This document shows positions 1 through 64,000 of a stretch of DNA of 64,000 bases, in pieces. Position 1 is the stretch's first letter. Each line of letters starts with the position of its first letter. This DNA comes from Bacillus bingmayongensis. GTDB lineage: Bacteria > Bacillota > Bacilli > Bacillales > Bacillaceae_G. Below the pieces are notes generated by a model. It saw nothing but the letters and a program-made list of their open reading frames with translations. It ran no database searches and had not been told where the DNA came from. The translations under genes and the position numbers were made by a program. The stretch spans positions 1 through 64,000 of the forward strand of contig NZ_JH921519.1 of the NCBI RefSeq assembly GCF_000299035.1. Direction: 5' to 3'.

Positions 1-34
1 AATAGGCTGTGGAGCAAACTTTCTCCACAGCCTG
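1..34 (-). mobile_element. Right end of a second IS1182-like element (body lies outside the window)
   Basis: These 34 bases are identical to 62255-62288, the terminal hairpin of the complete IS1182-like element at 60727-62288. The element end stops at the same base in both places (after CACAGCCTG), and in both places a rho-independent terminator follows at once. The rest of this copy must lie to the left of the window, with its transposase reading on the minus strand. Seen directly; the family name is inferred from the complete copy. Confidence 0.8.
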
Positions 35-35
35 G

Positions 36-66
36 AAAAGAGAGCTGATTTCAGCTCTCTTTTTCT
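36..66. terminator. Terminator of the SMR gene, next to the IS end
   Basis: AGAGAGCTGA and TCAGCTCTCT form a 10-bp stem with a 2-base loop, with a T-run on the plus side and an A-run on the other. It can end the leftward SMR transcript. It is also the target site that the IS end at 1-34 abuts. Confidence 0.8.
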
Positions 67-68
67 TT

Positions 69-398
69 TTAGTGGGCACTAGATCCTGACATATTTAGTA
101 CTGCTACTCCGCCTATGATAAGTATTAATCCGACAGCAGTTTGCCACGTAAAAGCATCTTTCCAAACAAGTATACCAATCAGTGCCGTTAAAGCCGTTCC
201 TACTCCTGACCAAATCGCGTATGCCGTACTAAGTTGTATATGCTGCAATGCTTTAGAAAGGAAGAAAAATGCTGAGGCAAATCCAAGCACTACTCCTATG
301 CTTGGTAACACTTTTGTAAAACCATTTGATACCTTTAGCATAGTTGTCCCAAATACTTCACTTACAATTGCAATCGCTAAAAAGATAAAGGCTTTCAT
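69..398 (-). CDS. Small multidrug resistance (SMR) family exporter
   Basis: The 109-residue length, four predicted membrane helices, the membrane-embedded Glu14 (in IVSEVFGTTMLK) and Tyr60/Trp63 (in AYAIWSGVGTA) are the family signature. SMR proteins act as inner-membrane dimers that exchange protons for cationic drugs, guanidinium compounds or quaternary ammonium compounds. An AGGAGG site lies 6 bases before the ATG. Bacilli often carry SMR genes as heterodimer pairs; here only one subunit is visible, but the partner could lie beyond the IS at the window edge. The substrate cannot be told from sequence; SugE-type function is an alternative. Confidence 0.9.
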   Translation of the reverse strand: MKAFIFLAIAIVSEVFGTTMLKVSNGFTKVLPSIGVVLGFASAFFFLSKALQHIQLSTAYAIWSGVGTALTALIGILVWKDAFTWQTAVGLILIIGGVAVLNMSGSSAH

Positions 399-410
399 TC
401 GATTCCTCCT

Positions 411-450
411 AAAAAATCCTTCTTAGCATTCTCACTAAGAAGGATTTTTT
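411..450 (-). terminator. Terminator of lipA
   Basis: A 15-16 bp inverted repeat (AATCCTTCTTAG ... CTAAGAAGGATT) with an A/T-rich tail lies directly after the lipA stop. It overlaps the 5' untranslated region of the SMR gene. Confidence 0.85.
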
Positions 451-455
451 TACAA

Positions 456-1352
456 TTATTTTGCTGCTGCTGTATTCTCTTTAGCAGAACGTACTTGCTC
501 ATCTGCATGATAAGAAGAACGTACAAGCGGACCAGCTTCACAGTGGCTAAACCCTTTGCTAAGTGCAATTTCTTTTAGCTCTGCAAATTCAGCTGGTGTG
601 TAATATTTAATAACTGGTAAATGCTTTTTAGATGGTTGTAAATATTGTCCAAGTGTTAAAATATCCACATTGTTCGCACGTAAGTCGTCCATTGCTTCAA
701 TTAAGTCTTCTCTTGTTTCACCTAGTCCCACCATAATGCTAGATTTAGTTGGAATATCAGGTTGCATTTCTTTTGCACGACGTAAAAACTCTAATGAACG
801 GGGATATTTTGCTCTAGCGCGAACTCGGTCAGATAATCGACGTACAGTTTCAATGTTATGGTTTAAAATATCCGGTTTTGCATCCATTAACATTTTTAAG
901 TTTTCTTCTACCCCACCCATATCAGATGGTAACACTTCAATAGACGTGAATGGATTTTTGCGACGAACGGCACGCACTGTTTCAGCAAAAACAGCTGCTC
1001 CGCCATCTTTTAAATCATCACGTGCAACCGCTGTTATAACAACGTGTTTTAAGCCCATTTGTACAACAGAATCTGCTACGCGTTCTGGCTCTTGTAAATC
1101 AAGCTCTGTTGGTAAGCCTGTTTTAACCGCACAAAAACGACAAGCACGTGTACAAACCGCACCTAAGATCATAAATGTTGCTGTTTTTCTTACAGCCCAA
1201 CATTCGTGAATATTTGGACATTTTGCCTCTTCACAAACGGTATGAAGCTGCTTAGAACGCATCATTTTCTTTAAGCCTGTATAGTTTTCATTTGTATTTA
1301 ACTTAATTTTCAACCATTCGGGCTTGCGCTTATATTCTGTTTGTTTTGTCAT
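456..1352 (-). CDS. lipA: Lipoyl synthase LipA
   Basis: A radical-SAM enzyme that inserts two sulfurs into an octanoyl group bound to lipoyl-dependent proteins (GcvH and the E2 subunits of 2-oxoacid dehydrogenases). The auxiliary-cluster cysteines C40, C45 and C51 ([12 protein letters not shown]), the radical-SAM CxxxCxxC at C67, C71 and C74 (CTRACRFC) and the C-terminal RSSY motif are all present. The start at MTKQTEYK gives 298 residues, the usual Bacillus length, and has a GGAG site; an upstream in-frame start would add 17 atypical residues. Gene order lipA-yunA matches B. subtilis. Its likely substrate GcvH is encoded at 21.5 kb. Confidence 0.97.
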
Positions 1353-1542
1353 GTTATCAACTCCGCACAATATGAAATAGTTTACCGTGTTCGCTTCTTT
1401 CAATGTAACATATCTATTCTAACGTATGAAAGCGATTTGCTCAAATGAAGATTCCAATAATTTTTACCAATGATTTACTATAATGAAATATCTCGTATAT
1501 CCCACACTAAAGAGAGTGATGTTGTGAAAGGAGTTCATTTTC

Positions 1543-2541
1543 ATGCTTCGAAAGATTTCCATATTGCTTTCTATTTGTTTTCTTCTTCAGCAAGGGGTTG
1601 CCTATAGTGAAGTTGATCAAAAACAAATATACGAAAAGCGCATGACAATATATAAAGAAACAGAAAAAATTTCTCGTATTCCATGGTATTATTTAGCCGC
1701 AATTGATCAATATGAACGAAATATACGGAGCGTAAGAAGAGATATTCCGAAAAAACCTAACGCTATCATTTCAATTTACTTCAAACCAGAGGTGTGGTCT
1801 GGTCCTGCTAATAGTTCTACTAATGATACTTTCCCCCATACCATTTCCCTGTTTGGAGGAATTGGTTTAGATGGCGATAAAGATGGATTTGCAAATGCAA
1901 ATAACGACAGGGATCTTTTGCACACAATGGCGACCATTGTAAAGAAACAAGGAACATCAGAAGATCGTATTAAAATTATGCTTTGGGAATATTATAGGCG
2001 TGCAAAAACAGTTGAGCTTATTACGGAATATGCTCGCATGTATAAGCACTACGGCCGTATTAACTTAGAAGGGAACGCTTTTCCTCTTCCTGTTCATAGC
2101 GATCATAGCTATCGTAGCACCTTTGGAGCTGGACGGAGCTTTGGCGGAAGACGCATTCATGAAGGAACTGATATTTTTGCAAGACATGGCGTACCAGTAC
2201 GATCTACTTGCTACGGTATTATTGAAACAAAGGGCTGGAACCGCCTTGGCGGCTGGCGCATCGGCATTCGCGATTTATATAACAATTATCATTATTACGC
2301 ACATTTAGGCGGTTTTTCAAAAGAAATACAACTTGGACAAATTGTCGAACCAGGAAAAGTCCTTGGGTTTGTTGGAAATACAGGCTATGGTCCTCCTGGC
2401 ACAGCCGGAAAATTCCCACCGCACTTACACTTTGGGATGTATAAAGACAATGGCTATACAGAATGGGCTTTCGATCCGTACATGCATTTAAGTTTGTGGG
2501 AGCGGAAAGAACGTGCGAATTTAAAAAATAACCGTAGCTAA
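1543..2541 (+). CDS. lytH: M23-family peptidoglycan endopeptidase, LytH/YunA type
   Basis: 332 residues with an N-terminal signal sequence (about 1-22) and a C-terminal LytM/M23 zinc peptidase domain from about residue 185. The metal and catalytic residues are visible: H206 and D210 in HEGTD, H254 in YYAHL, and H294/H296 in PPHLHFG. In B. subtilis the homologue beside lipA is the sporulation L-Ala-D-Glu endopeptidase that trims cortex peptidoglycan; the same position here supports that role. It is divergent from lipA, with an AAAGGAG site before the ATG. A sporulation sigma-factor promoter is likely but I could not assign one. Confidence 0.9.
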   Translation: MLRKISILLSICFLLQQGVAYSEVDQKQIYEKRMTIYKETEKISRIPWYYLAAIDQYERNIRSVRRDIPKKPNAIISIYFKPEVWSGPANSSTNDTFPHTISLFGGIGLDGDKDGFANANNDRDLLHTMATIVKKQGTSEDRIKIMLWEYYRRAKTVELITEYARMYKHYGRINLEGNAFPLPVHSDHSYRSTFGAGRSFGGRRIHEGTDIFARHGVPVRSTCYGIIETKGWNRLGGWRIGIRDLYNNYHYYAHLGGFSKEIQLGQIVEPGKVLGFVGNTGYGPPGTAGKFPPHLHFGMYKDNGYTEWAFDPYMHLSLWERKERANLKNNRS

Positions 2542-2558
2542 TTGCTACGGTTATTTTC
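2529..2558 (+). terminator. Terminator of lytH
   Basis: TAACCGTAGC and GCTACGGTTA form a stem followed by TTTTCTTTT, overlapping the lytH stop codon. Confidence 0.85.
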
Positions 2559-2613
2559 TTTTAAATCCATAATATCTTTTCAAACATACTCATTCGTTAT
2601 AGTATATATCCCG

Positions 2614-2937
2614 TTAATCCTTTGGTTTCTTTGACAAAAATCTCCACACATTTAGCATCAGCTTAAAAAACCAATAAAACACAAAAAAGTTAAAGAAAAA
2701 CCCTAATGGATTAAAACCAAGTATCCAACTACCAAAATAAGTAAAATTTTCTGCAGGTATACCAAAGTAAAGAAATTCCCCATCACTTGGTCCTGTTGTA
2801 GGAATAAAGGCACATATGGTAGCAAAAATCAGACTTATAAAATACAACTTCTTTTTGGTTGAATCCATTTTTCTGTAGCTTAACACATGCCAAGTTATTA
2901 CAGATACGATTCCTAAAAAGAAAAGTATTTCTACCAT
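2614..2937 (-). CDS. Small membrane protein of unknown function
   Basis: 107 residues with about three hydrophobic segments (1-18, 28-45, 70-95) and a basic C-terminus (LSKKPKD). I do not recognise a family. The start at MVEILFF has a GGGGTG site; a GTG four codons upstream is possible. It sits between lytH and yunB, where B. subtilis has no gene, so it is likely a local addition. Confidence 0.65.
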   Translation of the reverse strand: MVEILFFLGIVSVITWHVLSYRKMDSTKKKLYFISLIFATICAFIPTTGPSDGEFLYFGIPAENFTYFGSWILGFNPLGFFFNFFVFYWFFKLMLNVWRFLSKKPKD

Positions 2938-3065
2938 TTTACACCCCACACTTATTTTAATATCTTCAACTTTTCAAGTTACCTTCTATTATAAATATGG
3001 AATGATATGTAATTTTATTTATCTTCCCATTTTACAAAAATAAGTAGAAGAAAAAAGCGAATGAC

Positions 3066-3803
3066 TTAATCATCCGCTTTCTTTCCTTTACTATCTGGCA
3101 CAACGACTCCGCCGCTCCCATAATAAGATGGTACCTCTCCTTGTACAATTCGCGTCGCAATTGGAATATTTTGTTTCACTGTAATTTCTTTTGTACGAAA
3201 TGGAATAATTACCTGCAGCGTAACGTCCACTTCCATAACGACTTCAATCGCTGTATTATTAATACCATGCGGTTTCACATTTTGCTTAATATCCGTACTT
3301 ACATGACCAATTGTTGTAAAATCAATCGGAATATCTGGCCCTAAATTTCCAAGTAGTGCATTATCCGTTATGCGCCCAAGAGGAACAGACATCGACACTC
3401 CACTCTCTTCTGGAAGACCGAGCGCCTTCATATCCCCCTTCTCCACTTGATGCAAATATTTCTCTATGTATGCAGTAGTCGATGTTAAAATCTCATTTAC
3501 TTGCTTTGTATTTAAATCGATTGTAGATACTTTTCCATTCTTATCATTTTGTACTTTCATTAATGAATCAACATCAAATCCTTCTTTAATTCGATCCTTT
3601 ACCGCCTTCGTCATCACAACCGTTGCCATTTTATGTGTCTGCATTTCCCCATACTTGATCAACGTTGGTTGAATACTTTTATTCACAATCCAGAATCCTT
3701 GTAAAGTTAATAATAAAAAAATGATAAACGAAATAAGTAGTACATGGCGAAAGGGAAGCGGTCCTTTTCGAAACCGCGAAGCTCTTGGACGAAATGTACG
3801 CAT
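3066..3803 (-). CDS. yunB: Sporulation protein YunB
   Basis: 245 residues with a basic N-terminus, one membrane helix at about residues 20-41 and a long extracytoplasmic domain. The length, topology and place in the yunA-yunB-yunC-yunD block match B. subtilis YunB, a sigma-E-dependent sporulation protein of unknown biochemical function. The C-terminal region (PLGRITDNALLGNLGPDIPI and following) resembles the domain shared with some sporulation membrane proteins. Confidence 0.88.
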   Translation of the reverse strand: MRTFRPRASRFRKGPLPFRHVLLISFIIFLLLTLQGFWIVNKSIQPTLIKYGEMQTHKMATVVMTKAVKDRIKEGFDVDSLMKVQNDKNGKVSTIDLNTKQVNEILTSTTAYIEKYLHQVEKGDMKALGLPEESGVSMSVPLGRITDNALLGNLGPDIPIDFTTIGHVSTDIKQNVKPHGINNTAIEVVMEVDVTLQVIIPFRTKEITVKQNIPIATRIVQGEVPSYYGSGGVVVPDSKGKKADD

Positions 3804-3858
3804 AAGAAAACCCTCCTTCTTATATCATTTCTATGCAAGAAAGAGGGACGATATATGC

Positions 3859-4161
3859 TTATATCATTTTTAATAACGCATCTTTTCCAATTGTTCCTGC
3901 TGGAATGCCTAAAGCCTCGGCACCAGTCGTTACCGATTCAAGCGGTGCTTCAAGAAGCTGCTCAATCGTTCTCACGCCAACTGCACGACCAGCAATAATT
4001 CCTCGGTCCCCTAACTTCTCGTTTAAGAGACCAACATCTAAAGCGCCACACATAATATATCCTTTATCGCTCATAACAGCCAGCAAATTTGTTTTCGGAA
4101 GCTTTACGCTAACCGCTATAAACGTATAGTTATCAATGTTAATTGGTTCCACATTCACCAT
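3859..4161 (-). CDS. yunC: YunC family protein (DUF1805)
   Basis: 100 residues, compact and without membrane segments. It is recognised by size, the Gly-rich core (YIMCGALDVGLLNEKL) and its place between yunB and yunD. A crystal structure class exists for this family but no reaction is established. A GGAG site precedes the ATG. Confidence 0.85.
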   Translation of the reverse strand: MVNVEPINIDNYTFIAVSVKLPKTNLLAVMSDKGYIMCGALDVGLLNEKLGDRGIIAGRAVGVRTIEQLLEAPLESVTTGAEALGIPAGTIGKDALLKMI

Positions 4162-4228
4162 AGTTCACACACTCCTCTCTTTCTTATCTTTATGAAAAGA
4201 AAAAAATGAGTGTTACAGGTTAACTAGC

Positions 4229-5644
4229 CTATAGTTTAATGGAAGATGTATAAGTTATTAACATCTCTGTTAACACATCTCGTAACAGTTCTGGCATATA
4301 ATATTGTTTTTCAGAAAGTGTGGATAGTTCTGGGTATAAGTACCCGAACGTAAACATATCGATCGTTCCAACAGTATATACGCGATTTAATTCTAAAGAT
4401 TCCCCATTAATCAGCACATCTTTAAGTAAAATTTTATTTCCAGGAATCGTATCTGGAATAACTTCGATACCATCATAAATCATTTTCCCCATCACTTTCC
4501 CACGAAAGCCGAGCCCTTTTACTTCAAGCCCCTCCATATTTGGACGACGTGCTTTTAAAATAACTTCCCGTAATGTTTTGCCTTTTACTTTTAGTGCACA
4601 TGGATTAATAGGATGTGGACAAATGCGGTGGATATCTCCTCGTGTGACAATTCCTTCTGTTAATCCTTCTAATAATACACCTGCATTCACCATGCCAATC
4701 TCAGCATTACACCACTCTTTTAATGCACTGGCAAGCATACTAGAAAATGTTGTTTCCTTGAACCAATCAATCGGTAAAGGTTCCTTTAACTCAATAATCG
4801 GTTCTGCCATAATCCGCTTACTTTCTTCCTCTAACACTTCAATCGTAGGTAACGCCTCTCCGGAAACTTTCAGCTCTTTTGTACAAAGCGCTCGCCCGTC
4901 TTTTTTCACAACTTGCTTTGTCTCTTTGTCTACTGTTAACTGAACGTGTCCAACGTAGCGCCCCCACTTTTCCCCGCAACAAAGAAGAGTCTCATTTACA
5001 AGAACACCATGCTCAAACAAATGATGCGTATGCCCTCCTAAAATAACATCAATATCATAATGCTCTGCCATATACTCATCTGCATTCTTTCCAAGATGAG
5101 AAAGAACGACAGTAACATCAGCTTTTTCTTTCACGTCTTCTAGAATTACTTCCAAATGCGTAATTGGATCTTCAATATGCCAACCTAACATTTCATAAAA
5201 ATCAGGATAAGCTACCGTTAAGCCGATAAAAGCTATCGTAATTCCATCTGCAGTTGTATGCAGCTTGTACGGCTTTGCCCAAGTAGGACGCGTTCCGTCT
5301 TTTTCAAATAAATTAGCTAGCAATACTTCAAAATTAGCTTCATCATATAGATGATCTAAATGCTCTTTTGCTAATGTAATGCCTTCATTATTTCCAATCG
5401 TTACATAATCATATAACGCTTCGTTTAATAATTTCGTATTCCCCTGTCCATTCGTTGCTTCCGTTATGCGATGAAAACGATCTACATGATCGCCAATATC
5501 TAATGTAAAAACAGACTCTCCGGCTTTCTGTCTACGCTTTTTCTCTTCTTGTACAAACCGAGAAATCTGTGGCCAATTTTCAAAATGACTATGTATATCG
5601 TTTGTATGATAAAGGTGAATGATTGTTTCTTTATTGATATCCAG
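4229..5644 (-). CDS. yunD: Metallophosphoesterase/5'-nucleotidase family protein YunD, probable CTG start
   Basis: The frame runs unbroken from a TGA just upstream of 5644 to the stop at 4229 and codes 471 residues, matching the roughly 460-residue YunD. The N-terminal metallophosphoesterase motifs are HTNDIHSHFEN, DIGDHVD, GNNEG and GGHTHH, followed by the C-terminal 5'-nucleotidase domain (from about residue 290). No ATG, GTG or TTG is available before a TTG at 5323, and that TTG would remove the first two metal-binding motifs. A GAGGAGG lies 8 bases before CTG at 5644-5642, so CTG is the best start. Likely hydrolyses nucleotide-type phosphoesters; the substrate is unknown. Confidence 0.85.
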   Translation of the reverse strand: MDINKETIIHLYHTNDIHSHFENWPQISRFVQEEKKRRQKAGESVFTLDIGDHVDRFHRITEATNGQGNTKLLNEALYDYVTIGNNEGITLAKEHLDHLYDEANFEVLLANLFEKDGTRPTWAKPYKLHTTADGITIAFIGLTVAYPDFYEMLGWHIEDPITHLEVILEDVKEKADVTVVLSHLGKNADEYMAEHYDIDVILGGHTHHLFEHGVLVNETLLCCGEKWGRYVGHVQLTVDKETKQVVKKDGRALCTKELKVSGEALPTIEVLEEESKRIMAEPIIELKEPLPIDWFKETTFSSMLASALKEWCNAEIGMVNAGVLLEGLTEGIVTRGDIHRICPHPINPCALKVKGKTLREVILKARRPNMEGLEVKGLGFRGKVMGKMIYDGIEVIPDTIPGNKILLKDVLINGESLELNRVYTVGTIDMFTFGYLYPELSTLSEKQYYMPELLRDVLTEMLITYTSSIKL

Positions 5645-5800
5645 AGAAAAAACCTCCTCTCAGTTCCTTACTGCCTTTTACGCTATGCGCGTGCAATAAT
5701 CCTGTAAATACATTTCGCCTTTTCTTGCTATTTTACATTGTACTCTCATTGAATGAAAAAGCAAAAAGATACCTTTCAATTAGAAAATCTTTACACTAAA

Positions 5801-5957
5801 ATAAAGTGAAACTTCCATCAGTGGGGGTTTTCTTCATCCCCCACTGATGGTCAGCCCTCACGAATCGGGCTTTTACGGGCAGTTGTCCCCCACCTATCTT
5901 CCTCGTTTCTCTCTGAATCTTGAGGTGGGGTCTTACTGCCCACGAATAGCAGGATAA
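5801..5957 (+). repeat. bcr1-like dispersed palindromic repeat, full-length copy
   Basis: About 157 bases starting ATAAAGTGAAACTT and ending GAATAGCAGGATAAA. It contains a hairpin CCATCAGTGGGGG/CCCCCACTGATGG and a second imperfect hairpin (CGGGCAGTTGTCCCCCACCT paired with AGGTGGGGTCTTACTGCCC). ATAAA (TTTAT on the other strand) flanks both ends. Length and flanks fit the bcr1 element known from the B. cereus group; that assignment is from memory. It fills most of the 330-base gap between yunD and the next gene. Related copies: 52318, 57723, 58545 and 63706. Confidence 0.75.
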
Positions 5958-5976
5958 ATGTACGGAGGTGACTCAT

Positions 5977-6261
5977 TTGTCTAACAAATATAGCTTTCTC
6001 TCTCTATGGATTACATTAGCTGGAGTTGTTTTATTTTCACTCAGTTACGCTCTTGCGGCAAATTCAAAATTTTTACCAATCATTTTCTTTTTTACTAGCA
6101 TCACTTGCATCATCCTCGGCCTCATATTCAGCATGATCGCCATAAACAAAAACGAACCAAGCAAATGGAAGTTTGTAAGTATTTTGGTTCCACTTCTAGC
6201 TGTTATCTTCATATTACTTATCCCTGTTCTCATCGGAGCATTTGGCTTTAGGGAACCATAA
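5977..6261 (+). CDS. Small membrane protein, unknown function
   Basis: 94 residues with three hydrophobic segments (about 7-26, 31-52, 66-88) and a short polar loop NKNEPSKWK. TTG at 5977 is chosen because GGAGG lies 8 bases upstream; the GTG at 5968 is inside that site. No family recognised. It follows the bcr1-like repeat. Confidence 0.6.
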   Translation: MSNKYSFLSLWITLAGVVLFSLSYALAANSKFLPIIFFFTSITCIILGLIFSMIAINKNEPSKWKFVSILVPLLAVIFILLIPVLIGAFGFREP

Positions 6262-6471
6262 AAACGCCTTGCTGAGCAGGGCGCTTTCGCATTTCTAATT
6301 AACCATTTAAATTCTATATATTCTTCTTGTTCTTTTCGAGCGGATTTATCCCACATTAACACTGTCATCCCTATACTCACTTCCATAATTAAATCTACTA
6401 TTAATCCACTTGAACACTCCTTATAAAAAATTTTCTGAAAAAACATTGCATTTTTGATACATAATATATAT

Positions 6472-6496
6472 ATTGTATATAGAGTATATATACAAT
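6472..6496 (+). promoter_or_regulatory. Inverted repeat upstream of the GntR regulator, likely its operator
   Basis: ATTGTATATA, a short centre, and TATATACAAT form an inverted repeat 23 bases before the gntR start. It is TGTA/TACA-type, as YtrA-subfamily GntR regulators use, so it fits autorepression. Seen in sequence; the binding is inferred. Confidence 0.5.
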
Positions 6497-6518
6497 ATAA
6501 AGACTAAGAGGGATTTGC

Positions 6519-6890
6519 ATGCAAATAATCATTTCAAATAGTTCCAAGGAGCCAATTTACGAACAAATTAAAAATCAAATAAAGTCGCTAATTTTAACTG
6601 GTGATTTAAAAGAGGGATCGCCACTCCCATCAATGCGCCAGCTCGCAAAGGATTTGCAAATTAGTATTATTACGACAAAGCGCGCGTATAAGGAGCTAGA
6701 AAAAGCAGGCTTTATTTATTCAATTGTAGGTAAGGGCTCGTTTGTTGCTGAACAAAATTTAGATATAGTACGTGAGAAAAAATTAAAAGTTATTGAAGAA
6801 CAGTTATTGTCTGTCATTACTAATAGTAAGGAAATTGGGCTACCGCTAGCGGAACTGCGAGAATTATTAACTATTTTATATGAGGAGTAA
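6519..6890 (+). CDS. GntR-family repressor, YtrA subfamily
   Basis: 123 residues with a winged helix in the first 75 (EPIYEQIKNQIKSLILTGDL, then SMRQLAKDLQISIITTKRAYKELEKAGFI) and a short helical tail instead of a large effector domain, as in YtrA. It leads an operon with an ABC ATPase and a permease, the usual YtrA arrangement, where the regulator responds to membrane-active antibiotics. It probably represses its own operon through the palindrome at 6472-6496. Confidence 0.9.
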   Translation: MQIIISNSSKEPIYEQIKNQIKSLILTGDLKEGSPLPSMRQLAKDLQISIITTKRAYKELEKAGFIYSIVGKGSFVAEQNLDIVREKKLKVIEEQLLSVITNSKEIGLPLAELRELLTILYEE

Positions 6891-6895
6891 AACGT

Positions 6896-7762
6896 ATGGA
6901 GAATATAGTAGAGCTACACAATGTTAGTAAAACATTTCAAGGTTTTTCGATAAAGCAATTAAATTTACAAATCAAAAAAGGATTTGTAACAGGATTCATC
7001 GGCGCAAATGGTGCCGGTAAATCGACAATTATTAAAATAATGATGAACTTATTAAAGCCAGATGCGGGCGAGGTTAAAATTTTCGGCTTAGACTACGCAA
7101 CGCACGAAAAAGAAATTAAAGAGCGCATCAGTTTTGTTTTTGATAGTAACGTATTTTATGAAGGCTTAAATCTAAAGGATATTAAGCGTATGATCGCCCC
7201 TGCTTATAAAAATTGGGACGAAACGATATTTAAGCGCTATATAGAACAGTTTGAATTGCCAATGAATAAAGCGATTAAAACTTTTTCAAAAGGGATGCAG
7301 ATGAAGGCTTCATTAGCGCTTGCGCTATCACATCATGCCGAGTTGATTATTATGGATGAGCCAACAGCGGGCTTAGACCCAATATTTAGGCGTGAATTAC
7401 TCGATTTACTACATGAATTAATGCTTGATGGCAATCGCACAATTTTCTTCTCTACACATATTACGACGGATTTAGATCGCATCGCTGATTTTATTGCTTT
7501 TTTAAAAAAGGGAAAATTAATCTTTAATCAATCGATTCATGAAGTAGAAGAAAACTATGCCTTAGTAAAAGGTAGTACGGATTTATTAGACCGCGATACA
7601 GAAAAAGCCTTTGTACATGTTCATCGTGCACCGACTGGCTTTGAGGCATTAACGAATAATGTAACTGAAGTTGAACAAATTTTTGGTAATGAAGTTATGA
7701 TTGAACGTGCCTCATTAGAAGATATCATGTATTACTCGAAAGGAGTAGGGCATCATGCTTAA
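6896..7762 (+). CDS. ABC transporter ATP-binding protein (YtrB-like)
   Basis: 288 residues. Walker A is GANGAGKST at residues 36-44, Walker B LIIMDEPTAGLDP and the H-loop FSTHI. The signature motif reads FSKGMQMK rather than LSGGQ, as in other YtrB-type ATPases. Starts 6 bases after the gntR stop and overlaps the permease start by 8 bases, so the three genes form one operon. The substrate is unknown; related systems confer bacitracin or cell-wall antibiotic tolerance or export. Confidence 0.9.
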   Translation: MENIVELHNVSKTFQGFSIKQLNLQIKKGFVTGFIGANGAGKSTIIKIMMNLLKPDAGEVKIFGLDYATHEKEIKERISFVFDSNVFYEGLNLKDIKRMIAPAYKNWDETIFKRYIEQFELPMNKAIKTFSKGMQMKASLALALSHHAELIIMDEPTAGLDPIFRRELLDLLHELMLDGNRTIFFSTHITTDLDRIADFIAFLKKGKLIFNQSIHEVEENYALVKGSTDLLDRDTEKAFVHVHRAPTGFEALTNNVTEVEQIFGNEVMIERASLEDIMYYSKGVGHHA

Positions 7763-8363
7763 TTTAATCAAGCGCGATTTAATTTTACAGAAGAAACAAT
7801 TACTCTTTTATTTAGGCTTCATTATCTTTTTTATTGTGATGAACAAGCACCACCCTATTTTTATATTTACGCTTGCAAGTATTTTGATTCCATTTAATAC
7901 GCATGCCTACGATGCAAAAGCAGAAACAAATATTTTATTAAATTCTTTACCATATACACGTAAGGAAATTGTCGCTTCACGTTATATTGGAGCAATTGTT
8001 TACATGTTGCTAGCAATTACTGCAACAAGCGCAATGCTTATCATCTTTCAAAAGTCATTTACTGTAGAGCATATTTTAATGGGCAATGCATTGTTTTTGC
8101 TATTTGCAGCCTTTACATTTCCACTATTTTATCAATTTAAACAAGAGCATCTGATTTTGTTTATTATGGCTTCATTTTTAGGATTAACTGCTTTTGGTCC
8201 ACCTGCTGTACAATTTCTTGCAACAGAGTTTAGTACGGTTACCGATGCAATTTTCAGCTTATCTATCCCTACTTTGTATGCCATAGCTACGATTATTATC
8301 ATATGTGCTTATATCATTTCATGGAGGGTATCATTAATCATTTATCAACGTAAAGCATTTTAA
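7755..8363 (+). CDS. ABC-2 type membrane permease
   Basis: 202 residues with about six membrane helices and the N-terminal pattern MLNLIKRDLILQKKQLL typical of ABC-2 permeases that pair with YtrB-type ATPases. It overlaps the ATPase gene by 8 bases (translational coupling). It is short, as expected for a subunit that dimerises to form the pore. Confidence 0.85.
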   Translation: MLNLIKRDLILQKKQLLFYLGFIIFFIVMNKHHPIFIFTLASILIPFNTHAYDAKAETNILLNSLPYTRKEIVASRYIGAIVYMLLAITATSAMLIIFQKSFTVEHILMGNALFLLFAAFTFPLFYQFKQEHLILFIMASFLGLTAFGPPAVQFLATEFSTVTDAIFSLSIPTLYAIATIIIICAYIISWRVSLIIYQRKAF

Positions 8364-8402
8364 TTCAGAATATTCCTTATTATGATTCATTTTTTAAAAG
8401 AG

Positions 8403-8431
8403 AAAAATCCGGTGAGGTTTCACCGGATTTT
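8403..8431 (+). terminator. Terminator of the GntR-ABC operon
   Basis: AAAATCCGGTGA and TCACCGGATTTT form a 12-bp stem followed by TCTTATG. Confidence 0.8.
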
Positions 8432-8527
8432 CTTATGTGCCAAAGGACATTTCAAAATATCTTTTCCGCTTTACTCATTCCGGTTGTCCTCAAAACATTT
8501 TAATTTACGGAACCTTAAAATAGAATA

Positions 8528-8558
8528 TTGACTCTCCAGTTAGGGGAGTATGTATGAT
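8528..8558 (+). promoter_or_regulatory. MerR-type promoter with 19-base spacer
   Basis: TTGACT at 8528-8533 and TATGAT at 8553-8558 are 19 bases apart, the stretched spacing that MerR-family activators correct by twisting DNA. The spacer holds the dyad ACTCTCC-AGTTA-GGGGAGT. It lies 40 bases before the MerR-family start, so the regulator is probably autoregulated. Confidence 0.8.
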
Positions 8559-8597
8559 ACATTTGTAATCCAAAATGTGCACACAAGGATGATGATT

Positions 8598-9404
8598 ATG
8601 TTTCGAATCGGAGACTTTTCAAAGCTTAATAAAATTTCTATCAAAACGCTGCGTTATTACGATGAAATTGATCTTTTAAAACCACAAAAAATCGATAATC
8701 ACACAGGATACCGTTATTATTCAGCTCAGCAAATCCCTAGACTTCATCGCATTTTAGCTTTAAAAGATGTTGGCTTTTCATTACAAGAAATTTCAATTTT
8801 ATTAGATGATGAAGCCACCAAACACGAAATGTTTCTCAAGAAAACACATGAAATAAAAATAGAAATTCGAAAAAAAGAAGAGCAGCTGTTACGATTGCAG
8901 ACTGTTTTCACTCGAACACAGGAGGAGAAAAGTATGAATTATCATATTGTAACTAAACAAATTGAACCGATACAAGTAGCCGCAATCAATGAAAAACTAA
9001 ACTCAGCTTTAAAACAAAGCGAACTATGGGGAGAACTTATTAATCATATTGATAAACATCACGTAAAACGCAATGCTCCTATCGCTATCTATAATACTTC
9101 TACGAAAGAAGATACAATTCACTTAAAAGTTTGTATGCCTATTACAAAAAACATACAAGAAACAGAAAATATCAAAATAGAACAATTACCTGTTATAGAG
9201 CAGGCAGCTTGCATCATTCATAAAGGTACGAATGACACACTAACCAATGCGTATACTGCTGTCCAACAATGGATTGAGCAAAATCAGTATGAAGTAACTG
9301 GCCCCGTTCGAGAAGTTCATATTGAAGGATATCATTCTACTTTGAATCCAGAAGAGCATGTGACTGAGATTCAAATTCCGGTTATGAAGAGGAACACTAT
9401 CTAA
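8598..9404 (+). CDS. MerR-family transcriptional activator with GyrI-like effector domain
   Basis: 268 residues: a MerR winged helix (FRIGDFSKLNKISIKTLRYYDEIDLL), a coiled-coil dimer helix at about 80-115 and a C-terminal effector-binding domain of the GyrI/BmrR type from about 120. ATG at 8598 has AAGGA 8 bases upstream; an earlier in-frame ATG at 8550 lies inside the -10 region and cannot be used. BmrR-type regulators bind cationic drugs and activate exporters, but no exporter gene follows, so the target may be elsewhere or only itself. Confidence 0.88.
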   Translation: MFRIGDFSKLNKISIKTLRYYDEIDLLKPQKIDNHTGYRYYSAQQIPRLHRILALKDVGFSLQEISILLDDEATKHEMFLKKTHEIKIEIRKKEEQLLRLQTVFTRTQEEKSMNYHIVTKQIEPIQVAAINEKLNSALKQSELWGELINHIDKHHVKRNAPIAIYNTSTKEDTIHLKVCMPITKNIQETENIKIEQLPVIEQAACIIHKGTNDTLTNAYTAVQQWIEQNQYEVTGPVREVHIEGYHSTLNPEEHVTEIQIPVMKRNTI

Positions 9405-9450
9405 ATATTACTTATCGCATCTTGTCGAAAGGCTACTATATTTTACTTTC

Positions 9451-9493
9451 ATATTAAGGGAGTACTCTGTAAAACAGAGTACTCCCTTAATAT
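9451..9493. terminator. Perfect 20-bp palindrome between convergent genes
   Basis: Two 20-base arms (ATATTAAGGGAGTACTCTGT and its complement) with a 3-base loop. It lies between the ends of the MerR and OLD genes, so it is probably a bidirectional terminator, although the T-run is short. Confidence 0.65.
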
Positions 9494-9613
9494 ATTAGCC
9501 AACAGAATCTTCCGTTTCAAATGTGCTTATTTTCACGAAACATATCAAATTAAATGCTGATATATCATTTATTAATCCAAGATTACAGCGCTTATTATTT
9601 TAGTAAACTATGT

Positions 9614-11338
9614 TCATACTTGAGCTTTTTCTTTTGCTTTTTCTTTTTTCTTTTTCTCTTCTAGTTCTTCTTGGACTTTTTTTTCTATCAATTCATCAAA
9701 TAAATCTTTGTAATTTTCTTCATGAATTATTCTACAAAATCCTCCACCAATAATTGTCTTCGCATCTTTTTGCACTATGTGTTTAAATAAGCTTTTTATT
9801 AAATTTCTAGCTTCACCGTACTCATCTTCTCCCTCAGGCTCATGAATGATTTGATATATAGTCTGTGTTTTTTTATCATTAGGCACATCACCAATACCAA
9901 TGGCATTTTCAAAATTAGAGATTGAACAAAATATTCTTACGTTACTATTCCCCTTAAGTTTATATATATTTTCACAATTAGTTTTTTGTGCTTTTAGTGT
10001 TGTAGAGGTATATCTTGAATGATTATCTACATCGTGCAAAACATCATAATTTGTATTGAACTGATTTAAAATTTTCATCAAAGTTCCAATTGTCGATTTA
10101 CCTCTGGCACGAATTATATGTACATTTTCGTTCTCCAATTTAGCAAGATGTTGAAAAGCAATATACTCTGTATCACCTTCAACAATTAATATTTTATCAG
10201 CAAAGAAAAATTCATTTACATGGGAATCCACATAGTTAAATATCTTAATATCCTGAATATCATTCTTATCAAATTGTTCACTAATGGATTTATATAGTTG
10301 AATCGCTTCTGTTTCGCCAACACGAAAAACTTGAATCGAAGTATGCTTTTCTGATAAATCTATAAGTATAGGAGAATGCGTTGAAATCATGAGGGGCATT
10401 TTTGCACCAATTTTATAAAGGGAACGACTAAGTGCTCGAACTGCCTCTGAATGCAAGAAAGCTTCTGGTTCATCAATTAACAATAACTTATCATCATTCT
10501 CCCCCATTAATCTATTTTGTATCATATTTTGAATAAGATATATTAAACTCATTCGTTGTAGCCCAGTCCCTTGATTTTCTAAGGGCATTTTAGATTGACT
10601 ATTGCTGTCAATATGTACATTAGAATTTGTTGACTTTAGAATATCATTTGAAGAAAAACCGTCACTTTCTCCACCTACAACATTTAATGTTAAATGTTCA
10701 TTTGAAAAAAGGCTTCGTAAATCTCTAGATACATCACCACTTACTTTTTTCAAGAGTCTATCCGTACTTAATTTTAACTTTCTCAAGAACTCAGGATATG
10801 ACTTTTTTAGTGCTGCATACTCACTTGCTAACTCCACCAAATCTTTTTCTTCCTCAGAGTCATCTTCATAGTTCTCAAGCTTTTGTAAGTCATTTTTTAT
10901 AATTTCTGAATATATATTTTGAATTAAATCATTAATATCTTCGGGCAACATAGATGGCGTTATGTAAAAAGGCTGATTACTAAGAATTGTTTCTAGTGTA
11001 CCCTTTAAGCTGTGCTTGCCTTTGATTTCAACATCATTTTCATCATAAAACCTTGGAGCTTTTTCTTTTTCATATTTCTTCACTATTTTGATTTTCTCTT
11101 CTCCAGAATCAAACACAGCAATTAATTCAATTGTACTTTTATTTCTAGAGAAACAATCGTTAGGAATTGTTGTAGTTTTAGTCTCTTTCATAAAAAAACG
11201 ATTGATCGCTTCTAGTACAGTCGACTTACCAGTATTATTCCTACCAGTTAAAATAGCAATTGAATCCTTCGAAAATTCAATGCTAAAAGTATCTTTAAAA
11301 ACCTTATAATTTGTAACACTAAACATTGTTAATCGCAT
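9614..11338 (-). CDS. OLD-family ATP-dependent endonuclease (AAA ATPase plus TOPRIM), defence candidate
   Basis: 574 residues. The ABC-type ATPase part has Walker A GRNNTGKST (32-40), a signature-like NQGTGLQRMS (255-264), Walker B LLLIDEPEAF (from 285) and H-loop STH (319-321). The TOPRIM nuclease part has ILIVEGDTEY with E387 and DVLHDVDNH with D436/D438. The tail is Lys/Glu rich. OLD nucleases act against phages; class 2 members work with a UvrD-like helicase (Gabija), but none is adjacent here, so this looks like a stand-alone class 1 type. It is a single-gene islet between a MerR regulator and suf genes and is more AT-rich than its neighbours by eye. Confidence 0.85.
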   Translation of the reverse strand: MRLTMFSVTNYKVFKDTFSIEFSKDSIAILTGRNNTGKSTVLEAINRFFMKETKTTTIPNDCFSRNKSTIELIAVFDSGEEKIKIVKKYEKEKAPRFYDENDVEIKGKHSLKGTLETILSNQPFYITPSMLPEDINDLIQNIYSEIIKNDLQKLENYEDDSEEEKDLVELASEYAALKKSYPEFLRKLKLSTDRLLKKVSGDVSRDLRSLFSNEHLTLNVVGGESDGFSSNDILKSTNSNVHIDSNSQSKMPLENQGTGLQRMSLIYLIQNMIQNRLMGENDDKLLLIDEPEAFLHSEAVRALSRSLYKIGAKMPLMISTHSPILIDLSEKHTSIQVFRVGETEAIQLYKSISEQFDKNDIQDIKIFNYVDSHVNEFFFADKILIVEGDTEYIAFQHLAKLENENVHIIRARGKSTIGTLMKILNQFNTNYDVLHDVDNHSRYTSTTLKAQKTNCENIYKLKGNSNVRIFCSISNFENAIGIGDVPNDKKTQTIYQIIHEPEGEDEYGEARNLIKSLFKHIVQKDAKTIIGGGFCRIIHEENYKDLFDELIEKKVQEELEEKKKKEKAKEKAQV

Positions 11339-11735
11339 TTAATAATATTCTCCTCCTTAAATAAACTAAATTAATGTTACCATCCATTCCTCTTTAAATA
11401 CAAATATTTGGATTAACACCAAAAAATAACATATTAATTATCATTCAAAAATCTAATATACTATTACGATAAAATAAAAATAATGTTGTCTTTCTGTAAA
11501 ACTTTAAGCTAAATAACTCTAAGGGATACAGTGTTACTGCCCTTTATAAGTATAGTGGTACTTTTATATCATCATTAACCTAATAAATTGTATCATGATT
11601 ACAACATTAGAAATTGTTCAAATCGAGTCAGATAAATTCCATCTTAAATTGGCCACAAAGGAACAAAAAAGTGACTTGAAATTCTACATGAGAAAACCCC
11701 GCCACAATTTTTGATGTGACGGGGTTTTTGAAGTT
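11339..11735. other. Intergenic region between the OLD gene and sufB
   Basis: AT-rich. It holds the upstream region of the OLD gene (GGAGGAG site at about 11351) and the suf terminator at 11693-11728. I see no convincing ORF, RNA or further repeat in between. Confidence 0.5.
11693..11728 (-). terminator. Terminator of the suf operon
   Basis: AAAACCCCGCCACA pairs with TGTGACGGGGTTTT (one G-U pair), with an A-run on the plus strand that gives a U-run in the leftward transcript just after the sufB stop. Confidence 0.85.
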
Positions 11736-13133
11736 TTAACCAATAGAACCTTCCATCTCGAATTTGATTAGACGGTTCATTTCAACTGCGTATTCCATTG
11801 GAAGTTCGCGAGTGAATGGCTCGATGAAGCCCATTACGATCATTTCTGTCGCTTCTTGCTCAGAAATACCGCGGCTCATTAGGTAGAATAATTGTTCTTC
11901 TGATACTTTTGATACTTTCGCTTCGTGCTCAAGTGAAACGTGATCGTTTTTGATCTCGTTGTAAGGAATTGTATCAGATGTAGATTGGTTATCCATAATT
12001 AACGTGTCACATTCGATGTTAGAGCGAGAGTTTGTCGCTTTTGGCCCGAAGTGTACAATACCACGGTACGTTACTTTACCACCATGTTTTGCAATCGATT
12101 TAGAAACGATTGTTGAAGATGTATTTGGTGCTAAGTGAATCATTTTCGCACCAGCATCTTGGTGTTGGCCTTTACCAGCAATCGCGATAGATAATGTTAA
12201 ACCACGAGCGCCTTCGCCTTTTAAGATAACTGCTGGGTATTTCATCGTTAATTTAGATCCGATGTTACCGTCAATCCATTCCATCGTTGCGTTTGCTTCA
12301 CAAACAGCACGTTTTGTAACTAGGTTGTATACGTTGTTCGCCCAGTTTTGGATTGTTGTGTAACGGCAATATGCATCTTTCTTAATAATGATTTCTACTA
12401 CCGCACTATGCAGTGAGTTTGTTGTGTAAACAGGTGCTGTACAACCTTCTACGTAGTGTACGTGTGCGCCTTCGTCTACGATAATAAGCGTACGCTCGAA
12501 TTGTCCCATATTTTCAGAGTTAATACGGAAATACGCTTGAAGTGGTGTATCAACTTTTACACCTTTTGGAACGTAGATGAATGATCCACCAGACCAAACT
12601 GCAGAGTTTAGTGCTGCAAATTTGTTATCAGTTGGTGGGATTACTTTTCCGAAATGCTCGCGGAAAATATCTTCGTTCTCTTTTAATGCGCTATCTGTAT
12701 CTTTGAACACGATTCCTAGAGCTTCTAGGTCTTCTTTCATGTTGTGGTATACAACTTCAGATTCGTACTGTGCAGATACACCAGCTAAATATTTTTGCTC
12801 AGCTTCTGGAATACCTAATTTATCAAATGTTGCTTTAATTTCATCAGGTACTTCATCCCAAGACTTCTCAGATTTCTCAGATGGTTTTACGTAGTACGTA
12901 ATTTCATCGAAATCTAAGTCGTTTAAGTCGCCGCCCCATTGTGGCATTGGCATTTCGTAGAACTTATCCAGTGATTTTAAACGGAAGTCTAACATCCACT
13001 GTGGTTCTTCTTTCATACGTGAAATCTCTTCAACGATTTCTTTTGTTAAACCGCGTCCAGCACGGAAAATCGAAACGTCTTTGTCCTTGAAACCATATTT
13101 ATAATCGCCGATATCTGGCAGTTTCTTCGCCAT
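11736..13133 (-). CDS. sufB: Fe-S cluster assembly scaffold SufB
   Basis: 465 residues, the standard Bacillus SufB length. The C-terminal beta-helix contains [24 protein letters not shown] and the conserved ERSF-type end ([20 protein letters not shown]). SufB forms the SufBC2D scaffold where Fe-S clusters are built from sulfur delivered by SufS/SufU. Last gene of sufCDSUB, 48 bases after sufU. An AGGAGGG site precedes the ATG. Confidence 0.97.
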
Positions 13134-13181
13134 GTTGGTATGTCCCTCCTTAGATAACCTCGTGTTTAGGAACCTGTAACA

Positions 13182-16115
<2,934 letters not shown>

Positions 16116-16130
16116 GTTTATGCTCCTCTC

Positions 16131-16916
16131 TTACGCTTCTTGCTCTGCTGTTTCGTCTTCAATACCTAATTCTTTTTTAATCCAGTCGTAACCTTCAGCT
16201 TCTAGACGTTGTGCAAGCTCAGGACCACCAGATTTCACAATGCGACCGTTCATCATAACGTGAACGAAGTCTGGAGTGATGTAGTTTAATAAACGTTGGT
16301 AATGCGTAATCATTAGGCAACCAAACTCTTCACCGCGCATTTCGTTAATACCTTTAGATACAACTTTTAATGCATCGATATCAAGACCAGAGTCGATCTC
16401 ATCTAAGATTGCAATTTTTGGCTCAATCATCATTAATTGAAGAATTTCGTTACGTTTTTTCTCACCGCCAGAGAAACCTTCGTTTAAGTAACGTTGTGCC
16501 ATTTCTGGATCCATTTCTAGGAATTCCATATTTTTATCTAATTTGCGGATAAATTTCATAAGAGAAATTTCATCGCCTTCTTCACGACGTGCATTAATTG
16601 CAGAACGTAAGAAGTCAGCGTTTGTTACTCCGCTAATTTCACTTGGATATTGCATTGCTAGGAATAGACCCGCTTGTGCGCGCTCATCTACTTCCATTTC
16701 TAGTACATCTTCACCGTCGATGATGATGCTTCCTTCTGTTACTTCATATTTTGGGTGACCCATAATTGCAGAAGATAAAGTTGATTTACCTGTTCCGTTA
16801 GGTCCCATAATTGCGTGGATTTCTCCACCTTTTACTTCAAGGTTTACACCTTTTAAGATTTCTTTACCATCGATTGATACATGTAAGTCTTTAACCGTTA
16901 ATGTAGAACCAGCCAT
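16131..16916 (-). CDS. sufC: Fe-S assembly ATPase SufC
   Basis: 261 residues; an ABC-type soluble ATPase with Walker A GPNGTGKST, signature FSGGEKKRNE and Walker B IAILDEIDSGLD (the SufC-specific D-E-I-D-S-G-L-D). It drives conformational change of SufBD. First gene of the operon; the promoter should lie in 16920-17090. Confidence 0.97.
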   Translation of the reverse strand: MAGSTLTVKDLHVSIDGKEILKGVNLEVKGGEIHAIMGPNGTGKSTLSSAIMGHPKYEVTEGSIIIDGEDVLEMEVDERAQAGLFLAMQYPSEISGVTNADFLRSAINARREEGDEISLMKFIRKLDKNMEFLEMDPEMAQRYLNEGFSGGEKKRNEILQLMMIEPKIAILDEIDSGLDIDALKVVSKGINEMRGEEFGCLMITHYQRLLNYITPDFVHVMMNGRIVKSGGPELAQRLEAEGYDWIKKELGIEDETAEQEA

Positions 16917-17113
16917 CTCAATACCTCCATTAATCCTCTATATACATTTTAAAAATTCCTAAAACATTCACATTCTCATTTTATTCTCATTCTAATTTTA
17001 TATCAAATAAAATGATATCGCAAACGCTGAGAAAATGTAACAATTTTTTCACAAATGTATATAAGTATTTCCCTCACATCCTATTATGATACACCTTTCT
17101 TCTTATATATATA

Positions 17114-17148
17114 AAGGAAAAAGGGCTGGAAATTTCCTAGCCCTTTCA
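17114..17148 (-). terminator. Terminator of metQ
   Basis: AAAGGGCTGGAAA pairs with TTTCCTAGCCCTTT, and the leftward transcript ends in a U-run. It directly follows the metQ stop. Confidence 0.8.
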
Positions 17149-17151
17149 TGC

Positions 17152-17958
17152 CTACTCACTTACCGGAAGTACTGCTCCCTTATACTCTTTATTAATAAAA
17201 TCTTGAATTTCTTTTGAATGTAACACTTCTACTAATTCCTTAATTTCTTTTTTCTTTTCATCACCTTTACGAACGGCAATAATATTTGCATACGGAGAAT
17301 CTGATCCTTCAATTGCAATTGCATCTTTTTTCGGATTTAATTTTGCATCAATCGCATAGTTTGAATTAATAAATAATGCATCACCTTCATTATTTTCGTA
17401 TAACTTTGGCGAAAGCCCTGGCTCAACATCTGTTTTAAACTTCAAGTTTTTTGGGTTCTCCACAATATCTTTGACTGTCGCTTTAACGACATCTACACCA
17501 TCTTTCAGTTTAATGACGCCACCTTTTTGCAATAATGCAAGCATACGACCGCGTTCCGCCACGTTATTACTCATAATTACTGTTCCGTCATTTGGAAGGT
17601 CTTTTAAACTTTTATATTTCTTAGAATAGATTCCCATAGGCTCTAAATGAATTTTTCCTGCATTTACAATTTTATACCCCTTTTCCTCAATCTCCTTGTC
17701 TAAATAAGGGATATGTTGAAAATAGTTTGCATCAATTTCTTTATCTGCTAACGCTTTATTTGGTAACACATAGTCTTGGAATGTTTTAATTTCTAATTCT
17801 ATACCTTTTTTCTCAAGTAACGGTTTTGCCTTCTCTAAAATCTCAGCGTGTGGTACGTTAGAAGCACCGACAACAAGCTTATCTTCACTTTTTCCTCCAC
17901 AAGCAGCTAAACCAAAAATTGATGTTGTAATAAGTGCTGAAAGTAATAATTTTTTCAT
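17152..17958 (-). CDS. metQ: Methionine-binding lipoprotein MetQ
   Basis: 268 residues. A signal peptide with lipobox LAAC (Cys20) anchors it to the membrane, followed by the NlpA-family fold (LVVGASNVPHAEILEKAKPL). It delivers methionine to the MetNP importer. Third gene of metN-metP-metQ, 29 bases after metP. Expression is set by the SAM-I riboswitch at 19893-20012. Confidence 0.96.
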   Translation of the reverse strand: MKKLLLSALITTSIFGLAACGGKSEDKLVVGASNVPHAEILEKAKPLLEKKGIELEIKTFQDYVLPNKALADKEIDANYFQHIPYLDKEIEEKGYKIVNAGKIHLEPMGIYSKKYKSLKDLPNDGTVIMSNNVAERGRMLALLQKGGVIKLKDGVDVVKATVKDIVENPKNLKFKTDVEPGLSPKLYENNEGDALFINSNYAIDAKLNPKKDAIAIEGSDSPYANIIAVRKGDEKKKEIKELVEVLHSKEIQDFINKEYKGAVLPVSE

Positions 17959-17987
17959 GCTGTAAACACCCTTCCCTTTTAATAAAT

Positions 17988-18653
17988 TTACCGTTTGTCA
18001 ATTCGAGTTGTAACAAAATCACCGATCCATTGAAGCAAGAAGACAACGAGTAATACACAAATTGTTGCAACAATTGTCACATCGTTATTTCCGCGCTGGA
18101 ATCCTTCTAAATAAGCAAGTGTGCCAAGCCCTCCAGCACCGACAACACCAGCCATTGCTGTATAACCAACAAGAGCGATTGTCGTTACAGTAATACCAGA
18201 TACCAGTGCTGGTAAGGATTCCGGAATCAATACTTTCCAAATAATCGTGCTCGTTTTTGCCCCCATTGCTTTTGAAGCTTCAATTACCCCTTTATCAATC
18301 TCGCGAAGTGCAATTTCAACCATCCTTGCATAAAATGGTGCTGCTCCAATAATTAAAGCTGGTAGTGCTGCGCTTGCCCCAAGAATTGTTCCAAGAAGAA
18401 TTTTCGTAAATGGAATTAATAAAATAATTAAAATGATAAATGGAATGGAACGAAAGATATTTACAAATGCTCCAATCACTGTGTGAATCGCTTTGTTTTC
18501 CCACAAGTTATCTTTAGATGTCATAAAGAGTAATAGTCCTAAAATAAGACCGAATACAAATGTGGCAAGTGCTGCGATTGCCGTCATATATAATGTTTCA
18601 CCTGTCGCTTCTAGCATTTTACTCCAATCAACGTTTGATAATAATTTATCCAT
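17988..18653 (-). CDS. metP: Methionine ABC transporter permease MetP (MetI)
   Basis: 221 residues with five membrane helices and the permease loop EASKAMGAKTSTIIWKVLIP that contacts the ATPase. ATG at 18653 has GGAGGTG 9 bases upstream and overlaps the metN end by 8 bases; a TTG two codons earlier is less likely. Confidence 0.95.
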   Translation of the reverse strand: MDKLLSNVDWSKMLEATGETLYMTAIAALATFVFGLILGLLLFMTSKDNLWENKAIHTVIGAFVNIFRSIPFIILIILLIPFTKILLGTILGASAALPALIIGAAPFYARMVEIALREIDKGVIEASKAMGAKTSTIIWKVLIPESLPALVSGITVTTIALVGYTAMAGVVGAGGLGTLAYLEGFQRGNNDVTIVATICVLLVVFLLQWIGDFVTTRIDKR

Positions 18654-19671
18654 GTGCAATCACCTCCAGCTCTACTTGCTCCTGATTAATTCCTGCTATT
18701 GCTTGCTGGATTGCTGCTTCTTCACCATTTAAGTGAACAATTAAATTTCCATAAGACCCATTGTTCGTTTGTGCGATATTCCCTTGAAGTACACTCACTT
18801 CAATATCCTCTCGCCTCATTAATCTTTGAAGCACTGGACGCTCTACGGAATCACCAATAAACTGCAAACGAATAACTTTTCCATCTGGATATTTTTCCAA
18901 TAAACTCTCAATCGCTTCATTTGTATCTTCAGAATCCGTTAACTGTTGTACAAATCGTTTTGTAATCTCCTGCTTTGGATTGCGGAATACATCTAGTACA
19001 GGACCACTTTCTACGATTTTCCCTTTTTCCATTACCGCAACGCGATTACAGATTTTTTGAATGACATGCATTTCATGTGTAATCAATACGATTGTTAAAT
19101 CAAGGCGTTTATTAATATCTAATAGTAAATCTAAAATTTGATCTGTCGTTTCTGGATCCAGTGCCGATGTTGCTTCATCACACAAAAGTACTTTTGGATC
19201 ATTCGCTAATGCTCTCGCAATCCCAACGCGCTGCTTTTGTCCACCGCTTAACTGTGATGGATATGCATCGCCTCTTCCTTCTAATCCAACAAGGCGGATT
19301 AACTCATCCACGCGCTTGCTTCGCTGTACTTTATCAACCCCTGCAATCTCAAGTGGGAAAGCGATATTTTCACGTACAGTTCGTGACCAAAGTAAGTTAA
19401 AGTGCTGAAAAATCATTCCGATTTCTTGTCTTGCCTTTCGAAGCTCATTCCCAGTAATTGCTGAAATAACACGATTAGCTATCGTAATCTGTCCGGAAGT
19501 TGGTTTCTCTAATTGATTAAACAATCTGATTAAAGAACTTTTACCAGCGCCGCTATATCCGATAACACCAAAGATCTCACCTTTTTCTATTTTTAAATTG
19601 GCGTCATCTACAGCAGTCACATCACCGTTTTTTGATTTATATATTTTCTTTACGTTCTCCAATAGGATCAT
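18646..19671 (-). CDS. metN: Methionine ABC transporter ATPase MetN
   Basis: 341 residues. Walker A GYSGAGKSS, signature LSGGQKQR, Walker B VLLCDEATSALDP, and a C-terminal ACT-like NIL regulatory domain (from about 265) that senses methionine. ATG at 19671 is preferred to a GTG three codons upstream because AAAGGGG sits 8 bases before it. Leads the operon behind the S-box leader. Confidence 0.95.
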   Translation of the reverse strand: MILLENVKKIYKSKNGDVTAVDDANLKIEKGEIFGVIGYSGAGKSSLIRLFNQLEKPTSGQITIANRVISAITGNELRKARQEIGMIFQHFNLLWSRTVRENIAFPLEIAGVDKVQRSKRVDELIRLVGLEGRGDAYPSQLSGGQKQRVGIARALANDPKVLLCDEATSALDPETTDQILDLLLDINKRLDLTIVLITHEMHVIQKICNRVAVMEKGKIVESGPVLDVFRNPKQEITKRFVQQLTDSEDTNEAIESLLEKYPDGKVIRLQFIGDSVERPVLQRLMRREDIEVSVLQGNIAQTNNGSYGNLIVHLNGEEAAIQQAIAGINQEQVELEVIAHG

Positions 19672-19692
19672 GGTGTTCACCCCTTTTTTGTT

Positions 19693-19730
19693 TAAAAAGC
19701 GTAAGCGGCTTGCTCAGCTCTGCTCCTACA
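19693..19730 (+). repeat. Fragment of a GC-richer dispersed repeat in the metN leader
   Basis: AAAGCGTAAGCGGCTTGCTC matches the repeats at 21384 (GCGGAAACGGCTCGCTCAG) and inside 52366-52494 (minus strand). Here it lies between the riboswitch terminator and the metN start, so the metN mRNA leader carries it. Confidence 0.5.
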
Positions 19731-19828
19731 AATTCTTTTTATCTTTTCATGCAGGGCGCAAAAATCTTGCCGCCGGGCTAAATTATTTAACGATTCCTTT
19801 TATTATTTGAATGTCCTCCTCATTCAAA

Positions 19829-19873
19829 CAATAAAAAAACCTTTCTGCTTTTTGTATGAGCAGAAAGGTTTAT
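19829..19873 (-). terminator. Riboswitch-controlled terminator of metNPQ
   Basis: AAACCTTTCTGCT...AGCAGAAAGGTTT with a U-run in the leftward transcript. It follows the SAM-I aptamer by about 20 bases and is the expression platform that stops metNPQ transcription when SAM is bound. Confidence 0.9.
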
Positions 19874-19892
19874 ATGCGTATATCAACATTAT

Positions 19893-20012
19893 CCCTTCCT
19901 CTCATCTTTCAAAGCAATCGCTTTGCAGGAATTGGCACCATTTCAACATAAATGTTGACGGTTGCCGGGCTTCACAGGGCACAGTCCCTCCACCTCTCTT
20001 GATAAGAGAAAT
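19893..20012 (-). promoter_or_regulatory. SAM-I riboswitch (S-box)
   Basis: Reading leftward, the class-specific pieces occur in order: CTTATCAAGAGAGGTGGAGG, GACTG...GAAGCCCGGCAACC, GGTGCCAATTCC and GATGAGAGG. S-adenosylmethionine binding stabilises termination, so metNPQ is expressed when SAM (methionine) is low. Confidence 0.95.
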
Positions 20013-20133
20013 CAGATTGAATTTTCGTCTGATTTAAAATCTATGAAATTGTCTATATTTTATGAATTGAATTGTATCAACATACATCCACTATGTCAAC
20101 AAAAAAATTCTCAAAAAACAAAACTTCAGAATA

Positions 20134-20478
20134 TTAAGCGCCTACTTGCATTGGTTTACATATATGAAATACGGATTCTAATAATAACATCGTACGATAC
20201 GTTCCATTATATTGAACACGCCCGCTGTGCAATAGTGTTTGCAACCGAATATTTCCAGTAACTAATCGACGTAAATCTTCCTCTCGAAAGCAAACAATTT
20301 GCTCTGTTCCCTTCGCACTCTTCAAAAGTTGTATATACTCTCTTGAAATTTGAAGTGAGCAACACTCATCTCCAAAACGAAAATTAATCGTTTTTTCTCC
20401 TTGCCGAAGAAGCGGTTCTAGATGATATTGGTTATTGGCATACGTTACAAATGATTGAAGCAACGAATATAATCCCAT
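20134..20478 (-). CDS. yusD: YusD-like protein, possible SCP2-type lipid-binding fold
   Basis: 114 residues from MGLYSLLQ (AAGGA about 10 bases upstream); an upstream ATG at 20517 would add 13 residues. The C-terminal half (EEDLRRLVTGNIRLQTLLHS) resembles SCP2-like domains, which bind lipids, but this is only a weak reading. Its position between metNPQ and yusE is the B. subtilis yusD position. Function unknown. Confidence 0.65.
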   Translation of the reverse strand: MGLYSLLQSFVTYANNQYHLEPLLRQGEKTINFRFGDECCSLQISREYIQLLKSAKGTEQIVCFREEDLRRLVTGNIRLQTLLHSGRVQYNGTYRTMLLLESVFHICKPMQVGA

Positions 20479-20578
20479 TCTAGTCACATCCTTCATTTCA
20501 CTTTCTACTAATACCATTCCATCCTACCAAACAGCAATCCTGTTACTTTCTCTCGACAAATAACGTATCACTTCTATC

Positions 20579-20630
20579 CCTCGACATATTTCCCAAGAAA
20601 TATGTCGAGGCGGCAAAAACTTTGCCGCCT
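20579..20630 (-). terminator. Two adjacent hairpins between yusE and yusD
   Basis: CTCGACATATTTC/GAAATATGTCGAG followed by GGCGGCAAA/TTTGCCGCC. There is no clear U-run, so these may be repeat remnants or a structured spacer and not a terminator. Confidence 0.4.
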
Positions 20631-20937
20631 ACTGTAATTCTGTATATAAATATTCAACCGAATGAAATGCATATATTTTTTTCATAAGTGTTCCCCGCTC
20701 AAACACGAGTAAACAAGGGACACTTTCTACCTCATACTCTCGCGCTAAATGCGGCGCATAGTTTAAATCTAGCATGCCTATTTCCAAATCAGATATAGTA
20801 GCTTCTACCACTGTTAACATCTTCTTCGCTAACTGGCATGTTCCGCACATCGGTGTATATACATATAACACTGTTTTTTCTTGGTCTGCTATTAGAGCTG
20901 TAGCTTCAGCACCTGTCCAGTCAATCACTTCTATCAT
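20629..20937 (-). CDS. yusE: Thioredoxin-like protein YusE
   Basis: 102 residues with a thioredoxin fold and active site CGTC in YTPMCGTCQLAKK, plus the cis-proline region ESVPCLLVFERG. It is probably a cytoplasmic disulfide reductase. Its stop is 3 bases from yusF, so the pair is co-transcribed. Confidence 0.9.
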   Translation of the reverse strand: MIEVIDWTGAEATALIADQEKTVLYVYTPMCGTCQLAKKMLTVVEATISDLEIGMLDLNYAPHLAREYEVESVPCLLVFERGTLMKKIYAFHSVEYLYTELQ

Positions 20938-20940
20938 TCC

Positions 20941-21285
20941 TTACCGTAAATATTCTGTATAAACGTCAATGTCAGCTCCCCATAATACGTTCGCTAAATG
21001 ATTAGAAGGAGCAGTTGCCACTTCGCGATACGAACGATCAATGTAAATATGCTCAGCTTGCGGGAATTCTTTCCGAAATTGTTTTCGGAGCTTTTCACCT
21101 GCAGCATCAGCATCCACTAGTACATATACTTCTTTATCAAAAAACTGATCAATGAGTTCATCCATTTTCGACAAACCAATTGTACCATTTGTACAAACAA
21201 TTTCCACTGGTTCGCGAATAATAGATTCAATCTTTCTTCTATCTGATTTTCCTTCGACAATAATGACTTTCTCTACATAGACCAT
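20941..21285 (-). CDS. yusF: TOPRIM-domain protein YusF (RNase M5-like fold)
   Basis: 114 residues making up essentially one TOPRIM domain: IIVEGKSDRRK with the catalytic Glu and VLVDADAAGEK with the DxD. Small TOPRIM proteins include RNase M5 and primase-like nucleases. This YusF type has no proven activity. Confidence 0.88.
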   Translation of the reverse strand: MVYVEKVIIVEGKSDRRKIESIIREPVEIVCTNGTIGLSKMDELIDQFFDKEVYVLVDADAAGEKLRKQFRKEFPQAEHIYIDRSYREVATAPSNHLANVLWGADIDVYTEYLR

Positions 21286-21383
21286 ATGTCATCACCCGAT
21301 CACCATATACTATGAAACAGCCTTACCTTAGTATATAGTATATTCGATATTTTCATGTTGTTTCCTGTTTATTTTTGTGAAGA

Positions 21384-21462
21384 AATGCGGAAACGGCTCG
21401 CTCAGAATGTGAGGGGGATGGAGCTTCTGACGTGGAGGCGGAGCTAGACAAAGAAAAGCGAT
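21384..21462 (+). repeat. Dispersed repeat, GC-richer type
   Basis: GCGGAAACGGCTCGCTCAG...GGAGCTTCTGAC...GAGCTAGACA matches, piece by piece, the insert at 52366-52494 (minus strand). It is noticeably richer in G than its surroundings. It lies between yusF and gcvH. Confidence 0.5.
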
Positions 21463-21491
21463 CCGCTCTTTCGTTCATGTAATACAAAATA

Positions 21492-21521
21492 AAAAGGACA
21501 GCACACAGGCTGTCCTTTTTG
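21492..21521 (-). terminator. Terminator of gcvH
   Basis: AAAAGGACAGCAC ... GGCTGTCCTTTT forms a stable hairpin with a U-run in the leftward transcript, just after the gcvH stop. Confidence 0.85.
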
Positions 21522-21531
21522 TCGACTAGAA

Positions 21532-21915
21532 TTAGTCTTGGTTTGTCATTTCTGCGTATTGTTCTGCAGATAATAACTTTTCAACTTCACTTGCATCAGA
21601 AAGTTCAACTTTAACCATCCATGCACCTTCGTACGGAGAATCGTTAACAAGTTCTGGTTGGTCGCTTAAGTCTTCGTTTACTGCTACAACTTTACCGCTT
21701 ACAGGTGCGTATAATTCAGAAACTGTTTTAACAGATTCTACGCTTCCGAATGGCTCGTCAGCTTCAATTGTTGCACCTACTTCAGGAAGTTCAACGAATA
21801 CGATATCGCCTAACTCACTTTGTGCGAAATGAGTAATACCGATAACAACTTGGTTGCCTTCAGTTTTTACCCATTCGTGTTCTTCAGAGTAACGTAAATG
21901 ATTTGGAATGCTCAT
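21532..21915 (-). CDS. gcvH: Glycine cleavage system H protein
   Basis: 127 residues. The lipoyl-lysine is K63 in [11 protein letters not shown]. GcvH carries the aminomethyl group between glycine cleavage enzymes and, in Bacillus, is also the first acceptor in lipoate assembly, so it connects to lipA at 0.5 kb. [10 protein letters not shown] is the start, with GGAGG 8 bases upstream; an upstream in-frame extension runs into the yusI end and is not credible. Confidence 0.97.
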
Positions 21916-21956
21916 GACTGTACCTCCAGTGAATGTATTAATTATGTAAAAATACC

Positions 21957-22322
21957 TTATTGGTACTTTTTCCACACACTTTCAAATTGCTCTTCGTTAA
22001 AACCAAGTGTTACATTCGTGCCATCTGTTACGATCGGACGTTTGATTAACATGCCATCAGATGCTAAAAGCTCAAACATTTCGTCTTCACTTGCATCCTT
22101 TAACTTATCTTTTAAGCCAAGCTCGCGGTAACGCATTCCACTTGTATTAAAGAATTTTTTTAATGGCAATTCACTTTTTGCATGTAAATTACGTAAATCT
22201 TCTTTTGACGGTGGATTTTCAACAATATGAATCATCTCATATGCTACATCGTTTGCCTCAAACCATTTCTTTGCTTTTTGACATGTACCACACTTTGGGT
22301 ATGAATAAAATGTTACTGTCAT
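21957..22322 (-). CDS. yusI: Spx/ArsC-family protein YusI
   Basis: 121 residues with an ArsC-like thioredoxin fold and CGTC at C11-C14 ([13 protein letters not shown]). The length and the ending [14 protein letters not shown] match YusI/YffB-type proteins, not the transcription regulator Spx. The start at MTVTFYSY has an AGGTG site. The function is unproven; reductase activity is likely. Confidence 0.9.
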
Positions 22323-22534
22323 AAATTCACCTACTTTTTTACTAACCTTTACCTTTATCATATAGAAAACATTTTATTATTTCAAACGATTCTTCTCCAA
22401 ACTTTAACTTATTTCGTGACAACTTTCTTTAATCCTGCAAATTTTTCTTATTTTTCCGGTATTTAAGAAGATTTCATATACAAAAAAAATAAATATAAAA
22501 ATCCGCCTCTTCATTTATTACGTATAATTTAGAC

Positions 22535-22643
22535 CGAACATATATATTAAACAAACGTTTATTTGATTTAATAATGACCTAAACAACCCTTAAAATATGC
22601 ATTCATTTACATCGAACATACATCTTAAACAAACGTTTATTTA
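22535..22643. repeat. Two near-identical copies of CGAACATA..TTAAACAAACGTTTATTT
   Basis: Copies begin at 22535 and 22613, 78 bases apart. Each contains TTAAACAAACGTTTATTT with a palindromic AAACGTTT core. They sit in the 361-base gap between yusI and the lipoprotein gene, which otherwise holds only AT-rich DNA and the yusI promoter region. A regulator-binding site is possible; nothing shows which. Confidence 0.5.
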
Positions 22644-22683
22644 ATACAAAAATAAACAATGAGAAGCCTAAACTATAGGCTCC

Positions 22684-23217
22684 TCACTGTCTACTCAAAT
22701 AATCCGCAATCGTTTGAAACACGTATACATACATATTATGAATACTTTGCTCTGAAATCGTATCATTGTATAAACCAGTGCCCCAAAACTGCCCTTCACT
22801 GCTACCCATATTTACAAAACCTTGTGTATACATCATTTCTTCATCTCTCGGTGTATTATTATAATCTAAATCTTTTTTAGTAAAAATTAAATATGATTTA
22901 TCCTTTAAACCGATAAAAAACACTGGCTTTTTTAACCCTAAAAATAGATCTGTATATTTTTCTTTTGATGCCTCTTCAAAATGTTCTTTCATAACGAGAA
23001 ATCCGTCGACTTTATCAGATTTCTCCTTCATTTCATCTAATTTCACCTGTACAAACTTTATATTTCTAAACGTATCCTTTGGTGCCTCGCCGACAACTCC
23101 AATTACTAGTGCTCTCCCGCTATACTCTAAAGCAGATGGCACAGCCTTATTCTTTTCACACCCAGCTCCCACGAGGCATAACAATATAAGAAAACAAAAA
23201 CTTAGTGAACGCTTCAT
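22684..23217 (-). CDS. Lipoprotein of unknown function
   Basis: 177 residues with a signal peptide and lipobox VGAGC (Cys20). The mature part has alternating beta/alpha segments and no motif I recognise. The start MKRSLSFC has GGAGGG 7 bases upstream. It is divergent from the PAP2 gene at 23360. Probably a Bacillus-specific surface protein. Confidence 0.75.
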   Translation of the reverse strand: MKRSLSFCFLILLCLVGAGCEKNKAVPSALEYSGRALVIGVVGEAPKDTFRNIKFVQVKLDEMKEKSDKVDGFLVMKEHFEEASKEKYTDLFLGLKKPVFFIGLKDKSYLIFTKKDLDYNNTPRDEEMMYTQGFVNMGSSEGQFWGTGLYNDTISEQSIHNMYVYVFQTIADYLSRQ

Positions 23218-23359
23218 CCCTATCCCTCCATTTTCAAAGTCAAGTGACAAAAATGTAAGGTTAATTCAAGAAAATGTAAGTAAAATCGATAGCCCATTTT
23301 GATTTTCTATATTATAATCAATTGGATTTACTTACATTACTAAAACATAGGTGATACTC

Positions 23360-24013
23360 ATGAAAAAATATAAACTTTCATCTTTTCTTCCATTAAGTTA
23401 TATACTTCTACTCGTACTCGTAAGCCCCCTTTACGATGTACTGAATAAATCTGGCGTTCATGCCGTCGATGTAACGACTATGATTGATGATTGGATTCCA
23501 TTTGTGAAGGCATTTATTATTCCTTATTTACTTTGGTTTCCATACTTATACGGTGCACTCATTTACTACTGCTTTAAAGATCGCAAACAGTACTATGTAA
23601 CATTAAGCAGCGTTATCCTCGGAAAACTTGCTTGTTTTTCAATTTATTACTTTTGGCAAACAACGGTCCCTAGACCTACAGTTGTAGGCACAGACGTGTT
23701 CTCCGACTTAGTGCGCTATATTTATAGTATTGATCAGCCTGTAAACTGTTTCCCTAGCATCCACGTCCTAACAACATTTGTGATTATGTTAGCGGCTTAT
23801 AAACGAAGAGAACAGCACAAATTAGAATATTTCATTCTTACTTTCTTTGGAACACTTATTATTTTATCGACACTGTTTACAAAGCAGCACGCTTTCTTAG
23901 ATGCCGTTTCAGGTATGGCAGTCGCTAGCACACTATACTTCGGCGTACAATTATTACTAGTAAATAAAAAAGAAACTGTTACAATTCCAGTAAGACAAAC
24001 TTATAAAATGTAA
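23360..24013 (+). CDS. PAP2-superfamily membrane phosphatase
   Basis: 217 residues, about five or six helices, with the three PAP2 motifs: the first motif near TTVPRPTV, FPSIHVLTTF, and KQHAFLDAVSG with the catalytic His. Family members remove phosphate from lipid phosphates such as undecaprenyl pyrophosphate or phosphatidic acid. ATG at 23360 with AGGTG is preferred over the GTG at 23351. Confidence 0.88.
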   Translation: MKKYKLSSFLPLSYILLLVLVSPLYDVLNKSGVHAVDVTTMIDDWIPFVKAFIIPYLLWFPYLYGALIYYCFKDRKQYYVTLSSVILGKLACFSIYYFWQTTVPRPTVVGTDVFSDLVRYIYSIDQPVNCFPSIHVLTTFVIMLAAYKRREQHKLEYFILTFFGTLIILSTLFTKQHAFLDAVSGMAVASTLYFGVQLLLVNKKETVTIPVRQTYKM

Positions 24014-24016
24014 CTA

Positions 24017-24052
24017 AAAAAGCAGACTGTGGCTTCTTCAGTCTGCTTTTAT
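24017..24052 (+). terminator. Terminator of the PAP2 gene
   Basis: AAAAGCAGACTG...CAGTCTGCTTTT with a following T-rich stretch. Confidence 0.85.
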
Positions 24053-24080
24053 CTATATAAATGAGATTTTGGGTTGTGAC

Positions 24081-25094
24081 TTAAGATTGTGGCACAGTCA
24101 TATCACCAGAATGAATACGGCCTGCTTTTCGTAATACTATGTAAAGAATATATGAAACAGCTACTGGGATTACGATATAAGTGATAACCATCGCTGGTAC
24201 GACACCGAATCCTTGGCTGGAAATTAAATTAATTGGTGCAATAAGAGAACTTAATCCAAGACCCGCCATTTCTTTACCTGCTTCTAGTTGGAAGATCAGT
24301 GCAGATACGGGACCCACAATGGCGCTGGCAACGACAGTTGGGACGAGAATCATTGGATTTTTAGTAATGTTCGGCAATTGTACTTTCGGAGTACAAAGTG
24401 CCTGCGCTAAAATACCACCTAAATTGTTTTCTTTTGCAGAGATAACAGAGAATCCGATAAATTGAGCGACGCATCCTGCAAGTGCCGCACCTCCTGCAAC
24501 ACCATCTAGGCTAAGTGCAATTGCTAAAGCTGCTGATGACGCTGGAGAGATAAGTAATAGTCCCCAAACAACCGCAAGTACGATAGAAGCAATGAATGGA
24601 CTACCAGCTGAACTATCTTTAATAAATGCGCCAACTGCATTTAAGACAGGACTAATATTTTGAGATAACCAAATACCGACTATACCAGAACCTAATATTG
24701 CTGCAAATGGAACGAGCATCATATCTAAAGCAGTTTTTCCGCTTAATCGTTTACCAATATAAACTGCTAAAGTTGCTGTTAATAACGCACCAATCGGTTC
24801 ACCAGTTTTTATGATTAGACCAGCTTCAGTAATCGAAATGGATCCTGCTCCAATCGCCCCGGCAACCATCGCTGAGAAAATGACAAGTCCGTTTGCTCCA
24901 AGCATAAAAGCAATTCCTGCTCCAATTGCTGGTGCCATAAGTGATTTCGCGACAACTCCGATTGTAATTAACATCGGAATATCAACAATTCTTCCTATAT
25001 TTTCGATAAGTAAACCAATTCCAAGGGATACGAAAATACCTTGTGCAATTCCGGCAGAACCTTTAAAGACACGAGACATTATATATTCCTTCAT
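24081..25094 (-). CDS. PTS EIIC-like membrane protein (EIIC_2 family)
   Basis: About 337 residues and eight to ten Gly/Ala-rich helices, with SISITEAGLIIKTGEPIGAL and GGAALAGCVAQFIGFSVISA typical of the small PTS_EIIC_2 family. No EIIA, EIIB or histidine-phosphorylation domains are adjacent, so sugar transport by the PTS is not assured. The start is 25094 (AAGGTG site); a later ATG (MSRVFKGS) with AAGGA is also possible. Follows ldh by 20 bases, so they share a transcript. Confidence 0.8.
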   Translation of the reverse strand: MKEYIMSRVFKGSAGIAQGIFVSLGIGLLIENIGRIVDIPMLITIGVVAKSLMAPAIGAGIAFMLGANGLVIFSAMVAGAIGAGSISITEAGLIIKTGEPIGALLTATLAVYIGKRLSGKTALDMMLVPFAAILGSGIVGIWLSQNISPVLNAVGAFIKDSSAGSPFIASIVLAVVWGLLLISPASSAALAIALSLDGVAGGAALAGCVAQFIGFSVISAKENNLGGILAQALCTPKVQLPNITKNPMILVPTVVASAIVGPVSALIFQLEAGKEMAGLGLSSLIAPINLISSQGFGVVPAMVITYIVIPVAVSYILYIVLRKAGRIHSGDMTVPQS

Positions 25095-25114
25095 ATGTTT
25101 CACCTTCTCCTATT

Positions 25115-26065
25115 TTAGTAACCGATTGTTTTCATGTAGTCACGTAAAATATCATTCGATTTTGCAAATCGGCTTTCTTCATTTTCTGTTAAGTTTAGTT
25201 CTACAACTTCTTTCACACCATCTCTTGTAATAACGCCTGGTACACCTGTACAAATATCATACTCACCATATTCACCATCTAAAATTGCTGAAACAGCTAT
25301 TACACGATGATCATCATTAAAGATAGAGCGTGCAATATAAGCAAGTGAGTTACCAATACCGTAATAAGTAGTTCCTTTACGTTTATAAATTTCCCAACCA
25401 GCTTTTGCGGTTTTTTCTACAATGTCATCTAAAACAATTTCACCGAAACGTTCCTTTTGCTCTTCTAAAATTTGCAAGATTGGTTTCCCGCCGACTGTAA
25501 CATGAGACCAAGCTACCATTTGTGAATCACCATGCTCACCTAATGAATAACCGTCAACGCTACGAGGATCAACTTCTAGCATTTCAGATAAAATAGTTCT
25601 TAATCGAGAAGAATCTAATGATGTTCCAGTACCAATCACGCGATTTCGTGGCAATCCAGATAACTTCCAAACTTGATAAGTAATAATATCAACTGGGTTT
25701 GATGCAAGTAAGAAGATGCCATCAAATCCACTTTCCATTACACCTTCTACAACATTTTCCATAATCTTCGCGCTTGCTCCTAAAGTATCCAAACGACTTT
25801 GTCCTGGTTTTGGAGCTGGACCTGCTGTAATAATTACAATGTCCATATCTTTACAGTCTTCATAATCGCCTGCATATACTTTTGTTCTTGTATTTGTAAA
25901 GTTAATGCAGTGCGATAAATCCATCGCTTCTCCAACTGCACGCTCATGATTTATATCAATTAATGCCAACTCTTCGCAGATACCTTGATTCACAATTGAA
26001 TACGCACAGCTTGATCCTACTAATCCAGTACCAATAATTGCTATTTTTCTTGTGTTTTTATTCAT
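25115..26065 (-). CDS. ldh: L-lactate dehydrogenase
   Basis: 316 residues. NAD-binding GTGLVGSS near the N-terminus, lactate-specific Gln in the loop PKPGQSRLD, and catalytic His in SLGEHGDSQ. It reduces pyruvate to L-lactate with NADH. B. cereus group strains have several paralogues; the pairing with an EIIC-like gene makes this a secondary copy. The Q (not R) in the loop argues against malate dehydrogenase. Confidence 0.95.
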
Positions 26066-26154
26066 AAGAATCTCTCCTATGTAATCATGTAATGTTTTAT
26101 TTGTTCTTTATACTCTTCATTATAGAGATTCTCACCATAGAAACCATGGATACT

Positions 26155-26197
26155 TCGTGAAATATTGAGCAAAGTTTATGTATATTTTGTGAAACAC
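26155..26197 (-). promoter_or_regulatory. Possible Rex half-sites upstream of ldh
   Basis: TTCGTGAAATATT and TTTTGTGAAACA each resemble half of TTGTGAA(N)TTCACAA, bound by the redox repressor Rex, which controls fermentative lactate dehydrogenases. Neither is a full site. Weak inference. Confidence 0.3.
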
Positions 26198-26273
26198 TCT
26201 ACTCTGTTTTCGTCATATTTGTTACAACTGGAAAAATATTTCATACATATTTATTGACATATACAAATGCGCA

Positions 26274-26313
26274 AAAAAGCGAGTGAATCGTCATCCGAGA
26301 TTCACTCGCTTTT
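26274..26313 (-). terminator. Terminator after the coat genes
   Basis: AAAAAGCGAGTGAATC pairs with GATTCACTCGCTTTTTT. It follows the stop of the gene at 26321. Confidence 0.85.
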
Positions 26314-26320
26314 TTATTCA

Positions 26321-26569
26321 TTACTGTGCGCTTAATTGACTTTTCGTTTGCTGAACAACCGATGGATTTGCAGGAGCCGCTGGTTTATAATATCCTTTTT
26401 GCAATGCATATTTGTATACATTACGTTGTCTCATTTCATCCTGATTTCGAATGTGGATCAGCGTTTGATGTAACTGTTCATTATTCGACTCTGCTATGTA
26501 ATTCGCATAGCTAGTCAAACTAGCATTTAATTCCGATAAATAATCGTTAACCATATCTTTTTCATTCAT
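26321..26569 (-). CDS. CotF-family spore coat protein, C-terminal type
   Basis: 82 residues; MNEKDMVNDYLSELNASLTS and RNQDEMRQRNVYKYALQKGYY are the CotF/YusN-type coat motif, ending in a Pro/Gln-rich tail. Such proteins are proteins of the spore coat or of the sporangium. It pairs with the gene 13 bases upstream, which has the complementary N-terminal helix pattern. Confidence 0.8.
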   Translation of the reverse strand: MNEKDMVNDYLSELNASLTSYANYIAESNNEQLHQTLIHIRNQDEMRQRNVYKYALQKGYYKPAAPANPSVVQQTKSQLSAQ

Positions 26570-26582
26570 ACCCGATACCCTC

Positions 26583-26768
26583 CTAGCCTAAAAAGGACAT
26601 TAATTGTTGTTTTGTATTTCTTGCAGCTTGTGCATCTTGTTGTAGCATTTGTTTCAATTGAGGATCTGTACACTGCTGCGCATACTGATCTAGTTTATTC
26701 GCAACTGTCGCATGCCCCCCAATAAGATGACGTAAATTTTCAAGCTCAAGCTCAGTTAAGTTTGGCAT
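26583..26768 (-). CDS. Small CotF-like spore coat protein
   Basis: 61 residues from MPNLTELELENLRHLIGGH; the helical pattern with Gln-rich QQCTDPQLKQMLQQDAQ matches the N-terminal half of CotF-type proteins. GGAAGG precedes the ATG; an upstream extension of 9 residues covers this site and is rejected. Co-transcribed with the gene at 26321. Confidence 0.75.
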   Translation of the reverse strand: MPNLTELELENLRHLIGGHATVANKLDQYAQQCTDPQLKQMLQQDAQAARNTKQQLMSFLG

Positions 26769-27205
26769 AATAAAAACCTTCCTTTCTTTGGTCATTCATC
26801 ATTTAGTATTTATTTGTTTTTGGAATGTATACAGTAAAAATGCTCTCTACATGAAAATGTTGAAATGAAATTTCAGGAGTTCTTTTTTATGTATCTATAA
26901 TTTTAGCTATGAGTGTTGCAAAAGCATGGTATGATGCGAGTTATTTTATAAGAAGTTTTAAATAATTAAATTATAGTAATAGAAAAAGAAAGCAATCTTT
27001 TTTATTACTAACAAAAAGACTGCTTTCTTTTTACAATTAATTAGCTATAATTGATGGTTTGCTCTATAAGAAAACTAACTCAATCATTCTAGTATTAATT
27101 AGACATATAACCTACATTTTATATATCCTCATATAACAAAAAAGCTTATCCTTTTTAAGGAATAAGCTTTTTACGATTTATATAAATTTTAAGTAAAATT
27201 AAAAT
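26769..27205. other. Intergenic region with two terminators
   Basis: Holds the promoter region of the coat pair, a hairpin at 26988-27032 (AAGAAAGCA.../TGCTTTCTT) and the terminator at 27139-27173. No ORF or RNA recognised. Confidence 0.5.
27139..27173 (-). terminator. Terminator of the Fur-box secreted protein gene
   Basis: AAAAAGCTTATCCTT and AAGGAATAAGCTTTTT form a hairpin with a U-run in the leftward transcript. Confidence 0.8.
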
Positions 27206-27916
27206 TTAAGACCATACCCAAACATCTTCTGTATTTAACTTTTCAATAGAAGCATCAACAGAACTATTTGACCATTCATGTCCTATAAACATCCCCTTCA
27301 CTCTAACTTGATCTCCTACTTTTACATCCGGAACTTTTGTTGCCTGAAAATAGATTGTTCCTGTATCCACTTCAGAACGCCCAGAGTTTAATGCCTCAGA
27401 TTTTACTACTACATAATCCTTACCAACTTCAATAATCTCGGCTTCAAATACACTTGTTCCTTCGTCTAATACGCTCTCTACTTTTTTTGTATTTGCTACA
27501 TCAGTAGTGTATTTAGAAAGTGTAAATTTAGACGTAAAGCTCATTTTCTTTACATATGAAGAATTCACTCCTGCCTGAAATTGAACCGAAATCTCCCCAT
27601 CTTTTTGTGCTTTAAAGACACGACCATACGGTGAATTAGCATTATATGTACCAATTACTTGATTGTCTGCATCATACACCGTGTAAGAAATAGGAAATCC
27701 TGAATTATATACGAATACAGTAAGTTCTTCTCCCTTTTTCAGGTTAAAAGATTCTTTTTGAGAAACTTCATAAGAACTTAATGAATAAGATTTTGTAACA
27801 TCTTTTACTTCCATATTTAAAGTAGCTGCACTTGCCTTTGTTGCTTCTAATCCTGGTAAGTTCGTTCCAGTAAGTACTACAAATCCTAATGCTCCAGCTA
27901 AAATAAGTTTTTTCAT
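27206..27916 (-). CDS. Secreted protein of unknown function, likely iron-regulated
   Basis: 236 residues. The signal peptide (about 1-32) ends in ATKASA. The mature part is beta-rich; the first domain (40-140) looks like a bacterial pre-peptidase/C2-like sandwich, and the last 90 residues (FEAEIIEVGKDYVVVKSEAL, VKVGDQVRVKGMFIG) resemble an OB-type DUF3221-like fold. No catalytic motif is seen. A near-consensus Fur box lies 80 bases upstream. It could be an iron-limitation surface factor; that is inference. Confidence 0.75.
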   Translation of the reverse strand: MKKLILAGALGFVVLTGTNLPGLEATKASAATLNMEVKDVTKSYSLSSYEVSQKESFNLKKGEELTVFVYNSGFPISYTVYDADNQVIGTYNANSPYGRVFKAQKDGEISVQFQAGVNSSYVKKMSFTSKFTLSKYTTDVANTKKVESVLDEGTSVFEAEIIEVGKDYVVVKSEALNSGRSEVDTGTIYFQATKVPDVKVGDQVRVKGMFIGHEWSNSSVDASIEKLNTEDVWVWS

Positions 27917-27995
27917 TGACTAAATTCCTCCTCTATTCTTTTTACTTTAAAAGGTATTATTTCTAATTTAATACCTGTAATCATTATAGTTACAA

Positions 27996-28010
27996 TAATA
28001 ATGATTATCA
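27996..28010 (-). promoter_or_regulatory. Fur box
   Basis: On the minus strand it reads TGATAATCATTATTA, 14 of 15 bases of the Fur consensus TGATAATNATTATCA, in the promoter region of the secreted protein gene at 27206. Confidence 0.8.
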
Positions 28011-28107
28011 ATTAAAAAATGTATGCAATTTTGCATACATACAAATCTTATATAATATCAGTCTTTTTCTTACCCTGTCCTGCACCCATAAGCTACTATA
28101 TCAACTC

Positions 28108-28122
28108 AAAAAACCAGCAGTC
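28108..28122 (-). terminator. Distal arm of the fadE terminator, separated by an IS
   Basis: AAAAAACCAGCAGTC is the exact complement of GACTGCTGGTTTTTT at 29570-29584, next to the fadE stop. With the IS and one ATT copy removed, the two arms form a 15-bp stem with a loop of about 10 bases. Confidence 0.8.
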
Positions 28123-28159
28123 ATGATTTGAAGTGAACCCAAAAAGTTAGACAAATATT

Positions 28160-28960
28160 CTAAGCAGCTAATAAGGATTGGATTCTGTATTCCACAGGGC
28201 TCAATCCTTTTAGTTTTGTCTTAATACGTTTGTGATTGTAATAGTAAATATATTTTTCTAATTCCAAAGTAAAATGTTCCATACTTTCAAACTCTTGTAG
28301 ATAAAGTAATTCAGATTTTAATAAGCCAAAGAAATTTTCAATGACTGCGTTATCTAAACAGTTTCCTTTACGGGACATACTTTGCGTAATTTGATGTTCT
28401 TTAAGTAAGTGCTGGTATTGAGTCATTTGATATTGCCACCCTTGATCCGAATGGAGTATAGGGGAATCACTTTCGTTTAAACGCTCAAACGCTTGATCTA
28501 ACATCTTTGTAACGAGTGGAAATACAGGTCGTGTTTCTATATTATAAGCAATGATTTCACCATTAAAGAGATCTAAAACTGGAGATAAATAGAGCTTCTT
28601 CCCGAATAAATGGAATTCTGTCACATCCGTAACCCATTTCTCATTAGGCTTAGAAGCCTTAAAATCACGCTGAAGAACATTTGGAGAAATTCTTCCAACA
28701 TTTCCACGATAAGAACGATACTTCTTCATGCGGACAAGACATTTTAAACCTAGCTCAACCATTAATCGACGTACCGTTTTATGATTGATTGAGTAACTTC
28801 GATTTTTTAATTCTAACGTGATGCGTCGATACCCATATCTTCCTTTATGTTCATCGAAAATCTGTTTAATGATTTCTTTTACTTCTTTGTATTTGTCAGG
28901 GCGAGTAAATTGTTTCACCCAGTAGTAATACGTACTACGCGCAATCTCAGCTATTTTCAC
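28160..28960 (-). CDS. IS3-family transposase OrfB (DDE catalytic part)
   Basis: 266 residues from the first ATG; the functional product is the OrfAB fusion made by -1 frameshifting. The DDE core is visible: WVTDVTEF (first Asp), [10 protein letters not shown] (second Asp) and [14 protein letters not shown] (Glu). The N-terminal HTH_21 helix region (YEVKEI...[10 protein letters not shown]) is complete. No stop or frameshift is seen, so the element may still be active. Confidence 0.92.
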
Positions 28961-28998
28961 TAAGTGACTTACCTTAAAAACATGCCTTAATTCATAAA

Positions 28999-29508
28999 TT
29001 ACTTGCGCTTTTTGACGTTCTGAGATTTTCTCTCCTCTTGAACTAAGGCGTTCAACTTTTTTAAATATGCATTTTCCATACGTAAACGCTCTATTTCCGC
29101 TAATAATGCTTCTTGTGATCCTTCTACTGGCTGTTCTTTCTTTGTTTCTTTTTTCATCGTTGGACGCCCCCGTTTTTTTGAATAAAGGGCGTCAATACCT
29201 TGTTTTTCTAGAGTTTTTTTCCACTGTAAAATAGTCGATGGATCCGGAATATTATATATTACAGCTGTTTCTAAAAGAGACGTCCCTGTTTCATTCATAA
29301 AGTTAAGTACGTCCATTTTAAATTGTACAGAGTAATTTGTATACCTAGATCTCAAACCTTCTATTCCATATTTTTTATAGAGACCTACCCATTTCATAAT
29401 AGATTTATGATGCGTACCTATTCGATTGCCTATGGCTCTATAAGATTCTTTCCCTTCAAGATAGTCCTGAATAGCTTCTAATTTAACTTCTAATGAAAAC
29501 TTTGCCAT
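28999..29508 (-). CDS. IS3-family transposase OrfA (DNA-binding part)
   Basis: 169 residues from [12 protein letters not shown], with two helix-turn-helix units ([19 protein letters not shown] and [19 protein letters not shown]) and a C-terminal leucine-zipper-like coil. Near the end, codons GTC AAA AAG (29008-29014 on the complementary strand, CAAAAAG) allow -1 slippage into orfB, the standard IS150-group control. Confidence 0.9.
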
Positions 29509-29590
29509 AAAAAAACTACACCTCCAATTGTTAATTGTGTCTAACAATTGGGGTGCAGTTCAATTATAAGACTGCTGGTTTTTTTAATGA

Positions 29591-31375
29591 TTAAACTGTA
29601 TAACGCTCATCTTCTAAAATTTTCGCAGCAATTTCACGTTTCTTCGGAATTACGTTAAGCGGCGTATGACGAGTGAATTTGCGAAGCGCTGATAACATCA
29701 TGCGCAGCATATCACCATTTTCAACTGCAATAATTGTTTCTTTCGCATCTGCTTCGATTTGATTGAACGCTTCTTGGCAGAATACTTCAGTGTATAATAC
29801 TTTTTGTTTATTCTTTTCAAGACCAGTTGCTTTGATTGCTTTTTCTGTACGAAGAACAGCAGATTCCATTGCATATAAGTTGCTTACGATATCTGCAATG
29901 TTAACAAGAACTTCTTGTTCTTTATCTAATGCTTTACCGTATTTTTGAACAGCTAATCCAGCTACCATTAAACCGATTTTCTTCGCGTTATTTACTAAAT
30001 ATTTTTGAAGTGCTAATGACTCATCACCTACTTCTTCTGGCATCATCATCATTAACTCTTCTTGTAATTTTTGTGCTTTTTGCAGAAGTGGTAATTCACC
30101 TTTCATCGCTTTACGTAAGAACGTACCCGGGACGATTAAACGGTTAATTTCGTTCGTTCCTTCGAAAATACGGTTAATACGAGAGTCGCGATACATTCTT
30201 TCAATCTCATACTCTGCCATAAATCCGTAACCACCATGGATTTGAACACCTTCGTCTACTACGTAGTCTAATACTTCAGAACCAAATACTTTATTTAAAG
30301 AGCACTCAATTGCGTATTCAGCGATAGAAGCTGCTACAGCTTTACCATCTTTTACTTCTTCTTCAGTTAATGTGCTCATACGGCTTTCAAATAAACCTAC
30401 TGTACGATATACAGAACTTTCTGCTGCATATGTTTTCGCTGCCATATTTGCAAGTTTTTCTTGAATTAATGGGAAGCGAGAGATTGGTTGTTTAAACTGT
30501 TGACGTTGGTTTGCATATTGCGCTGAAATTTCTACTGCACGTTTCGCAGACCCAACTGTACCAACACCCAATTTATAACGACCGATATTTAAAATGTTGA
30601 AAGCAATGACATGTCCTTTACCAATTTCACCAAGTACATTTTCTTTCGGCACTAATGCATCTTCTAAAATTAACGTACGAGTTGAAGAACATTTAATACC
30701 CATTTTCTTTTCTTCAGAGCTTGTAGATACGCCTGGATATTCTTTTTCTACGATAAATGCTGAGAAGTGCTCACCATCTACTTTTGCGTATACGATGAAT
30801 ACATCAGCGAACGCTGAGTTTGTAATCCATTGTTTTTCTCCGTTTAACACGTAATGTGTCCCTTCTGCATTTAAGCGTGCTGTTGTTTTCGCGCCTAATG
30901 CATCCGATCCAGAACCCGGCTCAGTTAATGCGTATGCAGCTAATTTTTCACCTGTTGCTAGTAGCGGTAAATATTGTTTCTTTTGCTCTTCGTTACCGAA
31001 TAATACGATTGGTAAAGATCCGATACCAACGTGAGCACCGTGTGTAATTGCAAATCCACCAGCACGAGCGAATTTCTCTGCGATTAACGCTGAGCTTACT
31101 TTATCAAGTCCAATTCCGCCGTACTCTTCTGGTACGTCAGCTCCTAATAAACCAAGTTCACCAGCTTCTTTTAATAAGCGAACAGAGCGGTCAAACTCAT
31201 GTTGCTCTAAATACTCAAGCTCTGGTAGAACTTCATTTATGATAAAGTCCTCTGTCGTTTTCGCTATCATTTTATGCTCATCGCTATAATCTTCCGGTGT
31301 AAATACTTGATCAATCGTAATCTCATCAACTAAAAAGCTACCGCCTTTAACTGCATTTCCCACTGTTTTTTCCAT
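29591..31375 (-). CDS. fadE: Acyl-CoA dehydrogenase FadE
   Basis: 594 residues, identical in length to B. subtilis FadE (YusJ). FAD-binding [13 protein letters not shown] and catalytic Glu in [11 protein letters not shown] are present, followed by the extra C-terminal helical domain of the long bacterial type. It performs the first step of fatty-acid beta-oxidation. MEKTVGN with an AGGAGG site is the start. Last gene of fadNAE; its terminator is now split by an IS. Confidence 0.95.
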
Positions 31376-31520
31376 GAAAATTTCCTCCTTCATATTTTCA
31401 TAAGCCGCTTCTCTCATTTCAAGAGAAGCTGGCTCTTCCTTTATTTTTACATCCTTTAATTGCTTCCACTCTTTATTTATCTAGCCCCGATAGCTAGAAC
31501 GTTCGGTTGTTTCCACTTTT

Positions 31521-32696
31521 TTATAGTAGCTCAAACACCCCAGCTGCTCCCATTCCGCCGCCGATACACATTGTTACAATGCCGAATTGTTCGTTGCGTC
31601 GTTTCATCTCATGAATAAGAGATAATGTTAATTTTGCTCCTGTACAGCCAAGTGGATGTCCAAGTGCGATTGCACCGCCGTTTACATTTACCTTTTCTTC
31701 ATCTAAGCCAAGCTCACGAATAACTTGGATCGATTGAGATGCGAATGCTTCATTTAACTCAAATAAGCCGATATCAGATAGCTCTAATCCTGCTAATCTT
31801 AAAGCTTTTGGAATCGCTGCGATTGGCCCAATCCCCATTACTTCCGGCGGTACACCAGCTACTGCAAATGAACGAAATTTCGCAAGTGGCTTCATGCCAT
31901 CGCTCACTGCTTTTTCACGATCCATCAGAAGTACGGACGCTGCACCATCACTCATTTGTGAAGAGTTACCAGCAGTTACAGAACCGCGAACGTTAAATGC
32001 TGGACGTAATCTTCCTAAGATATCGAGTGTCGTATCTGCTCTTACTCCTTCATCTTGTGAGAAGACGATTGTTTCTTCTTGAATTTTATTATTCGCTGCA
32101 ACAGTACGTAGCGTTACATCAACAGGTACTGTTTCGTCAGCAAATTTCCCTTCCGCTAATGCCTTTGCTGCACGCTGATGGCTTCTTACCGCAAACGCAT
32201 CTTGCTCTTCGCGAGAAATTCCATATTTCACAGCAACCTGCTCTGCTGTGTGGCCCATGCCCATATAATATTCTGGAGCCGCTTCTACAAGTCGGCTATT
32301 TGGACGAACGACGTGCCCCATCATTGGAACTAAACTCATCGATTCAGCTCCGCCAGATAATACAGCTTCAGAGTGACCAAGCATAATGCGCTCTGCACCG
32401 TAAGCGATACTTTGTAAGCCTGAAGAACAGTAACGGTTAATTGTAATAGCTGGAACATCATAAGAAAGTCCTGCTAGTCCGCCGATATTACGCGCCATAT
32501 TTAAGCCTTGTTCTGCTTCTGGCATCGCACAACCAAAAATTAAATCATCAATTGGTCCTTCATAGTTATTTGCACGCTTTAACGTTTCTTTTACTACTAA
32601 TGCCCCTAAATCATCAGGACGAACTGTTTTTAATGAACCTCTCTTTGCTTTACCAATTGGCGTTCTTGCTCCCGCAACAATGACAGCTTCTCTCAT
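31521..32696 (-). CDS. fadA: Acetyl-CoA acyltransferase (thiolase) FadA
   Basis: 391 residues. The nucleophile Cys is in NRYCSSGLQ, with the conserved His in [15 protein letters not shown] and the second Cys in TMCIGGGMG. It cleaves 3-ketoacyl-CoA in beta-oxidation. It lies 21 bases after fadN in the same operon. Confidence 0.96.
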
Positions 32697-32717
32697 GAAC
32701 GATATCTCCCCTCGTTA

Positions 32718-35099
32718 TTAGTTACGTAATGGCTTTCCTTTTACAAGCATGTGCTGCATTCTTGCTTGTGATTTCATCTCACTTACTAAACTGATAAATG
32801 CTTCACGTTCCACATCTAATAAATACTGCTCATCAACTTCTGTTCCGTACGGTACTTTTCCGCCGGCAATGACATATGCGAGCTTTTTCGCAATGTGTAA
32901 GTCGTATTCGGAAATGTAACCAGATAGATGCATTGCTTCAGCTCCAAGTAAAAGTGTTGCATACCCTGTCTCACCAACAACCGGTACCTTTTTACGAACC
33001 GGTGCTTTGTAACCCGCTTCATATAAAGCAAGTGCTTTTTGTTTTGCATCATATAATAAGTGATCACCATTCACACTAATACCATCTTTATCGCCTAAGA
33101 AGTTGCGAGAAACAGCCTCTTGTGCTGATGTAGATACTTTTGCCATTGCAACTGATTCGAACACTTTATTTGCAACCTTTTGCAGGTCAAATTCTACACC
33201 GTTTGCCATTTTGTTTAAGTGTTTAATGTATAGCTCTTTGTTACCGCCACCGCCAGGGATTAAACCAACACCAACTTCTACTAATCCCATATACGTTTCG
33301 CTAGAAGCTTGAATGCTAGCTGCTGGTAAGCAAACTTCTGTACCGCCGCCAAGCGTCATACCATATGGCGCTGCAACGACTGGCTTAGAACTGTACTTAA
33401 TTTTCATCATTGCATCTTGGAAGTTTTTCACGACCCACTCAATTTCAAAGTAGTTATCATCTTGTGCTTCCATTAAAATCATCGCAAGGTTTGCACCAAC
33501 GCAGAAGTTCTTCGATTGGTTTCCGATAACAAGTCCTTTATAATTCTTTTCCACTTCGTCAACAGCGTAATTAATCATTTGCGTAATGTCCATACCGATT
33601 GCATTGCTCTTTGAATGGAATTCTAAACAAAGGATGCCATCGCCTAAATCGATTAAGCTTGCTCCGCTGTTTTTCTTTAATACACCATTTTTCTCTTTTA
33701 ATTGTTTAAGCGAAATCGCCTTTTTATTACGTTCGATCAGTTTATATTCACCGTTATCGTAGTAATAGCTTTCGCCATTATCATGTTTATAGAAAGAACC
33801 AAAACCTTTCTCTAACATGTCTTTCACCCATACCGGAACAACTTGGCCGTTCTCTTCCATCTTTTGAACGGATTTTTCTACGCCAATTGCATCCCAAATT
33901 TCAAACGGCCCTTGCTCCCAGCCAAATCCCCATTTCATCGCTTGGTCAATTGCGACAATATCATCTGCAATTTCTTTATGAAGCTTCGCTGAGTATAAAA
34001 GCGTCGGTGTGATAATATTCCATAACAGCTCTCCTGCACGATCCTTCGCGTATACAAGCGCTTTCAATTTGTTCGCTAATCCTTTTTCTTGTTTGCTTAA
34101 CTCTACAGAAGCAGCTTTTAATTTTTTACGAGCTCCATACTCCATTGTTTCAGGATTTAGCTCTAAAATTTCTTTTCCTTGTTTTAAGAAGAAACCTTGA
34201 CCAGTTTTACTTCCAAGCCATTTTTTATCGAGCATGTCATGCATGAAAGCTGGTACTTTAAATACATCGCGTTCCTCTTCCTGTACATTTTCATATACAT
34301 TGTTCGCAACATGAACGAATGTATCTAAACCAACAACATCTAACGTGCGGAACGTTGCACTCTTCGGACGACCAATTAATGGTCCTGTTACAGAATCAAC
34401 TTCCCCAACGCTATAGCCGCGCTTAATCATTTCTTGCAATGTTACAAGTAAGCCGTACGTACCGATGCGGTTTCCAATAAAGTTTGGTGTATCTTTCGCG
34501 ATAACAACGCCTTTTCCAAGAACGTCTTCGCCAAATAATTTCATAAAGTTTAACACTTGTGGATCTGTTTCTTTTGTCGGTATAATCTCTAGAAGTTTTA
34601 AATAACGTGGTGGGTTAAAAAAGTGCGTTCCTAAGAAGTGTTCTTTGAAGTCATCTGAACGACCTTCTGCCATTTTTTCAACGGAAATACCTGATGTATT
34701 TGAGCTCACAATCGAGCCAGGTTTACGAACAGCATCTACTTTTTCAAATAGTTTCTTTTTAATATCTAAGTTTTCAACAACAACCTCAATAATCCAATCT
34801 ACATCAGCAAGACGCTCAATGTCGTCTTCTAAATTCCCTGCTTCAATCAGCGCTAAGTTATCTTTCACCGTAAGAGGAGCTGGCTTTTGCTTTACTAATT
34901 TTTGTAGTGCCCCGTTACTAAAACGATTTCTCACACTTTTATGTTCTAATGTAAGTCCCTTCGCTTCCTCTTCTTTTGTAAGCGCCTGAGGTACAATATC
35001 AAGCAGTAATGTTGGTATACCGATATTGGCTAAATGTGCAGCAATCCCTGAGCCCATTACGCCAGAACCGAGAACAGCAGCCTTTTTAATTTGGAACAT
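32718..35099 (-). CDS. fadN: 3-hydroxyacyl-CoA dehydrogenase/enoyl-CoA hydratase FadN
   Basis: 793 residues. The N-terminal NAD-binding GSGVMGSGIAAHLAN starts a 3-hydroxyacyl-CoA dehydrogenase domain (about 1-400); the C-terminal half is a crotonase-type hydratase (VAAPYGMTLGGGTEVCL, GLIPGGGGNKEL). Both beta-oxidation middle steps are in one chain, domain order reversed relative to E. coli FadB. First gene of the operon under the FadR box at 35119. Confidence 0.95.
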   Translation of the reverse strand: MFQIKKAAVLGSGVMGSGIAAHLANIGIPTLLLDIVPQALTKEEEAKGLTLEHKSVRNRFSNGALQKLVKQKPAPLTVKDNLALIEAGNLEDDIERLADVDWIIEVVVENLDIKKKLFEKVDAVRKPGSIVSSNTSGISVEKMAEGRSDDFKEHFLGTHFFNPPRYLKLLEIIPTKETDPQVLNFMKLFGEDVLGKGVVIAKDTPNFIGNRIGTYGLLVTLQEMIKRGYSVGEVDSVTGPLIGRPKSATFRTLDVVGLDTFVHVANNVYENVQEEERDVFKVPAFMHDMLDKKWLGSKTGQGFFLKQGKEILELNPETMEYGARKKLKAASVELSKQEKGLANKLKALVYAKDRAGELLWNIITPTLLYSAKLHKEIADDIVAIDQAMKWGFGWEQGPFEIWDAIGVEKSVQKMEENGQVVPVWVKDMLEKGFGSFYKHDNGESYYYDNGEYKLIERNKKAISLKQLKEKNGVLKKNSGASLIDLGDGILCLEFHSKSNAIGMDITQMINYAVDEVEKNYKGLVIGNQSKNFCVGANLAMILMEAQDDNYFEIEWVVKNFQDAMMKIKYSSKPVVAAPYGMTLGGGTEVCLPAASIQASSETYMGLVEVGVGLIPGGGGNKELYIKHLNKMANGVEFDLQKVANKVFESVAMAKVSTSAQEAVSRNFLGDKDGISVNGDHLLYDAKQKALALYEAGYKAPVRKKVPVVGETGYATLLLGAEAMHLSGYISEYDLHIAKKLAYVIAGGKVPYGTEVDEQYLLDVEREAFISLVSEMKSQARMQHMLVKGKPLRN

Positions 35100-35118
35100 C
35101 CATTTCTCCCCCTATTCT

Positions 35119-35136
35119 TGAATGAATGCTCATTCA
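35119..35136 (-). promoter_or_regulatory. FadR operator
   Basis: TGAATGAATGCTCATTCA fits the Bacillus FadR consensus TGAATGANTANTCATTCA except at one central base. It lies 20 bases before fadN. FadR represses fadNAE until long-chain acyl-CoA is bound. Confidence 0.9.
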
Positions 35137-35336
35137 ATTTTTCGACATACGTCGCAATCAATGAGTGAGCCTCTACTAATAAATATATGCTACTGTTTAA
35201 ATTTTCGCAATATATTTATTTATAAAATTTTCTGAAATAAATTATTTTCTTTTGTTTGGGTACTCTATAATTGTGTATTTTCTTGATAAAATACGCTTTT
35301 TCCTTTTTAGAATTTGACAAAAATGGAGGAATATAT

Positions 35337-35483
35337 ATGGGAAGACTTAAGAAAGACCCTTCAAATGCGGGTATTAGTGCTGCAAGTGTAACAGGAAATG
35401 CAGGACCGGTGGATCGCGGAATCGAAAAAGGTCGTCAAGGTAACAACCAACAGTACAAAAAGCACAACATGGGTGAAAAATAA
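35337..35483 (+). CDS. yuzL: YuzL-family small protein
   Basis: 48 residues beginning MGRLKKDPSNAGISAASVTG and ending in a basic, Gln/Asn-rich tail. Size, composition and its place beside fadN match B. subtilis YuzL, possibly a small spore-related protein. GGAGG lies 9 bases before the ATG. An in-frame ATG 66 bases upstream would add an unrelated hydrophobic stretch and is rejected. Confidence 0.8.
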   Translation: MGRLKKDPSNAGISAASVTGNAGPVDRGIEKGRQGNNQQYKKHNMGEK

Positions 35484-35587
35484 CGCTATATTTTTGGGCA
35501 GAGAACGTGGCATAATGAGTATTGGGCTGCTTTTCTGCCCAATTTATTTTGTATATACATAATGCGAAACAAAAGAGGGACTACATA

Positions 35588-36427
35588 ATGAAACGAACAA
35601 TAGTCATGATTGTAATGATTGCCACACTTTTTACAAGTATGATCTTCTTCTCCTATGCACAGCGGCAAAAAGACGTGCGAGATGATCAACCTGCTATTAC
35701 AGGGAAATACGGCATTACAATTGATGCCGACACTGGCGAAATTCTATATGGAAAACGGGAACAAGAGCGTTCTTACCCAGCTAGTGTAGCAAAAATGATG
35801 ACCACTCTTCTTTTACTAGAGAATGTGAAAAAAGACGAAGAAATTACAATTACAGAAAATGCGATAAAAACGGAGAGTCAAAGTAAGAAAATTAAACTTC
35901 GCGCGGGTGAAAAATTAAAAAGGGATGAAGCATTGAAACTCATGCTCATCATCAGTGCCGATCCAATCTCTGAATCCATTGCAGAGCATATCGCGGGATC
36001 AAAAGAAGAATTTGTAAAAATGATGAATGCGAGAGCAAAAGAACTTGGGACAAAACATGCCACTTTTAAAAACGCGAGCGGAGCTGATGCACTCGGCAAT
36101 AAAGTCTCACCTTATGACATTGCAATCATTACGAAAGAAGCTTTAAAATTCCCAATAGTGCTTGATTATATGAATACAACCCGCACAACATTACATACTT
36201 CTGAAAGAACAAAAAAACTCGCAAACTATGGCCGCGAAGAACTTTACGATGATCCATATGCGATTGGTAGTAAAAGTGGTTTATCTGCTTTAGGAAAATA
36301 TACTGTCGTAACAGTCGATGAGAAAGACGGAAAACGCATTATTAACGTTGTCTTCTATTCTAGTCGCACTCAGTTATACCCGGATACAAAAAAGATGGCA
36401 CATTACGCATTTAAGCAATTAAAATAA
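35588..36427 (+). CDS. D-alanyl-D-alanine carboxypeptidase-family protein with altered SxN motif
   Basis: 279 residues with an N-terminal signal/anchor (1-22). The S-x-x-K motif is SVAK at 66-69 and K-S-G at 229-231, but the middle S-x-N motif reads S-A-D at 123-125. These PBP5-type enzymes remove the last D-Ala from peptidoglycan stems. The domain order and spacing are normal, and the C-terminal beta domain of larger PBPs is missing. The change of Asn to Asp may alter or reduce activity. Confidence 0.85.
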   Translation: MKRTIVMIVMIATLFTSMIFFSYAQRQKDVRDDQPAITGKYGITIDADTGEILYGKREQERSYPASVAKMMTTLLLLENVKKDEEITITENAIKTESQSKKIKLRAGEKLKRDEALKLMLIISADPISESIAEHIAGSKEEFVKMMNARAKELGTKHATFKNASGADALGNKVSPYDIAIITKEALKFPIVLDYMNTTRTTLHTSERTKKLANYGREELYDDPYAIGSKSGLSALGKYTVVTVDEKDGKRIINVVFYSSRTQLYPDTKKMAHYAFKQLK

Positions 36428-36460
36428 CCAAGGAGTATTTAGACTCCTTGGTTATTTTTT
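36428..36460. terminator. Bidirectional terminator between convergent genes
   Basis: AACCAAGGAGT and ACTCCTTGGTT form a stem flanked by A-run and T-run, serving the carboxypeptidase gene and fadM. Confidence 0.85.
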
Positions 36461-37369
36461 GATCATTCCTTTTAAAACGAACGCAACGTTTGCTGGACGT
36501 TCTGCTAAGCGGCGCATGAAATAACCATACCAGTCATTTCCATATGGTACATAAACACGCATTTTGTATCCTTCTTTTACAAGCTCAAGTTGACGTTCTG
36601 TACGAATACCATATAGCATTTGGAATTCAAATTGATCACGTGAAATATTATGTTCCTCAGCAAGTTTCTTCGTATATTCAATAATTGCTTCATCATGTGA
36701 AGCAATTGCAGTATAATTTCCATTTAATAAGTGCATTTTAATAATCTTTTTATAATTGTCATCTACATCTTTCTTGTCTGGGAACGCCACTTCTTCAGGT
36801 TCTTTATAAGCCCCTTTTACAAGACGTAAATTCGGACTATATGCATTTAAATCCTCAATGTCTTTTTCTGTACGATATAGGTAAGCTTGAATAACAGTAC
36901 CGATATTATCGAATTCAGATTTTAATTGCTTAAAGATCTCAATTGTTTTCCCGCAGCGCGTGTAATCTTCCATATCGATGGTAACAAACACACCATTTTC
37001 TTTTGCAGCCTCTAAAATGCGGCGCATATTATTCATTACGATGTCATCTGAGATGTCTAATCCCATAGAAGTCATTTTTAAAGAAAGCTGTGAATCAAGT
37101 TTTTCGCGTCCAATTGCACGGATTGCTTCAATCGATTGGCTTGCCATTTCATTTGCTTCTGCTTCATTGTCGACGAACTCACCTAAATAATCGATTGTCA
37201 CACAAAGTCCTTGCTGATTTAATTGTTTAATAGCTGCAGCAGCTAAATCAATTGTCTCCCCTGCGACAAAGCGCCCTGCACCAAAGCGTAAACCGTACTT
37301 CTTAGCCAGTTTTGTTAGCGCTTTATTTTTTGACAAGAAAAGAAACGAATTGCGCATTAATTGTTCCAT
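36452..37369 (-). CDS. fadM: Proline dehydrogenase FadM/PutB type
   Basis: 305 residues, a TIM-barrel FAD enzyme: VTIDYLGEFVD, TIDMEDYTRC and YVPYGNDWYGYFMRRLAERP (the R-R-L-A-E-R-P end that binds proline carboxylate). It oxidises proline to pyrroline-5-carboxylate. In B. subtilis the homologue beside the fad operon is named FadM (YusM). ATG at 37369 has GGGG 8 bases upstream; the GTG at 37378 is the alternative. No P5C dehydrogenase is adjacent. Confidence 0.93.
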   Translation of the reverse strand: MEQLMRNSFLFLSKNKALTKLAKKYGLRFGAGRFVAGETIDLAAAAIKQLNQQGLCVTIDYLGEFVDNEAEANEMASQSIEAIRAIGREKLDSQLSLKMTSMGLDISDDIVMNNMRRILEAAKENGVFVTIDMEDYTRCGKTIEIFKQLKSEFDNIGTVIQAYLYRTEKDIEDLNAYSPNLRLVKGAYKEPEEVAFPDKKDVDDNYKKIIKMHLLNGNYTAIASHDEAIIEYTKKLAEEHNISRDQFEFQMLYGIRTERQLELVKEGYKMRVYVPYGNDWYGYFMRRLAERPANVAFVLKGMIKK

Positions 37370-37851
37370 GTAATTCACCCCTATGACTGTACTTTATCTG
37401 TTTTTTACCCCTCTTCAAAATTATATCATTGTTTAAAATTATTTGATACAAATAATTATTTAGATAATTTATAAAATACTATAAAAATGTTTAAAAGCCT
37501 ATAATGTCGCTTTTAAATATTCATAAAAATTTTTCGACATTTAAAAAGAAACTAGAAAAACAAGTGAATAACTAGCCTAAAATAAAAATTCGACAACACT
37601 CGTCATACCTCTTACTTCTCCCTATAAATTATACAAAGATATTAATGTGACTGAAGATGAATACAAATATAACATCATGAGTGTACTTAATTCCCTCCTA
37701 TAAAAATCGAGTGGAAAAGGTGGGAGAAGATTTCTGTTGAAATAAGCATAGAAAGTGTAAAAACATAGGATCCTAGTTTCACTTTAAGGTATTATCCTGT
37801 ACAGCATATACAATTTTGTCGGGGCGAAAAATAATAATTGGAGTGTGAAAA
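37370..37851. other. Intergenic region upstream of fadM and a GNAT gene
   Basis: AT-rich. A small piece at 37771-37781 (GTTTCACTTTA) resembles one end of the bcr1-like repeats but the body is missing. No ORF, RNA or terminator recognised. Confidence 0.45.
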
Positions 37852-38379
37852 ATGACAAAAAGAATAAATGCGCAACAAGTTCGGATTAAACCTTGGAACG
37901 ATGCCAATCTTACTTTACTTCGTCTTATGAATACACCTGAGATGTTAGAATACCTAGGAGGTCCCGAAACCGAAGAACAACTCCTCGCTCGTCACGAACG
38001 GTACCTTAGGATTAGTAGACTTGGGACCGGACGTATGTTTAGCATCGTCCTACTCCCGCAACTCGAAATTGTTGGTAGCATTGGCTATTGGGACAACTAC
38101 TGGCAAGAAGAGACCGTGTATGAAATTGGATGGAGTGTCCTACCAGCATTTCAAGGTAGAGGAATCGCAACAAACGCCATTGAACAAGCTATCGCTCATG
38201 CTAGACTGGAACAAAAGCACAGATTCATGCATGCCTTTCCTTCCATCCGTAATCCTGCTTCAAACGCTATTTGCCAAAAACTCGATTTCTTATTTATTAG
38301 TGAATGTGATTTTGAATATCCGCCAGGGAGTATCATGCAATGCAATGATTGGCGTTTAGAGATAGCTCCGACACCATAA
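37852..38379 (+). CDS. GNAT-family acetyltransferase (RimJ/RimL type)
   Basis: 175 residues. The acetyl-CoA binding motif A is VLPAFQGRGIATNAIEQA, preceded by the beta strand YEIGWSV. RimJ/RimL-like members acetylate protein N-termini or small amines. The substrate cannot be inferred. GGAGTG 7 bases before ATG. Confidence 0.9.
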   Translation: MTKRINAQQVRIKPWNDANLTLLRLMNTPEMLEYLGGPETEEQLLARHERYLRISRLGTGRMFSIVLLPQLEIVGSIGYWDNYWQEETVYEIGWSVLPAFQGRGIATNAIEQAIAHARLEQKHRFMHAFPSIRNPASNAICQKLDFLFISECDFEYPPGSIMQCNDWRLEIAPTP

Positions 38380-38520
38380 AGCAATTCCTTTATAGATAGT
38401 TATTTTGTCGCGATAAAAGAAAATTTACATGTTGTTGGCTAATTTAGTGGAATAGCGATAATCAATTTAAAGCTTGGGGATTATTTTTCCTCAGGCTTTT
38501 TTGCTAGAGAATTACAAAAT

Positions 38521-38551
38521 AAAAAAGCATCTAACTTAAGATGCTTTTTTA
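38521..38551 (-). terminator. Terminator of the small lipoprotein gene
   Basis: AAAAAAGCATCT and AGATGCTTTTTT with an internal TTAA, just after the stop of the gene at 38562. Confidence 0.8.
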
Positions 38552-38561
38552 TTTCAAAAGA

Positions 38562-38951
38562 CTACTTTTCTTTTTCCCATGATATTCGAAATTCCCCACC
38601 ATGTTCTTCCGTTTTAATTTTAACCTTATATGTATCATCTTTAGATACTTTAATATTTTTTTGGTCTTTTCCATTATTAAACTCTAATATTGTATTATCA
38701 TTTGAATCCACAACATCAGCAGTTATAGTTCCTTGTTTAGTTGTATCATCAAAAGAAAATACCCAATTTTCACCTTTTTTCACTTTCATATCTTGAGTTG
38801 CTGAACCAGAGAATTTTTTATATTTACCAGATACACTATCTGAAGAACCATGTACTTTTCCGCCAACAATTGTACCCTCCCTAGTAAAACAACCACTAAG
38901 AACTACTAAACATAGAACAAACAAAATTGCATTTTTAATGATTTTCAACAT
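38562..38951 (-). CDS. Small lipoprotein, unknown function
   Basis: 129 residues with lipobox LSGC (Cys21) and a beta-rich mature part (HGGEFRISWEKE at the end) of about 105 residues. No family recognised. It is the last gene of the leftward WXG islet, but whether it belongs to it is unclear. Confidence 0.7.
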   Translation of the reverse strand: MLKIIKNAILFVLCLVVLSGCFTREGTIVGGKVHGSSDSVSGKYKKFSGSATQDMKVKKGENWVFSFDDTTKQGTITADVVDSNDNTILEFNNGKDQKNIKVSKDDTYKVKIKTEEHGGEFRISWEKEK

Positions 38952-39069
38952 AATTACTCCTTTTATTCACAATAAAATTTTCACCATTAAAGCTTATAAA
39001 AATAACTATAATAAAAAATATATCCTAGTGAATATAAATTTTTAATATTATAGTTATAAATTCAAATTA

Positions 39070-39333
39070 TTATTTTAAATCTTCACGTAACTTAATTTCA
39101 TCTTCATTTATGTAACCAGTAAAAATAACTTCTGATATGTGTTCATGATTGAAAAACATATTATATTCACTTGAAATATTTCCAATAGGATAATAACAAG
39201 CTACATAATCCCAAGTTTCCTTAGTTTTTGAATCTTCTTGTTTTCTACCATATATCATCAAAGGTTGTTCCCATGTTTTAAATTTCACAACTGAACCGAT
39301 GGGAAGTAATGTATCTTTCTCTGTTTTTTCCAT
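39070..39333 (-). CDS. DUF4176 protein
   Basis: 87 residues; LLPIGSVVKFKTWEQPLMIY and the middle WDYVACYYPIGNISSEYN define DUF4176, small proteins found in type VII secretion (ESX/Yuk) toxin loci. It is closely related to the protein at 39815 (shared GNISSEYN and YGRKQ-DS), so the two arose by local duplication. Confidence 0.8.
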   Translation of the reverse strand: MEKTEKDTLLPIGSVVKFKTWEQPLMIYGRKQEDSKTKETWDYVACYYPIGNISSEYNMFFNHEHISEVIFTGYINEDEIKLREDLK

Positions 39334-39388
39334 TATTAGATATATTTAATAATAACTAAAATATCGGTTACAAATAATAAAAATTTAT

Positions 39389-39424
39389 AAAGAAAAGACT
39401 TTTTAATTAAAAAGTCTTTTCTTT
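39389..39424 (-). terminator. Terminator inside the WXG islet
   Basis: AAAGAAAAGACTTTTT pairs exactly with AAAAAGTCTTTTCTTT, with a U-run in the leftward transcript. Confidence 0.75.
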
Positions 39425-39437
39425 AAATATATATGTA

Positions 39438-39719
39438 TTAAAATCTATATTTTTTTACTGTACAAGGAATAGTTACAATGTATAAATCTATAGCATAAAT
39501 TGTAACTAAAATTCCCTTTCCTTCAGCTTCTAACTTTTTATTTAGTTGAGATAAATGCTCTGAAACTTTTCTTTTCCCCCATCTTCTAGGAAGCCATTGA
39601 AAAACCTTAGGAACATTATGTTTCTTGTTATACCACACATTCAATCTCCAAAAAGTGAAAAAAAACGAGACAATAATTATAATACAAAAAATATCAAAAT
39701 ATGAAATTCCTAAAATCAT
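39438..39719 (-). CDS. Small membrane protein in the WXG islet
   Basis: 93 residues; one N-terminal helix (about 5-24) and then a basic stretch (LPRRWGKRK) and a second hydrophobic part near the end. Not recognised. It lies between the two DUF4176 genes. Confidence 0.6.
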   Translation of the reverse strand: MILGISYFDIFCIIIIVSFFFTFWRLNVWYNKKHNVPKVFQWLPRRWGKRKVSEHLSQLNKKLEAEGKGILVTIYAIDLYIVTIPCTVKKYRF

Positions 39720-39814
39720 ATTATATATTCTACCTTTTCACTAGAAATTTGATGATTTATCTTCTAAAATTTCACTCTTTAACTATTTCAAAAACACTAA
39801 TACCTTAAAAATAA

Positions 39815-40099
39815 TTACTGTTTTTCTTCACTTTCTTTTTTAAATAACTTTTGAAACTCTAATTCTGTTTCATTAATAAAACCAAGATGTAAAACACTAG
39901 AAATATCTTCATGATTCAAAAAGAAATTATACTCCGAAGAAATATTACCATGAGGAAAATAACAACATACATAATCCCATGTTTTTTTTGTTTCAGAATC
40001 CATCTGTTTTCTTCCATAAACCATTAATGGATGTTCCCAATCTTTAAACATTACAACAGAACCTATTGGAAGTAATTCTAACTCTAAATTTTGTCCCAT
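39815..40099 (-). CDS. DUF4176 protein
   Basis: 94 residues; LLPIGSVVMFKDWEHPLMVY and WDYVCCYFPHGNISSEYN. Paralogue of the protein at 39070, with an extra charged tail KKESEEKQ. It follows the small membrane protein gene by one base. Confidence 0.8.
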   Translation of the reverse strand: MGQNLELELLPIGSVVMFKDWEHPLMVYGRKQMDSETKKTWDYVCCYFPHGNISSEYNFFLNHEDISSVLHLGFINETELEFQKLFKKESEEKQ

Positions 40100-40100
40100 C

Positions 40101-40310
40101 TTATTTTCCCCTTCTTAAAATAGCTTTTTTTATAATAAAATAAGTGATAGAAAATAATAAACAAGTACCAATTATACCAAAAACTGCAACTGAAATGTTA
40201 CCTGCTAATGTTTCATTCGGATCTAATGCATTAGGTAAAATTGTACCGAAAATTGCAATACAAGCTAATATAATCATAAGATATTTAAAATTTTTCACTT
40301 TTTTATTCAT
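40101..40310 (-). CDS. Small two-helix membrane protein in the WXG islet
   Basis: 69 residues with helices at about 10-26 and 36-60 and basic ends. Family not recognised. It is placed 14 bases after the WXG protein gene, where immunity or accessory membrane proteins of T7SS effectors are often found. Confidence 0.6.
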   Translation of the reverse strand: MNKKVKNFKYLMIILACIAIFGTILPNALDPNETLAGNISVAVFGIIGTCLLFSITYFIIKKAILRRGK

Positions 40311-40324
40311 ACTAATTATCTCCT

Positions 40325-41197
40325 TTATTCCTTAACATTAACTTCTAAACCAAATCCCCATAAACCTACACCAGGACCAAATGGTAAATGGAATTTGAAT
40401 CCGCTTTTTCCAGCTTCAAAAGATCCCCCGAGTGTCCCAAGCGACGCTGATCCCCCAATTTGTAATTTTTTATCAATAAATGGAAGAGGGATTTTTATAG
40501 CACTCTCATATTTTACTAGAGTAGCTTCAGCCCCTATATGTAAATTTCCATTTTCTACATGAGCACCTAACTCTGCAGTAGCAAGTGCTACTTTAGCTTC
40601 AGCTCCTAATCCACTTCCTCCAATATTCTCTCGTTCTATTCCAGCTTGAGCTACTGTAAAACCAACCATAGGTCCATAAGTTTGTTCCCTCTTTTCTCTA
40701 TCTTTTACATCAAATTGATCATAAGTACGAGAACTTACAAATGGCTCCGCTTCAAGTGTAAGACCTTTAATAAATAAACCACCATCTCCCTTTTCATCTA
40801 CAAGTGATTTTTCATACTTTTTACCATTGATTACATTACCAATTCCTTTTACAACTACTCCAGCACCTGCTTCAACTGCAGATTTTGTATTCATCAAAAA
40901 TGAATCATTTTTAGAACTTTCAGGTGAATATTCCAAGTCAGCCTTTTCAAATTTCTCTGCTATACGAATTAATTCATCTTCTATTTGTTTTAAAACATTA
41001 AGAAAAGATTCATGTGCTTTATTCATTCTAGGTAAATCATTATAAAAACTTAAACTTGACGCACCAATCCATCTCATTTGAAGATTAAATAATTCCCCTT
41101 GAATCTTCAAATGACGATCTGATTCTACATTACTAGCATATTTAAAATTCTTTGCAATTCTTCTCAATTCTTCCGGTTTAACTTGTATATTCCCCAT
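40325..41197 (-). CDS. WXG100-domain protein with beta-rich C-terminal domain, T7SS effector candidate
   Basis: 290 residues. The first 95 are an ESAT-6-like helical hairpin with the W-I-G turn at 43-45 (MRWIGASS). The rest has a repeated amphipathic beta pattern (GAEAKVALATAELGAHV, LHIGAEATL, LQIGGSASLGTLGGSF) ending FGPGVGLWGFGLEVNVKE. The domain order N-terminal WXG, then variable C-terminal domain, is that of type VII secreted polymorphic toxins. The C-terminal activity is unknown; it might be a structural beta domain rather than a toxin. GGGGGG site 6 bases before ATG. Confidence 0.75.
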   Translation of the reverse strand: MGNIQVKPEELRRIAKNFKYASNVESDRHLKIQGELFNLQMRWIGASSLSFYNDLPRMNKAHESFLNVLKQIEDELIRIAEKFEKADLEYSPESSKNDSFLMNTKSAVEAGAGVVVKGIGNVINGKKYEKSLVDEKGDGGLFIKGLTLEAEPFVSSRTYDQFDVKDREKREQTYGPMVGFTVAQAGIERENIGGSGLGAEAKVALATAELGAHVENGNLHIGAEATLVKYESAIKIPLPFIDKKLQIGGSASLGTLGGSFEAGKSGFKFHLPFGPGVGLWGFGLEVNVKE

Positions 41198-41251
41198 GTA
41201 TATCCCCCCTAATAAAACATTCAATAAATTTCATAATATAAATATTTAATT

Positions 41252-42037
41252 CTAATCATTAAAAATCCTACTTTTTCTTACTTTAATTGTTTCTAAAATA
41301 TAGAAAAGAACCCCTAAACCAAATATCTTTTCAGTATTAGAAATATTGTTACCTAATTTAATAATAGGTGCATTTAATCCAAATCTTTCATTCCATTCCA
41401 AAGGCATATATCCTCTTTTACAATTTATTAATATACGATCATCTCTTGTACGAAAAGACGTTTCGAAAAAATCAAATTCCACTTCTACCTCAGAAAGTTT
41501 TATCTCTTTTTCATCCATCAAAGAACCACGTACCATTCCAAATCCTTGTATCATATTTTCTTTAAACATACCTACACAATTATAATTTGAATCATAAATA
41601 GCCCAATCATAATTTTCAACTTCACTATGAAAATATGCAAGAATTTCTCCATCACTTGCTTCCAATCCAACAACTTGTTTATTTTTTAAAAAAGGTAATG
41701 TCGAAGAAATCATCTTTGTTCCTGCTACATATCTCCCATCAGGGGTATATAAACCGAAATGTTTATTACTTTCGGGCAATTCTAATAAAACATAAGTGTC
41801 AATATCCCAAAACGTTACATCATTTTTAACCATATTCTCTTTTAATAAATTCCCTTTTCTTAATTGCCAAAATCCAATTCCCAAAACAACAAACGAAACT
41901 ATAATAATGAAGATTACTTCTCCCCAATTAACATAACCCCAAGTATTATATATACAAAATAATCCAAAAAGAAAAACTCCCGTTCCAATTAAACACTTAA
42001 ACTTCCCTTTCTTTGTATAATACTCAAATAATTCCAC
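41252..42037 (-). CDS. Membrane protein with LURP/tubby-like beta repeats, possible immunity or accessory protein
   Basis: 261 residues: two helices (about 16-33 and 39-58) followed by a soluble domain of repeated beta strands (YTPDGRYVAG, SDGEILAYFHSE, YDSNYNCVGMFKE) resembling LURP-one/tubby C-terminal folds. This is a visual resemblance only. First gene of the leftward islet, 54 bases before the WXG gene, so it may provide immunity or chaperone function. Confidence 0.6.
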   Translation of the reverse strand: MELFEYYTKKGKFKCLIGTGVFLFGLFCIYNTWGYVNWGEVIFIIIVSFVVLGIGFWQLRKGNLLKENMVKNDVTFWDIDTYVLLELPESNKHFGLYTPDGRYVAGTKMISSTLPFLKNKQVVGLEASDGEILAYFHSEVENYDWAIYDSNYNCVGMFKENMIQGFGMVRGSLMDEKEIKLSEVEVEFDFFETSFRTRDDRILINCKRGYMPLEWNERFGLNAPIIKLGNNISNTEKIFGLGVLFYILETIKVRKSRIFND

Positions 42038-42407
42038 GCAAACACCTCTATCAGTCGGTCTTAATATTTCAATTATTCTTCAAATATATCAAAGATAAAC
42101 TATATCGCCCAACATTTTTTTAGTATTTATTATGTTTTAAAATATAACATACAATAAGTGGAAGAAGTCTAGATCCATCTACAAGTATTCCTTGTTGTCA
42201 TGATGTTATTTTTCACAAAATAATGGTAACTAAAATAAAAAAGAAGACTCTTACTGAATTCCTATCAAATCAGTATTTTACACTTGAACCCTGCACTTTG
42301 TGTGAGAATTTTTTATAAAATAAAAGACACTCAAAAAAGTGCCTCTTCCACATAAAATATAAAATGCAGACCTACAGCAATCCATCTTTAACAATATTTA
42401 GCCTTAC
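42038..42407. other. Intergenic region upstream of the WXG islet
   Basis: AT-rich, holding the islet promoter region and a hairpin at 42325-42349 (GACACTC.../GTGCCTC) that likely terminates the leftward gene at 42408. Nothing else recognised. Confidence 0.45.
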
Positions 42408-42980
42408 CTATAGGTTTATAATTATTTTTTTCTTCTTGTCCCAGAAATTTGGTGTGAATTGTAATTGTAACTTTTCCCCTACAGGTTGTTCAAAGACCAT
42501 TGAACCTGTTACCTGGCCATTTGGTGCTAATTGCCCAGAATTCAAAGCATTGTTTTGGTTAACTGTTGAAAACATCACGCTTGTGATATTTCCCTTACTA
42601 TTTTTCATTTGGAAATCAAGTGAACTATACGGAATATCCTCTTTTCCACCGTTATAGATATTTACCGATACAACTATATATTCATGACCTGGTTTCGGTT
42701 TTTCAAGTTCCCCACCATTTGATTTTTTTACATCTGTAACAGTAAGCCCATGATCACCAAGTTTAATTGTTTCTCCAACAGAGTATTCTTTTTTCAAATC
42801 CTTTTCGGCATTTTGAACCTCTTGTCCATCTGTTGTCACTTCTTCCGCTTTGTATTTCGTTTTCGGATCACCAAAAATAAGCATCATCAACATAAATGTA
42901 GTAAAAGTGCCAACTACGACAATTGCGCCCCATCCGACATACTCCCAAATCTTCGACTTCTTTTCAGCATCCACTTTCAT
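42408..42980 (-). CDS. DUF4352-type membrane-anchored protein
   Basis: 190 residues; helix at about 13-36, a charged linker, and a C-terminal telokin-like Ig fold (EYSVGETIKLGDHGLTVTDV, HEYIVVSVNIYNGGKEDIPY, NGQVTGSMVFEQP) of the DUF4352 type. These domains are extracellular and of unknown role. The start at MKVDAEKK has GGGGAG close to the ATG. Confidence 0.8.
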   Translation of the reverse strand: MKVDAEKKSKIWEYVGWGAIVVVGTFTTFMLMMLIFGDPKTKYKAEEVTTDGQEVQNAEKDLKKEYSVGETIKLGDHGLTVTDVKKSNGGELEKPKPGHEYIVVSVNIYNGGKEDIPYSSLDFQMKNSKGNITSVMFSTVNQNNALNSGQLAPNGQVTGSMVFEQPVGEKLQLQFTPNFWDKKKKIIINL

Positions 42981-43083
42981 TTCTCCCCTTATATATAAAT
43001 TTAAATAAATAATATCAAACATATAAATTTTACAATGTCATATCATGTCGAAAATAATAAAAAAACCACTCTATGAGCGACTT

Positions 43084-43332
43084 TTAGTCTTTATGATTAC
43101 GATGTTCTTCATTTAACTTCTTAATATTAGCTATTAAATGTACCATTTCTTCTTTTGCATCTGGATACGTCTCATTCCAATGCTTTACTAAAGCAGGCAT
43201 CGTTTTCGCGATATAAGAGTACAATGCCCATTTTTGCACCTGTTCTTTTCTTTCTTCACTGCTTTCCCCTAGCAATAATTCTGTATACTTTTCAAGCAAC
43301 CCATCAAACTGCTCATTAAACTTGTCACTCAT
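43084..43332 (-). CDS. yusU: DUF2573 protein (YusU-like)
   Basis: 82 residues, soluble and helical (FNEQFDGLLEKYTELLLGES). Size and sequence match Bacillus YusU/DUF2573; function unknown. AAGGAGG precedes the ATG of MSDKFNEQ. It sits in the yus region, consistent with synteny. Confidence 0.75.
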   Translation of the reverse strand: MSDKFNEQFDGLLEKYTELLLGESSEERKEQVQKWALYSYIAKTMPALVKHWNETYPDAKEEMVHLIANIKKLNEEHRNHKD

Positions 43333-43416
43333 CGTTCTTCCTCCTTCTCTAAATTCCACAATTGATAATAAAAAAGTGTATCATGCATACACCCGTCTTG
43401 CCTAATTTATACACAT

Positions 43417-43444
43417 AAAAAAAGCAGCGAAAATCGCTGCTTTT
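43417..43444 (-). terminator. Terminator of the thiamine-binding protein gene
   Basis: AAAAGCAGCGA and TCGCTGCTTTT with a four-base loop and a U-run in the leftward transcript. Confidence 0.85.
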
Positions 43445-43446
43445 CC

Positions 43447-43749
43447 CTATAATTTTGATCGAACAGAGTTTAATTTTTTCTCCATTGTGCTTTCTTTATC
43501 GCGACGATCATCAATACGAATTGTTGTCGCTACACGCTTTGCACCTTTTGTATATGGTACCTCATGCATTTGTTGAATTACTTCAAGTAATACAGGAAGA
43601 TCTCCTTCAATTACTGTATTCATCGGTGTTAATTGATACTTCACGCGATCTGCATTTTTCTCTAACACTTTTTGTACTTCTGCTACATATTCACTTACGC
43701 TTGGATTACCTGTTCCAACTGGAATAATCGATACATCAACAATTGCCAT
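43447..43749 (-). CDS. MTH1187/YkoF-like thiamine-binding protein
   Basis: 100 residues, a small alpha/beta ferredoxin-like fold: VDVSIIPVGTGNPSVSEYVA, YQLTPMNTVIEGDLPVLLEV. Proteins of this family (DUF77, YqgV-type) bind thiamine or its precursor and assemble as tetramers. GGAGG before ATG. Confidence 0.85.
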   Translation of the reverse strand: MAIVDVSIIPVGTGNPSVSEYVAEVQKVLEKNADRVKYQLTPMNTVIEGDLPVLLEVIQQMHEVPYTKGAKRVATTIRIDDRRDKESTMEKKLNSVRSKL

Positions 43750-43937
43750 GATCGTTTCCCTCCTATGTTTGCTTCATTTCTATTGTACAAAACTCTCTCC
43801 TACTTTACTAACCATAACTATACTTTTAATTTATTTTTCATAATATGCTTATTCGTAGTAATCCTTCTCCATCTGTTATGCATATATTGATGGTACCCTT
43901 TTTTAATCACCTTATCCTTTTGAAAGGAAGTGGACAC

Positions 43938-44612
43938 ATGAAAAAGTTGTTTCTTACTTTATTAGCTATTCCGCTTCTATTTGGAACAACAGCGTGCGAC
44001 ATATGGCAGAAGGACCCAAAACCAGTGGAAAAACCTGAACCGAAGCCAGAACCAGCACCTAATCCAACTCCAACGCCTAGTCCAACCCCTCAACCTACCC
44101 CAACTCCACCACCTAATCCAACTCCGCCACCTAATCCAACTCCGCCACCTAATCCAACTCCGCCACCTAATCCACCAGCTTCAGTAGATACGGCACAAAT
44201 CATGCAAAATCTAGTAAATGCAATTAACTCAGTTGGAAGTTCAAATGGCATTACCGTTAGCAGCATTAAACTCTTTACTGAAACAACACAAATCGCAACA
44301 TACAACGGAATCTTTACTACGAAATTTGGATTGGGTGTTTCCATTTATAAAGCAACTGGTGGTATCGCTGCTGTTGCCATCGCCGGGTCAGGTACATCTA
44401 AAGAGCAAATTGACGCCTTTTATTCCACAATAAAGAATGTAATTAAAGCTCTTGATCCAGCTCTAAGTGAGCAAGATTTAAATACCATATTAGAAAAACT
44501 CGGTTCGAAAGATTACTTTCAGACAAAGCAATTCTCAACTCGAGCAATTAACGGTACACTAACTGTTACTGAAAACAATGGTACACTCATGTTCAAGGCG
44601 ATTCATAATTAA
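43938..44612 (+). CDS. Proline-rich surface lipoprotein
   Basis: 224 residues. Lipobox TTAC (Cys20), then a linker of Pro, Thr, Asn and Glu with P-P-N-P-T-P repeats (about residues 28-80) that would span the cell wall, and a C-terminal domain with a DUF4358-like/uncharacterised pattern (ALDPALSEQDLNTILEKLG). AAAGGAAG lies 8 bases before the ATG. Confidence 0.75.
   Translation: MKKLFLTLLAIPLLFGTTACDIWQKDPKPVEKPEPKPEPAPNPTPTPSPTPQPTPTPPPNPTPPPNPTPPPNPTPPPNPPASVDTAQIMQNLVNAINSVGSSNGITVSSIKLFTETTQIATYNGIFTTKFGLGVSIYKATGGIAAVAIAGSGTSKEQIDAFYSTIKNVIKALDPALSEQDLNTILEKLGSKDYFQTKQFSTRAINGTLTVTENNGTLMFKAIHN
44109..44174 (+). repeat. 18-bp tandem repeat in the lipoprotein linker
   Basis: Unit CCACCTAATCCAACTCCG occurs three times in exact copies at 44109, 44127 and 44145, then a partial copy to 44174. 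It encodes Pro-Pro-Asn-Pro-Thr-Pro and keeps frame, so copy number can vary between strains without breaking the protein. Confidence 0.85.
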
Positions 44613-44622
44613 ACAGACAACA

Positions 44623-44654
44623 AAGAATAGGGTCCATTCGGATTCTATTCTTTC
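44623..44654 (+). terminator. Terminator of the proline-rich lipoprotein gene
   Basis: AAAGAATAG...CTATTCTTT with a run of T after it. Confidence 0.8.
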
Positions 44655-44743
44655 TTTTTTCCTGGTTAAAAAGTGAAGCACTTGTGTAAATGCACATACT
44701 TCTTTATTCTTATGTATAGAATCTAACTCGTTCGGAGGGCATT

Positions 44744-45502
44744 ATGTTACAAAAATTCGGTTTCTCACAATATGAAAGCCAAGCATATGAAGTCGTAGTC
44801 TCAAGCGTTGAACCACTAGATGCAACAACGATTGTAAAACATTCGGGTGTTCCAAAAGCAAAAATATATGAGGTATTAGCGCGCCTCATCGATAAAGGAA
44901 TGGTCATGGATTCCGTCTCAGAAAAGAAAAAGCTATATACCGCCCTGCCACTAGACCTTGCCATCCAAAAATTAACGGCAGAATTTCAATCTAATATTAA
45001 AGAACTCCAAACAAATATTTCAAAAAAATCATTCACAGACGATCGGGTTTGGAGTTTAAAAGTGCAATCTTCTATTCAAGTACAAAGTAAACAGTTAGTA
45101 GAAGAAGCGAAACAATCTATCCGTATCTCCGCTTGGAACGATACCTTTTTAGAGTATCTTCCCTTACTTGAAACAAAAGCAAAGCAAGGCGTTGATATTG
45201 AGGCACTTGTAGTCGGTAATGTAGAAACAAAACTTGCAAATATTCATTTTCTTATCCCAACGGAAGAACCTAACGCATTAGAACGTTACTTACTTCTTAT
45301 TATTGATGATCGTGAAATTTTATTTGCTGGGGTAGAACAAGAATCTTGGCAGGCAATGAAAACAATGTCACAGCCATTCGTGAAATTCTTTACAGAGTTC
45401 TTCTATCACGATGTGGCCCTTGCGAAAATTACACAGAAACATCACGACCTCTTTATGAATGATGAGGAAATACGAAGCATTTTAATGAAATTACGATACT
45501 AA
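44744..45502 (+). CDS. TrmB-family transcriptional regulator
   Basis: 252 residues. N-terminal winged helix (SQYESQAYEVVVSS, KHSGVPKAKIYEVLARLIDKG) and a C-terminal phospholipase-D-like effector domain with RISAWNDTFLEYLP. TrmB-type regulators sense sugars in archaea; bacterial functions are mostly unknown. The convergent MFS gene is only 270 bases away. CGGAGGG 6 bases before the ATG. Confidence 0.87.
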   Translation: MLQKFGFSQYESQAYEVVVSSVEPLDATTIVKHSGVPKAKIYEVLARLIDKGMVMDSVSEKKKLYTALPLDLAIQKLTAEFQSNIKELQTNISKKSFTDDRVWSLKVQSSIQVQSKQLVEEAKQSIRISAWNDTFLEYLPLLETKAKQGVDIEALVVGNVETKLANIHFLIPTEEPNALERYLLLIIDDREILFAGVEQESWQAMKTMSQPFVKFFTEFFYHDVALAKITQKHHDLFMNDEEIRSILMKLRY

Positions 45503-45695
45503 AAATAGTAAAGGAAATTCCTTTGCTATTTTTCTTTTGTTTCTTTATTTCAATTAACAACTCAATAATCTTCTCATTTTGCTTAACCTGTTTATCATAA
45601 TTATGATAGAGGAAGCGAATCCATCGTAGTACAAAAGTAATCAGAAAAACTGGTAACACCATCGCCAAAAAGCCAATCACTGATTCGAAACCCAT
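45453..45695 (-). CDS. Small membrane protein (DUF4083-like), C-terminus uncertain
   Basis: 80 residues with one N-terminal helix (FLAMVLPVFLITFVLRWIRF) and a charged coil. The last 25 residues (KGISFTIF...) are encoded by the terminator hairpin and the 3' end of the trmB gene on the other strand, which is unusual. Family assignment is from memory. Length in relatives is nearer 55-60 residues. Confidence 0.6.
   Translation of the reverse strand: MGFESVIGFLAMVLPVFLITFVLRWIRFLYHNYDKQVKQNEKIIELLIEIKKQKKNSKGISFTIFSIVISLKCFVFPHHS
45502..45534. terminator. Terminator of trmB, bidirectional
   Basis: AAAATAGTAAAGGAA and TTCCTTTGCTATTTTT, with T-run on the plus strand. The DUF4083-like reading frame passes through it. 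Confidence 0.75.
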
Positions 45696-45767
45696 ATGCC
45701 ATCACTCCCCTCTCTGTACCCTTACATACAAAAATGGTAAATACTTCAATTTATTTCAAACAAAAAA

Positions 45768-45791
45768 GAACCTATCAAACGATAGATTCCT
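45768..45791 (-). terminator. Terminator of the MFS gene
   Basis: GAATCTATCG and TGATAGGTTC (leftward) followed by a U-run; overlaps the stop codon. Confidence 0.75.
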
Positions 45792-46959
45792 TCTTTGCCA
45801 CATGAGTAGACTGCCCTCTCGTAATCGAGAAAATCGCACAAAATAGCGCTAAAATAATAAATCCACCGCCTACCCAAGCATTATATATAACAGATGATTG
45901 TTCAATCACAACCCCGCCCACCGTTGAGCCAAGTGCAATTCCTAAATGAAGTGCTGAGTTGTTTAAGCTTTGCTGAATGCCAGCTGATTCTGGTGCAATT
46001 TCAATTAAATAATTTTGCTGCGCCGGTGAAATCGCCCAGCTTAACATACTCCAAAGTCCCATCATAATAATAAATAGCGGGAAGGAGAATGTCATCATCG
46101 GTAAAATAAAAATCGCACATGCAAAGACGATAATAATAGAGATAATACTTTTCTTCGATCCCCATTTATCAGCAAGCCAACCTCCAAAACCGCCGCCGAT
46201 TACTGCAGCAATACCGAAAATAAAGTAAAACACGCTAATCCAGTTTGCTTCAACATGCATCACATCTTTTAAAAACGGTGTCAAATATGCATATAGTGTT
46301 AAATGTCCTGTTAAGAATAAGAATGATGTTAACTGCGCACTAACGATCTTTTTATCTTTCAAAGTAGCAATTTGTTCTCTTATCGACAATACAGCTACTG
46401 GTGGAACCTTTGTTAAGAATAAAGAAATACTAGCAATTGCGATAACCGTTAAGACCGAAATTAAAACAAATGGTGCACGCCATCCGTATGCATTTCCAAG
46501 TATAAGACCTAATGGTACACCAAGTACGAGTGACCCACTAATCCCCATAAAAATAATTCCAATTGCACGCGCACGGAAATGCGGCTCTACAACACTAGAA
46601 GCCAGTGTCACTGACAATGCAATAATTAAAGACCCACTTGCTGCACAAATGACCCTTGAGAACATGAGCATCCCGTAATTCAAACTAAGTGCTGAAATGA
46701 TATTACCAATTAAGAAAATAGATAATGCCCCGATATATAATGTCTTACGCTCAATTTTTCCTGTCACCGCCAATAAAATTGGTCCTGAAAGAGCAAACAC
46801 AACCGAGAATATTGTAATAAGCTGGCCCGCTGCACTAATAGATACACCTAAATCATTCGCGACTAAATCGAGCGTTCCTCCAATAATTAGCTCAACCGTC
46901 CCGACTACGAATGCCGCAATCGCTAAAATATATACACGAAAATTCACGTTTTTCCCCAC
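45775..46959 (-). CDS. MFS exporter (DHA1 family)
   Basis: 394 residues, 12 helices, with motif A GGFGGWLADKWGSKKS between TM8 and TM9 and motif C-like GISGSLVLGVPLGLILG in TM5, as expected for drug:proton antiporters of the YwfA/PbuE/AraJ type. A perfect palindrome lies just upstream (46976-47005). The substrate is unknown. Confidence 0.9.
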   Translation of the reverse strand: MGKNVNFRVYILAIAAFVVGTVELIIGGTLDLVANDLGVSISAAGQLITIFSVVFALSGPILLAVTGKIERKTLYIGALSIFLIGNIISALSLNYGMLMFSRVICAASGSLIIALSVTLASSVVEPHFRARAIGIIFMGISGSLVLGVPLGLILGNAYGWRAPFVLISVLTVIAIASISLFLTKVPPVAVLSIREQIATLKDKKIVSAQLTSFLFLTGHLTLYAYLTPFLKDVMHVEANWISVFYFIFGIAAVIGGGFGGWLADKWGSKKSIISIIIVFACAIFILPMMTFSFPLFIIMMGLWSMLSWAISPAQQNYLIEIAPESAGIQQSLNNSALHLGIALGSTVGGVVIEQSSVIYNAWVGGGFIILALFCAIFSITRGQSTHVAKKESIV

Positions 46960-46975
46960 ACTTTCTTTCGTTCAC

Positions 46976-47005
46976 TTTTGGTTACTACAATCATAGTAAC
47001 CAAAA
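46976..47005 (-). promoter_or_regulatory. Perfect 12-bp operator palindrome before the MFS gene
   Basis: TTTTGGTTACTA and TAGTAACCAAAA separated by 6 bases, 17 bases upstream of the ATG. It is a strong candidate for a MarR/HxlR/TetR-type repressor site; it overlaps the likely promoter. The nearby TrmB protein could be the regulator but a dedicated local repressor gene is not seen. Confidence 0.65.
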
Positions 47006-47062
47006 TAACATTTGCAATCAAGTGTAAATTCTCCTGCATACGACTAGAAATTTTTTACAAAT

Positions 47063-47096
47063 AAAAAGAGCAGACATATCATATGCCTGCTCTTTG
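47063..47096 (-). terminator. Terminator of the SteT-like permease gene
   Basis: AAAAAGAGCAGAC...GCCTGCTCTTT hairpin, U-run in the leftward transcript. Confidence 0.8.
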
Positions 47097-47111
47097 CACT
47101 ATCCCTATTCT

Positions 47112-48425
47112 TTAGGACCGCGTTTCTTTTTTCTTATTTAAATACCAGTAAATCGGTAGACCTGTAAATACCATTCCAATCGATAAGAAGCAGCTTATTG
47201 GATCATTAATAATCGCACTTCCAATTACGAATAGTGATCCTAAAATCGCCACGATTGGTACAATCGGGAATAGTGGCACACTGTATGCACGTTCTTTCCC
47301 TTCATTACGTTTTCGTAAAATGAAGACCCCAATAAATGTCATCACATAGAAAATATAAATAATAAATACAGAAATCTCGGAAAGCTTATTTGGATCACTA
47401 ATAATCATTAAAATAATCCCTAATATGATTTCAAAAGTAATCGCATTTGCTGGTGTTTTAAACTTTTCATGTGCCTTAGCAATAAACTTAGAAAATGGAA
47501 GTTGTCCACGTTCCGCCATTGACATTGGAATACGCGGGAATGTTAAAATCTTTCCGTTTAAGCATCCAAAAATAGAAATAATAATACCGATACTAATGAT
47601 TTTCCCGCCATGTTCTCCAAGAAGCATACCTGCTGCTGTCGCTGTCGCGTTTTCTCCAAGATCTACAATCTTTGCTGCTGGTAATACTTTCAGCAATGCT
47701 AAATTAATTAATACGTAAGCTGCTGTTACAATTAAAATCCCTAATGTCATTGCCTTTGGTAATAACTTTGTTGGATTTTTCATTTCACCGCCGATAGAAG
47801 CAAGTAAAATCCAACCATCATAAGCAAATAACGTTGCTAAAATTGCCATCCCAATGCTTTGATTTTCTGATATCGGTACAACTACGTTAAAGATATCACT
47901 ATTCCCTTTCCAAAAACCTAAAACAACAATTAACACGATCGGAATCATCTTTCCAACTGTTGTAACTGTTTGAACAATACCTCCATACTTCGTTCCAACA
48001 CTATTGACAATACCAAGGAACACAACTGTTCCAATTGCTATTGGTAAATTCCATACTTTATCTAGATAGAAAAAGTTAATCACTAAAGAACTAAAATACA
48101 AACCTAATGTCCCAATAATAGCTGGACCATATACAATTGTTTGCATCCAGCCGGATAAATACCCCCAAAAGCTTCCGTAAATCTCCTCTAAATACGTGTA
48201 CAATCCACCATTTTTCGGAATTTGTGCTCCAATCTCAGCTACAGTTAAACCACTAGCTAATGTTAACAAGCCACCTATTACCCAAGCAAGAATTGCCATA
48301 TTAGAACTCCCTGAGTAATCTAATACACTCCCTGGCTTCATAAATACACCAGATCCAATAATAGTTCCTACGACGATTGATAGTGCTACCGTTAAACCAA
48401 TTTTGTTTTTCTCATCATGATGCAT
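47112..48425 (-). CDS. APC-family amino acid permease, SteT-like (serine/threonine)
   Basis: 437 residues, 12 helices of the L-amino acid transporter type: GTIIGSGVFMKPGSVLDYSG, the GSG motif of helix 1. ATG at 48425 has AAGGAGG 9 bases upstream. An upstream in-frame extension would be read from the T-box terminator and is rejected. The T-box specifier reads ACC (Thr), so it likely imports threonine and is controlled by uncharged tRNA-Thr. Confidence 0.87.
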   Translation of the reverse strand: MHHDEKNKIGLTVALSIVVGTIIGSGVFMKPGSVLDYSGSSNMAILAWVIGGLLTLASGLTVAEIGAQIPKNGGLYTYLEEIYGSFWGYLSGWMQTIVYGPAIIGTLGLYFSSLVINFFYLDKVWNLPIAIGTVVFLGIVNSVGTKYGGIVQTVTTVGKMIPIVLIVVLGFWKGNSDIFNVVVPISENQSIGMAILATLFAYDGWILLASIGGEMKNPTKLLPKAMTLGILIVTAAYVLINLALLKVLPAAKIVDLGENATATAAGMLLGEHGGKIISIGIIISIFGCLNGKILTFPRIPMSMAERGQLPFSKFIAKAHEKFKTPANAITFEIILGIILMIISDPNKLSEISVFIIYIFYVMTFIGVFILRKRNEGKERAYSVPLFPIVPIVAILGSLFVIGSAIINDPISCFLSIGMVFTGLPIYWYLNKKKETRS

Positions 48426-48740
48426 GCCGCATTTCCTCCTTCCAATTCTAGTGTGATGCAAAAATGAAATAAAAAAACACTCCTCCCTAAAAAAGGGACG
48501 AGTGTTGTATTCGTGGTTCCACCCTTGTTTCATCAGCAAAGTAACACACTTCACCAATTTCTCAAGTCTAAATAACGGCTTTTGCCGGCAAGCAATTACT
48601 AGATATTCGTTCACTGCTGCAGTTCAGAGGTGGTAATCCATTTTTCCGTATTAGGAAGCTCACAGCCAAAGACCTCCTTCTCTGAGAATCGTAAAAAATC
48701 GATCATGTCCTCATCATCACTTCTTGATGTCGAATTTTGT
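48426..48740 (-). promoter_or_regulatory. T-box leader, probably threonine-specific
   Basis: Reading leftward: the specifier region with ACC at 48634-48632 just before CCTCTGAAC, the T-box AAGGGTGGAACCACG (48525-48512 area) and the terminator 48476-48506 (AACACTCCTCCC/AAGGGACGAGTGTT). Uncharged tRNA binding prevents termination, so the permease is made on amino acid starvation. The specifier is a best reading; neighbouring codons are possible. Confidence 0.85.
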
Positions 48741-48856
48741 AGTTAATGTTCATTATATTGAATGTTCTAAAAAAATCAATATTATTTTTATATAACATAC
48801 AAAATATTTCTTCTCATATTATAACAGAACCTAATACATTTCTCTAATTTTCGATA

Positions 48857-48895
48857 AAAAAGGACAGATTTCTTCAAGAGAGAAATCTGTCCTAG
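48857..48895 (-). terminator. Terminator of the repeat-rich secreted protein gene
   Basis: AGGACAGATTTCT and AGAAATCTGTCCT with a 7-base loop and an A-run before it on the plus strand. A second hairpin (GTTTCTTTCG/CGAAAGAAAC) lies at 48910-48940. Confidence 0.8.
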
Positions 48896-48975
48896 AATAA
48901 ACTCTATATCGTTTCTTTCGGTTGCCCATACGAAAGAAACTTCTATTAACGGTTTTTACACTTTCTATATTTCAA

Positions 48976-49815
48976 TTAGTTACTTGCCTTCTTCATTAAA
49001 AATTTATGATCTTTAATTGGAAAATCGACACCTAGCTCATCTAATTGTGCTTTTACTTTGTCCATAATCGCTTCCGCTTTTTTCTTTGTCGCATCATCAA
49101 GGTTTGCAAACATTTCTTCTTGTTTTCCTTTTTCAGGAAGTTTCACACCTAATTCTTCCAGTTTCTCTTTTGCTTGTTCATGTGTTAATGTACCAGATTT
49201 CTTCTGATCCATAATTGCTTTTACCTTTTCTTTCGCCTCGTCATCAAGGTTCGCTAACATTTCCACACGCTTCCCTTTTTCAGGAAGATTTACACCTAGT
49301 TCGGCTAGTTTCTCTTTTGCTTGTTCATGTGTTAATGTACCCGATTTTTCCTGATCCATAATCGCTTTTACCTTTTCTTTCGCCTCGTCATCAAGGTTCG
49401 CTAACATTTCCACGCGCTTCCCTTTTTCAGGAAGATTTATACCTAGTTCGGCCAATTTCTCTTTTGCTTGTTCATGTGTTAATGTACCCGATTTTTCCTG
49501 ATCCATAATCGCTTTTACCTTTTCTTTTGCCCCATCATCAAGGTTTGCTAACATTTCCACGCGCTTCCCTTTTTCAGGAAGATTTACACCTAGTTCAGCT
49601 AATTGTTTTTTGGCGTTCTCCATAATCGTTTGTACTTTTTGTTTCGTTGCTTCATCCAATTTTTGATTCTGATTTCCTTTTGTCGTTTGTTCTGTTGCTG
49701 ATGTAGAATTGGCATCGTTCGTTGCCGCAAAAGCAGGAACACCTACTCCCCCTATGATTCCTAGTGATAAAGCTCCGGCAGCTACTAAATATCCAACTGT
49801 TTTTTTCTTCTTCAT
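48976..49815 (-). CDS. Secreted protein with 49-residue tandem repeats
   Basis: 279 residues. Signal peptide (about 1-30, ending AFA), a short Thr/Gln linker and then repeats of 49 residues at 72-120, 121-169 and 170-218 plus a partial fourth. Each begins LAELGVNLPEKGKRVEML and is highly helical and charged. The 147-base DNA repeats are nearly identical, showing recent expansion. Function not recognised; possible surface or spore-related protein. AAGGAGG before ATG. Confidence 0.75.
   Translation of the reverse strand: MKKKKTVGYLVAAGALSLGIIGGVGVPAFAATNDANSTSATEQTTKGNQNQKLDEATKQKVQTIMENAKKQLAELGVNLPEKGKRVEMLANLDDGAKEKVKAIMDQEKSGTLTHEQAKEKLAELGINLPEKGKRVEMLANLDDEAKEKVKAIMDQEKSGTLTHEQAKEKLAELGVNLPEKGKRVEMLANLDDEAKEKVKAIMDQKKSGTLTHEQAKEKLEELGVKLPEKGKQEEMFANLDDATKKKAEAIMDKVKAQLDELGVDFPIKDHKFLMKKASN
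49172..49612 (-). repeat. 147-bp tandem repeats in the secreted protein gene
   Basis: The phrase ACCTAGTTCGG recurs at 49294 and 49441, exactly 147 bases apart (49 codons), in a near-identical context that also extends to 49588. The copies differ by few bases. Confidence 0.8.
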
Positions 49816-49982
49816 AAAAAACTTCCTCCTTCATTTTGTATCACATACATTTCGAAAACATGTACACTCTCGTATACAATACATATAGTAAAGTTGGTTT
49901 CTTAATTTTCCCTTAACTGTTTCTACAAGACTTGGCGACTGTAAAAAATGATTCTATTGTGGTACCAAAATTCAATACATCA

Positions 49983-50015
49983 AAAAAGCCACTCCTAAAT
50001 TAGAGTGGCTTTCTT
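49983..50015 (-). terminator. Terminator of yidC
   Basis: AAAGCCACTCTAA-type stem (AAAGCCACTC / GAGTGGCTTT) directly after the yidC stop. Confidence 0.8.
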
Positions 50016-50798
50016 CTATGCATTTTGTAATTGTCCTTGTTCACGATCCATTACTTTTCTAAGCACAATTGTTTGTAGCATTGTAAATATGTTACCTGTA
50101 ATCCAGTATAATACAAGTCCTGATGGCGCCGCAAATCCCATAAATAAAATCATTGCTGGCATCATGAACTGTTGCACTTTCAGCATTTGAACTTGCTCTC
50201 CTGCCGATGTATTTGACTGCATAACCTTCATTTGAATAAATGTTGTCAGTGCTGCAAGAATCGGTAATATATGATACGGATCTGCATGTCCTAAGTTTAC
50301 CCATAAAAATGAAGATGTACGAATCTCTTCAGTCCGGCTAATCGCATAATACAATGCTGAAAAAATTGGCATTTGTATTAAAAGTGGCAAGCAACCAGCT
50401 AAAGGATTCCACCCACCTGTTTTCATTAGTTCTGACATTTCTTTTTGATATTGTTTTTGTTTTTCAATATCTTTGCTTACATCACCATGTTTTTCTTTCA
50501 ACTTTTGCATCTCTGGCTGCATTGTTTTCATCTTCATTTGACTACGATATTGCGAAACAGCTAATGGGATCATTGCTGAGCGAACCAAAAGCGTAATAAT
50601 AATAATCGCAATCCCAAAGCTTCCACCAGGTACATGATGTGAGGCAAATTGAAGCATAAGTGAGATTGGATATACAAAATAGTGATTCCAAATCCCAGTA
50701 CTATTTGCATCAATCGGTGCCGTATTGCTACACCCAGATAAAACAAAAACAAGTAATAATGATAAACTAACGAGCACAGCTCGGTATGATTTTAACAT
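50016..50798 (-). CDS. yidC: Membrane protein insertase YidC (YidC2/OxaA type)
   Basis: 260 residues. Lipobox LSGC (Cys23), then the YidC/Oxa1 core with five helices; the groove arginine lies in LLVRSAMIPLAVSQYRSQ. Inserts and folds membrane proteins alone or with Sec. ATG at 50798 has GGAGG 7 bases upstream; an ATG two codons earlier is too close to the site. Expression seems controlled by the upstream ORF 50827-51111 and the hairpin at 50809-50841. Confidence 0.93.
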   Translation of the reverse strand: MLKSYRAVLVSLSLLLVFVLSGCSNTAPIDANSTGIWNHYFVYPISLMLQFASHHVPGGSFGIAIIIITLLVRSAMIPLAVSQYRSQMKMKTMQPEMQKLKEKHGDVSKDIEKQKQYQKEMSELMKTGGWNPLAGCLPLLIQMPIFSALYYAISRTEEIRTSSFLWVNLGHADPYHILPILAALTTFIQMKVMQSNTSAGEQVQMLKVQQFMMPAMILFMGFAAPSGLVLYWITGNIFTMLQTIVLRKVMDREQGQLQNA

Positions 50799-50808
50799 GT
50801 TCATTCCT

Positions 50809-50841
50809 CCAATGTTTCGTAATTAGTTAGCGAAACATTGG
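50809..50841 (-). promoter_or_regulatory. Hairpin joining the upstream ORF end to the yidC ribosome site
   Basis: Leftward, CCAATGTTTCG (50841-50831) pairs perfectly with CGAAACATTGG (50819-50809) around an 11-base loop. The 5' arm is the last codons of the 94-residue ORF and the 3' arm ends in the first two G of the yidC GGAGGA. A ribosome stalled near the end of the ORF would melt it and expose the site. There is no U-run, so it is not a terminator. Confidence 0.75.
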
Positions 50842-51111
50842 TGTATACGGACCGACCTCGTCACTCTCTCCGCTCGATTCTTGTCTACGAACCGAACGAA
50901 TCATTCCATATTTATAGAAGATAGAAAAAAGCGGAGTATTTCCTATACGCTCTTCACATGTATCAACTAATGCGAAAGCTTTTTGTCTACCGCTCGATGT
51001 TTGCTGGCGTACAAAGCGAGAAACATTAGCGAGAAAAAAGACTTCTAATAAACAAAGCGCTGTCGTTACAACAGATATATAGAGAATTGCATCTTGCAAT
51101 AAAAATTCCAT
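50827..51111 (-). CDS. Upstream ORF of yidC, MifM-like arrest-peptide candidate
   Basis: 94 residues: an N-terminal helix (about 7-29, SVVTTALCLLEVFFLANV), a basic middle and an acidic end SSGESDEVGPYTPMFR. B. subtilis MifM is also about 95 residues with one helix, is translated just before yidC2, and stalls the ribosome near an acidic C-terminus to open a stem that covers the yidC2 ribosome site. Size, topology, position and the hairpin all agree here. Sequence identity to MifM is not claimed; stalling is inference. AAGGA 9 bases before ATG. Confidence 0.75.
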   Translation of the reverse strand: MEFLLQDAILYISVVTTALCLLEVFFLANVSRFVRQQTSSGRQKAFALVDTCEERIGNTPLFSIFYKYGMIRSVRRQESSGESDEVGPYTPMFR

Positions 51112-51388
51112 CGCTTCACATCCTTAATAAGTTCATTTTAGCACATTCCACAAATGTTCTCTATTTTCTTTTATTTTCAAATTAAACCTTTTGCATATTT
51201 TATCAGGAAAATATACGAAGACGATTAGTGTATTCGCTTTCTTTAGTATATTCACACACATAACTGAATAGGATTGATTTGTTAGAAATTTATAAAATTT
51301 TTGCATTATAATAAAACTATTGCCAGTTTTTGAAAAAAGCATTATTCTCTTCTTGTAATCAAAAATGAATATGGAGATGAAACATACT

Positions 51389-52282
51389 ATGGGTCAATTA
51401 GGAGACGCCGATTACGTTCCCGACACCGCCTTTTTATCCTTCCCAGCAGCTAGAACATTTCATTTAGAATTTATAATACAGTTGATTGTTATTTTTGTAG
51501 CTTCGATTTTGTATGCTATTTCAATGAATATGTTTTTTATCCCGCATAATATGATTAGCGGTGGTTTCGCTGGTGTAGGGATGATTATCGGTTATTTAAT
51601 GCACTATAATATCGGTGCACTTATCTTTTTATTAAACATCCCACTACTTGTTCTAAGTCACTTTTACTTAGGAAAGAAGACAACCTTTTTAACAGCTTAT
51701 TTCGTGGCTGTATCATCACTTGCCATGAACATTATCCCCGTACATCAAGTATCAGATGATATTTTACTTTCTTCTGTATTTGGTGGTGTTATCTGTGGTG
51801 CAGCATCAGGAATTATATTCCGATTTGCATCTTCAACTGGTGGATTTGATATTGTTGGATTGATTGTAGCGAAATATAAAGACATTTCGATTGGTGCCAT
51901 TATTTTTGTCTTCAACTTAGTCTTACTTGTTGTCGCTGGCTTTATTTTCGGATGGGATATTACACTGTACACGTTAATTAGCCGTTTTGTTGTCAGCAAG
52001 ATAATTGACGCTGTGCATACAAAACATATTAAATTAACGATAATGACAATTACAGAAAAAGGCGAGGAAATTAAAAGCGCACTACTGCATCACGGTATAC
52101 GTGGTGTGACGATGGTAGACGCTGTCGGCGGCTATACCAACCATAAGAAAAAAATGATTTACACCGTCGTAACTCGTTACGAATTAGGAGAAATAAAGCG
52201 TATCATTCGTCATGTAGACAATCATGCGTTTATGAATATTACAGAAACCGTTGAAATCGTTGGACGTTTCAAACGTATATAA
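51389..52282 (+). CDS. YitT-family membrane protein (DUF161/DUF2179)
   Basis: About 297 residues from MGQLGDADYV; in-frame ATGs at 51365, 51371 and 51377 are alternatives and the ribosome site (GGAG at 51373) does not decide between them. It has five helices (IPHNMISGGFAGVGMIIGYL, SSTGGFDIVGLIVAKY) and a C-terminal DUF2179 ferredoxin-like domain (IYTVVTRYELGEIKRII). The role is unknown; relatives may be transporters. Confidence 0.85.
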   Translation: MGQLGDADYVPDTAFLSFPAARTFHLEFIIQLIVIFVASILYAISMNMFFIPHNMISGGFAGVGMIIGYLMHYNIGALIFLLNIPLLVLSHFYLGKKTTFLTAYFVAVSSLAMNIIPVHQVSDDILLSSVFGGVICGAASGIIFRFASSTGGFDIVGLIVAKYKDISIGAIIFVFNLVLLVVAGFIFGWDITLYTLISRFVVSKIIDAVHTKHIKLTIMTITEKGEEIKSALLHHGIRGVTMVDAVGGYTNHKKKMIYTVVTRYELGEIKRIIRHVDNHAFMNITETVEIVGRFKRI

Positions 52283-52285
52283 GAA

Positions 52286-52317
52286 AGCGCAAGGAATTAT
52301 GATTCCTTGCGTTTTTA
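52286..52317 (+). terminator. Terminator of the YitT gene
   Basis: GCGCAAGGAATC-type stem (CGCAAGGAAT / ATTCCTTGCG) followed by TTTTT. Confidence 0.85.
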
Positions 52318-52545
52318 TTTATCCTACTATTCGCGGACAGTAAGACCCCCACCTCAAAATTCAGCAAGAGCATTGTCCAGCTCTAGCGGCTAGAATCTCT
52401 GGTCGTTTCGCCCCCTCGGACGAGGCAAAAAGCGCCTCTCTGTCGGGAGCTCCAACGTCCTGCGATTCTGAGCAAGCCGCTTCCGCTTTTCTAAAGAAGT
52501 TAGGTGGGGGATCAACTGACCGTAAAAGCCCGATTGGTTCACCTA
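52318..52545 (-). repeat. bcr1-like repeat interrupted by a second repeat
   Basis: Read leftward, the outer parts match 5868-5957 (GGGCTTTTACGGTCAGTTG, CCCCCACCT, then TGAGGTGGGGGTCTTACTG and GCGAATAGTAGGATAAA). Between them, where the full copy has a short loop, lie about 130 bases (52366-52494) of another repeat related to 21384-21462. TTTAT is at 52318-52322. It fills the YitT downstream gap. Confidence 0.7.
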
Positions 52546-52597
52546 ATACAAATGGAAGGGTTTTAACTGATATAAATTTCTTCTTACACCAGCTAAC

Positions 52598-52867
52598 TTA
52601 CGATGTGTATGTATTCGTTCCACGCAATAATCTTTGATTGTAATTATGAGCTGCAAGTGCTCCCCAAACCATACAAATAATATGTGTAACAAAAAGCCCA
52701 ATCCCAAATGTTACAATACCTACAATTAATTCAATAATAATCATAATAATTGCACCAATAATTGTTGAATACAGCATTCCAAAAGAACCAAACAAAAACG
52801 TTAATACTAAAGAAACCCCTATACTTTTCGTAGGTGTAACTACAATATGCTGCTTTTGTGTACCCAT
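52598..52867 (-). CDS. Small membrane protein, unknown function
   Basis: 89 residues; helices at about 17-38 and 40-75 with GIVTFGIGLFVTHIICMVWG. The length and the Gly-rich helix are like TM2-type or YqaE-like small proteins, but the match is not firm. GGAGG 7 bases before ATG. Confidence 0.65.
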   Translation of the reverse strand: MGTQKQHIVVTPTKSIGVSLVLTFLFGSFGMLYSTIIGAIIMIIIELIVGIVTFGIGLFVTHIICMVWGALAAHNYNQRLLRGTNTYTS

Positions 52868-53295
52868 CTAATCAACCTCCTCTTTATTAACTAAAAATTC
52901 AGTCAAATTAATTGTACAATAAAATGGGATATTAATCCATAAAATATAATCCTTCGAATTATTTTACACTTATTACAAAATCAGATAATTCCTATTATTA
53001 TTCTACTAAATATGTTATAATACAATAAGACTTACAAAAAAGAATGTATAGACTTGGGAGTTTCTCTTACTTTTATAAGCAAAAAGAAACGAGAAGTCGG
53101 GTATATCTCAATGCAAGTTTACGTAATAACTAATCATTTTCATATCGTACAAGAAACGGTTTAAAAAGACCGCTCATCTTAGTTATTCTTCTTTAATCTT
53201 TTTATAAAAAAGATACGTACAACTAACACTCACTTCTATTATTATACCTACCTTTTTGACTTCCAAATCATCTTATTACATAAGGAGATGAACAT
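52868..53295. other. Intergenic region between two membrane protein genes
   Basis: AT-rich; several A/T-run promoters are possible, and an imperfect hairpin-prone stretch lies at 53053-53100 (GTTTCTC.../...GAAAC). I see no ORF or RNA that I can support. Confidence 0.4.
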
Positions 53296-53682
53296 ATGAA
53301 TCAAAATATACGCTATATAGTAGCTGTACTGTTTGCTATCATCGGTGGCACGATTTGCTTCTGGACAAACATTCAGCTGGGAGAGCATATCATTTTTAAT
53401 GGAATCGAATCTGTTGTAAGCGCTTCAATATTAGGTGGATATATTTTCTTCCTCTTTAATCCAGAAGAAAATGCTCAAAAAACAATGCTATTAACAATGA
53501 TCGGAATCGTTGGTGGATGTATTTCCTACTCAATGACAAACTATACATTACCACTTCAATTAAGCTCAGCTTTCTTCCACGGTCTTTGGACTTGGTTTAT
53601 CGCATTTTGCTTAGCAGATGTATTTAACCTATTGCAAGATCCTGAAGAAGAGACTAGCCAAGGAGTCGAAAGTAATTCTTAA
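53296..53682 (+). CDS. Membrane protein, unknown function
   Basis: 128 residues with four helices (about 6-22, 36-55, 63-80, 88-112) and an acidic C-terminus (PEEETSQG). Not recognised. AAGGAG before ATG. Its Asp/Asn-rich N-terminus argues against a signal peptide. Confidence 0.65.
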   Translation: MNQNIRYIVAVLFAIIGGTICFWTNIQLGEHIIFNGIESVVSASILGGYIFFLFNPEENAQKTMLLTMIGIVGGCISYSMTNYTLPLQLSSAFFHGLWTWFIAFCLADVFNLLQDPEEETSQGVESNS

Positions 53683-53684
53683 TA

Positions 53685-53722
53685 GAAAAGAGTTTGGAAG
53701 ATGAATCTTCCAGACTCTTTTT
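53685..53722 (+). terminator. Terminator of the membrane protein gene at 53296
   Basis: AAAGAGTTTGGAAGA and TCTTCCAGACTCTTT with a short loop and TTT after it. Confidence 0.8.
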
Positions 53723-53757
53723 TCAATATATCGACCATTCGACAAAACTATAGAAAA

Positions 53758-53789
53758 GAGGATATCTTACTCGGCGTAAGATATCCTCT
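53758..53789 (-). terminator. Terminator of the M50-type protease gene
   Basis: AGAGGATATCTTAC and GTAAGATATCCTCT form a 14-bp stem, U-run in the leftward transcript; overlaps the stop. Confidence 0.8.
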
Positions 53790-54867
53790 AGATTGCTAGT
53801 TTCTTTTGTAAAAGCTGGAACCATTCTCTCTCTAATTGCAAATAGCCGCCCCCACTCTTTTCAGCGTTCTTTAGCTCACTTTCTGCTTTTTTCATATATG
53901 TATGGAAGGATTCCGCATCCTTCTCTAAATATTTTAAGATTGCCTGTGTACGGTAATACCCATGCGGGTCCAATCTTGTTATAGCCTTCGCGTGCTGCTT
54001 CATATCTTTTAAAGAAACATCATCCATATCATATAGCACCTTATATAACAAATACCAACTATGAAAACCACCAACAAAATATTTATTTTCTTTTGTAACA
54101 GGTATTTGTAAAACCTGTTCTAAGCAAGCGATCCCAGTTTCCATTCCTTCTCTATCACATCGTGAATAAAATGTGAGCATTAGATCACTCAGTATTTCTC
54201 TTACCTCTTCATCGCCCTTTATTTTTTCTTCACTTATTTCTACTAACTTTTCGTCCCAATCTTTTGGTTGTTTTAAGCTCAACAACTCACTAGATACTTG
54301 AATACTATGTAAATGCTGCTTGGCATTCTCATCACCTTTAATTAAAATTAAAAATTGCTTGCCATCACTAAGCATAATTCCCTTCATTGGAATCGCTGTA
54401 GCTAAAAAGATTGCTAAATGTAATACAGAAAAGTATAAAAGAAATTGGTAGTAGCTCACCATGTATATATACCCTGATAACAAGCCGCACACCAAACTCG
54501 TTATCGGGCCACCTAACGTCATCCATGCCCATTTCTTTGAAAGATTTGGTGTATGTATAGAAGGCGGTAATAACATAGCTACGCCTCCAAAATACAACCA
54601 CATTTTATTTTCTCTTATCCGTATTTTTTCCCCTTCCTTTTGAACTGTAATAGGGCCCGCTGTCATAAATTTAAATTTCAAACCGTTTAACAAACCAAAA
54701 ATAACATGCCCAAGTTCATGGATAGCCAGAACAAGCACTACGATTCCAACAAACGCCCACATTTCCATCATTACCTGTGCTTTCTCTGGCTTGATCCATC
54801 CATATACAACTGAACAAACAAAAGCAATAACTATAGAAAAAGCTGGTCTTTTCAAAATGTCCACCAT
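53788..54867 (-). CDS. M50-type (site-2-protease-like) membrane metalloprotease
   Basis: 359 residues. The zinc motif HELGH is H50-E51-x-x-H54 in helix 2. The third ligand region SDGKQFL follows a GLLSGYIYMVSYYQF helix. The second half (from about 170) is soluble helical repeats (TPR-like). Such proteases cut within membranes. It follows DUF3169 by 27 bases and belongs to the trio with the XRE regulator, suggesting a stress or competence-like module; the substrate is unknown. Confidence 0.78.
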   Translation of the reverse strand: MVDILKRPAFSIVIAFVCSVVYGWIKPEKAQVMMEMWAFVGIVVLVLAIHELGHVIFGLLNGLKFKFMTAGPITVQKEGEKIRIRENKMWLYFGGVAMLLPPSIHTPNLSKKWAWMTLGGPITSLVCGLLSGYIYMVSYYQFLLYFSVLHLAIFLATAIPMKGIMLSDGKQFLILIKGDENAKQHLHSIQVSSELLSLKQPKDWDEKLVEISEEKIKGDEEVREILSDLMLTFYSRCDREGMETGIACLEQVLQIPVTKENKYFVGGFHSWYLLYKVLYDMDDVSLKDMKQHAKAITRLDPHGYYRTQAILKYLEKDAESFHTYMKKAESELKNAEKSGGGYLQLEREWFQLLQKKLAI

Positions 54868-54893
54868 TTTTCTCCCTTCAATAATCCGTAGCG

Positions 54894-55601
54894 TTAATAA
54901 ATCATTTTTTTATGCATTTCATACATATATTTTCCGATATGCAAGACCCAAACAAACGAAATTATACCAATCAAGAAGAAATCTGTTTCACTTACAATTG
55001 TATAACCAATTGACAAGATCCATGCCCATGCAAGCACAACATTTGTAAACTGATACGCCTTGTAGCCTGCCTCATAGACGATATGTTTTTGCCCTTCATC
55101 TGCATTTCTCGCCCACATTTCCATGGATTGTGAATATGTAACTCGCTGCTCTGGGTACAACTCGTTATATCGATTCTTCATAATAAAGCCAATCCATATT
55201 ACAAGAATCAAACATACAATAGACACGACAAAATTTACAATTTCAAATAAATGAAGCGTTCCTGCTGCAAATGATCGATAATACATAATTGCAGCACAAA
55301 TGGCCCAAGACCATACAACAACTTCACTTACACGTAAATAAATGAGCATAGCCCCTAGTCTACGCCCCTGTATACTTTCTTCTTCATCACGTAACTTTGT
55401 TAATGTCCACATATTTTTTCCAAACCAAACTAGAGCAACTATACAGCACATAAACAGCGCAATTACTTCCGCATAAGAATAATCTCCGTTTGGACTAACG
55501 CCAAAATAATGAGCTAATATGTATCCAACGATTAGGCCAATTAACATAGATCCCAATAATTTCATAACAGAAATCATTATATGTTTTACCCTACTCTCCA
55601 T
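54894..55601 (-). CDS. DUF3169-type membrane protein
   Basis: 235 residues, with about six helices (about 8-28, 40-60, 85-105, 115-135, 180-200, 205-225) and DEEESIQGRRLGAMLIYLRV. Its family is often next to XRE regulators, as here. The start overlaps the regulator's stop (ATG within GGAGATGGAGAGTAG), so translation is coupled. An upstream TTG would add 6 residues. Confidence 0.75.
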   Translation of the reverse strand: MESRVKHIMISVMKLLGSMLIGLIVGYILAHYFGVSPNGDYSYAEVIALFMCCIVALVWFGKNMWTLTKLRDEEESIQGRRLGAMLIYLRVSEVVVWSWAICAAIMYYRSFAAGTLHLFEIVNFVVSIVCLILVIWIGFIMKNRYNELYPEQRVTYSQSMEMWARNADEGQKHIVYEAGYKAYQFTNVVLAWAWILSIGYTIVSETDFFLIGIISFVWVLHIGKYMYEMHKKMIY

Positions 55602-55812
55602 CTCCTTCTTCCCCCTCAACTAACATAAATATTTCTTCCACTGACACCCCAAAAACACGCGCAATCTTAAGTGACAAAACAATCGACGGCGCATAATCAC
55701 CGCGCTCAATTAAGCTAATCGTCTGCCTTGACGAATCTATCGCTTTTCCTAAATCTCCTTGTGACATTCGATGCTTTGCCCTGAATTCTCTCACTCGATT
55801 TTGAAGCTTCAT
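55591..55812 (-). CDS. XRE-family regulator (Cro/CI helix-turn-helix)
   Basis: 73 residues; the HTH is in KHRMSQGDLGKAIDSSRQTISLIERGDYAPS, with the strongly conserved S-R-Q-T-I-S-x-I-E. This small one-domain type controls membrane-protein operons (as with YozG/YvaO). It leads the operon XRE-DUF3169-M50. Confidence 0.9.
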   Translation of the reverse strand: MKLQNRVREFRAKHRMSQGDLGKAIDSSRQTISLIERGDYAPSIVLSLKIARVFGVSVEEIFMLVEGEEGDGE

Positions 55813-55976
55813 ACCTTACCTCTTTTTCTTTTATTTAAATAAAATTGTAAATAATATCCTCCCGTTTGTCAATTATCATTGTCATTTTGACATTCATATA
55901 TGTCAAAATCAACTATACATTCATATTCAAAAGTTTTGTATAATATATTTAAAATACATAATATGCGAGGTGAAAT

Positions 55977-56753
55977 ATGGAGAAAAAATTGATTTTTTCT
56001 TACCTTCTTACTAAACTTTCTGCCGCTTTTGTTCTCTATTTTTCTTTTGCAATACTTTTCTTTATAACAAACAACTTTGATTTATATGAACTCTCCGATG
56101 TCACATATAACATCCTATATAACCCTTTTGCTTATGTTCTTTTCTTCTATGCAATCTTGTGTTCACTCATCATCGATAAACTCAGCTCTAAACAAACAAG
56201 CATTACAAAAAAAGCATTACTGTATATCATTTGTGGTTATCTATTTTTTCTTCCTGTTCAATTGTTCGGCGGTGAACCATTTATCTTTTTTTTCATTGCA
56301 GGGTCAATCGGAGCGATTTGCGCTGTTTTCTTTTACTTCTGCACATATATCGCAAAAAAATCGAAATGGTTTCGATATGCCATCCCTATTATCGTCTCCA
56401 TTTTATTCATCACAATTTCCTCTATTGATTTTACAAAAAAAGAACAATGGATCGAACATACTACCAAAAATGAATTTGAAGTAACTTTTTCATATTTTAA
56501 CGGAGAACATAAAATCCCAATCCGCGCCCAAAAAGGAGAGACGATTGAAATTAACGTCCAATTTCTTCCTGTTGAAAACCGTAGCTACGGTCATGGTCTT
56601 CACTTTTCTAGTGAGTTTAGCAGAATCGAATCTGTTTCAGAAATAAACGAAGATACTTACCAGCTTTCAGCAACTAAAACTGGAACATATTATATTGTGG
56701 TGACTGGTCACAACCTTACAGGTAAAATAAAAGCAAACTGGAAAGTACAATAA
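55977..56753 (+). CDS. Membrane protein with extracytoplasmic beta domain, unknown function
   Basis: 258 residues: four to five helices in the first 150 and then a soluble C-terminal domain of beta strands (IPIRAQKGETIEINVQFLP, TYYIVVTGHNLTGKIKANW) that looks like a PPC or Ig-type extracellular domain. No motif recognised. Start ATG has GAGGTG 6 bases upstream. Confidence 0.65.
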   Translation: MEKKLIFSYLLTKLSAAFVLYFSFAILFFITNNFDLYELSDVTYNILYNPFAYVLFFYAILCSLIIDKLSSKQTSITKKALLYIICGYLFFLPVQLFGGEPFIFFFIAGSIGAICAVFFYFCTYIAKKSKWFRYAIPIIVSILFITISSIDFTKKEQWIEHTTKNEFEVTFSYFNGEHKIPIRAQKGETIEINVQFLPVENRSYGHGLHFSSEFSRIESVSEINEDTYQLSATKTGTYYIVVTGHNLTGKIKANWKVQ

Positions 56754-56756
56754 GAG

Positions 56757-56786
56757 GGAGCAGTGCCTATCAGCACTGCTCCCTCC
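56757..56786. terminator. Terminator between convergent genes
   Basis: GGGAGCAGTGC and GCACTGCTCCC, an 11-bp stem. No strong T-run on the plus strand. Confidence 0.7.
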
Positions 56787-56813
56787 AAATTTCGACATAG
56801 AATGGATTCCATA

Positions 56814-57428
56814 TTAATTTACACCTTGTACAAATACACGTTTTAATTGTTTGCGGAAACGAACTCCTAACGTAATTGCTACAATTACAATCACTCCGAA
56901 GATAATTTTCCCGATGTGTTGTCCCAGCATTCCAAAGATATCATGTAAGTTTCCACCTAACCAATAACCACCGATTAAGAAGAAAGATACCCATAATAGA
57001 GCGCCAGCGTAAATCGTTATTGCAAAGCGACGGAACGGTAAATTGATAATTCCTGCAAAGTATCCAGTAAAGTGACGTACGCCTGGAATAAAGAAGCCGA
57101 TAAAAATAAGGAAATATCCATATTTATCAAACCACATTCTCGTTAAATCAATCTTTCTTTGTGTTAAAAACACATACTTCCCATATTTCTGTACAAAGGG
57201 CATACCAAGTTTATTCCCTAAAAAGTATTGAATCGTCATCCCAACACTCGTTCCAATAAATGATAAGATAATTAAAAGTGGTAATTGTAATTCTCCTATC
57301 TGTGCCAAATAACCCGCATACGCTAACGTTGGCTCTCCTGGAAACGGAAGTGCAATATATTCTAACAGCAACCCTACAAGTACAACATAATAGCCGTATT
57401 GCTGAAATAATTCATGAACCCATTCCAT
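56814..57428 (-). CDS. DedA-family membrane protein
   Basis: 204 residues. SNARE-associated/DedA signature: FPGEPTLAYAGYLAQ, and GFFIPGVRHFTGYFAGIINLPFRRFA with the conserved Arg. DedA proteins include undecaprenyl-phosphate or phosphatidylethanolamine flippases. MEWVHELF with AAGGAG before it is the start; a 17-residue extension is unlikely. Confidence 0.92.
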   Translation of the reverse strand: MEWVHELFQQYGYYVVLVGLLLEYIALPFPGEPTLAYAGYLAQIGELQLPLLIILSFIGTSVGMTIQYFLGNKLGMPFVQKYGKYVFLTQRKIDLTRMWFDKYGYFLIFIGFFIPGVRHFTGYFAGIINLPFRRFAITIYAGALLWVSFFLIGGYWLGGNLHDIFGMLGQHIGKIIFGVIVIVAITLGVRFRKQLKRVFVQGVN

Positions 57429-58013
57429 GTCGATCTCTCCTTTTCTTTTTGATCTACATACAGCATCAATCACGTACAAACTGTTACTGTAATTGTATAA
57501 AAATTTTGTCGAAATAACTATCGTAATAGCTTACATTTAGATTACATTTTTGTAAGGAGAATACTAAAATAACCAATTCTATGAAATTCTCGACAAAACC
57601 CTTCCAATATCTATTATATATTTTAAAAAATCTTCATTTTTCCTCCCTATATACAATAAAATAACGTTTTTCGTGCATTTTCGCACTGAGAATTTTTTCT
57701 AACTTTTCTCTAACTTCACTTTATAAAGTGACACTTCCAACAGTGAGAGTTTTCTTCATCACCACTGATGGAAAGCCCTCACCAATCGGGCTTTTACGGG
57801 CAGTTATCCCCCACCTACATAGAATACATTTCTAGCTAAAAACTCAGACATCTCAAAAACCATATTAAACTCATTTCTTCTTCATATTAACTTCATGTTG
57901 ATAATGTAGAATTATAGCGGAATTTGTTGATAATTTTAATAAGTTCTTTCTAATCAAATTTATGGATTAGGAAAGAACTTATTATAAAACAAAATAATAC
58001 TCAGGAGAACATC
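57429..58013. other. Intergenic region upstream of the L,D-transpeptidase
   Basis: Contains the partial bcr1-like repeat at 57723-57821 and the promoter regions of both flanking genes. A long stretch near 57897-57985 repeats AAGTTCTTTCTAATC / GGATTAGGAAAGAACTT, an inverted repeat next to the transpeptidase start. Confidence 0.5.
57723..57821 (+). repeat. bcr1-like repeat, partial copy
   Basis: ATAAAGTGACACTTCCAACAGTG...CCACTGATGG, then CAATCGGGCTTTTACGGGCA and CCCCCACCT as in 5801-5957, but truncated after CCACCT. The left flank is ATAAA. Confidence 0.7.
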
Positions 58014-58484
58014 ATGAAAAAATTATTATTTACTATTTTTATACTAAGTTTATGTGCAATAGTTCCTTATGAAAAAACAGAAGCAGCTACTCCTGCATCG
58101 CAGCAAAAACTAATTGTCAACACAACTACTAATAAGATGGATTTCTATCAAAATGGAACTTTTATTAGAAGTTTTTCTGTCGCTACAGGAAAAGCTGCTA
58201 CACCAACTCCACTTGGATCATTTATTATTGTAAACAAAATTAAAAATCGTCCGTACTATACAAGACATATTAAGGGCGGCGACCCACGTAACCCACTTGG
58301 TGATCGTTGGATGGGATTAAACATGGTAGGAACTTGGGGAACAACATACGCGGTTCATGGAACAAATAACAACCAAGCTATCGGAAAAAATACAACCCTT
58401 GGGTGTATTCGTATGTTCAATGAAGATATCCATTGGTTATTTGATCGAATGGAAAAACAAGCGACTGTCATTGTAACGAAATAG
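58014..58484 (+). CDS. L,D-transpeptidase (YkuD family), secreted
   Basis: 156 residues. Signal peptide about 1-24, then a YkuD fold with the catalytic His in AVHGTNNN (H115) and Cys131 in TTLGCIRM. The usual S-H-G-C-I-R-M reads T-L-G-C-I-R-M. It crosslinks peptidoglycan at meso-DAP, or acts in spore cortex. No LysM domain, so it must reach the wall by itself. Confidence 0.88.
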   Translation: MKKLLFTIFILSLCAIVPYEKTEAATPASQQKLIVNTTTNKMDFYQNGTFIRSFSVATGKAATPTPLGSFIIVNKIKNRPYYTRHIKGGDPRNPLGDRWMGLNMVGTWGTTYAVHGTNNNQAIGKNTTLGCIRMFNEDIHWLFDRMEKQATVIVTK

Positions 58485-58509
58485 TTTATATACATGAAAG
58501 AGAACATTT

Positions 58510-58548
58510 AGAACTTAGCCAAGACCTTTATATCTTGGCTTCTTTTTA
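58510..58548 (+). terminator. Terminator of the L,D-transpeptidase gene
   Basis: AGCCAAGA...TCTTGGCT with T-rich tail TTCTTTTT. Confidence 0.8.
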
Positions 58549-58599
58549 TTCCTCTATTCCCGGGCTGTAAAACCCCCACTGATTAAAGTTTCACTTTAT
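58545..58599 (-). repeat. bcr1-like repeat, short derivative
   Basis: Between two TTTAT sequences (58545-58549 and 58595-58599), read leftward: AAAGTGAAACTTTAATCAGT, GGGGGTTTTACAGCCCGGGA. It keeps both ends of the family and lacks the middle. Confidence 0.65.
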
Positions 58600-58896
58600 T
58601 ATTTTTGAGTAGTCAAATACTTACCTTGCATATATAATGTAACAGGAAATAAAAAATTTAAATATTTACAAAAACAAACATTTAAATATATTTTTGTTGA
58701 TATCATGGCGTACAGTTCTTTCTTTTCCTCCATAAGAAAGAGCAGTATACATACAAGATGAAGCTTTCGTCAGTAATTTTTTCATTTCCAACTAAAGCAA
58801 ACCGCTCTCATCAATCTATCTCAGTCAATCACAGAGCATTTTCGACTATTCAAGTTGAATCTATATTTGTAAACGTATACTTTAGGAAGTGATAAT
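58600..58896. other. Intergenic region upstream of the orphan response regulator
   Basis: AT-rich leader containing the promoter; there is no ORF. A start codon TTG with AGGAAGTG upstream begins the next gene. Confidence 0.45.
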
Positions 58897-59565
58897 TTGA
58901 AGCGCATATTAGCAATTGAAGAACATTCAGATATGCAAAAACAAATCCAAACATTTTTAGTAGCGCATAATTATAAAATTGACATCGCAAGTTCTGGGAC
59001 AGAAGGCATACTTAAGTTTCAAAAAAATTCGTATGATCTTATTCTACTTGATTCCACATTACCTGATATAGATGGCTATAGTACTTGCCAAATTATAAGA
59101 GGACAATCAAATATTCCTATTATAATGTTATCAGGATGTAACGATGAAAAGAATGAAATTAAAGCGTTTGAACTGGGGATAGATGATTATATAATAAAGC
59201 CATTTCACCATACTGTGTTCATAAAACGAATGGAGGCTGTTTTAAGAAGAGGACTTACATCCGAACCTGAAAAAAATATGGGAATCTTGCAGTTCAATGA
59301 GCTCATGCTGAATTTCCCAGCTTATACTGCTTATATAAATGGTGAGAAAGTCGAATTAACCACGAAAGAATTCGAAATTATTGCTATGCTTTTACAAAAC
59401 CAAGGAACAGTATTATCAAGAAGTGATCTATTAGATAAAGTATGGGGCTATGAATATTATGGTGATGTGCGAGTTATCGATACACATATAAAAAACTTGC
59501 GTAAAAAATTAAATATACCTTATATTAAAACAGTAAAAGGTATTGGTTATAAACTAGATTCATAA
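58897..59565 (+). CDS. OmpR/PhoB-family response regulator, orphan
   Basis: 222 residues. Receiver domain: Asp52 in LILLDSTLPDIDG, Ser79-type switch in IIMLSGCN and Lys in IIKPFHH. The acidic pair that holds magnesium is Glu8-Glu9 (ILAIEEHSD) instead of Asp-Asp. The C-terminal winged helix (VELTTKEFEIIAMLLQNQGT, VIDTHIKNLRKKL) is complete. The start is TTG. No histidine kinase gene is next to it. Confidence 0.92.
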   Translation: MKRILAIEEHSDMQKQIQTFLVAHNYKIDIASSGTEGILKFQKNSYDLILLDSTLPDIDGYSTCQIIRGQSNIPIIMLSGCNDEKNEIKAFELGIDDYIIKPFHHTVFIKRMEAVLRRGLTSEPEKNMGILQFNELMLNFPAYTAYINGEKVELTTKEFEIIAMLLQNQGTVLSRSDLLDKVWGYEYYGDVRVIDTHIKNLRKKLNIPYIKTVKGIGYKLDS

Positions 59566-59678
59566 TACTTATTACATGTTTTTATTTTTAATCTGCTTTT
59601 ATCTTATTTTATATTATGCTATTCACTGAAAATATGTACAAATAAGGAATCGAACTCATACCTTTTATAATTGCATAC

Positions 59679-59775
59679 CCAAACTCACACACGATTGTGA
59701 GCGGCGGAATTTTGTAGAGTTTTCACTCTGTTTCGTTCGCCCGTTGTCTTAAACTAGACAACGGGCGTTTTTTAT
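59679..59775 (+). promoter_or_regulatory. Structured leader with terminator before the EamA gene
   Basis: CTCAC...GTGAG and AGAG...CTCT hairpins are followed by CGCCCGTTGTC/GACAACGGGCG and TTTTTT at 59736-59775, and 19 bases on the EamA start. It could be only the terminator of the response regulator gene, but the distance (about 170 bases) and the structure suggest an attenuator or unrecognised riboswitch. Confidence 0.5.
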
Positions 59776-59794
59776 TTGTAAAAGGAGGATTTTT

Positions 59795-60697
59795 ATGGAG
59801 AAATTTAAGTTTTCATTATTAGTTTTATTTGGCGCCTGTAGCTACGGCGTACTTTCTACAATTTTCAAACTCGGCTTTATGAATGGTTTTTCTGCGCATG
59901 AGCTATTAGGTGGACAATATGTATTTGGCTGGGTTGGACTTTTATTGCTCGTTCTTTTCTTCTCACGTCATAAAGTCCCGAAAAAACAAGCATTCTCCTT
60001 ATTAGCTGTCGGAACAACAATGAGCATGACAGGGATTTTCTACGCAATTTCTGTAGAAGAATTACCTGCTTCCATCGCCGTTGTTCTACTCTTTCAATTT
60101 ACATGGATTGGGGTAGTCATTGAAGCGATCGCTAACAAGACATTACCAAGCCGCGAAAAGGTAATATCGATTATTATTTTATTTGCCGGAACGTTATTTG
60201 CAGGTGGTGTATTTGAAGGACTTGGACAAAACTTCTCTACAAAAGGCATTATCTTCGGACTATTAGCCGCTGTCTCTTTTTCCTTTTATATTTTTGCAAG
60301 CGGACGCGTTGCTACAAATGTACCACCATATACAAAAAGCTTTCTGATGACAACAAGTGCTACGCTTATCGTTTGCTTAATCTTTCCTCCAACCTTCTTA
60401 ACTGATGGTGCCTTACAGGCTGGATTATGGAAATATGCATTCTTCCTTGGATTCTTCGGAGTTGTTGTACCTGTCATTTGCTTCTCAATTGGTGTTCCAA
60501 AAGTAGGAACAGGACTTGGAACGATTTTAGGAGCTGCTGAATTACCAACAGCAATCATCGCTTCCATTACACTTGTTCATGAAGTCGTATCGCCACTGCA
60601 ATGGCTTGGTATTGTTTGCATATTGCTTGGTATTTTCACACCACAAATTTTGACTGCACGGAAAGAGAAGAAACAGAACATAGAACGAAGCGCCTAA
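59795..60697 (+). CDS. EamA/DMT-family transporter
   Basis: 300 residues, ten helices in two EamA repeats (first about 5-140, second about 150-285: GLGQNFSTKGIIFGLLAAVS, KVGTGLGTILGAAELPTAII). Members export amino acids, or purine or drug-like metabolites. AAGGAGG before the ATG. The stop is at the edge of the 31-bp sequence duplicated by the downstream IS. Confidence 0.9.
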   Translation: MEKFKFSLLVLFGACSYGVLSTIFKLGFMNGFSAHELLGGQYVFGWVGLLLLVLFFSRHKVPKKQAFSLLAVGTTMSMTGIFYAISVEELPASIAVVLLFQFTWIGVVIEAIANKTLPSREKVISIIILFAGTLFAGGVFEGLGQNFSTKGIIFGLLAAVSFSFYIFASGRVATNVPPYTKSFLMTTSATLIVCLIFPPTFLTDGALQAGLWKYAFFLGFFGVVVPVICFSIGVPKVGTGLGTILGAAELPTAIIASITLVHEVVSPLQWLGIVCILLGIFTPQILTARKEKKQNIERSA

Positions 60698-62191
60698 AAA
60701 AAGAGCACATCATGTGCTCTTTTTACCAGAGTGTTGGGAAACCCTTTAGGGTTTCCGACACTCTGGAATTTTTTTAATATTTTAGTGAATGAAAACAATA
60801 AAAAGTGATAGAAGCTAGAAAAATAGCCCTTCACCTGACCCTTTTTGGTCAGGTGAAGGGCTATTTTTTTCATGTTTTGGCAAGCTGCGGTGAGATAAGC
60901 CTGCATTTGGACAGACTTCAGCCCCCGGAACCGAGCGTATCGATAGCCATGTAGCTCTTTGGCATCCGCGAAGCTTCGTTCAATAGTAGAACAGCGTACC
61001 TTATATAGTTTTTTACCTGTACTTGTTAATTTGTTTTTTCGTGCAATATCTTTATACTCTTCCCAAATGTGATGTGTAATGACCTTCTGTTTTTGTTTCT
61101 CTGAGAAACATTTGTTACGCAACGGACAAACTGCGCAATCTGTTGGATTAGACTTATATTGGCGATATCCTTCTCGATCGGTTGTCGCATATTCTAAAAT
61201 ACATCCCATTGGACAGGCAAATACATCTGTTTCTTTTTCGTATTTAAATTGGCTTTTTGGTACGTCTTTATTTCTTTTTCCAAACCGGCGATACCCCATC
61301 ACCATAAATATATTCTGTTCCGATAATTTTTTGCAGATATAACCTGTAAAGTAGCCAGCATCAAGTGCCACTGCTTCTATTTGAAATCCAAACTTATCAA
61401 CTTGTGCTTGAAGTCGCTCTAAATACGGCTCGGAATCCGCTACATTTCCAGCCGTAATAAATGTATCTGTAATCACATTATATTTCGCATCCGTTGTACG
61501 ATGATCTAAGAAATGAAAACCGTTCGGTTTTCCATCTCGCATTAAAAAGCCACTATCTGGATCTGTTGTACTTACACGTGTTTTTTTGATTGGGGTATCA
61601 CGTTCCTTTCTTGGTTTTAATTCTTTTTTCCGTGTTTTTCCCTATCTTTTATAACTGCCGCTTCTAATTCTTCCATATATAATTTAGGGCGCTCTTTTTT
61701 TACTTTGTGTACAAATTTATTTTTATTTGCGTTTGCTTTCACATGAGTTGAATCTGTCATCAATGCGCGCCCACCCACCATACGATGTTCCATCGCTTGA
61801 CGTACAATTTCATTAAAGATTTCTTCAAAAATATTTGTATGAATAAAACGAGTACGACGGTTCCAACTGATTGTGGAGTGTGGTCTGGGACTGAATCCGA
61901 TAAAGAAAACCCTAAAAACCAACGATACGCAATATTAGTTTTAATCTCTTTTTCTAATTGACGTTCAGATCGAATACCATAAAAATAGCCAATAAACATC
62001 ATTTTGAATAAGACGATAGGATGAATAGAAGGGCGACCATTGTTTTCACAATAATAAGGACGTAACTTTTCCTCGATAAAATCAAAATTAATAGTCGCTT
62101 CAATTGCACGAAGAAAATGATCTTGTGGAACTAACTCTTCAACAGAAACTGATACACGCTCATCGCGATGATTTTTCAATGCACCCATCAT
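60694..62191 (-). pseudogene. IS1182-like DDE transposase, disrupted by two frameshifts
   Basis: The product reads MMGALKNHRDERVSVSVEEL... to SLSDSVPDH, then needs a 2-base shift at 61875-61884 (extra AC in CACACTCC) to continue as STISWNRRTRFIHTNIFEEI, and a second shift of one A at about 61622-61632 (GGAAAAAAG). After that the frame runs through FLMRDGKPNGFHF and LDAGYFTGYICKK to the end. The last residues and stop lie outside the IS in the target duplication. The second shift has an A-AAA-AAG heptamer and could be programmed; the first cannot easily be. The element is probably not self-mobile. Confidence 0.85.
60696..60726. repeat. 31-bp target duplication, left copy (a terminator)
   Basis: Identical to 62289-62319: seven A, the stem GAGCACAT-C-ATGTGCTC, five T and AC. 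This copy terminates the EamA gene. Confidence 0.92.
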
Positions 62192-62288
62192 AATAAATCG
62201 CTCCTTTTCCTCTTTTTATCATTGTTGACAGATAAAAAAGGGTTCAGACACAAAAATAGGCTGTGGAGCAAACTTTCTCCACAGCCTG
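60727..62288 (-). mobile_element. IS1182-like insertion sequence, complete ends
   Basis: 1562 bases. The ends form imperfect inverted repeats (CAGAGTGTTGGGAAA and CAGGCTGTGGAGAAA, 11 of 15). Each end is itself a palindrome: 60727-60765 and 62258-62287 (AGGCTGTGGAG/CTCCACAGCCT). A third long hairpin at 60819-60868 (22-bp stem) ends in a T-run and may terminate transcription. It is flanked by the 31-bp duplication of a terminator. Confidence 0.9.
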
Positions 62289-62319
62289 AAAAAAAGAGCA
62301 CATCATGTGCTCTTTTTAC
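62289..62319. repeat. 31-bp target duplication, right copy (a terminator)
   Basis: Identical to 60696-60726. It contains the stop codon (62316-62318) and the terminator of the methionyl-tRNA synthetase remnant. Confidence 0.92.
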
Positions 62320-62473
62320 TTTAATGCTACATATAACTTCCCTACCTCATCTTCAATTTGCTTCACATCGATTCTCTCAAACAACGGCTGCACATGACTG
62401 ATTCGCTCTGGCAATACATGTTCACATTTCCAGCTTACACTCGTAATTGATAATATGTTCCGCACCCTTTCAC
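62316..62473 (-). pseudogene. Remnant of a methionyl-tRNA synthetase gene (start and C-terminal 47 codons)
   Basis: GTG at 62473 with AAGGAGG 8 bases upstream is the original start, but after two or three codons the sequence jumps to the other end of the gene in another frame: [39 protein letters not shown], stop. The PLFERID element is the characteristic end of MetRS of the short type. The catalytic body (about 480 codons) is deleted. The T-box upstream, with an ATG specifier, supports the identification. Confidence 0.75.
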
Positions 62474-62501
62474 TTTACATTCCTCCTTTTAAATATAAAA
62501 A

Positions 62502-62760
62502 AGCCCCACCCCTATCTTCTAAAAAGATAAGGGCGGGGCTGTATGAACAGTCGCGGTACCACCTTATTTCGTCAGCTATTCACATAACTAACCTCATCAA
62601 GTACGGAGCAATCATATGCTCTTATACTGTGGTTTTGATAACGAGAACCAACTCTCGTCGCCGCCTACTATTATCATTTGATAAGTTCAGGACGCAGCTC
62701 AAAGGCCATTGTTCAAATGAACATTCTTGCTTCTTCTCAGCTTCTGAAGCTCTCTGGAAA
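62502..62760 (-). promoter_or_regulatory. T-box leader, probably methionine-specific
   Basis: Leftward: AGAGAGCTTC, the specifier ATG (62709-62707) just before GCCTTTGAGCTG, T-box GGTGGTACCGCG (62565-62552 area) and a terminator (62502-62540, AGCCCCACCCCTATCTT with AGATAAGGGCGGGGCT). The leader is intact although the gene behind it is destroyed. Confidence 0.9.
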
Positions 62761-62915
62761 GAATGGTTTCATTCTACTTTTCCTTTTCAACGCTTTTCAT
62801 ATATAATACGTATTTTACGACTAAAATACAGAAAAATCAAACTTTAATTCGAAGAAAAAAGGAAATAAATAATTCTTTCCGAATATGTACATGTTCAAAG
62901 AAAGGAGTGAGTTCA

Positions 62916-63695
62916 TTGAATCAACAACAGTTAAGCACAATTAATAAACAAGGCTGGAATGCTGCTGCCTATAAAGCATGGACGAATCGGCACGGTACTC
63001 CAAAGGAATATGCAAAGAAGCTCATACAAAATCCCGCCCATGAAGTAGCTTACTACTTACCTTATATTAAAAATATACAAGATAAACGTATCCTAAATTT
63101 ACTTGGCCCCAAAGGAAATAAAGCTGTCGCATTCGCATTATTAGGGGCTGACGTAACTGTTGTGGATATTTCAGAAAGCAATGCTAGATATGCAAATGAG
63201 CTAGCCGATGCTGCGGAGGTATCTATTGAATATATCGTTTCAGATGTACTAGAAATATCTCCCTCCAAAACATTCGATATTGTTTTATTAGAACTAGGTG
63301 TACTTCATTATTTTTTAGATCTCAAACCACTTTTTAAATTGATCTCACAACTATTAATAGATGGTGGCACTTTCATACTCCGTGATTATCACCCGCTCTA
63401 TACAAAGCTATTAGCGATAGATCATCCAATGTTTCAAGCAAATGGTGATTATTTCTATGAAGGGATTATTGAAAGTGACGTCGCTTATAGCATTCTACTT
63501 GATGAGACGCAACGAAAATCACTACCAAAAACAAAAATTCGCCGCTGGACACTAGGAGAAATTATTACAGAAATCGCCAAAGCAAACCTCCGTATTGAAG
63601 AGCTTACCGAGGAATGTGGTACACACCAGCGCTGGGTCTTTCCGTCTTCTGCACCAAAAGGAATTGAAGAACGTATCCCGGACTTTACACATTAA
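62916..63695 (+). CDS. Class I SAM-dependent methyltransferase
   Basis: 259 residues. Motif I-like ILNLLGPKGNKAVAFALLGA (59-78) and D84 in TVVDISESN bind SAM; FDIVLLELGVLHYF is motif IV; the last part is a small cap (IRRWTLGEIITEIAKANL). TTG at 62916 has AAAGGAG 8 bases upstream; an extended reading from 62763 overlaps the T-box leader and is rejected. The substrate is unknown. It is divergent from the MetRS T-box. Confidence 0.85.
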   Translation: MNQQQLSTINKQGWNAAAYKAWTNRHGTPKEYAKKLIQNPAHEVAYYLPYIKNIQDKRILNLLGPKGNKAVAFALLGADVTVVDISESNARYANELADAAEVSIEYIVSDVLEISPSKTFDIVLLELGVLHYFLDLKPLFKLISQLLIDGGTFILRDYHPLYTKLLAIDHPMFQANGDYFYEGIIESDVAYSILLDETQRKSLPKTKIRRWTLGEIITEIAKANLRIEELTEECGTHQRWVFPSSAPKGIEERIPDFTH

Positions 63696-63705
63696 TCGCT
63701 ACAAC

Positions 63706-63777
63706 ATAAAGTGAAACTTTAATCAGTGATTATCCCACACCAATCAGGCTTTTACAGCCCGCAAATAGCGGAATAAT
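63706..63777 (+). repeat. bcr1-like repeat, short derivative
   Basis: ATAAAGTGAAACTTTAATCA...CAATCAGGCTTTTACAGCCC and GAATAATG; keeps both ends of the 5801-5957 family but lacks most of the middle. Confidence 0.65.
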
Positions 63778-63778
63778 G

Positions 63779-63816
63779 CAAAAAGGATCCCTTCACGGAT
63801 AGGATCCTTTTTGCAT
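63779..63816 (+). terminator. Terminator downstream of the methyltransferase gene
   Basis: AAAAAGGATCC and GGATCCTTTTT with a 12-base loop. Confidence 0.8.
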
Positions 63817-63955
63817 GCTTAACGCATATAAGTTGAGGTTGGAGATTACCATAATTCTGTAGAATAGGACACAAGGTATTTCAACATTTTGTCTCTGACT
63901 TACGCAGTCAAAAGGGGTATGACCAACATAACGAAGAGTAATGTTTAGTTGATAT

Positions 63956-63970
63956 TGATAATCGTTATCA
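63956..63970 (+). promoter_or_regulatory. Fur box at the window end
   Basis: TGATAATCGTTATCA, an almost perfect palindrome that differs from the Fur consensus at one base. The gene it controls must start beyond 64000. Confidence 0.75.
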
Positions 63971-64000
63971 ACTAATTAGAATTATACATGATATGTTTTA

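What the first reader, a model, noticed from the sequence alone, without database searches (positions are those of the whole stretch)
50796..51111. Likely MifM-type ribosome-arrest switch upstream of yidC in a B. cereus group genome
A 94-codon ORF with one membrane helix and an acidic tail (SSGESDEVGPYTPMFR) ends 28 bases before the yidC start. Its last codons (50831-50841) pair perfectly over 11 bases with 50809-50819, whose end takes two G of the yidC GGAGGA. In B. subtilis, MifM (about the same size and topology) stalls near an acidic C-terminus when YidC activity is low and opens such a stem to switch on yidC2. Size, order, topology and hairpin are seen; the stall is inferred. The tail sequence looks different enough that this may be a distinct arrest motif.
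Basis: partly seen in the sequence, partly recalled or inferred. Interest (0 to 1): 0.82.

Follow-up and report, generated by a model that had tools for sequence, protein, structure and literature searches.

The report
MifM-type leader switch before yidC
A small membrane-protein gene and an RNA hairpin sit directly in front of a copy of a membrane-protein insertion gene (yidC), and comparison with relatives suggests they form a switch, like one known from Bacillus subtilis, that turns yidC on when membrane insertion falters, but with a different stalling sequence.

Summary
On the minus strand a 94-codon ORF (51111-50827) ends 28 bases before the yidC start at 50798. Its last codons form a perfect 11-bp stem reaching into the yidC ribosome-binding site; 2 of 4000 shuffles do as well there. 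Seven homologues of the leader were found, six of them in Priestia or a Priestia-like family. These and the window keep the hairpin: 88 of 88 pair cells form, 5 of 11 pairs with changes on both sides. Close pairs show more synonymous than amino-acid change, and conservation is strongest near the C-terminus: K67..V.R.E..GE.D..GP. The six YidCs with this leader that were compared form one clade (99/98). Direct similarity to B. subtilis-type MifM is not significant (P 0.12-0.13), but intermediates link them (P 7e-6, then 1.5e-4). The B. subtilis arrest residues are not kept. Best reading: a divergent MifM-type YidC monitor with its own arrest sequence; the stall is inferred. The 2024 MifM cluster (572 sequences) may already hold it; its lists were not readable.

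The parts
50827..51111 (-). Leader ORF, 94 aa, MifM-like: one N-terminal hydrophobic segment, acidic run near the C-terminus
   Evidence: synonymous against amino-acid change in close homologues
51028..51078 (-). Hydrophobic segment, residues 12-28 (putative N-out/C-in membrane helix; net charge -2 before it, +4 in residues 29-48; topology inferred)
50848..50913 (-). Conserved C-terminal stretch, codons 67-88 (proposed arrest sequence; K67 V74 R76 E78 G81 E82 D84 G87 P88 in 8 of 8)
   Evidence: function inferred
50809..50841 (-). Hairpin: 5' arm 50841-50831 in codons 91-94, 11-nt loop, 3' arm 50819-50809 reaching into the yidC ribosome-binding site
50805..50810 (-). GGAGGA, ribosome-binding site of yidC
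50016..50798 (-). yidC (60KD_IMP, YidC/Oxa1 insertase), start at the second ATG
51121..51125 (-). AAGGA, likely ribosome-binding site of the leader, 9 nt before its ATG
   Evidence: AAGGATGTG also before the leader in L119 and L118; L120 has AAGTATGTG; the other rows were not looked at
51135..51163 (-). Promoter-like site TAGAGA-17-TAAAAT with TG before the second hexamer; a consensus match only (10 such sites in the region, 7.0 expected by shuffles)
49982..50015 (-). Terminator-like hairpin and T run after yidC (strong fold; the pattern scan did not list it)
   Evidence: z -6.94

Best explanation
[quoted passage not shown] With no stall, the ribosome finishes the leader, the stem refolds and covers the yidC ribosome-binding site, so yidC stays low. 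The nascent leader, through its conserved C-terminal sequence (about residues 67-88), halts its own ribosome with the P site around codons 84-90. The ribosome then occupies the 5' arm (from codon 91), the ribosome-binding site is freed, and yidC is translated. Insertion of the N-terminal helix by active YidC pulls on the chain and ends the halt. Shown here: ORF, its conservation as a protein, the hairpin and its paired changes, the geometry, linkage with one YidC clade. Inferred: stall, its place, its release, induction, topology, co-transcription.
For: Homologues with the same C-terminus lie 21-29 nt upstream of an intact yidC in 5 of the 7 relatives found (L119, L120, L121, L122, L136). Stem: 88 of 88 cells paired, 5 of 11 pairs changed on both sides, slid versions 51-61% paired. 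Control: in 17 other adjacent gene pairs from the loci read, the longest stem at the ribosome-binding site was 5 bp; 17 leaders had 5 to 17 bp, 14 of them 7 or more. In the window the last acidic pair ends at codon 85 and the stem starts at codon 91; in the 17 leaders the distance is 0 to 6 codons, 3 to 6 in 14 of them. From the end of the hydrophobic segment (residue 28) to the acidic run (84) is about 56 residues; the 2024 survey gives a median of 54 from signal to arrest site for MifM (passage). Profile comparison: window family to three intermediates P 7e-6 over 81 columns (HH probability 84%), intermediates to the MifM set with L156 P 1.5e-4 (51%), joint P 2.6e-4 (42%); 0 of 200 column shuffles as good in the first and the last. 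A model of ten MifM leaders alone scores L134 above 500 of 500 shuffles, L156 above 498, L149 above 495. Window YidC and the five compared YidCs behind the same leader form one clade, 99/98. The same layout works as a switch by reporters for CliM (section read) and is described for MifM (passages).
Against: No stall data. Direct window-family to MifM comparison is not significant (P 0.12-0.13, HH probability 0.5%); without L156 the intermediates reach only P 0.013. Single-sequence tests are mixed: L126, L001 and L002 do not stand out against the MifM model or against the window-family model in several cases (e.g. 145 and 103 of 500 shuffles as good for L126 and L001 with the MifM model; 155 and 55 for L001 and L002 with the window-family model). 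Residues essential in B. subtilis are not conserved. Only two bases of GGAGG lie in the perfect stem. L134, L149 and L156 show weak perfect stems (6, 5, 6 bp), no better or hardly better than the control. In L117 the yidC is cut and in L118 another gene follows. The 8 aligned leaders are about four independent lineages, and the window is the only one from its own group. The highest identity of the window YidC is to a YidC without a leader (L153, 49%). The homologues are patchy: intact ORF in 5 of 16 genomes of one family, an N-terminal remnant in a sixth.
Confidence: 0.8

Rival explanations
1. Plain translational coupling: the leader is a small membrane protein of its own function, and the terminating ribosome simply opens the stem so that yidC is translated in proportion; there is no regulated stall.
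For: The stem brackets the stop codon, so termination itself would open it. The N-terminal part is also under protein-level constraint.
Against: 10 of the 16 invariant columns lie in the last 28 positions, the stretch that would fill the exit tunnel; the leader goes with one YidC clade; intermediates lead towards a proven arrest peptide.
Confidence: 0.12
2. An arrest peptide that senses something other than YidC-dependent insertion (Sec, membrane potential, a ligand) and happens to control yidC.
For: In G170 the same leader and hairpin precede a MutS-family gene, so the output need not be yidC.
Against: The other six relatives precede yidC or, in L117, a cut yidC; a short spacer from signal to arrest site of narrow spread is what the 2024 survey reports for YidC monitors (passage).
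Confidence: 0.06
3. Chance ORF and chance hairpin.
For: No Pfam or NCBIfam hit for the ORF at E 1.
Against: Homologous protein, excess of synonymous change, stem with paired changes, similar spacing.
Confidence: 0.01

Closest known systems
MifM-yidC2 (yqjG) of Bacillus subtilis
   Same: Leader of about 95 codons with one N-terminal membrane helix, acidic run near codons 84-89, hairpin from last codons to the yidC ribosome-binding site, similar spacing; linked through intermediates.
   Different: B. subtilis arrest residues RI..WI.....MN....DEED replaced by K......V.R.E..GE.D..GP; the YidC lies in another clade than the MifM-bearing YidC2s; direct profile match not significant.
CliM-yidC2 of Clostridia (uC_KYxIW)
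   Same: Same logic, shown with reporters in B. subtilis (section read); a KY pair (K67 Y68) in the window recalls KYxIW.
   Different: Homology was not tested; the KYxIW motif itself is absent (window KYGMI).
ApcA-yidC of Actinobacteria
   Same: Leader before yidC.
   Different: RAPG-type motif (passages); none here.

Membership tests
MifM (YidC-monitoring arrest peptide) | Small ORF directly upstream of a yidC gene | tested here: met
MifM (YidC-monitoring arrest peptide) | N-terminal membrane segment and a C-terminal region more than 30 residues away | tested here: met
   by hydropathy only
MifM (YidC-monitoring arrest peptide) | Acidic run between residues 70 and 100 (2024 rule: five-residue local charge below -0.3) | tested here: met
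   -0.6 at residues 81-86, -0.8 in the seven relatives, by simple K/R/D/E counting; rule, whose own program was not run
MifM (YidC-monitoring arrest peptide) | Hairpin over the yidC ribosome-binding site that starts in the last leader codons | tested here: met
MifM (YidC-monitoring arrest peptide) | Sequence homology to B. subtilis-type MifM | tested here: inconclusive
   direct P 0.12-0.13; through intermediates P 7e-6 and 1.5e-4, joint 2.6e-4 at HH probability 42%
MifM (YidC-monitoring arrest peptide) | B. subtilis arrest residues RI..WI.....MN....DEED | tested here: not met
   so not filed as a MifM of the B. subtilis kind
MifM (YidC-monitoring arrest peptide) | Ribosome stall, released by YidC-dependent insertion, inducing yidC | not testable with these tools
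   needs toeprint and reporters
CliM (Clostridia) | KYxIW / KWxIW motif | tested here: not met
   window reads KYGMI
RAPP-type arrest peptides (ApcA, ApdA, RQH) | RAPP-like ending | tested here: not met
   no RAPP, RAGP or RAPG in the ORF

The most novel reading that the evidence does not exclude
A MifM-related leader subfamily with its own arrest sequence has become a movable regulatory cassette: it drives yidC on chromosomes and on a Priestia plasmid, and, beside a Tn7-like gene set in one genome, it has been re-wired to put a MutS-family ATPase with a hydrophobic N-terminus under the control of membrane-insertion failure.
Probability: 0.2. Interest if true: 0.68.

Novelty: new variant of a known kind. 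Interest (0 to 1): 0.45.

Why it matters
By the 2026 CliM paper only MifM and CliM are shown by experiment to monitor YidC (passage). A divergent leader with the same RNA logic but other arrest residues would show which parts of a MifM switch are fixed (spacing, acidic run, hairpin) and which drift, and gives a natural variant for structural work. The copy before a MutS-family gene would be, if it works, a monitoring switch with a new output.

Tried and rejected
Pfam and NCBIfam gave nothing for the leader; Rfam at its gathering scores listed nothing in this region. A genome-contig scan with the leader found none (54 pattern matches, 0 confirmed); the scan with YidC kept 80 of 84 loci, best identity 47%. 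Phages: no match. Plasmids: one record with the window leader, the same one with the L136 leader. Viral contigs: 17 pattern matches, 0 confirmed. The exact MifM codon pattern was in 0 of 397 genomes. Weak hits in G300 and G185 lie antisense to a 307-aa ORF, and that of G208 in an antiporter-like operon (label recalled): rejected. Of the other weak hits (E up to 1; 107 of 397 genomes) I followed only G005, a true leader before yidC; the rest were not examined one by one. A second weak G168 hit (E 8e-4, stop inside) showed no clear leader. In one search, 26 of 111 distinct YidC ORFs had a hydrophobic upstream ORF; I set aside 4 as other genes (L027, L046 acylphosphatase-like; L075, L080 YidD-like: labels recalled). 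L156 fell under that cut-off and is taken as a leader. The PF02096 search of 368 genomes listed only its best-scoring rows, so a wider survey of secondary yidC genes was not possible. The left end of the Tn7-like element was not found. A MutS relative on a Staphylococcus plasmid has no annotated leader and no open stretch of 50 or more codons ending within 200 nt upstream. Species identity: IS and phage searches uninformative; PDB searches with three other window proteins named no species.

Full report
Observation. Read on the minus strand, the 94-codon ORF (51111-50827) is followed after 28 nt by an ATG at 50798 that starts yidC; GGAGG lies 7 nt before that ATG. The protein downstream is a YidC/Oxa1 insertase (Pfam 60KD_IMP 1.3e-52). 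Its best NCBIfam equivalog is SpoIIIJ at 262 bits, under that model's cut-off of 377, so it is not the primary YidC by that rule. A promoter-like site (no better than chance in number) and a strong terminator-like hairpin (z -6.94) bracket the two genes.

Hairpin. The stem CCAATGTTTCG/CGAAACATTGG is exact and brackets the stop codon. In a 56-nt fold 0 of 200 shuffles are as stable, in an 81-nt fold 3 of 200. A stem of this length ending at the ribosome-binding site arises in 2 of 4000 shuffles (8 of 4000 with G-U); with G-U allowed a 12-bp stem elsewhere in the leader is longer. The window holds 32 perfect stems of 11 bp or more, so only place and conservation make this one notable.

Relatives. 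The collections searched held no close relative of the window. A search of 397 genomes of one order found six full-length homologues (E 3.6e-8 to 5.1e-4) and a plasmid search a seventh, on a Priestia aryabhattai plasmid, annotated as a hypothetical protein before yidC. Five of the seven precede an intact yidC. In G347 the yidC departs from its relatives after about 24 codons and soon ends. In G170 the gene behind the hairpin is a 539-aa protein with a MutS domain V (6.6e-25). Among strong hits (E below 1e-10) a profile search of the same 397 genomes added only an N-terminal remnant in G168; its many weak hits were not examined one by one. In the family that holds five of the genomes, 5 of 16 have the leader ORF intact and one the remnant; that this family is Priestia is inferred from the plasmid's host.

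Protein conservation. Eight leaders share 16 invariant columns, 10 of them in the last 28 residues: K67, V74, R76, E78, G81, E82, D84, G87, P88, F93. Four close pairs were counted. In three (from three sequences, so not independent) dS is 0.25-0.28 and dN 0.014-0.05 over codons 1-62, and dS 0.36-0.64 against dN 0.017-0.05 over codons 63-87. The fourth pair is too close to tell (dS 0.088, dN 0.025; no synonymous change in 63-87). Codons from 88 on, which also form the stem, have too few sites.

RNA conservation. I aligned the stem regions of all eight; the first alignment put L118 out of register by one base, and I shortened that row (one base at its start, two at its end) before the count. Then 88 of 88 cells pair, 5 of 11 pairs change on both sides, and partners slid by 1-3 columns pair in 51-61%. 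The window and G170 share the outer nine pairs; four Priestia-type rows have a second sequence, G327/G265 a third. The eight rows are about four independent lineages. Control: 17 other neighbouring gene pairs (ORFs of 150 aa or more, gap 10-60 nt, from part of the loci) gave at most 5 bp at the ribosome-binding site; 17 leaders gave 5-17 bp, 14 of them at least 7, while L134, L149 and L156 had 6, 5 and 6.

Geometry. In the window the last acidic pair ends at codon 85 and the 5' arm starts at codon 91; B. subtilis-like MifM leaders have 87/90, 92/95 and 95/98. A ribosome held around codons 84-90 would cover the arm and leave the start of yidC free (my arithmetic, with a footprint edge of about 15 nt, recalled). 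B. subtilis MifM halts mainly at positions 89-92 by one paper (passage).

Kinship with MifM. The MifM reference letters came from PDB entry 3j9w, and ten MifM leaders from genomes found with them. Window family against these: P 0.12-0.13, not significant, though in register. Other leaders before yidC, from Priestia-like genomes (L134, L149) and G005 (L126), match the window family with P 7e-6 over 81 columns. Against the ten MifM leaders they reach P 0.013, and P 1.5e-4 once L156 is added to the MifM side; window family and intermediates together against that set give P 2.6e-4, HH probability 42%, 0 of 200 column shuffles as high. I placed L156 with MifM by eye; a model of the ten MifM leaders alone later scored it above 498 of 500 shuffles, L134 above 500 of 500 and L149 above 495. 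Other single tests failed: L126, L001 against the MifM model, L001, L002, L156 against the window-family model. I chose the intermediates after seeing their sequences, so these P values are somewhat generous. I read this as remote common descent, with the arrest residues replaced.

YidC tree. Among 28 YidCs the six with the window-type leader (window included) form one side of a branch (99/98), away from the MifM-bearing YidC2s (a 20-row tree gave the same). G243 and G194 carry three YidCs. Leaders of the wider kind occur on several YidC branches: 22 of 111 distinct YidC ORFs after setting 4 other genes aside, a sample shaped by my searches and so no rate.

Literature. The 2024 survey (PMC10987492; passages and two sections) reports 572 MifM sequences from 592 Firmicutes genomes, chosen by an acidic run at residues 70-100, which the window ORF has; its lists were not readable, so I do not claim that this leader is unseen. 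No paper of this library holds MifM, Bacillus cereus and arrest together, or MifM and megaterium; the listings (15 of 24; 12 of 26) showed no such case. CliM (PMC13183943, one section and passages) gives the nearest proof that the layout works as a switch. B. cereus YidC2 is named BC5488 in a membrane-proteome paper (passage); whether it is this gene was not tested.

The MutS case. In G170, contig 5, genes with TnsA, Mu-type transposase, TniB/AAA and TniQ/TnsD domains are followed by the leader, the hairpin with its ribosome-binding site, the MutS-domain gene (hydrophobic peaks at residues 1, 156, 177 and 256), then three 23-nt direct repeats (0 of 200 shuffles) near the contig end. The left end was not found, and a faulty assembly is not excluded. 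The same genome has a MifM-like leader before another yidC. No paper holding arrest peptide, Tn7 and transposon was found.

Verdict. A real, conserved MifM-type leader with a variant arrest sequence; the switch is likely (0.8), the stall unproven.

Noticed in passing
L118:4038-5971 with L198 (G170 contig 5, 140017-149225): Same leader and hairpin placed before a MutS-domain gene, next to Tn7-like tnsABCD genes and three 23-nt repeats; possibly a re-wired switch.
   Followed up: partly
L136:4001-5076 (Priestia aryabhattai plasmid pG5MAi6_1): Leader plus yidC carried on a plasmid, downstream of a group II intron maturase gene.
   Followed up: partly
L117:3600-4432 (G347); L137 (G168): Decay: in G347 yidC is cut after about 24 codons behind an intact leader and hairpin; in G168 only about 41 N-terminal codons of the leader remain.
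   Followed up: partly
L134, L149, L126, L001, L002: Further 90-95 aa leaders before yidC with acidic runs but different C-terminal sequences (Priestia-like, G005, Alkalihalobacillus, Fictibacillus): several arrest-sequence types may exist in one order.
   Followed up: partly
window 62526-62799, 48491-48726, 19899-20008 (-): Two T-box leaders and a SAM riboswitch by Rfam.
   Followed up: no
window 48976-49815 (-): Repeat protein with a signal-like N-terminus and a ...EKLAELGVNLPEKGKR... unit, just downstream of yidC.
   Followed up: no
L198:13635-15887 (G170): Ribonucleotide reductase domain split over two ORFs around an HNH endonuclease ORF, beside the Tn7-like genes.
   Followed up: no
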